NCBI GenBank assembly: GCA_013335405.1
Contig: JAAXVR010000012.1
Coordinates: 1-34,364 of the forward strand
Direction of reading: 5' to 3'
Length of the DNA stretch: 34,364 bases
Source of the DNA: Chlorobiaceae bacterium
GTDB lineage: Bacteria > Bacteroidota > Chlorobiia > Chlorobiales > Chlorobiaceae
Both the position numbers and the translations under genes were made by a program. Below, piece by piece: positions 1-34,364 of this stretch. Within the stretch, counting starts at the first letter, position 1. Every line of letters begins with the position of its first letter. Below the pieces are notes generated by a model. It saw only the letters and a program-made list of their open reading frames with translations, did no database searches and was not told where the DNA came from.

Positions 1-231
<231 letters not shown>

Positions 232-233
232 CG

Positions 234-1667
234 TCACTTTCCGATGCAGAACCTTTCAAAAATCACGTTGAGTATCTCCTCGCTGACCACCTTTCCGGTT
301 ATTTCCCCGACATAGTCAAGTGCGGCGCGGAGTTCGAAGGCTATCAGTTCGGTACCTTCACCACCCTCGACCAGCAACCGCGCGTTGTCGAGCGAGTCAG
401 AAGCGTTACGCAACGCTTCGTAATGGCGAAGGCTGGTCACGAGTTCGCTCGCGTCATGGAGCTTGTCCAACCCCTCGACCATCGACGCCATAAGGTGCAG
501 GAGACCCTCAAGCCCCCTGCCTTTCGCCGCCGAGATGCCGCATACCTCGCAACCTGTCTCCCGTCGCAGCATCTGCACCCTTTCCGAAGCATCCGCAGCA
601 AGATCGGTCTTGTTTGCTGCAACGATCATGCGGGCATCGGGGTATTCGTCCCGGAACTGCCTGATGCGGGAAATTTCACCAGAAAGGTTTTCCTCCGAAC
701 TATCGAGAAGGTAAAGAATCAGGTCCGCCCGGGATATTTTCCGATAGCTCCGGATGACTCCCTCGTGCTCGATCTCTTCCGCGGTCTCGCGGAGCCCTGC
801 GGTATCGGTGAGACGGAACAGGGTCTTTTCGTGGATAAAACACTCCTCGATATAATCGCGCGTCGTCCCCGGCGTGTGGCTCACGATAGCCCGCTCCTCG
901 CCGAGCAATGCATTGAGCAGTGTCGATTTTCCCGCGTTCGGCTTCCCGGCGATAACCGTCGCGACACCCTCCTTCAGCAACCGGCCATTTCTGTAGGAAT
1001 CGATAAGCCTCTGCAGCTCTTCGTGAAGGGAGGCAAGTTCCTCGTCCAGCTCGCCGCGGTTCTGGAACTCCACATCCTCTTCGCTGAAATCGAGTTCGAG
1101 CTCCAGAAGTGCACAGGAATGCAGAAGCCGTTCCCTCATGCTTTCCAGTCGTTTTGAAAGCGTACCCTGCATCTGGGTAACCGCTGTCCTGAATGCCGAT
1201 TCCGAGAGAGCATGGATCATCTCGCCGATCGCCTCGGCCTGCAGGAGGTCGATGCGACCGTTCAGGAACGCGCGGCGGGTGAATTCGCCCGGCTCCGCCA
1301 GCCTGCACCCCTCGTCGAGCAATACCTGCAGGACATGTTTGACGACAACCGGTCCACCGTGGCAGGTGAACTCTATGACATCTTCCATGGTAAAGGAGTT
1401 CGGTGATCTGAACACCAGGGCGATTACTTCATCGATAAGCCCCTCCCGGTCGTGCATGGAGCCGAAATGGGCCCTGTATCCTTTCGAGCGGGAAAAAAGG
1501 AATGCGGGATCACCCTGCTTGCGAAACACCTTCCGGGCTATTTCGAAAATACCTCTGCCGCTGATGCGAACGACAGCAAGCGCACCGGCTCCCACTGGAG
1601 TGGCTATCGCCGCTATGGGCTCTGCCTGCTCAATGGGGGGGGCTGTTTCAGTCGTGGTTTGTTTCAT
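234..1667 (-). CDS. mnmE: tRNA uridine-5-carboxymethylaminomethyl modification GTPase MnmE (TrmE)
   Basis: MnmE works with MnmG to install the (carboxymethyl)aminomethyl group on wobble U34 of certain tRNAs. The 477-residue protein has the N-terminal folate-binding region (A-T-P-V-G-A-G-A-L then R-I-S-G), a helical domain, and an inserted G domain with P-loop GKPNAGKS at about 241-248, DTAGLRET near 290 and NKTD. It ends in the family's C-terminal F-C-I-G-K, whose Cys is characteristic of MnmE. Length is slightly above the usual 450 because of a short N-terminal extension. An 8-base C tract (coding strand) lies in codons 9-11 of that extension. The gene starts 16 bases after the upstream SDR stop on the same strand, so the two may be cotranscribed. 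Confidence 0.97.
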   Translation of the reverse strand: MKQTTTETAPPIEQAEPIAAIATPVGAGALAVVRISGRGIFEIARKVFRKQGDPAFLFSRSKGYRAHFGSMHDREGLIDEVIALVFRSPNSFTMEDVIEFTCHGGPVVVKHVLQVLLDEGCRLAEPGEFTRRAFLNGRIDLLQAEAIGEMIHALSESAFRTAVTQMQGTLSKRLESMRERLLHSCALLELELDFSEEDVEFQNRGELDEELASLHEELQRLIDSYRNGRLLKEGVATVIAGKPNAGKSTLLNALLGEERAIVSHTPGTTRDYIEECFIHEKTLFRLTDTAGLRETAEEIEHEGVIRSYRKISRADLILYLLDSSEENLSGEISRIRQFRDEYPDARMIVAANKTDLAADASERVQMLRRETGCEVCGISAAKGRGLEGLLHLMASMVEGLDKLHDASELVTSLRHYEALRNASDSLDNARLLVEGGEGTELIAFELRAALDYVGEITGKVVSEEILNVIFERFCIGK

Positions 1668-1683
1668 GGTTCATTGCAGAAAA

Positions 1684-2355
1684 TCAGGTTGGCCGGATCA
1701 CGATCTGGTCTGGCAGAATGCCGTCGGGAATTTCTATTGCCGATACGATGATGCGCGCGACTTCCCTGGGATCCATGAGTTTTGCCGGATTCAGGAATGT
1801 TCCGCTGAAAAAAGCGGTATCGACCGAGCCGGGGAAAATACAGCTTACCCGAATTCCGAGTGGCCGAAGCTCTTCCATGATCGACTCGGAAAAGCCGGCA
1901 ATACCGAACTTCGCTGCCGAGTAAGCCGAGCCACCCTTGAAACCGCGTTTTCCCGCAATCGATGCGATATTGACAATCATCCCTTTTTTCCGCTCCTTCA
2001 TGACGGGGACCACCTCTTTCGTGCAGAGAAACGCCGCCGTCAGATTCACGCCAATCGCCCGCTGCCATCCTGCGAGGGTTATCTTCTCGACATCGCCGAA
2101 AACGCCTGCACCCGCATTGTTGACCAGGATATCTATCGGGGAATCAGCCCTGCGGACCATCCCGAAAGCTTGCGCTATCTCTTCGGGGCGGGAGAGATCC
2201 GTCTTTATCCATCGGAAATTTTCATGCCCGACAGGACTCTCCCTGCGGTTCAGGCCGTAGACAATTGCGCCTTTTTCAAGCAGCAACTCTGCTGTGTGTA
2301 ACCCGATCCCTGAGCTCGTGCCGGTCACGACGGCGATACATCCTTTTATATCCAT
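1684..2355 (-). CDS. SDR-family NAD(P)-dependent oxidoreductase
   Basis: This is a classical short-chain dehydrogenase of 223 residues. It has the cofactor motif T-G-T-S-S-G-I-G near the N terminus, N-N-A-G-A-G, the catalytic Ser in the N-I-A-S-I-A-G strand, and the Y-S-A-A-K active-site motif. P-G-S-V-D-T follows. I chose the ATG at 2355 (M-D-I-K-G) because the cofactor motif then starts about 11 residues in, as usual, and AGGAG sits just upstream. A longer frame reaches 2445 but would run through the divergent promoter region shared with mazG. The substrate is not evident; the family includes sepiapterin reductase-like and ketoacyl reductases. It reads toward mnmE and may form an operon with it. 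Confidence 0.93.
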   Translation of the reverse strand: MDIKGCIAVVTGTSSGIGLHTAELLLEKGAIVYGLNRRESPVGHENFRWIKTDLSRPEEIAQAFGMVRRADSPIDILVNNAGAGVFGDVEKITLAGWQRAIGVNLTAAFLCTKEVVPVMKERKKGMIVNIASIAGKRGFKGGSAYSAAKFGIAGFSESIMEELRPLGIRVSCIFPGSVDTAFFSGTFLNPAKLMDPREVARIIVSAIEIPDGILPDQIVIRPT

Positions 2356-2394
2356 CGCTCCTGGTATTGAAAGTTTCCCAAACCATGTTGAAAT

Positions 2395-2400
2395 TATAAT
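2395..2400 (+). promoter_or_regulatory. Candidate -10 box for mazG
   Basis: A perfect TATAAT lies 64 bases before the mazG start in the AT-rich SDR/mazG divergent gap. No good -35 is seen at 16-18 bases; a TTGAAA sits 22 bases upstream, too far for the standard spacing. The motif GAATACCTGA follows directly at 2401-2410 and recurs upstream of prfB. Confidence 0.35.
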
Positions 2401-2463
2401 GAATACCTGAAAGAAACAGTAACTTCCCCTGCAGTTACCCTGCATAACACAAAAAGCTCGAGC

Positions 2464-3279
2464 ATGCCTGAAAAATCACCAATTGAAATCCTGAAGAAAG
2501 AGGTCCTGCTGCAGAGGAAAGGAACGCTGCCGGAACAGTTCGAACGGGTATGGAAACTTGTACGGGTCCTCAGGTCCGAGTGCCCGTGGGACAGGAAACA
2601 GACATCGGAATCACTTGCACACCTCCTGCTCGAGGAAAGCTACGAGCTGGTTGACGCCATCGACAGGAAAGATGTTTCCGAACTGAAAAAGGAGCTTGGC
2701 GACCTCTTTCTGCACCTCTGTTTCCAGGTCATGCTTTGTGAAGAAAACGGAACATTTTCTTTCGAGGACGTCTTCGATGCCCTGTGCACGAAACTGATCA
2801 GCAGACACCCTCATGTCTTCGGCGAGGTCACTGCCGAAACCGAACAGGATGTGCTGAAAAACTGGGAAACCCTGAAAATGCAGGAGGGCCGGAAGAGTCT
2901 GCTCGACGGTGTTCCGAAAGCCATGTCGGAGCTCCTGCGAGCTTACCGCGTCCAGAAAAAGGTATCGGGAGTCGGCTTCGACTGGCCGAACGGCGAAAGC
3001 GTGCTTGAAAAGCTGGTTGAAGAACTTGAGGAACTCAACCATGCCGGGAACAGGGAGGAACAGGAGGAGGAGTTCGGCGACCTGCTCTTTACGATCGTAA
3101 ACTACAGCCGGTTTCTCGGGACGAACCCCGAAGATGCCCTGCGCAAAGCCACCAACAAATTCATGGAAAGGTTCCGCAAAGTCGAAACAGATGTGGATGC
3201 ATCCGGACGCGCATGGCAGGATTATTCAGCCGAAGAGCTTGACCGGCTCTGGAACAAGGCGAAGCAAAAAAACGGTTGA
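2464..3279 (+). CDS. mazG: Nucleoside triphosphate pyrophosphohydrolase MazG
   Basis: MazG hydrolyses (d)NTPs to the monophosphate plus PPi and is thought to clean up aberrant nucleotides or modulate the stringent response. The 271-residue protein has two MazG domains in tandem. The first carries the C-P-W-D segment, the metal-binding L-L-E-E-S-Y-E-L helix and the partner E-L-G-D-L-F-L-H helix. The second has E-E-L-E-E-L and E-E-F-G-D-L-L-F-T. This matches the two-domain organisation and 263-residue length of the E. coli enzyme. No strong Shine-Dalgarno is seen before the ATG. It diverges from the SDR gene and converges on the methyltransferase. Confidence 0.96.
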   Translation: MPEKSPIEILKKEVLLQRKGTLPEQFERVWKLVRVLRSECPWDRKQTSESLAHLLLEESYELVDAIDRKDVSELKKELGDLFLHLCFQVMLCEENGTFSFEDVFDALCTKLISRHPHVFGEVTAETEQDVLKNWETLKMQEGRKSLLDGVPKAMSELLRAYRVQKKVSGVGFDWPNGESVLEKLVEELEELNHAGNREEQEEEFGDLLFTIVNYSRFLGTNPEDALRKATNKFMERFRKVETDVDASGRAWQDYSAEELDRLWNKAKQKNG

Positions 3280-3366
3280 AATCGTTTGAACGTGCGCACC
3301 ATGACCATTCGGCTTCATTCATGCGCTCTAAGCGGGCGAAAACAATGACCCGGGCCTGAAAAACCT

Positions 3367-4110
3367 TCAGGATGTTTTCACACTGTGGAATATCGTGTCG
3401 GGACATCCGGCAAGTCCCATTTTTTCCAGTTCGGCTGCAGATGCCAGATCCCCGGCGCAGGCTGTCCTGACCTCGAAACCTGCTTCCCTCAGCCTGTCGG
3501 CATAGTCCGGTCCATACCTGCGGACATGGTCCTGCTGCCCGAACACCTGAAGCCTCTCCTCAGGAGTGGCGAAAGAAAGGTTTTCAATGGTCTTATCCGC
3601 CGTTACGGGCACCATCAGGATAGCCCAGCCGTTTTTTTTCAGTACTCTGTATATCTCACCAATGGCTTTACGGTCATCCTCAATGTGTTCGAGAACATGG
3701 CTGCAGAAAATGACATCGAACGATACATCGGGAAAATCTATCGAGGTAATATCCATGCGCACCATTGCTCGGGATTCATCGAGATCTGCCGAAAGGTACC
3801 CCTTACCGGCAGCTTTTTTCAATCCTGGCTCAAGACAGAATTCAGGCGCGATGTGAAGAAGTTTTTTCTGTCTGCCGTCAAAAAGGTCTGTATGTTTTCC
3901 CAGGAAAAGCCAAAGTAACCGATGACGCTCGAGCGCCCTGCAATGAGGACACATGGCATCCGGGCGCCGTATGACACCGAACTCCGGAAATTTTCGCGAC
4001 CATCTGCAGCAGACGGGACAAAAACGCCGGTGACCCAGATAGATAATCCCGATAACCCGATATTTGAACCGTACCAGAACACGTTTCACGCCTTTGATAT
4101 TGACCGGCAT
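3367..4110 (-). CDS. Class I SAM-dependent methyltransferase with N-terminal zinc ribbon
   Basis: This is a putative methyltransferase of 247 residues. A Cys-x-x-Cys pair at 31/34 and another at 54/57 form a likely zinc ribbon. The C-terminal two thirds is a type-11 methyltransferase fold: a degenerate motif I region around L-S-A-D-L-D, F-D-V-I-F-C-S-H-V-L-E-H-I (motif II/post-II), and Y-R-V-L-K-K-N-G-W. The acceptor is unknown. The frame starts at ATG 4110, overlapping the upstream esterase by 25 bases; a GTG at 4089 would instead give a 4-base GTGA overlap with the esterase stop. Either way the two genes are translationally linked. In bacteria such proteins often sit in glycan clusters, but no such cluster is visible here. 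Confidence 0.88.
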   Translation of the reverse strand: MPVNIKGVKRVLVRFKYRVIGIIYLGHRRFCPVCCRWSRKFPEFGVIRRPDAMCPHCRALERHRLLWLFLGKHTDLFDGRQKKLLHIAPEFCLEPGLKKAAGKGYLSADLDESRAMVRMDITSIDFPDVSFDVIFCSHVLEHIEDDRKAIGEIYRVLKKNGWAILMVPVTADKTIENLSFATPEERLQVFGQQDHVRRYGPDYADRLREAGFEVRTACAGDLASAAELEKMGLAGCPDTIFHSVKTS

Positions 4111-4763
4111 GGTGTTTCAGAAAAACGATTGGAGAAAAATTTTTCAAGAAACCCGCCTGCAGACTCGAGGTACTCACCGGCAGCTTCATGCCCACCCTTG
4201 AACGAACAGGTGACATGCGGAAGGCAGCTTTCGGCGAACCTCCTGCAATCCCGCATGAACGGTTCCTTCTGGTAGATCGGGTCCCTGTCGCCTCGGGCGA
4301 TATGCACAAGAGGCAACTGCCCTGCCAGCTCAAGCTCAGGAGGGAAATCCCCCCCAAGCAGCATGAGACCCGAAGAGCGGTGCATGCCAAGGGCTGCCGC
4401 CCGTGAAGCCATCCCCGTTCCCTGCGAGAAACCATGAAAAATCAGTGCGGTCGAAGGTTGCAGAATCTTGTCTAGTACCGCATCGACATAGCGGATATTT
4501 TCCTTTATTCTCGTCAGGCGGTGATCGCTTGTCATCCAGCAGGCGCCGGATTTCCCTTTCAGAGTGTAGAAGGGATGCAGTGCTTCGATGGAGCAGAGTG
4601 TGCAGCGTTCGGAGCCCGGAATGGAAACAAGCAGTCCGAGTTCGTCCTCAGCCGACTGTCCATAACCGTGGAACCCTGTCAGCAGAACCGATTCCGGTCT
4701 CAGCAGGGATGGGCGGAGCAAATACCTGCCGCTCACCGTTGTCCTGATCGAATACTCTTCCAT
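4086..4763 (-). CDS. Alpha/beta-hydrolase, phospholipase/carboxylesterase family
   Basis: This 225-residue protein looks like a serine hydrolase of the phospholipase/carboxylesterase (Abhydrolase_2) group. The oxyanion-hole strand reads F-H-G-Y-G, the nucleophile elbow is G-F-S-Q-G with Ser at 113, the acid is likely Asp161 in G-D-R-D-P, and the base is His192 in G-G-H-E. All three triad residues are therefore present. There is no signal peptide, so it should act in the cytoplasm. The substrate is unknown. It overlaps the downstream methyltransferase, implying coexpression, and begins about 80 bases after the end of the treS-mak gene, from which it is separated by a likely terminator. Confidence 0.88.
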   Translation of the reverse strand: MEEYSIRTTVSGRYLLRPSLLRPESVLLTGFHGYGQSAEDELGLLVSIPGSERCTLCSIEALHPFYTLKGKSGACWMTSDHRLTRIKENIRYVDAVLDKILQPSTALIFHGFSQGTGMASRAAALGMHRSSGLMLLGGDFPPELELAGQLPLVHIARGDRDPIYQKEPFMRDCRRFAESCLPHVTCSFKGGHEAAGEYLESAGGFLEKFFSNRFSETPCRSISKA

Positions 4764-4785
4764 GAATCCTTGGCAAAGATACTAT

Positions 4786-4833
4786 GAAAAAGGAAACGGG
4801 CCTGCCCTCGCTCAAGGGAAACCTGCCCGTTTC
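4786..4833 (-). terminator. Rho-independent terminator of the glgE-treS operon
   Basis: Arms GAAACGGGC (4793-4801) and GCCCGTTTC (4825-4833) pair perfectly, with an inner CCCT/AGGG stem (4805-4808 with 4815-4818). On the minus strand the hairpin is followed by CTTTTTC. It lies just past the treS-mak stop and before the esterase start. Confidence 0.75.
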
Positions 4834-4845
4834 ATCACTGCGGTT

Positions 4846-7800
4846 TTACGATTCGAGGATCTTCAGAATGCCCCTGAGCGGAATATCCGCCCACTGAGGC
4901 CGGTTGTTGAGCTCGTAGTTCAGTTCGTAGACAGCCTTGTTCATCAGATAGGCTCTCATGAGGTGCTCCCTCTGTTTCGGGTCCGCAGGAACAATATCGC
5001 TGCCTGCGGTTTTCTCGAAATAGGTGTCGATGAAATGCTGCCCAACATAGAAGCTCCAGCGATCAGCCCAAGGCTCCAGCACTGCCCGGTCTTCCGGACG
5101 GAACACGGAGCTGCCGCGGTGCAGCACGTTGAAAGCGGCATAATCGAATGAACGGAGCATGCCTGATATATCGCGGAAAACGGAACGCTTTATCTTGCGC
5201 TCGGAAAGCGATTTGGCCGGTTCACCCTCGAAATCGATAATGACGAAATCCTTGCCGGTATACAGCACCTGGCCGAGATGGAAATCTCCATGGATTCTGA
5301 TCTTCAGGGTATCGATTTTTTCGGCCCTCACCGGATCGAACTGCTGCAGTATCTGCTTGTGTTTCTGCAGAAGCAGGGAGCAGAGCTGCTGCTGCTCTTC
5401 AGACAGAGAAGATTTGATCTCACGGATCAGTATGACCGTCCGCTTCACCTGTTCGCACATCGCCTGATAGATGGAGCGCTGGTAAAGCGTCGTGAAAGGT
5501 TCGGGCACAAATGCCTGCTCGCCCTCGAGCGATGCAAGTGCAAGGTGCATATCCGCAGTCCGTTCTGCAAGCTTTTCTATCATGCCGAGATATGCTTCTC
5601 CGAGCAGTTCGTGCATAACCCCGGGAAGTTTGACGGGGTCGCCGCTCAGCTTAGGAAGGTCGGGAAGCACGATGCCGGCATGTATCTTTGCAAGAACATC
5701 GTCATAAAAGCGTTTGACCTGGTCGAGCGAGAGCTGCCATGCATCTCCTTCGTTCGGGACATAATTCTGCAGGATGCCGAGCGAGTAACGGCTTGACCGG
5801 TTCTGCTCATAGTTCAGCGAGCCGAGATAACGCGGAAGATTCCTGAAGGATGTCCTGTCGCTCAGGGCACTGCACATTTCGACTTCAGGCGAAACACCGT
5901 TTTCGATTCGGCGGTAAAGCTTGAAGCAGAGCTCGTTGTGGTACCTGATCGAGGTGTTCGTCTGTTCCGCCCCCATCAGTGCAGGCTCAACCTCTCTGTT
6001 GGCAATTTTTTCCGTCAATGCATCAACAGCGGTGGATTTCACTCCGGATACAAGGCCGGCTTTTCCACGCCATCCATCCCTGCCTGTAAGCAACTGGAAA
6101 AGACAGCTGAGGAAACGATTGTCGAAAGTCGCGTCGCAGAGGTAGCCCTCGTCATCCCCTACTATTGCCCTCGCAATCACCCTCTTGCTGAAATTGTCAT
6201 CCCCCTCGGTGATTGAGGAAAGCGGCGTGAAACAGACCGGAAGCTGGTAAAGCTCGTTTTCCCCGCTGGAATAATAGACCTCGGTGACCAGCAGTTTCGT
6301 TCTGTCCAGTCCGGTGACCGGAATAGTGTCGATGATGGCGATGCGCATGATGGTCCTCGCCTTGCCTCCGAACCAGCGGCTTGCACGGTAATACCGGGGA
6401 AGAATTTCCGTTTCGAGCTTTTCGCGTGTCTTGCCGGAAAAGAGCTGCTGCCAGCGGTAGACGTTGGCGAAAGCCTTGTCGAGGGAGGTCTGTCCGTCAG
6501 CGTTTTCAGCGTCTTTGACCAGTTTCAGCCAGAAATACCCGTAGGAACCAAGGGCAACCATGTAAGGGATCTTCCTGATTTTCGGGAACCGGTTCATGCT
6601 GAAAACTTCTTCCGGGATGTACCCCTCGAACTGAGACAGGTCGAACGTTACAGCCTGTGCATTCCGTGAGAGGTTAACCACCGTGAGAATAGTCTCGTCC
6701 TCGTAACGCCTGATGAAGCTCAGCACTTTCGGGTTGTTCACCTGCATGAACTCGATTGAACCCCGGCTCAGCGATTTGTAGCGGCGCGCCATCGCCAGAG
6801 TATGGCGCATCCACCAGAGCAGCGAGTTAACGTTGCTCTCCTGAACTTCGACGTTCACCGCTTCATAATGATATTCCGGGTCGATGATGACCGGAAGCAG
6901 CAGTTGCTGGGGGTTCGCACGCGAAAAGCCCGCATTGCGGTCGCCGTTCCACTGCATGGGGGTACGCACTCCGTCGCGGTCACCAAGGTAAAAGTTGTCT
7001 CCCATACCGATCTCGTCGCCGTAATAGAGCACAGGAGTACCCGGAAGGGAGAGCAGCATGATGTTCATCAGCTCGATCCTCCGTCTGTCATTGTTCATGA
7101 GCGGAGCGAGGCGGCGCCTGATACCGAGGTTGATGCGTGCCTTCGGGTCGCGTGCATAGACCCTCCTCATGTAGTCGCGCTCTTCGTCGGTCACCATTTC
7201 AAGGGTCAGTTCGTCATGGTTTCGAAGAAACGAGGCCCATTGGCAGGAATCGGGAATCTCGGGAGTCTGTTCGAGGATGTCGATGATGGGAAAACGGTCT
7301 TCCATGGCAAGCGCCATGTACATCCTCGGCATGAGTGGAAAATGAAAGTTCATGTGGCACATGTCACCCTTGCCAAAATATGCCGCCGAATCCTCCGGCC
7401 ACTGATTGGCTTCGGCAAGCAACATCCGGTTGGGATAGTGCTCGTCGACATACGCGCGGAACTTCCGCAGGAATTCGAATGTCTGCGGGAGATTCTCGCA
7501 GTTGGTCCCTTCGGCTTCGTACAGATAGGGAACGGCATCGAGCCTGAGGCCGTCGACACCCATACCGAGCCAGAAATCGAGAACGTCGAAAAGAGCCCTC
7601 TGGACCTCGGGGTTTTCGAAATTCAGGTCGGGCTGGTGATGGAAGAACCGGTGCCAGTAGTACTGTCCCGCTATCGGATCATAGGTCCAGTTGGAAGTTT
7701 CGAAATCCTGGAAGATGATCCGGGTTTCGGAATACTTGTTAGGATCGTCGCTCCACACGTAGAAATTCCGCTCCGCAGATCCTGCGGGTGCCCTTCGGGC

Positions 7801-8148
7801 GCGCTGGAACCAGGCATGCTGGTCTGACGTATGGTTGACGACAAGTTCGGTGATGACCTTCAGACCCCGGCTGTGAGCCTCCTCGAGAAATTCCCTGAAA
7901 TCGTCCAGTGTACCGTAATCCGGGTTGACCGACATGTAGTCGGCAATATCGTAACCGTCGTCACGCAATGGCGAAGGGTAGAATGGAAGCAGCCATATCG
8001 CCGTAACCCCGATGCTCTCGAGATAACCGAGCTTCTGGCGGAGCCCCTGGAAATCTCCGATACCGTCGTTGTTGCTGTCGAAGAATGTCTTTACATGCGC
8101 CTCGTAAATAATCGCGTCTTTATACCAGAGCGGTTCGGGTTGATACAT
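4846..8148 (-). CDS. treS: Trehalose synthase (maltose alpha-D-glucosyltransferase) fused to maltokinase
   Basis: This bifunctional protein should interconvert trehalose and maltose (TreS) and phosphorylate maltose to maltose-1-phosphate (maltokinase, Mak/Pep2), the donor used by GlgE. Residues about 1-560 are a GH13 barrel with D-G-L-R-L-D-A (nucleophile Asp about 204), L-L-A-E-A-N (acid/base Glu about 246) and F-L-R-N-H-D-E (Asp about 312). The C-terminal half is an aminoglycoside-phosphotransferase-like kinase with H-G-D-F-H-L-G-Q at about 953-960 and the metal-binding D-F-E-G-E-P near 972. I chose ATG 8148, giving 1100 residues, because the frame upstream to 8274 overlaps glgE and carries no family sequence; P-L-W-Y-K-D-A is the usual TreS start. 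It is the downstream gene of the glgE operon. Confidence 0.95.
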   Translation of the reverse strand: MYQPEPLWYKDAIIYEAHVKTFFDSNNDGIGDFQGLRQKLGYLESIGVTAIWLLPFYPSPLRDDGYDIADYMSVNPDYGTLDDFREFLEEAHSRGLKVITELVVNHTSDQHAWFQRARRAPAGSAERNFYVWSDDPNKYSETRIIFQDFETSNWTYDPIAGQYYWHRFFHHQPDLNFENPEVQRALFDVLDFWLGMGVDGLRLDAVPYLYEAEGTNCENLPQTFEFLRKFRAYVDEHYPNRMLLAEANQWPEDSAAYFGKGDMCHMNFHFPLMPRMYMALAMEDRFPIIDILEQTPEIPDSCQWASFLRNHDELTLEMVTDEERDYMRRVYARDPKARINLGIRRRLAPLMNNDRRRIELMNIMLLSLPGTPVLYYGDEIGMGDNFYLGDRDGVRTPMQWNGDRNAGFSRANPQQLLLPVIIDPEYHYEAVNVEVQESNVNSLLWWMRHTLAMARRYKSLSRGSIEFMQVNNPKVLSFIRRYEDETILTVVNLSRNAQAVTFDLSQFEGYIPEEVFSMNRFPKIRKIPYMVALGSYGYFWLKLVKDAENADGQTSLDKAFANVYRWQQLFSGKTREKLETEILPRYYRASRWFGGKARTIMRIAIIDTIPVTGLDRTKLLVTEVYYSSGENELYQLPVCFTPLSSITEGDDNFSKRVIARAIVGDDEGYLCDATFDNRFLSCLFQLLTGRDGWRGKAGLVSGVKSTAVDALTEKIANREVEPALMGAEQTNTSIRYHNELCFKLYRRIENGVSPEVEMCSALSDRTSFRNLPRYLGSLNYEQNRSSRYSLGILQNYVPNEGDAWQLSLDQVKRFYDDVLAKIHAGIVLPDLPKLSGDPVKLPGVMHELLGEAYLGMIEKLAERTADMHLALASLEGEQAFVPEPFTTLYQRSIYQAMCEQVKRTVILIREIKSSLSEEQQQLCSLLLQKHKQILQQFDPVRAEKIDTLKIRIHGDFHLGQVLYTGKDFVIIDFEGEPAKSLSERKIKRSVFRDISGMLRSFDYAAFNVLHRGSSVFRPEDRAVLEPWADRWSFYVGQHFIDTYFEKTAGSDIVPADPKQREHLMRAYLMNKAVYELNYELNNRPQWADIPLRGILKILES

Positions 8149-8207
8149 GATTACGTCGTGAGTGTAAGGTGGTTGATTGAATCTGTAATTATATGTTTTA
8201 TATGCTT

Positions 8208-10220
8208 TCAGGAAAGAAGAACACGGAAAATCTGCGCCGGCATGGTGTGAGGGTTCACCTCTACGTAATTCCATTCACCGTTCCATTCATACCTGTTGCC
8301 CGTCAGCAGTTCCTCGACCGCGAACCGGTGATCGTGGGATATTCCGAAGAGCTCGAGCGGAAACCTCAACCATCCGTTCTGCGTGCAGAAAGGGTCGAGG
8401 TTGACGACCGTAAGGATGATGTTGCCGTCATCAGGGGAACGTTTCACGTAGCCCATCAACTGCCCGTGCTCCTGTCCGGGCGATGCGTCGATATGGACAA
8501 ATGTGATGTCGAAAGTCTGCTGCAGCGCCGGGTTCTCTTTCCTCAGGCGGTTGATGCGGGTTATTTCCGCCCTGATATTTCCGGGCCTGTCGAGATCCCA
8601 CTGCCTGATCTCGTATTTCTCGGAATGGAGATACTCCTCCTTTCCTTCAGCAACCGGCTCATGCTCACAAAGTTCGTAAGCCGGACCGTACATGCCGTAA
8701 TTGGATGAAAGCGTGGCGGCAAGCACCATGCGGATGATGAATTTCGTGCGGTTGCCGCTGTGAAACTCTTCATGGAGAATATCCGGGGTGTTCGGCCAGA
8801 AGTTGGGCCGCATGAAATATTTCAAAGGGGCAGAAGTCAGCTCTCCGAGGTATTCCTGGAGTTCATGCTTGTTGTTGCGCCAGGTGAAGTAGCTGTATGA
8901 CTGGCTGTAGCCGGTCTTTGCAAGCCTCGCCATGAGCTTCGGCCTGGTGAAGGCCTCGGCGAGGAACACCGTATCGGGATGCTCGTCCTGTATTGAAGCG
9001 ATCGCCCATTCCCAGAAGGGAAAGGCCTTGGTATGGGGATTGTCGACACGGAAAATCTTCACCCCTTTTTCTATCCAGAAAAGGAAAATACTTTTCAGCT
9101 CGATCCAGAGGTTCTGCCAGTCGTCCGTCTCGAAATCGATCGGCAGGATGTCTTCATATCTCTTCGGAGGATTTTCCGCAAACTGCACGGTACCGTCGGG
9201 CCGCCACTTGAACCACTGCGGGTGCTCCTGCACATAAGGATGGTCCGGCGAGCACTGGAACGCGATATCCAGCGCGACGGAAATACCCAGGCTTTCCGCT
9301 TCTTCGACAAAAGCCGAAAACTCCCCGATGGATCCAAGTTCCGGATGGACGGCCTTGTGCCCTCCGTCTCCGTTGCCGATAGCCCAGCAGCTCCCGGGGT
9401 CACCGGGGTCGGCCGTCAGGGAGTTGTTTTTCCCCTTGCGCTTGGCAACGCCTATCGGATGGATCGGCGGAAGGTAGACGATATCAAATCCCATGCCGGC
9501 AATCATGGGGAGAAGCCGGCGGCACTCCTCGAAGGTTCCGTGTTTACCCGGAACCGAGCCCCAGGATCGGGGAAAAAATTCATACCATGCCCCGAAACCT
9601 GCCTTTTTCTGCTCGACGGTTACACCAAGTTCCTTTTCGTAGACCGAAGCGTGAGATTTATCCGGGTAACGCTCCATCAGATGGCCCAGATCCGGACCAA
9701 GCCCGGTTGAAACCGATTTTTCCGCCTTGCCTGAGCGGAGAACTTCCGCAAATTTCTTCAGTTTTGCAGCATCTGCCTTCGAAGCCCTTGAGGCGGCACC
9801 GTCGACAAACTGGGCACCGGTCCGCAGGTCAAGTGAAACATCCTGACCGGCTTCGACCTTCCTGGCAAGACCTTTTTTCCATGTCAGGAAATGATCTGCC
9901 CATGCTTCTATCGTATAATAGAACGTCCCGGGAAGACCGACCGTGAAAGCTCCCCTCCATCGGTCATTGCCAGCCGGCTCCATCGGTATCCGCTTCCAGT
10001 CAGCGCTTCCTCCGGAACGATAACAGAGTTCCGCGCAGACAGTGTCCGCACCGTCAACGAAAATATCCGCCTCGACGACAACACTGCCGCCCTCAACAGC
10101 TTTGGCCCTGTACTTTCCCCCGTCGAGCTCCGGGGCAACATTTTCTATGACAACCCGCTGGCGGCCGTCGAACTCGTGAGTACCGCACTGCGAAACAGTC
10201 CGTCGGAATGCATTGTTCAT
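8208..10220 (-). CDS. glgE: Alpha-1,4-glucan:maltose-1-phosphate maltosyltransferase GlgE
   Basis: GlgE transfers maltosyl units from maltose-1-phosphate to the non-reducing end of alpha-1,4-glucans. The protein (670 residues from this start) has the N-terminal beta domain followed by a GH13_3 barrel. Key motifs are Y-L-P-P-I-H-P-I-G, F-R-V-D-N-P-H-T-K with nucleophile Asp about 393, and F-L-A-E-A-F-T-R-P with acid/base Glu about 422. Length fits the family (about 660-700). ATG 10220 is preferred over ATG 10244 because AAGGA sits nine bases before it. It is followed after 59 bases by treS-mak, which makes its substrate, so the two form a functional operon. No branching enzyme (glgB) gene is in the window. 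Confidence 0.96.
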   Translation of the reverse strand: MNNAFRRTVSQCGTHEFDGRQRVVIENVAPELDGGKYRAKAVEGGSVVVEADIFVDGADTVCAELCYRSGGSADWKRIPMEPAGNDRWRGAFTVGLPGTFYYTIEAWADHFLTWKKGLARKVEAGQDVSLDLRTGAQFVDGAASRASKADAAKLKKFAEVLRSGKAEKSVSTGLGPDLGHLMERYPDKSHASVYEKELGVTVEQKKAGFGAWYEFFPRSWGSVPGKHGTFEECRRLLPMIAGMGFDIVYLPPIHPIGVAKRKGKNNSLTADPGDPGSCWAIGNGDGGHKAVHPELGSIGEFSAFVEEAESLGISVALDIAFQCSPDHPYVQEHPQWFKWRPDGTVQFAENPPKRYEDILPIDFETDDWQNLWIELKSIFLFWIEKGVKIFRVDNPHTKAFPFWEWAIASIQDEHPDTVFLAEAFTRPKLMARLAKTGYSQSYSYFTWRNNKHELQEYLGELTSAPLKYFMRPNFWPNTPDILHEEFHSGNRTKFIIRMVLAATLSSNYGMYGPAYELCEHEPVAEGKEEYLHSEKYEIRQWDLDRPGNIRAEITRINRLRKENPALQQTFDITFVHIDASPGQEHGQLMGYVKRSPDDGNIILTVVNLDPFCTQNGWLRFPLELFGISHDHRFAVEELLTGNRYEWNGEWNYVEVNPHTMPAQIFRVLLS

Positions 10221-10229
10221 CTTCTTTGT

Positions 10230-10234
10230 TCCTT
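10230..10234 (-). promoter_or_regulatory. Ribosome binding site fixing the glgE start
   Basis: On the minus strand AAGGA is placed nine bases before ATG 10220. It lies between the two candidate ATGs, so it supports the shorter reading frame. Confidence 0.6.
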
Positions 10235-10507
10235 GTTGATGCATGGGGCTTGCCCGGCCATGAAACAGACCTGCCTGAAAAACTCATTGGCACGACAGTT
10301 GCTCGCGGATTATTCCGGCTCTGTTCCCGTTTGTCAATATCAAGAAGGGAAAATAGGAAAACTCCGGTACTTTTTTGCGTGAATACCTGAGGGATTTTGA
10401 CCCGGCGTAAAATCAGGAATACCTGTCGGCACTTTGAATTCTCTTGAAAAAAGGTATTCTTTGTATGGCAATTTTTCAGAACAAGGAACAACCGGTACAG
10501 ATACACC

Positions 10508-11603
10508 ATGTTTGAACCACAAAAGGAAAGACTGCAGGAGATCGACCGTCGCCTGGAACAGTTACGGAGGTATCTTTGACGTCGACGAGCGCAAAGATAA
10601 AATTTACGACCTTGAAAAAATAACCACCGATCCGGCATTCTGGAATGATCAGAAGGAAGCCAACAAGGTGCTCAAGGAGCTCAGCGACCATAAATCGTGG
10701 AGCGAAGGGTATGACAAGCTCGAATCGAGGGCCCGTGCATACAGGGATGAAATCGAAATCGCCGAAGAGCTCGGCGACGAATCGTTCGGTGAGGAACTGA
10801 CGGCCACGCTCGCAGCGATCGAACAGGATATTGCTGCCATCGAGTTTAAAAACATGCTCTCGGGCAAGGACGATGCCGGCAACGCCCTGATCACCATCCA
10901 TGCGGGCGCCGGAGGCACAGAAGCCCAGGACTGGGCCGAAATGCTCTACCGCATGTATATGCGCTGGGCTGAACGCAAAGGGTACAAGATCTATACCGAC
11001 GACTACCAGGAAGGCGACGGCGCAGGCATCAAGACCGCAACGCTTGAAATCCAGGGATCTTACGCCTACGGCTACCTGAAAGCGGAAAACGGCGTCCATC
11101 GCCTTGTAAGAGTCTCGCCATTCGACTCGAACGCAAGACGCCACACCTCGTTCGCCAGCGTCTTCACTTATCCCGAGGCACCGCCGGACGCGGAAATCGA
11201 AGTACGCAAGGACGATCTCGAACTCTCAACCTTCCGCAGCGGCGGAAAGGGCGGCCAGAACGTAAACAAGGTCGAAACCGCAGTCCGCATCAAGCATCTA
11301 CCTTCCGGTATCGTGGTAAGCTGCCAGGAGGAACGTTCCCAGTTCCAGAACAGGGAACGTGCCATGAAAATGCTCATGGCACAGCTCTACCAGCGCAAGA
11401 GGGAAGAAGAGGAAGCAAAAAAACGAGAGATCGAAGGCAAGAAGAAAAAAATCGAATGGGGAAGCCAGATCCGGAGCTACGTAATGGACGACCGCCGCAT
11501 CAAGGACCACCGAACGAACTATGAGAGGTTCGATATCGAGAATGTGCTTGACGGCGACCTCGACCAGTTCATGGAACGCTACCTCTCGGAGTTCAGCGAC
11601 TGA
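10508..11603 (+). CDS. prfB: Peptide chain release factor 2, read through a programmed +1 frameshift
   Basis: RF2 recognises UGA and UAA stop codons and triggers peptide release. The gene is in two frames: codons 1-23 run from ATG 10508 to CTT 10574-10576, meet an in-frame TGA at 10577-10579, and continue after a +1 slip at GAC 10578. The joined product is 364 residues, close to the 365 of E. coli. Diagnostic motifs are S-P-F at about 203-205 (RF2-specific stop codon reading) and G-G-Q at about 248-250 in R-S-G-G-K-G-G-Q-N (hydrolysis). A long single-frame reading beginning at 10434 would give a wrong N terminus. The 263-base gap to glgE is a divergent promoter region; no convincing box pair was found there. 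Confidence 0.96.
10566..10580 (+). promoter_or_regulatory. RF2 autoregulatory +1 frameshift site
   Basis: The site reads GGAGG-TAT-CTT-TGA-C: an internal Shine-Dalgarno-like GGAGG three bases before the slippery CTT, followed by the poorly terminated TGA-C. This is the canonical bacterial prfB arrangement. Low RF2 slows termination at TGA and raises frameshifting, which restores RF2. Confidence 0.96.
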
Positions 11604-11629
11604 CCTGCCCTCAACCGGGATAATCCGCC

Positions 11630-12424
11630 ATGCGTTTCGGCATCATAACCGATATCCATTTCACTGCCGGCCAGGACAAAGAAACCCTCTGTGAGAGCGT
11701 CCTCGGCTGGCAGGAAAGCGGGGCCGCATTTGCGGTCCAGCTCGGAGACCTCATTGCCGGAGATCCGCTGATGGCTCTTGATGAACTGAAACAGGCGAAA
11801 TCGGTGCTTGACCGTTGCCGCTGCACCATCCGGCATGTCATTGGAAACCACTGCCTCGCCGTCCCGGAAGACGAACTCGTCCGTTATCTGGGAATGGAGC
11901 GGGCCTATTATGCTTTCACTGAAGACGATTACCGGTTCATCGTGCTGCATGGCATGGATATCTCGGTGTTTTCACGGCCCCGAACAGCCGAAGACCTCGA
12001 ACTTCTCGAATGGGCCAGGAGTTCTCCCGGTCTCCACGATTACTGCGGCGCCATCGGCAAGGTACAGAAAGCCTGGCTGAAGGATTCGCTCGAAAAAGCG
12101 GAAAAGGACGAAGAAAAAGTCATCATCCTCAGCCACTTTCCCCTGCTTCCCGAAACAACCGACCTGAAACACGGGTTGCTCTGGAACCACCGCGACATAT
12201 CGGAGCTGATTCTTTCCTCGACGGCCGTGAAAGCTTGTTTCAGTGGTCATTTCCACCATGGCGCCCATACCGTGGCGAACGGCATCCATTTTATCGTCCT
12301 TCCGGCATTCGTGGACCAGGGTTCGGAATGCCGCTTCACGTCGGGAACCGTAGAGCTCGCTGGCACGACAATGGTGGTACGCGACCAGCAGAACAAAAAA
12401 CTCCTTGAAGTCAGCCTTGAATGA
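11630..12424 (+). CDS. Calcineurin-like metallophosphoesterase
   Basis: This 264-residue protein has the complete dimetal phosphoesterase signature: D-I-H at about 8-10, L-G-D-L near 44, G-N-H near 72, a later S-H-F-P and the closing G-H-F-H. These residues bind two metal ions and activate water for phosphoester hydrolysis. There is no signal peptide or membrane segment. The group includes cyclic nucleotide phosphodiesterases (CpdA/Icc type) and purple-acid-like enzymes; the substrate cannot be read from sequence. It starts 26 bases after prfB on the same strand and could be cotranscribed with it. Confidence 0.9.
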   Translation: MRFGIITDIHFTAGQDKETLCESVLGWQESGAAFAVQLGDLIAGDPLMALDELKQAKSVLDRCRCTIRHVIGNHCLAVPEDELVRYLGMERAYYAFTEDDYRFIVLHGMDISVFSRPRTAEDLELLEWARSSPGLHDYCGAIGKVQKAWLKDSLEKAEKDEEKVIILSHFPLLPETTDLKHGLLWNHRDISELILSSTAVKACFSGHFHHGAHTVANGIHFIVLPAFVDQGSECRFTSGTVELAGTTMVVRDQQNKKLLEVSLE

Positions 12425-12592
12425 AATTTCACGGGATATTCCGACAGCAGCAGGGATCAGGAAAACCGGAATTTCATCCCGGCGTCATGACCGTATCCTT
12501 ACCGGAAAAAACCGGGACAAACAGAAAGCATGGGGAGTGATCTGACGCCTGTTGCTGTCAATGGCAAAACCTCATATAGCCTGAGATCCGCA

Positions 12593-14824
12593 TTAATCAG
12601 CCCGTCTGTTTTTATTGAGGCTGAAGCATCCCTTCATCCAGCAGCCGACACCGGCCCCGCACGAAACAAGTATGCAGAGAACAAGAACGGCCACAAGCCG
12701 GGGAGAGATCACCCCGGTGACCATGGATACGGCATTCGTCAGGGTGCCAATCCCCCCGCCAGCCAGTGGAAGCAGCAGAAGCTCGCAAAGCGGGGGTTTG
12801 CAGTTCCGGAACCAGAAACGTAAAACCCCGGCAAGGGCAAGCAGCAGAGCAATTGCCGCAACGGCAAGCATCGTGCCGACAAGGCTGCCTGCAACATACA
12901 GAAGGGCAGCGATAAGCAGGATTGCCGATAACCCCAGAAGCCTGCACCTGGTATACCCTTTGTTCCACTGGCCTGTCGGAGTAGCCAGGACCTTTCTGGA
13001 ATCGCCGCCGAAAGCATCGACGCGGGATGCTTTCTGCTGGACATATCTGCTGAAGACAGGGTCCCACCGGTTTCCTGACGGCAGCGACTTTTCGATCCAC
13101 CGGAGGTTGGACAGCAGGCGTTCTTCCCGGGCAAGCATTTCCTCTTTTCCGCTTATCGGGATAGTGATCTGGAAGGTGCCCAGAATACAGCGTCCGGAGC
13201 CATTACAGAGGTTCTGTTCTTCGCCGTTTCCCTGCCCGTCGCCTTTCCTGACGGGATTGGCAACCTGCCGGACGACAACCGGGTAAACCTGCCCCTTCTT
13301 GACCGTACCGGGCAGCATGACTGAAATCATGGCGGCATAGTTCGCCCCCTCGCTATAGGGAACGGGAATGTAGGTCACACCGCCGCTGCCGAATTGCAGG
13401 GTATGTTCGTCAAGGCGGTTCAGGGTGTGCGATTGGTATAACTTGCCTGCCATATCAAGAATTTCGCCGGAATCCACGCCGGAGAAAAAAAGCGTCGCCG
13501 AGCCGCCCTGAGGCATGTTTCCCCAGTCTATCATCAGCTCGTCTGGAAGCTCACCCTTTATCGGAGGTGTCCTTGTAGGTCTTATTTCAAAAGTGCAGGT
13601 TATGTTGTCCGAGACGGAATCTCCGGGATTGGCCGATTCCGCGACCACAAGATTTCTCTGGGCCAGCTTGTCGCTGCAGGAAGGAGTAGCTCCATGCGGA
13701 ATGGTTACCGGTTCGAAAACGATTTCAGCCACAAGACACTGGCTCTGGCTGCGGATAAGCTCCTGGATGGACTTTCTCGAGGAAGCGGGAAAAGGTCCGT
13801 CCGCAGGAACCGGGTTGAGCGGAAATTGCGGCTGCGGCTGATTGATGTCGAGCCAGCAGCCGAAATAGCGCACGATCTCGTTCCCGCTCAGGTTTGAAGG
13901 GATGAGTTTCGTATTCGGCTGGTCATTCTGTGCTGCCAGCGGCGAGGAGGAAGAATCGATTCGCGAAGCGGCGAAAAAAGGAATGGTGGCAACCTCACCG
14001 TCGATGATGCCGAGAAGCGGCTTGACGACGCCGCCCTGTAAGGTGCGGCGGTACGTTGTCGCCTGGTTGTATTCCACGGCAGTCGATGCTGTGGTGAAAA
14101 GCCGGAAAAAAACCTTGACGTTCTGCGCCGATACCGAGCTCGATTTGTAACGGACCCTTGCGATCGCGAAATTATAAACCGGCTCACCGTCAACCGTCTG
14201 GGAGAGCTCTATGGGTGATGACTGAGACGCCGTAGAGATGTTGTCGTATGTTTCTCCGCCTGTCGTTCCGTTGTTGAGATTGGTGAGGACATCGACGATG
14301 AAATCGTTCGGGTCGCTTCGCATCACCTTGTTGAAACGGAACTGGCCGGCCTTGATCTGGAAAACCCTCAGGTCAGTGCTCAGCCAGGCCTCCTGCCCGT
14401 CGATTTTATAGGGGTGGGGCTGGACGACAAGGCACAATTTCGCCGTTGCGGATTCTCTCGATATGTTCGCAGAAAGCTGCAGCTCCTGTCTCTGTGTAAT
14501 GAAACCATTCGTACCGGTGAAGAGCATCCGGTATTTCCATGTAATTCTCTGTTTGCGGTCAAGGCGCGCAGGATCCTCAACAGCGGGGCCTGGCATCACA
14601 TCGAGAGCAATCTGCGGCATACCGGGGGAGAACGATACGGAAGGAAAAACGGAGGGGGGACCTTCGAGCATGCTGCCGGTAATGCCGAGTTCCATCGGGG
14701 AGTAACCGTCGAGAACGAGAAAAAAAACCGCATCCAGCTCTGCCGGGCTTCCGTTGCGGAGCATGGCGTCTATTTCGTCTTTCGCAATGACGCTTCTATC
14801 GACAATGAAAAAAAGCTTCTGCAT
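12593..14824 (-). CDS. Uncharacterised 743-residue protein with C-terminal four-helix membrane block
   Basis: I do not recognise a family. The protein has no N-terminal signal peptide and opens with K-L-F-F-I-V-D-R-S and a second hydrophobic strand, V-F-F-L-V-L-D-G. Residues about 60-600 look beta-rich, with many Gly, Ser, Thr and Pro, and suggest several sandwich-like domains. The last 120 residues hold about four hydrophobic helices (roughly 628-648, 649-670, 680-705 and 708-730) and end in a basic tail. It could therefore be tail-anchored in the inner membrane with a large soluble domain. The start at ATG 14824 has GGAG eight bases upstream. Its leader contains a long hairpin and its neighbours on both sides are unrelated. 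Codon use resembles the surrounding genes, and the uninterrupted 2.2-kb frame argues that it is real. Confidence 0.85.
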   Translation of the reverse strand: MQKLFFIVDRSVIAKDEIDAMLRNGSPAELDAVFFLVLDGYSPMELGITGSMLEGPPSVFPSVSFSPGMPQIALDVMPGPAVEDPARLDRKQRITWKYRMLFTGTNGFITQRQELQLSANISRESATAKLCLVVQPHPYKIDGQEAWLSTDLRVFQIKAGQFRFNKVMRSDPNDFIVDVLTNLNNGTTGGETYDNISTASQSSPIELSQTVDGEPVYNFAIARVRYKSSSVSAQNVKVFFRLFTTASTAVEYNQATTYRRTLQGGVVKPLLGIIDGEVATIPFFAASRIDSSSSPLAAQNDQPNTKLIPSNLSGNEIVRYFGCWLDINQPQPQFPLNPVPADGPFPASSRKSIQELIRSQSQCLVAEIVFEPVTIPHGATPSCSDKLAQRNLVVAESANPGDSVSDNITCTFEIRPTRTPPIKGELPDELMIDWGNMPQGGSATLFFSGVDSGEILDMAGKLYQSHTLNRLDEHTLQFGSGGVTYIPVPYSEGANYAAMISVMLPGTVKKGQVYPVVVRQVANPVRKGDGQGNGEEQNLCNGSGRCILGTFQITIPISGKEEMLAREERLLSNLRWIEKSLPSGNRWDPVFSRYVQQKASRVDAFGGDSRKVLATPTGQWNKGYTRCRLLGLSAILLIAALLYVAGSLVGTMLAVAAIALLLALAGVLRFWFRNCKPPLCELLLLPLAGGGIGTLTNAVSMVTGVISPRLVAVLVLCILVSCGAGVGCWMKGCFSLNKNRRAD

Positions 14825-14871
14825 AGCTGAGTCTCCGTGCGTTTACAATACTTGAAGGGATTGACGCCTCC

Positions 14872-14929
14872 CCTTCCGGACAAGGCCCAATACCCAGCTG
14901 TGAATGTACATGACCCTTGCCCCGGAAGG
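14872..14929 (-). repeat. Long inverted repeat (leader hairpin) upstream of the 743-residue gene
   Basis: Arms CCTTCCGG (14872-14879) plus CAAGG (14881-14885) pair with CCTTG (14915-14919) plus CCGGAAGG (14922-14929), giving a 13-bp stem with a small bulge and a 29-base loop. It ends 48 bases before the start codon and would fall in the 5' leader if transcription starts further upstream. No T run follows it, so it is not a typical terminator. Confidence 0.55.
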
Positions 14930-15691
14930 ATCGGGAATTAAAACAGCACTCCTTTCCGGTTCCGGCATATCGACATCTTTTTCAAATCAGACCGTTTCTG
15001 TGCATGGTCATAAGAAAAAGGGTACTCGAAAAAACGGGTGGTAACACCTATGCAAACAAAAACATCAATGCACTGAACCGGTAGCCTGTACCGGAAGGAT
15101 ATTTCTCACGCCCTGAACAGGAGAACCGGCTGACGTTGTTCTCAAAACCGCATTCAAGAGAAACGGGCATCAGCAGCAATCATCATCAAGGAAGAACCGG
15201 ACAGGCACACTCCGAATAAAGGTAAATCTTACTTTTTGAATGTTTTACCAATAGTAATCGTTCCCTCGGAATAAAACTGCGGCCGTTGCGATTTCGTCTG
15301 ATGGAAAAGGCAGGGCCTCCGATGCCATTTTTTCGGGGCGAAACAATCCCCGGGATTCATAAACGAATCTGCATCCGGGAAAAAACGGGGGCAGAGATCA
15401 TGATGCCTTCCAGGCATTAACGATATATGAATGTTAAAGGAATTTCCGGTAAAACGAAAACTGCGAAAACCAGCATCCCGAACAACGCCCTGTCTCGAAA
15501 CATCCACGCAGATCGACAAGCTGAAGCCACCCGTCCGGCAAGGTTCGCGAATGAACGATCGGAAGAACCGGATATGCCTGATATCACTTGATTGAAAGAT
15601 AGCAAGAAGCTCTGAAAGAAATGAAAGGCTTGAGGATGAGACAGGCCGCCCCTTTGTCATTTAACGATTCCGTTGCACGGCACATGGCTGG

Positions 15692-15764
15692 CCGGGGTCG
15701 AACCGCATGTTGAGGATGAATACCCGCCAGACACAGGGGAGAGCCGTTACGCTCTATACCCCGG
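15692..15764. repeat. Nested inverted repeats, possible structured RNA
   Basis: CCGGGGT (15692-15698) pairs with ACCCCGG (15758-15764), enclosing an inner hairpin AGAGC (15740-15744) / GCTCT (15751-15755) with a six-base loop. It lies about 80 bases beyond the stop of the WecB-like gene. I could not match it to a known riboswitch or RNA family. Confidence 0.3.
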
Positions 15765-15844
15765 ATGTAGCGGCAACAGGTACAAGTCGAGCACGGGTGC
15801 ACTCCCGGCTGGTATAAAAGGAATGCATGGTCAATGAAGGCTGA

Positions 15845-16942
15845 CTATAACACCCTGTCGAGCAAGGCGACAATACGGGCAGCTGCGGCCCCGTCCCATT
15901 TCTCGGGGATTTTGGAGCGGCCCCTCCGATGCCCGTGCGGATCGTGACGCAGAAGGTCTTCGATGCCGGCAAGAATCTCAGCCTCGTCTTCACCGACAAG
16001 AACGTTGGTCCCGATCTCAAGAGTCGACGGGCGGTATGTACGATCCCTCATGGTAAGGCAGGGAACATCCATGACTGTCGATTCAGCCTGAAGTTCCCCG
16101 TCATCGGTAAGGAGCATCTGCGAATCCCTGAGCAGGGCAAGCAGTTCGCCAGGTCCGGGCATGTCGATTATCCTGATCGCTTCCGGCCGGTCAAATCCCG
16201 GATTTTCGATTAAATCGCCATACCCGGGAGCAAGGGGCAAGAGGACAGTTGTTTTCGCCGAGATCGCCTTCAGCAGCCTCTGCGCCAGCGCGAGCTGCTC
16301 CCCATGCCGTGAATTTGCGGACAGGCCAAGCATGACCATTACGTAGTGCTTCGTCTGAAGGCCATGCCGGGCCGGGGCATCGGTGCGGCCCGACTGCTGC
16401 ATGAGGGCGGCGAGGCTGTCTATGAGCAGATTGCCGGCAAAAAAGACCTTCTCATCGGGAACGCCTTCGTTGATCAGGTTGTACTCGCCGCTGTGCTCGC
16501 TGACAAAATGCAGGTCGGCAATCGAGTCGATGAGAACGCGGTTGATCTCGCGGGTATCCGTCCGTACATGGTTCCTGAGTCCCGAATCTGTCGCCGCGAG
16601 AGGAACAGAAAGCCTGGAGGCGGCAAGAGCGGCGGCGAGGGCCGCATCGTCGCTGCCGCAGGCAAGAACGAGATGAGGCTGTTCGGAACCGATGATCATT
16701 TCCATTCCGGTCATCATCGAGGCAAGCGTTTCGATCGGTGTTCCTCCGCAAAGGCCGATTGTCCGAAACGAGTTTTCCAGTCCGAAACAGCCCGCAAGCT
16801 CCTGATCGATGGGAGCCTTGCCGGTCCCGGCCGAGAGTACCGCAAGAGGAGTGTAAGACCCGTTTTTTTTCAGCGCGTCATATAGCGGAGCCAACAGGAA
16901 AGTGCCCTCTCTGCCTCCACCGGCAAGTAGTAATTTTTTCAC
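15845..16942 (-). CDS. UDP-N-acetylglucosamine 2-epimerase-like (WecB-fold) protein with altered active site
   Basis: The 365-residue protein follows the GT-B-type non-hydrolysing UDP-GlcNAc 2-epimerase pattern. It has an N-terminal G-G-G-R-E-G-T strand-loop, L-A-A-A-L-A-A, S-G-L-R, R-E-I-N-R, and a well-kept C-terminal nucleotide site: T-D-D-G-E-L-Q-A-E-S followed by M-R-D-R-T-Y-R-P and E-I-G-T-N. Several residues known in WecB are not conserved: the H-G-D-T block reads C-G-S-D, H-V-E-A-G reads A-T-D-S-G, and the T-G-H-R-R-E-N block reads L-G-L-S-A-N. GTG 16942 is chosen because the frame up to 17059 would overlap the divergent OstA-like gene, and because the length then fits the family. The epimerase reaction is therefore uncertain. 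Confidence 0.8.
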   Translation of the reverse strand: MKKLLLAGGGREGTFLLAPLYDALKKNGSYTPLAVLSAGTGKAPIDQELAGCFGLENSFRTIGLCGGTPIETLASMMTGMEMIIGSEQPHLVLACGSDDAALAAALAASRLSVPLAATDSGLRNHVRTDTREINRVLIDSIADLHFVSEHSGEYNLINEGVPDEKVFFAGNLLIDSLAALMQQSGRTDAPARHGLQTKHYVMVMLGLSANSRHGEQLALAQRLLKAISAKTTVLLPLAPGYGDLIENPGFDRPEAIRIIDMPGPGELLALLRDSQMLLTDDGELQAESTVMDVPCLTMRDRTYRPSTLEIGTNVLVGEDEAEILAGIEDLLRHDPHGHRRGRSKIPEKWDGAAAARIVALLDRVL

Positions 16943-17019
16943 CGTAATAAAATAAGCTTTGTTTACATTATCTACATTGTCCCAGCAATCTTCCGGGCTG
17001 CAATAAACCTTCCTCTGCA

Positions 17020-17997
17020 ATGAAAAAAGCTTGCGGCGCCTGCCGAACTGCATATGCATTAACCGGGAGCATTCGTGTGGCAGCGATTGTTGCCACCTCT
17101 GTCTTTTTTCTGCAGTTCATCCTCTCCCCGGTGCTGAGCAATAATACGCTCCGGGCGGAAAAAAAGAAAATAATTCTCGAACACTCCGATACCATCGAGG
17201 GTGGCCAGAATGAGAGAGGCTCCTACAAATCAGTGATCGGCAAGGTCGTATTCATGCACAACACCCTGAACCTGAGATGCGACAGGGCAACGAGTTACGA
17301 CAGGGAAAACAGGATCACGCTCGGCGGCAACATCGTGTTAAGCAACGATACTTTCGAGATTTTCGGCGACAACGGAGTCTATTACCCGGATACCGAAATC
17401 GGAGAACTCAGCGGCAACGTCCGCGGGCAACTCCTCGGCAAATCACTTTGCGGCACATCGCAGAAAGCGGTGATCAACACGTCCGCAAACCAGATATGGC
17501 TCAGTGAAGGGGCCATCGCCTGGTACAACGGCCATCAGATAAGCGGTGATACCATTCTCCTGCACCTCAGACAATCCACCAAAAACGTCGGAAGCATGAT
17601 GATAGAAAAAATCCAGATCCAGGGAAACGCTTTTTATGCTGCGGAAGACACCCTTTCGCAAGCCCGGATCGGATACAATCAGCTCGGTGGAAGCAGGATG
17701 GCCATTCAGCTCGACGAAAATTCGGAAATAACGGGAATAACCGTTTCGGGCCAGGCTGAAGGGCTCTACCACCTCTATGGGGAACACCATGATCCTGCCG
17801 GGATAAACTATTCGAGCGGCAGTGAAATCCGCATGTATTTCAGGGAAGGAGGAGCGCTTTACAAGGTAAAGGTTTCAGGAAATCCCGAAGGGAAGCACTA
17901 TCCGCAGAGGTACCGCGGCGACCCGTCGATCAACCTGCCGAAATTCACCTGGAGAGAAAAAGAAAATCCTTTCAGACAGGAAAAAAGCCTCCGGTAA
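17020..17997 (+). CDS. OstA/LptA-like LPS export domain protein
   Basis: The 325-residue protein has an N-terminal hydrophobic segment (about residues 17-40), which is either a signal peptide or a single membrane anchor. Repeating short beta strands typical of the OstA/LptA/LptC jellyroll follow: S-V-I-G-K-V-V-F, L-R-C-D-R-A-T-S-Y, I-T-L-G-G-N-I-V-L-S-N, and S-G-N-V-R-G. Such proteins carry LPS across the periplasm or belong to the LptD N-terminal domain family. It is longer than E. coli LptA (185) and resembles the OstA-like proteins of Bacteroidetes/Chlorobi. Divergent from the WecB-like gene across a 77-base AT-rich gap in which I see no confident promoter boxes. A bidirectional terminator overlaps its stop codon. 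Confidence 0.82.
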   Translation: MKKACGACRTAYALTGSIRVAAIVATSVFFLQFILSPVLSNNTLRAEKKKIILEHSDTIEGGQNERGSYKSVIGKVVFMHNTLNLRCDRATSYDRENRITLGGNIVLSNDTFEIFGDNGVYYPDTEIGELSGNVRGQLLGKSLCGTSQKAVINTSANQIWLSEGAIAWYNGHQISGDTILLHLRQSTKNVGSMMIEKIQIQGNAFYAAEDTLSQARIGYNQLGGSRMAIQLDENSEITGITVSGQAEGLYHLYGEHHDPAGINYSSGSEIRMYFREGGALYKVKVSGNPEGKHYPQRYRGDPSINLPKFTWREKENPFRQEKSLR

Positions 17998-18013
17998 CCC
18001 AGGAGGCTTTTCA
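17983..18013. terminator. Bidirectional rho-independent terminator between ostA-like and fmdB
   Basis: AAAAGCCTCC (17983-17992) and GGAGGCTTTT (18002-18011) form a perfect 10-bp stem with a nine-base loop that contains the ostA-like stop codon. A/T tracts on both sides let it work for the plus-strand gene and for fmdB on the minus strand. Confidence 0.85.
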
Positions 18014-18063
18014 TTGCACGGAAATAAGGAAAAGAGCACTGGAAACTCCTGCCGGACATGAAA

Positions 18064-18327
18064 TTATTTGTCGGCCATCGGGCATTTTCCGGTTGCACAG
18101 GAACCTGCAGAACACGGGCTCTCGGCAGGCGGCGCTTTGCGGCCCTTGTTGTAGTCGGTTCCGTAAAAACCGGACCCTTTCAGCACAAATCCCCCTTCGG
18201 CACTGATCACTCGCTCCAGTTCCTCTTTTTCACACTGCGGACAGGTTGTCAGTGCGTTATCGCTCATTTTCTGAAAAATCTCCAGTTCGTTTCCACAGCT
18301 TCTGCAACGGTAATGATAGGTTGGCAT
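18064..18327 (-). CDS. FmdB-family zinc-ribbon protein
   Basis: This small protein of 87 residues opens with M-P-T-Y-H-Y-R-C and has Cys pairs at 8/11 and 29/32, forming the FmdB/CxxC_CxxC_SSSS zinc ribbon. It continues through [13 protein letters not shown] second Cys cluster near the C terminus ([13 protein letters not shown]) may bind metal or be redox active. Family members are often called putative regulatory proteins after FmdB of Methylophilus, but no function is established. A very strong AAGGAGG (18337-18343) stands nine bases before the ATG. It diverges from recO. Confidence 0.92.
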
Positions 18328-18472
18328 CTCTATTTTCCTCCTTGGTTAAAAGCGTTCCGACAGTTATCGTTCTGTATATGGCCCCATGGAAATATCCCGG
18401 ATACCGGCAAAGGAATCCGGGGGGCACTCCGGCATGTTCACGGCGCAACGACCGGCTTGTGACATATCCTGG

Positions 18473-18489
18473 CGGGGCAGGGAGCCCCG
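18473..18489. repeat. GC-rich inverted repeat in the fmdB-recO gap
   Basis: CGGGGC (18473-18478) and GCCCCG (18484-18489) form a six-bp hairpin with a five-base loop. It sits upstream of an AT-rich segment containing TATATAAC before recO. It could be an operator or a leader hairpin of fmdB; no T run follows. Confidence 0.35.
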
Positions 18490-18545
18490 TGAGGCAAATG
18501 GCAAAAGTATATAACAATAATTCGAAATATTAAAAAAACAGAGCC

Positions 18546-19331
18546 GTGATCGTCAAAACCCGCGCCGTCGTGCTCAAAGAGCTGAAGTATCGCGACCAGT
18601 CAAAGATATGCTCGATCTACACCCGGGATTTCGGAAAAATGTCGGTCATGGCAAAAGGCGCGAGAAACCCGAAAAACAAGCTCAACGGGCTTTTAAGCGC
18701 CGGCAACGTGGTCGAACTGGTCATCTACCGGAAAGCCGGTCGCGAGCTGCAACTCGTCAGTGATGCAAACCTCGTTTCAAGCCCCCTGGTTCCCGAACCG
18801 GACCTCGACCGTTTCGCGGTGCTTTACCGTATCATCGATATCGTCAGGCTCTCGACGGAAAACGACGAGCGGAACCTGCAGCTTTTCGCCCTTCTGACGG
18901 CAACCCTCGAACGCCTTTACGGTGGGTGTGGAGATTTCCTGATTCTCTACGCGTGGTTCCTGCTGCGCTTCGTTTCGCTCCTCGGTTTCCAGCCATCCAT
19001 CAGACGATGCGTATTCAGCGGAGAAGAGATCGTCTCGGCCATCGGCATCGGGAGCGCGGCTTCCCTTTATTTCGTCATGAACCCGGGCGGACTCGCACGC
19101 TCCCATGCTGCTCCGGGAACCCTCGCAAAAAAACACCTCCTGCCGCCAGGAACGGCAAACCTTCTCTGCGCCATCGATTCCACCGGCCTTTCGGGCCTCG
19201 ACAACATCATGGCAGACCCTGCCGACACGGGCTTCGCTGTTACCCTGCTCCAGGAATACTGCGCCTGCCACCTCGAGCATTCCGGAACGCGCAAAAACCT
19301 CGCCATCGTTTCACAAATCGTCCGGCATTGA
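18546..19331 (+). CDS. recO: DNA repair protein RecO
   Basis: RecO anneals single strands and, with RecR, loads RecA on SSB-coated DNA during gap repair. The 261-residue protein shows the N-terminal OB-fold start V-K-T-R-A-V-V-L-K-E and the Y-T-R-D-F-G-K strand with A-K-G-A-R conserved just after it, then a helical C-terminal domain (F-L-L-R-F-V-S-L-L-G-F-Q-P). The start is GTG 18546, which places the family N terminus correctly. The C-x-x-C zinc site present in some RecO proteins is reduced here to a single Cys. Its stop is 109 bases before hemL. Confidence 0.93.
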   Translation: MIVKTRAVVLKELKYRDQSKICSIYTRDFGKMSVMAKGARNPKNKLNGLLSAGNVVELVIYRKAGRELQLVSDANLVSSPLVPEPDLDRFAVLYRIIDIVRLSTENDERNLQLFALLTATLERLYGGCGDFLILYAWFLLRFVSLLGFQPSIRRCVFSGEEIVSAIGIGSAASLYFVMNPGGLARSHAAPGTLAKKHLLPPGTANLLCAIDSTGLSGLDNIMADPADTGFAVTLLQEYCACHLEHSGTRKNLAIVSQIVRH

Positions 19332-19440
19332 AATCCCGGCGGTTTTTTGGGGTTTTATATCTTCCGGAGTATTTCTATCTTGACCAGACATTTATGTACT
19401 CTCTTTCCGTCTTGTCCAATACTAAACAGAATTGCCAGAC

Positions 19441-20736
19441 ATGCCTCAGTTAACCAGATCAGCTGAACTCTTTGAAAAAGCGAAGCAGTTCATTCCCGGT
19501 GGTGTCAACTCCCCTGTACGTGCATTCAAATCCGTCGGAGGAACCCCTGTCTACATGGCTCAAGGTTCAGGGGCATACCTGACCGATGTGGACGGCAACA
19601 CCTACATCGATTATGTCGGCTCATGGGGACCGTTCATTCTCGGCAGCATGCACCCGAGAGTAACCGCCGCGCTCGATTATACGCTCAAAAACATCGGAAC
19701 GAGCTTCGGCACGCCGATCGAAATGGAAATTGAAATTGCCGAGCTGCTCTGCAAGATCGTTCCTTCGCTTGAAATGGTCCGCATGGTCAACAGCGGCACC
19801 GAGGCGACCATGTCGGCTGTACGCCTTGCAAGGGGCTGCACCGGTCGCGACAAGATCATCAAGTTCGAGGGCTGCTACCACGGACATGGAGACAGCTTCC
19901 TCATCAAGGCAGGCTCAGGCGCCCTGACGCTCGGCGCTCCCGACAGCCCCGGCGTCACCAGAGGCACCGCGCTCGACACGCTCAACGCAACCTACAACGA
20001 TATCGAATCGGTAAGGCTTCTCGTCAACGAGAATAAAGGTCAGATAGCTGCCATCATCATCGAACCGGTCGCAGGCAATACCGGAGTCATCCCGGCAAAG
20101 CCCGAGTTCCTCTCCGCCCTTCGAGAACTTTGCGACAATGAAGATATCGTGCTGATTTTTGACGAGGTCATGTGCGGCTTCCGTGTTGCGCTCGGCGGCG
20201 CACAGAGCCTCTACGGCATCACGCCGGACCTCACCACCATGGGAAAGATCATCGGCGGCGGTCTGCCGGTCGGAGCGTTCGGCGGCAAACGCAAACTTAT
20301 GGAACGAGTTGCGCCGCTCGGTGACGTCTATCAGGCAGGAACCCTTTCAGGCAACCCGCTCGCGCTGACCGCAGGCCTTGAAACACTGAAAATCCTTCAG
20401 GACGAAAACCCCTACCCGGAACTCGAAAGAAAAGCCGTCATCCTTGAAGAGGGCTTCAGGAACAACATGAAAAAACTCGGACTGAACTATGTCCAGAACC
20501 GGGTCGGTTCCATGTCCTGCCTCTTCTTCACCGAAACGCCGGTCGTCGATTACACTACCGCCATTACCGCGGACACGAAGAAGCATGCAAAATACTTCCA
20601 TTCGCTGCTCGACCAGGGCATCTACACCGCACCATCCCAGTTCGAGGCGATGTTCATCAGCAGCATGCACACCGACGAAGACCTGGAAAAAACCATTACG
20701 GCCAACTACAACGCCCTCGTCGCGTCAGGCAGGTAA
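19441..20736 (+). CDS. hemL: Glutamate-1-semialdehyde 2,1-aminomutase
   Basis: HemL converts glutamate-1-semialdehyde to 5-aminolevulinate in the C5 tetrapyrrole pathway, the entry to heme and bacteriochlorophyll in green sulfur bacteria. The 431-residue protein is a class III PLP aminotransferase: [10 protein letters not shown] near the N terminus, N-S-G-T-E-A-T, G-C-Y-H-G-H-G, the D-E-V-M-C-G-F-R cofactor-contact block, and the Schiff-base Lys at about 269 in [12 protein letters not shown] 19441 is preferred to an in-frame TTG at 19432. The gene ends in a strong terminator shared with the convergent DUF190 gene. A TTGACC lies 60 bases upstream, but no matching -10 was found. Confidence 0.98.
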
Positions 20737-20761
20737 TTCCTGAACAACCGCACTTCTTTTG

Positions 20762-20792
20762 AAAAGGAAGCCCGCATACGGCTTCCTTTTTT
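20762..20792. terminator. Bidirectional rho-independent terminator between hemL and the DUF190 gene
   Basis: AAAAGGAAGCC (20762-20772) and GGCTTCCTTTT (20780-20790) form a perfect 11-bp stem with a seven-base loop, followed by a T run on the plus strand and TTTTC on the minus strand. It stands between the convergent hemL and DUF190 stops. Confidence 0.9.
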
Positions 20793-20804
20793 ATTTCGAT
20801 GGAT

Positions 20805-21140
20805 TTATTCGATAACCCCCGCCCTGACAAGCTCCCTCGAAATCATGACGCGCCCGGCCGAATCACGCACAAGTTGTTCGAGCACCGGAAGGAAACTGTC
20901 TATTTTTTCCGAATGGTCCACGATTTCGATAACCATGGGAAGATTTGTGCTGAACTCCATAATCTTCGACGTCCTGAGACGCAAGTCGTGCCCATAGGAG
21001 AGAACTCCCCTGAGAACGGTCGCTCCCGCCAGCTCCCGGAGGCGTGCTTCGCGGACGATCTCTTCGTAGAGAGGGTGGTGGCCGTAGCGGGCCTGCTCGT
21101 TGACGAAGATCCGCAACATTTCCATGTTCTTCAATTCCAT
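20805..21140 (-). CDS. DUF190 family protein (CrcB-associated, GlnB-like)
   Basis: This 111-residue soluble protein matches the DUF190 pattern: an N-terminal strand L-R-I-F-V-N-E, the helix H-P-L-Y-E-E-I-V-R-E-A-R, A-G-A-T-V-L-R-G-V-L-S-Y-G, and P-M-V-I-E-I-V-D. DUF190 proteins have a PII-like ferredoxin fold and are frequently encoded beside crcB, suggesting a role with fluoride export or its sensing. Here it starts seven bases after the crcB stop, so the two are a unit. The exact biochemical role of the family is not established. Confidence 0.92.
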   Translation of the reverse strand: MELKNMEMLRIFVNEQARYGHHPLYEEIVREARLRELAGATVLRGVLSYGHDLRLRTSKIMEFSTNLPMVIEIVDHSEKIDSFLPVLEQLVRDSAGRVMISRELVRAGVIE

Positions 21141-21147
21141 ATTTGTT

Positions 21148-21531
21148 TCATGTCAAAAGTTTCGCAAACACTGATCCAAGATAGAACGCCGCGATGCCGC
21201 CCGCGATGCTGCCCGCGAGATAGAGGCCGGCATAGAATATCTGGCCGTCCCTCATCAGTGCGGCATGTTCGAACATGTATGCCGAAAAGGTTGTGAAGCC
21301 TCCGCAGAAGCCCGTGACAAGGAAAAGCCTCGCATCGGGAGAAACAATCGTTGTGGAAACCGCAAGCTCTCCGAGAAACCCTATCAGAAAACTGCCGGCA
21401 ATGTTGACAACAAGGGTTGGAAAAGGAAACCATACCGCTGCCGGGGCAAGCAGGAGGGCTACCAGATACCGTGCAACCGATCCGAGCATACCGCCGGTCC
21501 CGACGAGGAGAATCGCGCCGACATGCTTCAC
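21148..21531 (-). CDS. crcB: Fluoride ion exporter CrcB (Fluc)
   Basis: CrcB forms dual-topology dimeric channels that release fluoride from the cytoplasm. The 127-residue protein has four membrane helices. It carries the family motifs G-G-M-L-G-S-V-A-R-Y near the N terminus, T-L-V-V-N-I-A-G-S-F-L-I-G (pore Asn), and G-F-C-G-G-F-T-T-F-S-A-Y (the central Na+ site and the Phe box). It uses GTG 21531 with GGAGG about ten bases upstream. A single crcB gene means a homodimer is expected. I looked for the crcB/fluoride riboswitch in the 60-80 bases upstream and did not find it. Confidence 0.96.
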   Translation of the reverse strand: MKHVGAILLVGTGGMLGSVARYLVALLLAPAAVWFPFPTLVVNIAGSFLIGFLGELAVSTTIVSPDARLFLVTGFCGGFTTFSAYMFEHAALMRDGQIFYAGLYLAGSIAGGIAAFYLGSVFAKLLT

Positions 21532-21597
21532 CGGTTAAGCCTCCCGAATCCTGTGTCATGAAAATGCGTCGGGCAGACCCCTCCTACCTTCATCATT

Positions 21598-21831
21598 TCA
21601 ACGGTCATGGCTGCACGACTGCCGTTCCTCGATCCGCTTGTGCGCACAGCACATCTCTTCATGTATGCCGATCAGGATGTTGAAGACCCCGAGGCAGATG
21701 ATCGTCGGCGCCCATAGGCCGATAAAGATGGCAATCAGCTCATGGTTCGCGGAGGTCCCGAAAATAAAGACATAGATGGACAGCAATATTGACAGGGCGG
21801 CCCCGACAAAGTAGTAGTAGTGAGACTTCAT
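21598..21831 (-). CDS. Small two-helix membrane protein, function unknown
   Basis: The 77-residue protein has two hydrophobic helices (about residues 5-26 and 34-55), followed by a charged tail containing C-C-A-H-K and a second Cys. The Y-Y-Y-F-V-G-A-A start and the hydrophobic pattern are typical of small inner-membrane proteins. I cannot assign a family. It lies 66 bases upstream of crcB on the same strand and about 100 bases after the SOUL gene stop; an imperfect hairpin, GGCAGG/CCTGCC at 21884-21905, sits between it and the SOUL gene. Confidence 0.7.
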   Translation of the reverse strand: MKSHYYYFVGAALSILLSIYVFIFGTSANHELIAIFIGLWAPTIICLGVFNILIGIHEEMCCAHKRIEERQSCSHDR

Positions 21832-21935
21832 ACCGTATATGGATTAAATGAGCGGAATGTTTTCAAAATGTAACAATTCGACCGGCAGGAAAAAAACAAC
21901 CTGCCCAAGCCTGTCGGGTGAGAGTGGAACCGCGC

Positions 21936-22556
21936 TCATTCGAGATCGATATGTACCTCGTTGCGCCGCATGAACGGAATGGTCCAGGGCGGGTCGTAAC
22001 TGGCCGCCCTCGGCTTCGAGATCATTCGATATCCTCTGCGTTCAAGCCATCCGGCAAGTTTCGCGGCATTGGCATCGAGATTGCTTTCGGAATGCAGGCC
22101 CGTGTACCGGATAATCCCGACGTTCCTTGCGGGTACGGTTCGAAGGGTCACTCCGGGATCGATCGGCTCCGGCAACGATGCCAGAGAGGAACCTTCAGGC
22201 ATCACAAAAGCCATCACCCATGACTTGCCCTTCTTTTCCTGGAGCACAGGGGAAGTCATGGCAAGTTTCTCACCGGCCCGCTCCTGAAGCACTGGTGCGG
22301 TCATCGAAATTTTCGCCTTGCTGCGGTTTTTACCGAAAATATACCCGGCGAGCCGGCTGAACGCGGTACCTGATGTCCTGCTGTACTCACCTTCTACAAT
22401 GGTTTCGGCAACCACCATCTCTGCGTACTGGCGGACCTCGTAATCTCCCTCACCGGCAAGTACCCTGTAGGCAGGCTCCGCTGCTGTTCTTTTGCCGATA
22501 ACCGAACAACCTGCGAGAAGAAGACTTGTTGCTGCGAGCAGTATCAATTTATCCAT
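21936..22556 (-). CDS. SOUL-family heme-binding lipoprotein
   Basis: The SOUL/HEBP family binds tetrapyrroles in eukaryotes; the bacterial role is unknown. The 206-residue protein starts with a lipoprotein signal (L-L-L-A-G-C, lipidation Cys at about 17) and so is probably membrane-anchored on the periplasmic side. SOUL features are Y-E-V-R-Q-Y, the [11 protein letters not shown] segment, I-S-M-T-A-P-V-L and its echo A-M-T-S-P-V-L, F-V-M-P, and the closing [18 protein letters not shown] 22556 is chosen because AAGGGGAGGG precedes it and the signal peptide follows directly; the frame upstream to 22640 has no family sequence. Its abundance of tetrapyrrole metabolism makes a porphyrin role plausible in a phototroph. 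Confidence 0.93.
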
Positions 22557-22560
22557 TTTT

Positions 22561-22570
22561 CCCTCCCCTT
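22561..22570 (-). promoter_or_regulatory. Ribosome binding site fixing the SOUL lipoprotein start
   Basis: AAGGGGAGGG on the minus strand lies four bases before ATG 22556. It is the strongest purine tract nearby and decides against the longer frame. Confidence 0.6.
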
Positions 22571-22743
22571 GTTTTTTTCTCCTGCCTGTTACCTGATTGA
22601 AACAACGGCAGGGCGGAAAAGGTTTTAAACAGAGCTGCATTGCAATTGTATCCCCGGGGAGGTACCTTTACGGAAGAGTAAGGATGGAATCGTACCGCGG
22701 CAGCGATAACAAGCGCGAAATAAGAAAACACCTTGCAGGTCAC

Positions 22744-23169
22744 GTGATAAAAAAAAGAGTTCTCGCCATCGATTACGGAACAAAGCGTATCGGGCTCGCA
22801 AAAAGCGATCCGCTCGGTCTTTTCGCGCAGCCCGTGGGCACCTTCGACCGCAAAGGTCTCTTCGGGAAGCTTCGGGAACAGCTTGACAGCGAAGAGATCG
22901 AAAAAGTCATCGTCGGTTATCCCCTCAGCGAAACCGGTGAAAAAAATTCCATGACCGAAGTGGTTGACCGTTTCATTGCGGAACTCGGCGAATCTTTCCC
23001 CGGCCTCTGCATCGAAACCATCGACGAGCACTCTTCATCCTCCTGCGCACGGGGTATCCTGGCCGCTTCCGGCATATCGAAAAAAAAGCGCCGCCAGAAA
23101 GGGCGGCTCGACAGTGCAGCTGCATGCGTCATGCTGACCGACTACCTCGAAAACCTCCCGAATAGCTGA
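22744..23169 (+). CDS. yqgF: Putative pre-16S rRNA nuclease YqgF (RuvX)
   Basis: YqgF is an RNase H-fold nuclease implicated in maturation of the 5' end of 16S rRNA, formerly annotated as a Holliday junction resolvase. Conserved parts are A-I-D-Y-G-T-K-R-I-G-L-A (catalytic Asp), V-G-Y-P-L-S-E-T-G, D-E-H-S-S-S-S-C-A and K-G-R-L-D-S-A-A-A. From GTG 22744 the product is 141 residues, the usual family size. ATG 22684 in the same frame would add 20 residues without family similarity, and the frame stays open up to 22597. It diverges from the SOUL gene. Confidence 0.93.
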   Translation: MIKKRVLAIDYGTKRIGLAKSDPLGLFAQPVGTFDRKGLFGKLREQLDSEEIEKVIVGYPLSETGEKNSMTEVVDRFIAELGESFPGLCIETIDEHSSSSCARGILAASGISKKKRRQKGRLDSAAACVMLTDYLENLPNS

Positions 23170-23276
23170 CGAGGAGCACACCGGACGGGACATTTTCATT
23201 TAGCTTTTCCCTGCTGCTTCTGTATCTTTAAAGTTCAATGTCAATACCCTTTTCAACGTTTTCCGTTACCGGGTCC

Positions 23277-23858
23277 ATGAACACTCCAGCCATGCTTGAC
23301 GTATTCAAGTCCACCGGTGCCCTCCTCGACGGCCATTTCCGTCTCACATCAGGAAGGCACAGCAATGCCTATTTCCAGTGCGCAAAGGTACTGCAGCACC
23401 CCGAACACCTGTCCGGCGTCTGTGGTGTGATTGCCGGCCATTTTTCGGGCAAGGGCATAGAAACAGTCATTTCTCCGGCCATAGGCGGCATCGTGGTAGG
23501 AACGGAAGTAGGAAGGCAGCTCGGCGTGAAAACCATCTTCGCTGAACGCAGGGACAGCAGGATGACTATCCGCAGGGGCTTCACCCTCGAGCCCGGCGAA
23601 CGAGTGCTCGTCATCGAAGATGTCATCACGACCGGCGGGTCGGTCGCAGAAGTGATCGAGCTCATCTCGGAAGCCGGAGCATCACTGGTCGGCGTAGGTT
23701 CTGTCGTTGACCGCAGCAACGGAAAGGTGAAGCTGGCCGATGACCAGTTCTCCGTCCTCACGATGGAAGTCGTGAGTTTCACACCGGAAGAATGCCCTCT
23801 CTGCAGGGAAGGAATCCCGATAGATTCACCGGGAAGCAGGATTACCAACCGGAACTGA
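23277..23858 (+). CDS. pyrE: Orotate phosphoribosyltransferase
   Basis: PyrE joins orotate and PRPP to make orotidine 5'-monophosphate in pyrimidine synthesis. Features are S-G-R-H-S-N-A-Y (substrate loop), [17 protein letters not shown] and the PRPP signature [13 protein letters not shown] at about 110-122. A C-terminal C-P-L-C pair is seen in this subgroup. ATG 23277 gives 193 residues, the family norm; ATG 23238 would add 13 residues. It heads a tight run with tyrA (four-base gap), nadK and an unknown gene. Confidence 0.95.
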
Positions 23859-23862
23859 CCGT

Positions 23863-24732
23863 ATGACTGAACAGCCACCAATCAGGAGCATCTCGTTCAT
23901 CGGGCTCGGCCTGATCGGAATGTCCCTCCTGAAGGCGATGAAACTATCCCCTCTTGCCGGAAAGAGCGGAATCATATTCCGGGGCTATGATCCCTGTTTC
24001 ACCCCGCAGGACCGCAAGCGCGCGGAAGAACTCGGGCTCGACCGGTTCATTGAAGATAAAGCTCAGCTCTATGCCGCAGACCTCATAATCCTTTCGGCGC
24101 CGGTCGAAATAAATATCGCACTCCTCGACGAGATCAGTCTTCTCGCCCCTTCTTCGGCCCTCGTTACAGACATATCGAGCACGAAGTCGCTGATAGCAAG
24201 AAAAGCCATGGAGCTCGGCCTTCCATTCATCGGAATGCATCCCATGGCAGGCAAGGAACAGCAGGGGTACCGCGAAAGCCACGAGGACCTTCTGCGTGGA
24301 CGCCGCATCATCATCTGCGACGAACAGGGCCTGCTGGCAGAAAAGAAAGGCGCCTTCCTCCTGGAGCTCCTCGAATCGGCAGGGTGCAGGGTACTCACGA
24401 TGGGCGCCGACGAACATGACCGCATCATCGCGAAAATAAGCCATCTGCCCCAGCTCCTTTCTACCCTTCTCATGACCCATTGCGCCGATTCGCTCGAAAA
24501 ATCCGGCCCGGGGTTCGCTACCCTCGCGAGGCTTGCCGGCAGCTCCTGGCTTATCTGGCGTGACATTATCGCGACAAACAGCGACAATATCTCCGAGGAG
24601 CTGGAGCGATTTTCCCGGGAGCTTGAACTGCTTTCCCGGGAGGTGAAAGAGCGAAGGTTCGAACTGCTCGAATCACGATTCGGCGAGGCCAACCGCCTTT
24701 ACAAGAACCTTAATGAACTGAACCGCCCATGA
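23863..24732 (+). CDS. tyrA: Prephenate (or arogenate) dehydrogenase
   Basis: TyrA performs the oxidative decarboxylation leading to tyrosine. The 289-residue protein has an N-terminal Rossmann motif G-L-G-L-I-G at about 14-19, the S-A-P-V-E strand, D-I-S-S-T-K-S, and the substrate motif G-M-H-P-M-A-G-K-E with the catalytic-region His at 126. The C-terminal helical dimerisation domain follows. No chorismate mutase or ACT domain is fused. Whether it prefers prephenate or arogenate, and NAD or NADP, cannot be read here. Its stop overlaps the nadK start by four bases (ATGA), so translation is coupled. Confidence 0.93.
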
Positions 24733-25586
24733 CATTCGGGATCGTGGTCAACATCGCAAGGGAAAAGGCACAGGAACTTGGCCTCATGCTTGCTTCATGG
24801 CTGGACGAGCGGAACATCGGCTACCTTTTCGAAACGAAATCGGCGGAAAAACTGCAAATCGACAAAACGGCCCCGATCGAAAGGATGAGTCTTTACTGTG
24901 ACGCCTTCATCTCCCTCGGCGGCGACGGCACCCTGCTTTTCACATCCCATTACGCCATGACGAAACCAGTCATCGGCGTCAATGTCGGCTACCTCGGATT
25001 CCTGACTGAATTCAGGCAGGATGAGATGATCGCGGCCATAGAAATGCTCATTGACGGAGCCTATTCCATCCACAACCGCACGCAGCTCGAAGCCAGTGTC
25101 GCAGGCAGGAACGGGCCGAGGCACTTCAGGGCATTGAACGATGTGGTCATCGAAAAGGGAACCTATCCCCGGATCCCCACCTTTGTCATCAGCCTTGACG
25201 GGCAGATGCTGAGTGCTTACCGTGCCGACGGCATCATCATCGCGACATCCACCGGATCGACCGCATATTCGATGTCCGCCGGCGGCCCCATTATCGCGCC
25301 GAAATCGAACGTTTTCGTCATCACCCCCATCTGTCCTCACATGCTGACCGTTCGCCCGGTCGTCGTCAGCGACGACAAGCTCATCGAGGTTTCGGTCGAC
25401 GCCCCGGACGGCAATTTTCCCCTGAACTGCGACGGCCATCTCAGGAAACTGCTCTCGCCTCAGGAAATCGTTACGGTGAGAAAATCGTCCGAATCAATCA
25501 ATCTCGTCGCCAACGAAAAGCGCAATTACTTCGAGATCCTGCGCACAAAACTTCTGTGGGGGCGCGAACATAATTTTGGCCAGTAA
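24729..25586 (+). CDS. nadK: NAD kinase
   Basis: NadK phosphorylates NAD to NADP. The 285-residue protein shows the G-G-D-G-T motif at 64-68 (catalytic Asp66), [21 protein letters not shown], and the [16 protein letters not shown] block that forms the nucleotide site. Length and motif order match the ATP-NAD kinase family. It overlaps tyrA by four bases and is followed after 12 bases by an uncharacterised gene; placing NADP supply with tyrA fits a shared operon. Confidence 0.97.
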
Positions 25587-25598
25587 TCAGTTCAACGC

Positions 25599-27026
25599 AT
25601 GGGCATAACCCCGCAGGACCTCTTCAATCTTCTCGGCATACCTCCTGAAACCCCGCTCGATATCGGGAGCATGTGCCGAAGGCTGAGGCCGGTCATCTAC
25701 CCTGGCTTACACCTTTCTGAACGGCTGGAGGGCTTCTGTGACGCCCTTTTCTCCGCAATGCAGTCGCTTGGGGTCAGAGTGCTCGTGCACGAGGAGGCAA
25801 CAGGCAGTGACGGACGGTTCCCTCCCGGAACGGTTATTTTCGCTCCGGGACACTTTACGGACGGCATGCTCGCCATCAACAGGGTGTCTACGCTCTACAA
25901 CAATATCATTGTCGGAATCTACGATGAACAGCCGCCCCTCGATCAGGATTCGCTGCCGCAGGAACGGCTCGATGCGATTGTCTCGAGACTTGCAAGGGAA
26001 ATGGTGCACATCCTGATTTACGTGACCGAGCGATCCTGGACGGTCTGCACGATGAACGGCAGCGTCGTCACCTTCAACACCCCTTACCCGTCGCGGGAAG
26101 CGGTGCGGAATTCCCTGGTGCCGAAAATATCCGCCCAGGTCGTCCCGCCCGGTCCGGACGACATAGACATTGAGCAAGGTGCTCTCGACATATGCACGCC
26201 GGAATATCTCGACGCCGCCGAGGATTTCATGCAATGCAGCGCCCTCTGGAAAAAAAACCATTGTCTTGTAACGCATACATCGACAGACGGTCTCGAATAC
26301 CGCAACGAGTATTACCGGCGCATTGTCGCTCGTTACCTCGACCGGCGCAGCGGCATGAGCTACGGTTTCTTTGCGCGCCAGAGGCCTCTGGCCGCAGCTC
26401 CTGCGCTCAGGGAAAACGAGGTGGTACCTGAAGAACTTGCCGATAAGATGGCGAAAATGAGTGTCCTCGGGCACACCATCCTGGTGCCTGTTCCAACGGT
26501 CAGCGTGATCACGACACGGTCGGGATGCAGAAAACATCATCTCGATCCGGAAAAGGATCTCGTTGAAATCGGGCTGACCGGAGGAAGGGCATGGATGAGG
26601 ACCTCCGGAAATACAGCGGGAAGAGAAGATTCCAGGCCGTCATTCGATACCCTGACAATCCTTGCTCATGCACTCGGGAATGCCTTCGCTGCAAGCATCC
26701 TGAAAACGTTCAGCCCGGAATCACTGTTCCCGGCACACCTTGAATGGAAAGGCGCATCCATGACCCACTGGCATGATTATCCGCCTGATGAACTGCTCCC
26801 CGAAGGCTATCACAGGCACGGAAACATGAACCCTCCGGTTTCATGCTCGACACCCCAGTCGGCAGTCTTCAGCATTACAGGAAAAATTGACGCACTTGAA
26901 AATGCGATTGAACAAGGCAAAGAGTACCGGGGGGATGTGCATATCGAACCGAACCACGGCACAAATATCGTGGGAATGCTGTCACTTGCCGCAACAGCGG
27001 CGGCCATGAACCCCTCCCCATCCTGA
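25599..27026 (+). CDS. Uncharacterised 475-residue protein downstream of nadK
   Basis: I recognise no domain. The protein has no signal peptide and no clear membrane helix apart from a weakly hydrophobic stretch at the very C terminus (I-V-G-M-L-S-L-A-A-T-A-A-A-M). Visible landmarks are an N-terminal helical region (L-F-N-L-L-G-I-P-P-E), a beta-rich middle with V-I-F-A-P-G-H-F, T-S-T-D-G-L-E-Y-R-N-E-Y, several Cys spread singly, and a His-rich patch near residue 400 (T-H-W-H-D-Y, then Y-H-R-H-G-N) that could bind metal. It starts 12 bases after nadK and is likely the last gene of the pyrE-tyrA-nadK operon. The long intact frame and normal codon use support a real gene. Confidence 0.85.
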   Translation: MGITPQDLFNLLGIPPETPLDIGSMCRRLRPVIYPGLHLSERLEGFCDALFSAMQSLGVRVLVHEEATGSDGRFPPGTVIFAPGHFTDGMLAINRVSTLYNNIIVGIYDEQPPLDQDSLPQERLDAIVSRLAREMVHILIYVTERSWTVCTMNGSVVTFNTPYPSREAVRNSLVPKISAQVVPPGPDDIDIEQGALDICTPEYLDAAEDFMQCSALWKKNHCLVTHTSTDGLEYRNEYYRRIVARYLDRRSGMSYGFFARQRPLAAAPALRENEVVPEELADKMAKMSVLGHTILVPVPTVSVITTRSGCRKHHLDPEKDLVEIGLTGGRAWMRTSGNTAGREDSRPSFDTLTILAHALGNAFAASILKTFSPESLFPAHLEWKGASMTHWHDYPPDELLPEGYHRHGNMNPPVSCSTPQSAVFSITGKIDALENAIEQGKEYRGDVHIEPNHGTNIVGMLSLAATAAAMNPSPS

Positions 27027-27092
27027 GAAGAAAAGGGATCCCACACCTGCAGCAAGTAAAAAAAGAACGGACATTGGTCAGGAACGAAGCGA

Positions 27093-27644
27093 TCAGATCC
27101 CTTCCTGCATCTCTTCAGCGTAAGGCCATTTACCCTGGCGGGCAAGCAGCATTTCAACAATCTCACGAATGCACCCCTTTCCGCCTTCGAAGCCCGAGAT
27201 ATATGCCACCCTGTTCCTCAGGTAATCGGCTCCGTCGATAGGTGTCGCCGGAAAACCAGCCTTTTCAAGCACAGCTACATCCCCGACGTCATCGCCGATG
27301 TATGCGCACTCTTCATCGCCGAGTCCGCGGGCCTGCCTGAAATCCTCGTAAGCAGAAAGAAGGTCAGGCCTGCCGAAAAAGAGATCTGAAACCCCGAGCT
27401 GCTCCAGCACCGGCCGGTAACCATCGGCGTTCCGGTCAGACACGGCAGCGACATACATGCCTTGTCCGAGTGCCTCCTTTATGGCAAAGGCATCCCTGAC
27501 CGATATGGAGCAGAGCTCTTTGCCGCAACTGTCGAAGGTTATCCGACCTCCGTTGAGCACTCCGTCAACGGGAAAGACAATGGCTCTTACCAGTTTCAGC
27601 GCCTGATCGATCCTTGACGAGGGATCGGCCACGGAAGGCTCCAT
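27093..27644 (-). CDS. KdsC-like HAD protein lacking the catalytic nucleophile
   Basis: KdsC dephosphorylates KDO 8-phosphate. This 183-residue protein has the KdsC pattern: V-D-G-V-L-N-G-G-R-I near residue 26, Y-I-G-D-D-V-G-D near 117, and the C-terminal G-G-K-G-C-I-R-E-I typical of this HAD subfamily. However, the first Asp of the D-x-D-G-V motif, the nucleophile, is Pro (residue 25, codon CCC at 27570-27572), and the conserved Lys of motif III appears to be Leu (G-R-P-D-L). Catalysis by the normal phospho-aspartate route is therefore unlikely. It follows kdsA by 28 bases. ATG 27644 gives family length; the frame upstream overlaps kdsA. It may be a pseudoenzyme, an oligomer partner or a regulator. 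Confidence 0.88.
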   Translation of the reverse strand: MEPSVADPSSRIDQALKLVRAIVFPVDGVLNGGRITFDSCGKELCSISVRDAFAIKEALGQGMYVAAVSDRNADGYRPVLEQLGVSDLFFGRPDLLSAYEDFRQARGLGDEECAYIGDDVGDVAVLEKAGFPATPIDGADYLRNRVAYISGFEGGKGCIREIVEMLLARQGKWPYAEEMQEGI

Positions 27645-27672
27645 TCCGAAATATTGAAAACCAGCCAAAATT

Positions 27673-28512
27673 TTATGGTGTTTTGAATGAATGAAGCGAC
27701 TGCACACACCGGTAGAGCTGCAGCAGTTGTTTGACTATGGAACCGAAATCCTTCAGCGCAATCTGGACGGCAGCGTCGGAAAGGGCTTTCGGGGGATCCG
27801 GATGAACCTCGAAAAAGAGGCCGTTCACGCCAGCGGCAACCGCTGCCCGAGCGAGAGGAAGCAGGAACTCGCGCTCCCCTCCGGAAACTCCTTCACCCGC
27901 GCCTGGAAGCTGGAGACTGTGCGTTGCATCGTACAGGACGGGAAATCCCGAATCGGCCATTTTGACGACACCCCTGAAATCCACGACAAGATTATGGTAA
28001 CCGAAACTCGAACCCCTTTCGGTCAGCAGTACCCTCTCGTTGCCCGTCTGTACCACCTTCGCTGCGGCAAGAACCATATCTTCCGGGGCCATGAACTGTC
28101 CTTTCTTGATGTTCACGGCAAGACCGCTCTCGCCTGCAGCGACCAGAAGGTCCGTCTGGCGGCAGAGAAAGGCAGGTATCTGCAGGAGATCGACGTAGCG
28201 GGCGGCAAGCGTGACCTCTTTCGTTTCATGCACGTCGGTAGTCACCGGCATACCATGGGCCTCCCTTACAGCTGCCAGCACCTCGAGCGCGTCCGCATCC
28301 CCTATACCTTTGAACGAGTTACCGGACGAACGGTTCGCTTTCCTGTAGGAACCTTTGAAAACAAAGCGCACGCCTTCCTCCCTGCCTATACGCTCCAGCT
28401 CACCGGCTATTTCGAAAGCCATTGAGCGGCTTTCTATGACACAAGGCCCGGCAATAAGCAGAAGAGCATGTTCATCGGGAACCATGAGAGGACCGAGAGA
28501 GAACTTTTGCAC
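27673..28512 (-). CDS. kdsA: 2-dehydro-3-deoxyphosphooctonate aldolase (KDO 8-phosphate synthase)
   Basis: KdsA condenses PEP with arabinose 5-phosphate to form KDO 8-phosphate, a committed step to the LPS inner core. Motifs are [38 protein letters not shown] and D-A-T-H-S-L-Q. All PEP- and phosphate-binding residues I can judge are intact. The Cys of the G-P-C motif and a C-terminal E-V-H-P-D are present, the latter pointing to the metal-dependent class. GTG 28512 gives 279 residues; TTG 28548 and ATG 28485 are in-frame alternatives and no Shine-Dalgarno decides. Transcribed with the KdsC-like gene and divergent from the clpB half. Confidence 0.95.
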
Positions 28513-28554
28513 GATGTTATCCGTTATTCTTTTATGAGTTAACGGCAATGCCGG

Positions 28555-28583
28555 TTGTGATTTTCATATTCTGAGCCTTAAAT
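28555..28583 (+). promoter_or_regulatory. Candidate promoter for the clpB half gene
   Basis: TTGTGA (28555-28560) and TTAAAT (28578-28583) are separated by 17 bases, and the 5' leader would be about 40 bases. It lies in the 118-base gap between divergent kdsA and the ClpB half. No CIRCE element is seen. Confidence 0.35.
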
Positions 28584-28630
28584 TTACAACAATATTTGTT
28601 ATTCACAGCCCGAATCAAATCCGAAAAAGC

Positions 28631-29962
28631 ATGAGTACCGCAGATACGAAACAAAGACTTGAAGAAATCGAGAAGCAGCTCGCCAACCTTGCAGAGGAAC
28701 AACGATTGATCAAGGCGAAATGGGACAGCGAAAAGGAACTGATCAAAGCTTCGCGTGACCTCAAATCGCAACTTGAGCAACTCAGGGTCCAGGCCGAAGA
28801 GTTCGAGCGTCAGGGTGATTACGGCAAGGTAGCCGAGATCCGTTACGGAAAAACCGTACAGATTGAACGTGAGCTCGAGGATAACCGCCGGAAAATCGAG
28901 GAAAAGAAAACGGCGGGCGACCTCATCATGAAAGAAGAGATCGATGCGGAAGATATCGCCGACATCGTTTCCAAATGGACAGGCATCCCTGTCAGTAAAA
29001 TGCTGCAGTCAGAACGCCAGAAACTGCTGCATATTGAGGATGAGCTGCACCGGAGGGTAATCGGGCAGGATGAGGCGGTCAGCGCGGTCAGCGACGCGGT
29101 AAAGCGCTCCCGCGCAGGTATGGGCGATGAAAAACGCCCGATCGGATCGTTCATATTCCTCGGTCCTACAGGTGTCGGGAAAACCGAGCTTGCAAGGACC
29201 CTCGCAGAATACCTCTTTGACGACGAGGATGCGATGATCCGCATCGACATGAGCGAATACATGGAGTCGCATACCGTGAGCAGGCTTGTCGGGGCTCCCC
29301 CGGGCTATATCGGTTACGAGGAAGGGGGGCAGCTGACCGAAGCGGTCAGGCGCAAGCCTTTCTGTGTGCTCCTGCTCGACGAAATCGAAAAAGCGCACCC
29401 CGACGTCTTCAACATCCTCCTGCAGATTCTTGATGACGGACGCCTCACCGACAGCAAAGGCCATATGGTGAACTTCAAAAACTCCATCATCATCATGACC
29501 AGCAATATCGGCGCCCAGCTCATCCAGTCGGAGATGGAGAAAATCGACGGAGAGGATCGTGACGCCGTTCTTGCAGGACTTCAGGATAAGCTTTTCCAGC
29601 TTCTGAAGCAGAGAGTGCGTCCCGAGTTCCTCAACCGCATTGACGAAATCATCCTCTTTACTCCGCTCACGAAAGATGACCTGAAAAAAATCGTTCTGAT
29701 CCAGTTCGAACGCATCAGGGCTACGGCTCTGCGCCAGCACATCAGCCTGACGATCTCCGATGCGGCGGCCGACTGGCTCTCCAACGCAGGGTTCGACCCT
29801 GCATTCGGCGCACGTCCGCTCAAACGTGTCATGCAGAGGAAAATCACCAACGGGATCTCCGAGCTCATCCTCTCCGGGGAAGTCCAGGAAGGCGACAATG
29901 TTTCCGTCGATCTTGCCGGGGAGGAACTGATCCTTAAAAAAACGGACGAACAACCTATCTGA
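28631..29962 (+). CDS. clpB: ClpB C-terminal half: middle coiled coil plus second AAA+ domain only
   Basis: Full ClpB (about 860 residues) is a Hsp100 disaggregase with N domain, NBD1, a coiled-coil middle domain and NBD2. This 443-residue protein starts inside the middle domain (coiled coil about 5-100), continues with W-T-G-I-P-V-S, and has a complete NBD2: Walker A G-P-T-G-V-G-K-T at 178-185, pore loop G-Y-I-G-Y, Walker B L-L-L-D-E-I-E-K, sensor 1 T-S-N, arginine finger R-P-E-F-L-N-R-I-D, and sensor 2 G-A-R-P-L-K-R. No N-domain or NBD1 remnant lies upstream, where only 118 bases separate it from divergent kdsA. I recall that Chlorobaculum tepidum also has two short ClpB entries, so a split protein is likely a lineage trait. 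It heads an operon with the GH3 gene and sixA. Confidence 0.93.
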
Positions 29963-29974
29963 AGCATCCGGCCA

Positions 29975-31096
29975 ATGAAAAAACCTCTCATGTTACTGCT
30001 GCTGCTCTTTATGTCCGTGATGCCAAAAACCCTTGAGGCATCGGAACAGAGAGACAGCCTCTCCATTAAAACCGGCCAGATGCTGATGATCGGATTCAGG
30101 GGCTTCACTGTCGCTGAAGCCCCGGGCATCGCCGACGATATTGGAAAACGCCATATCGGCGGAGTGGTGCTCTTCGACTACGATGTACCACTGCACTCTC
30201 CATCGAGGAACATCAACAGCCCGGAGCAGCTCTCCCGCCTCACCCTTGAGCTGCAGAAGCTTACCGAAATACCGCTGCTGATCGCCATTGACCAGGAAGG
30301 AGGCAGGGTAACCCGGCTTAAACAGGCAAGAGGTTTCCCGCCCAGCGTATCCGCGGCTCATCTCGGCGAGCTCGACAATGCCGACAGCACCAGAGCGGCT
30401 GCGCTCCAGACCGCGCGGACCCTGAAAGCGATGCATATCGGCATGAACTTCGCGCCTGTAGCCGACGTGAACGTCAACCCGCAGAACCCTGTGATAGGAA
30501 AACTGGGCAGAAGTTTTTCTTCCGATCCGGCAGTGGTTGCCCGGAACACCGGCATAACCACCGACACGTTTCATGACGAAGGGATCATCGCGACACTGAA
30601 ACACTTCCCCGGTCACGGCAGCTCCACGACCGACACACACCTCGATTTCACCGATATCACCGGAACCTGGTCCGAAAAAGAACTGGAACCCTACCGGAAT
30701 CTGATCGGCCGGGGTTACCATGACGCCGTGATGACGGCCCATGTCTTCAATGCCAGGCTCGACCCGCAATACCCGGCAACACTGTCAAAGTTCGTACTGG
30801 AGGGCCTGCTGCGCAAAAAGCTCGGCTTCGAGGGAGTGATCGTGAGCGACGACATGCAGATGAAAGCCATAGCTGACCGTTACGGGCTCGAGGAGGCAAT
30901 TCGTCTTGCCGTTGAAGCGGGAGTCGATATCCTGCTGTTCGGCAACAACACATCCTACGACCCGGACATCGCATCGAAAGCGGTTGCGATACTCCGCTCC
31001 CTTGTTGAGAAAAAAATCGTTTCCGAAAAACGTATCGACCTTTCATACCGGAGAATCATGGCGCTCAAGGAACGTTACCTTTTCAGGTGCAAATGA
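29975..31096 (+). CDS. Exported glycoside hydrolase family 3, beta-N-acetylhexosaminidase (NagZ-like)
   Basis: The 373-residue protein begins with a signal peptide (K-K-P then a long Leu run, probable cleavage after L-E-A). The GH3 domain has A-I-D-Q-E-G-G-R-V-T-R-L, F-A-P-V-A-D-V-N-V, K-H-F-P-G-H-G at 209-215 with the NagZ-type acid/base pair Asp220-x-His222, and the nucleophile Asp292 in V-S-D-D-M-Q-M. These residues mark the beta-N-acetylglucosaminidase subfamily that cleaves GlcNAc-anhydroMurNAc bonds. Classical NagZ is cytoplasmic, so the signal peptide suggests a periplasmic enzyme acting on muropeptides or other glycans. It starts 12 bases after the ClpB half and its stop overlaps sixA by four bases. 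Confidence 0.92.
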   Translation: MKKPLMLLLLLFMSVMPKTLEASEQRDSLSIKTGQMLMIGFRGFTVAEAPGIADDIGKRHIGGVVLFDYDVPLHSPSRNINSPEQLSRLTLELQKLTEIPLLIAIDQEGGRVTRLKQARGFPPSVSAAHLGELDNADSTRAAALQTARTLKAMHIGMNFAPVADVNVNPQNPVIGKLGRSFSSDPAVVARNTGITTDTFHDEGIIATLKHFPGHGSSTTDTHLDFTDITGTWSEKELEPYRNLIGRGYHDAVMTAHVFNARLDPQYPATLSKFVLEGLLRKKLGFEGVIVSDDMQMKAIADRYGLEEAIRLAVEAGVDILLFGNNTSYDPDIASKAVAILRSLVEKKIVSEKRIDLSYRRIMALKERYLFRCK

Positions 31097-31629
31097 AAAC
31101 ACTCTACATCGTCCGGCACGCTAAGTCCGGCTGGGAAAACGGCGTCAGGAACGATTTCGATCGGACACTCAGCGCCCGAGGTCTCAGGACTGCTCCCGTA
31201 ATGGCTAATGTGCTGAAAGAAAAAAAGATACTGCCCGACCTGATAATTTCGAGCCCTGCAACGAGGGCACTTACCACTGCGAAGCTCTTTTCGGTCATCC
31301 TCGGGTATCCGGAAAAACGTATTGAAGAGAGAATGGAGCTCTACGATGCCCACGCCGGGACGATCTTCGAAACGCTCAGGCAGATCTCCGATGAGTGCAG
31401 CACCGTGATGATCTTCGGCCACAACCCGTCGCTCCTTGAGTTCGCAAGCCTCTTCGGCGGAAAAAAAATAGATGTCCTCGTTCCCTGCGGTGTTATCCGC
31501 ATCGATCTGGACATAAGTTCATGGAAGAAGAGCACCTGTCAGGCGGGCAAAAACATCTGGTACGAGATGCCTGAAAAATATACCTACCCGCAACTCAATC
31601 CCGCTCAGCCTTCGGATCCCGGGTCATGA
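31093..31629 (+). CDS. SixA-like histidine phosphatase
   Basis: This 178-residue protein is a short histidine phosphatase: V-R-H-A-K-S with the phospho-accepting His9, [10 protein letters not shown], and the second catalytic His in F-G-H-N-P-S-L. SixA removes phosphate from the His of Hpt domains or of the nitrogen phosphotransferase system. Members are usually near 160 residues; here about 20 extra residues form a C-terminal tail. ATG 31093 overlaps the GH3 stop as ATGA. Its 3' end overlaps the convergent gpsA by 35 bases. The partner protein is not evident from this window. Confidence 0.9.
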
Positions 31630-32596
31630 GATCCAGGATCGCCTGCTCGACGGGCTTTTTCTCGAAAAGCATCTCGTAAACCGCCTGGGTGATGGGCATA
31701 TCGACACCGAGAGTCCGGCCGAGATCGTAAACAGATCTTGATGTGAGAACTCCTTCAGCGACCATATTCATGTTGCTGACGACGTCATCAAGCGAGCGCC
31801 CCCTGCCGATTTCCTCCCCCACATACCGGTTCCTGCTGTGACGGCTCAGGCAGGTCACCACGAGATCGCCGATACCGGACAGTCCGGAAACGGTCATAGG
31901 GTCTCCGCCAAGCCTGATGCAGAGCCTCGAAATTTCCGCAAGTCCCCTGGTGATGATCGCTGCTTTCGCGTTGTCGCCGAAGCCTATGCCGTCAGAAATA
32001 CCGGCAGCAATGGCGATGATGTTTTTGACCGAACCGGCGATTTCCACGCCAACGATATCGGTATTGACGTATACCCTGAACCTGCTTGTATGGAAAACCT
32101 CCTGTACCTTTTCCGCCGTTTCGAGCGAAGATGAAGAGGCTACGACCGTGGTGGGCTGATCTTTTGCTACCTCTTCAGCATGGCTCGGGCCGTAAAGGGC
32201 TGCAATCCGGTTTGCACGGAGACCGGGAAGCGCCTCCAGAAGCACTTCGGATATACGCTTGCCGGTACCGAGTTCGATACCTTTGGCTACATTTACCAGG
32301 ATTTTACCATCGAGGTCCTTGCCGCCGAAACCTCCCACGGTTTCACGGACGGCCTGTGAAGGTACTGCGGTCACGATCATCCCCGACCATGATACAAGGT
32401 CTGCGAGATGATCGACGACCTCCAGGTTTTCCGGGAAAAGCACTCCTTTCAGGTACCGGCAGTTCTCTCGCTCTTTGTCGAGAAGCGCAGCAAATTCGGG
32501 GCGATGTGCCCAGAGGCGAACCTGATAGTTTTTTTTGGCAAGAAGCACGGCAAGGGTCGTCCCCCAGCTGCCGGCCCCCAGAACGGCTATATTCAT
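31595..32596 (-). CDS. gpsA: Glycerol-3-phosphate dehydrogenase [NAD(P)+]
   Basis: GpsA reduces dihydroxyacetone phosphate to sn-glycerol 3-phosphate, the phospholipid backbone. The 333-residue protein has G-A-G-S-W-G-T at the N terminus (cofactor loop), [15 protein letters not shown], the active-site Lys region in [12 protein letters not shown], and R-G-L-A-E-I. It follows plsY by 18 bases, placing the enzyme that makes G3P beside the one that acylates it. The 3' end runs into the convergent sixA. Confidence 0.97.
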
Positions 32597-32614
32597 CAGG
32601 TCGGTACCGGGGCG

Positions 32615-33322
32615 TTACGAATGCTTGCCGAAGGTGATCCGGTTTTCCGTTCCGGAAAAAAGTCTTTTTATGTTTGCGCGATGCGTATAAAGGATCGCAA
32701 GCGCGACAACCAGCCCGAAAATCAGCAGATGGTAGTCGAGGCTGTCATGAAAGGAAACCGGCGATCCGAACAGCCGGATGTAGTAATCAAGACCGCCGCC
32801 AAGCTCGAAAATATACTTGCGGATCGCAATGATGACCGGGAATGCGATTGCCGCAAGAATCGAAGCGACCGAAACATAACGGGAAAGGAAAACCGTCAGC
32901 AGGAAAACGCCGATAACCATCAGCATGCTGACAGGAGCGATGCCGATAAGCATGCCCGCAGCGGTGCTGACGCCTTTTCCTCCGCGGAACCCTGCAAACA
33001 GGGTAAAGACATGACCGATAACGGCACTGATGCCCGCAAGCAGTCGAAGGGCGACATCGTTGATGTCGGGAAAGGAATCGATCGGGTGGTGTCTGAAAAA
33101 GGCAACCACAGAGACGGCAGCCACGACGCCCTTGACGATATCGATCAGCGTCACCGCAAGGCCCGGCTTCCAGCCGAGAACCCTGAACGCATTGGTTCCG
33201 CCCGCATTGCCGCTGCCGAATTCACGGATATCGATGCCCTTGAGCATCTTTCCGGCAAGCAGGCTCGTAGGAATAGAGCCCACGATATAGCTAACCAGCA
33301 GAATTGCTATCAACGTTACCAT
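32615..33322 (-). CDS. plsY: Acyl-phosphate:glycerol-3-phosphate acyltransferase
   Basis: PlsY acylates G3P at position 1 using acyl-phosphate made by PlsX. The 235-residue integral membrane protein has [20 protein letters not shown] and [18 protein letters not shown], the known conserved motifs for substrate binding and catalysis, in cytosolic loops between about six or seven hydrophobic helices. It is slightly longer than the usual 200 residues because of a loop near the C-terminal third. It lies between purM and gpsA on one strand. Confidence 0.96.
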
Positions 33323-33361
33323 AACACCTTTCCGATTATTGTTTCAAGAGCGCAGGCAGAG

Positions 33362-34351
33362 TCATGCCCGGCAAACGTTTCCAATAATGTAAGCATTTTC
33401 TCCCTGAGATTTCAAGGAGTCTGATACCCGGTTCACGGCATTCTTTTCGACAACCATAACCAACCCGATACCAAGGTTGAACGTTCTCTGCATATCTTCC
33501 TCGGGGACATCGCCTTCCTTGCGGATAATGTCGAAAATCGGCGGTTCCGGCCATGAGCTCCAGTCTACGTGGAGCTTCAGACCTGCGGGAATGATCCGCA
33601 TGGTATTGCCCGTGAGGCCTCCTCCGGTGATGTGCGCAAGGCCCCTGACGTCCGGGGATCCGAAAAACGGCTCTACTGTCCGGAGATAGGAGCGGTGGAT
33701 TTTCAGGAGCTCTTCTCCGACCGTACCTTCGAGACCGGGAAAAGTCCGCTCCATCCTCCCCTCGAACACCTTCCTGGCAAGCGAGTAACCGTTCGTGTGC
33801 AGGCCGTTCGAGCCGATGCCAAGAAGCACGTCGCCGGCCTGTATCGAGGAACCGTTGACAATCCTGCCATGGTCGACCGCTCCGACGATGCAGCCGGCGA
33901 GATCGAAATCATCAGCCTGGTAAAGACCTGGCATTTCAGCGGTTTCACCGCCGATCAGCGCACAGCCGTTCTCGCGGCAGGCCCGGACCATCCCTTTGAC
34001 CACTTCCGCCGCATGTGCAGGCGTGAGCTTTCCACAGGCGTAATAATCGAGAAAGAAAAGCGGACGCGCTCCGCAGACAAGGATATCATTGACGCAATGG
34101 TTGACGAGGCACGAACCGACGGTATGGTATACACCAAGTTCGACCGCAATCTTGAGCTTCGTACCGACGCCGTCGATACTGCTCACCAGCACGGGTTTTT
34201 CATACTCCGAAAAATCCGGCATGAAAAAACCGCCGAAAGCGCCGATATCGGTTATGACTCCTTTGGTGAATGTTCCTCGTACATCGGACTTGATCATCCG
34301 GACAAATTCTTCCCCGGCACTGATATCGACACCGGCTTTCCTGTAATCCAT
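33362..34351 (-). CDS. purM: Phosphoribosylformylglycinamidine cyclo-ligase (AIR synthetase)
   Basis: PurM closes the imidazole ring to form AIR in purine synthesis. The 329-residue protein contains the N-terminal Y-R-K-A-G-V-D-I motif, [46 protein letters not shown], and H-I-T-G-G-G-L. ATG 34351 is preferred because GGAGAGG lies six bases upstream; a TTG at 34357 is in frame. The gene is complete within the window. It precedes plsY by 39 bases and may share its transcript. Confidence 0.97.
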
Positions 34352-34357
34352 CTGCAA

Positions 34358-34364
34358 CCTCTCC
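34358..34364 (-). promoter_or_regulatory. Ribosome binding site of purM
   Basis: GGAGAGG on the minus strand, six bases before ATG 34351, supports that start over the in-frame TTG at 34357. It touches the edge of the window. Confidence 0.6.

Follow-up and report, generated by a model that had tools for sequence, protein, structure and literature searches.

Bacterial ClpB is normally a single chain. The window analysed here (the whole 34,364-nucleotide stretch of contig JAAXVR010000012.1 from a Chlorobiaceae bacterium) carries a gene for only the C-terminal part of this protein. Is such a gene one component of a two-subunit ClpB assembled from separately encoded halves, a single-ring disaggregase in its own right, or what is left of a broken gene? 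An earlier note on this DNA had put forward the first two readings.

A free-standing gene for the C-terminal half of ClpB

The open reading frame at 28631-29962 (forward strand, as are all features within it) encodes a protein of 443 residues, hereafter referred to as the C-half, the N terminus of which falls within the ClpB middle (M) domain and the NBD2 of which is intact. Its domain matches are AAA_2 and ClpB_D2-small, the domain search found no N domain, no NBD1 and no ankyrin match, and the protein aligns with the ClpB model TIGR03346 (853 positions) from 431 to 852 (618 bits). This is the architecture that the earlier note had described, and the upstream DNA is, as claimed there, free of any decayed NBD1 remnant. 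In its AlphaFold2 model (mean pLDDT 88), the C-half opens with a long helix (residues 3-61) followed by a second (residues 64-94), which by comparison with intact ClpB are helices L2 and L3 of the M domain (28637-28912). Helix L1 is absent and is encoded instead in a partner gene.

NBD2 comprises a Walker A motif, GPTGVGKT (residues 178-185; 29162-29185), a substrate pore loop, GYIGYEEGG (residues 225-233; 29303-29329), a Walker B motif (29369-29398) and a sensor 2 motif, GARPLKR (29807-29827); sensor 1 (N292; 29504-29506) and the arginine finger (R336; 29636-29638) are present too. All the residues tested in the Walker motifs, sensors, pore loop and arginine finger (including K184, T185, Y226, D250, E251 and R395) are invariant in the 38 free-standing C-halves. 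Two M-domain sites, placed by alignment offset, are each retained in 37 of the 38: K45 (28763-28765), equivalent to the regulatory residue K476 of E. coli ClpB, and Y72 (28844-28846), equivalent to Y503, an activity and DnaK site in motif 2. With dN/dS at 0.03-0.05 (against near relatives, the C-half gives 0.028-0.049 and its partner 0.027-0.032), the gene is indeed, as had been proposed, one with preserved ATPase motifs and under selection.

The N-terminal half is encoded elsewhere in the genome

The genome from which the window derives (2.47 Mb in 62 contigs; 99.99% complete) was searched with the ClpB/ClpC lid family, which identified two places, one frame each on contigs C29 and C40. The C29 frame encodes a tandem-AAA protein of 897 residues that is of the ClpC type and 46% identical to the C-half; no full-length clpB, the finding that would have undone the idea of a split, turned up in this genome. 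The C40 frame is a free-standing gene that contains Clp_N, NBD1 and the NBD1 lid and ends early in the M domain, and is thus the partner that the earlier note had suggested looking for. This protein (the N-half) has 438 residues from its most probable start, MQFDPNRFT, the longest frame being 454 residues. It matches positions 1-428 of TIGR03346 with 672 bits, so that the two halves tile the model (1-428 and 431-852) and between them lack no catalytic or structural element. Their summed score is 1290 bits, and a full-length match (N domain to D2-small, above the cut-off of 1232 bits) is reached only by the pair and not by a single protein.

Several features mark the pair as ClpB. The M domain, which is missing or short in ClpA and ClpC, is long here and includes motifs 1 and 2; the N-half contributes L1, the C-half L2 and L3. 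Each protein also supplies one AAA+ module, and across the two the Walker A and B motifs, sensors and arginine fingers are intact. The joined halves fall among Bacteroidota ClpB in the tree, and the best solved relatives of each are ClpB and not ClpC (the C-half is 51% identical to T. thermophilus ClpB, 1QVR, by structural alignment). Compared with bacterial ClpB as represented by TIGR03346, 1QVR and E. coli 4CIU, the joined halves have every domain, every catalytic motif and the regulatory residues of the M domain, and differ in being two genes at separate loci with the L1-L2 turn broken and in having several new residues at the N terminus of the C-half. The Walker A, sensor-1 GATT and ERRF motifs of NBD1 are conserved in 34 of 34 N-halves, as is E435, the equivalent of E. 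coli E432 in motif 1. A DnaK gene is encoded in the same genome.

Flanking DNA

The C-half gene is divergent from kdsA (27673-28512, reverse strand). The gap of 118 bases between them that the earlier note had measured is correct provided that the GTG at 28512 is the kdsA start codon. The plausible promoter said to lie in this gap fared less well, as a sigma-70 consensus scan of the region upstream of the C-half gave no match; the gap does contain a block at about 28578-28608 (TTAAATTTACAACAAT..TTATTCACA) that is strongly conserved in the upstream alignment across Chlorobiaceae and is a candidate promoter region of either the C-half or the divergent kdsA. Co-regulation of the halves was also considered and rejected, given the empty sigma-70 scan and upstream alignments of both genes that yielded no convincing common motif. 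That the halves are unlinked and lack a detected shared regulatory motif counts against the two-subunit reading. On the far side of kdsA, a 475-residue protein with no Pfam match (25599-27026, forward strand) adjoins kdsC at each of the five Chlorobiaceae loci that were compared and is 52-56% identical to its counterparts in the other four.

Distribution of the split in Chlorobia and beyond

Among 98 genomes from nine genera of Chlorobia, the class to which the window belongs, the C-half is present in 91, the N-half in 92 and both in 85; no genome lacks both halves, and no intact ClpB turned up in any of the 98. Both halves occur in all nine genera sampled. Loss of one half was considered for the three genomes in which a missing half could be checked (G072, G009 and G017) and was rejected, as each absence coincides with a contig end; in G017 the contig still includes the beginning of the C-half before it runs out.

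A wider survey, of a phylum sample and then of the class of genome G301 (another Bacteroidota class), identified an N-half-type frame in ten more families (f17, f19, f24, f31, f32, f35, f39, f47, f48 and f49; about 57 genomes), and nearly all of the genomes searched in these families also have a separate C-half. In Chlorobia and the ten families alike, the halves always lie at separate loci and the break is always the same. The earlier suggestion of a clade-wide split is thus right for Chlorobia and too narrow, since other Bacteroidota lineages share it. Neighbouring families, together with Rhodothermus, Fodinibius, Sphingobacterium, Dysgonomonas, Hymenobacter and Algoriphagus, have an intact ClpB of about 860-880 residues. 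Four genomes from split families (G119, G401, G383 and G362) have neither half, which fits joint loss. Conversely, one draft scored as 100% complete (G200) contains only the C-half, which counts against the two-subunit reading. In one genome of the other class (G257) the C-half is fragmented, and in the single-contig genome G131, which has an intact N-half frame, it is frameshifted (C1:984704-985964, reverse strand), by error or recent decay. A Bacteroidota-type split ClpB is also found on JADZEY010000041.1, from a metagenome-assembled genome labelled Armatimonadetes, a label that is probably wrong.

This recurrence bears on whether a frameshift or misassembly simply broke an intact clpB, leaving a pseudogene or an artefact. 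Such breakage does occur: in an otherwise intact lineage (f10), the clpB of genome G239 appears as two overlapping adjacent frames. The halves described here are separate loci on different contigs, with new start codons and heads and low dN/dS, and the same break recurs in some 90 genomes of Chlorobia and some 57 from elsewhere. A sequencing error that had severed the frame from upstream NBD1 sequence, as the earlier note had allowed for, fails to account for about 90 Chlorobia genomes, and we give the artefact reading next to no credence. The G239 frames themselves (locus L187; 4464-7087, reverse strand) are broken within the L1 helix, close to the site of the natural cut, through sequencing error or a recent frameshift.

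The break maps to the tip of motif 1

Aligned to T. thermophilus ClpB, the halves correspond to residues 4-424 and 426-844 and meet at 424/426; aligned to E. coli ClpB, the N-half extends up to 433 and the C-half starts from 436. In all split genomes aligned, the N-half ends 1-7 residues past the sequence REALKRE (13 in one exception) and the C-half starts 7-15 residues ahead of the leucine of an RLxxI motif. In a model of the intact Rhodothermus ClpB (mean pLDDT 84.6), L1 spans residues 411-433 and L2 residues 436-489, and the turn between them (434-435) directly follows E433, the final residue of its REAVKRE. Mapped onto this model, the natural cut therefore coincides with the two-residue turn between L1 and L2, known as the 'distal loop', where motif 1 has its tip. 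The earlier note had the break correctly inside the M domain; its position is now refined from an arbitrary site in the coiled coil to the turn between two helices.

Motif 1 (E410-Y455 of E. coli ClpB) keeps the M domains repressed, and its deletion results in hyperactive ClpB (PMC4023160). DeSantis et al. found the distal loop to be critical for Hsp70 collaboration and to contact NBD2 (PMC3887210). As mutation or deletion of motif 1 or the distal loop upsets the regulation of intact ClpB (PMC4023160, PMC3887210), a break at this loop could alter function: the halves would still assemble, and the broken hairpin would give a machine with weaker self-inhibition, exchangeable rings or less dependence on DnaK. 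This variant of the two-subunit reading, with which it is compatible, appears rather unlikely to us, in that L1 and the equivalents of E432, K476 and Y503, residues of normal regulation, are all kept, suggesting ordinary regulation.

The free L1 helix is conserved as part of the machine would be

In the N-half, L1 has become a free C-terminal helix. Its mean pairwise identity in Chlorobia (0.904) equals that of NBD1 (0.904), and identity directly past L1 falls to 0.39. In the other split lineages, L1 identity is 0.78, compared with 0.80 in intact relatives. The simplest reason for keeping L1 as a free tail is that it still packs against L2 of the C-half.

The two halves might instead act singly, with the C-half a single-ring disaggregase comparable to mitochondrial Skd3/CLPB and the N-half a separate single-ring ATPase. 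Each half does have complete catalytic motifs, and Skd3 is an existing single-ring Hsp100 disaggregase with an NBD2-like AAA+ ring (PMC7343390). Skd3 differs in that it contains ankyrin repeats and lacks an NBD1 partner; in the present case, the partner gene exists, the halves abut without any such added domain, they co-occur and co-disappear, and the free L1 tail is constrained like NBD1, for which there would be no reason if the halves never met. Independent action is accordingly improbable in our view. Of the two readings in the earlier note, the two-subunit option is strongly favoured now that the partner has been found, and the single-ring disaggregase is disfavoured.

We consider it highly likely that the two proteins are a split ClpB, a two-subunit machine made from separate genes that is rejoined non-covalently and has kept its partnership with DnaK. 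L1, at the C-terminal end of the N-half, would zip onto L2, the long helix that opens the C-half, just as it does in the unbroken protein; NBD1 would stack on NBD2, and six N-halves and six C-halves would form an ordinary double ring, its substrate channel passing through both tiers. The rebuilt machine would dissolve aggregates together with DnaK. This assembly, its stoichiometry, its disaggregation activity and its dependence on DnaK are what we infer; what the analysis shows directly is that the halves are complementary, occur together, are under purifying selection, keep their motifs and are divided at the L1-L2 turn.

Number of origins

We compared a ClpB tree (83 sequences, halves joined) with an RpoB tree used as the species tree. 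The split sequences form four groups in the former and three in the latter, and the AU test rejects a single split clade in both (p = 0.011 and p = 0.009, respectively); a single ancient split is thus not favoured. In one genome of the survey, rpoB is broken into three successive fragments close to the end of a contig (L337; G329:C52:6948-10408), probably through assembly or frameshift errors. Because the trees reject one split clade, the gene was probably divided on two or three separate occasions, each time at this turn. The deep branches of the trees are short, and gene order points the other way: gpsA and plsY, which lie beside the C-half in the window (31595-33322, reverse strand) and in Chlorobiaceae, also flank it in families f17, f19, f24 and f32, and were never seen near an intact clpB in the loci examined, so that their shared presence counts against separate fissions.

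In family f47 the halves are 6-9 kb apart on one strand. Mobile insertion as the cause of the split was rejected: the genes tested between the halves in G301, a member of this family, are ordinary (a lipid kinase, a phosphoesterase, a histidine kinase, a glycosyltransferase and an epimerase), with no transposase match among them. Repeated fission at one turn would fit a cut-tolerant site. Somewhat speculatively, ClpB may have been cut more than once at this turn and the open motif-1 hairpin put to new use, for example to let rings exchange, to set the ratio of NBD1 to NBD2, or to loosen self-inhibition and the need for DnaK.

Discussion

The closest precedent for two polypeptides jointly carrying NBD1 and NBD2 is artificial. 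T. thermophilus ClpB that had been split by design reportedly keeps its chaperone activity without covalent linkage, according to the title of Beinker et al. (2005). The engineered cut lies C-terminal to the M domain, and the NBD2 construct comprises residues 520-854 (PMC3940203); nature has cut at the motif-1 tip instead, which leaves most of the M domain with NBD2. In the open-access literature we found no paper describing a natural split ClpB. Half-length database entries named ClpB1 and ClpB2 exist for Chlorobaculum tepidum, a near relative, and are probably the same two genes; we found no open-access discussion of them as one split enzyme. In the count of a 2007 survey, C. phaeobacteroides was the sole member of the Chlorobi with ClpB (PMC1887533), and surveys with full-length models will score bacteria with a split ClpB as being without it.

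The coupling of the two rings in ClpB and Hsp104, and the role of the motif-1 hairpin and distal loop, have been studied through engineered cuts and mutations. Whole lineages retain a ClpB that is cut at the distal loop and in which selection on both parts is strong, and thus provide natural proteins with which ring coupling can be tested.
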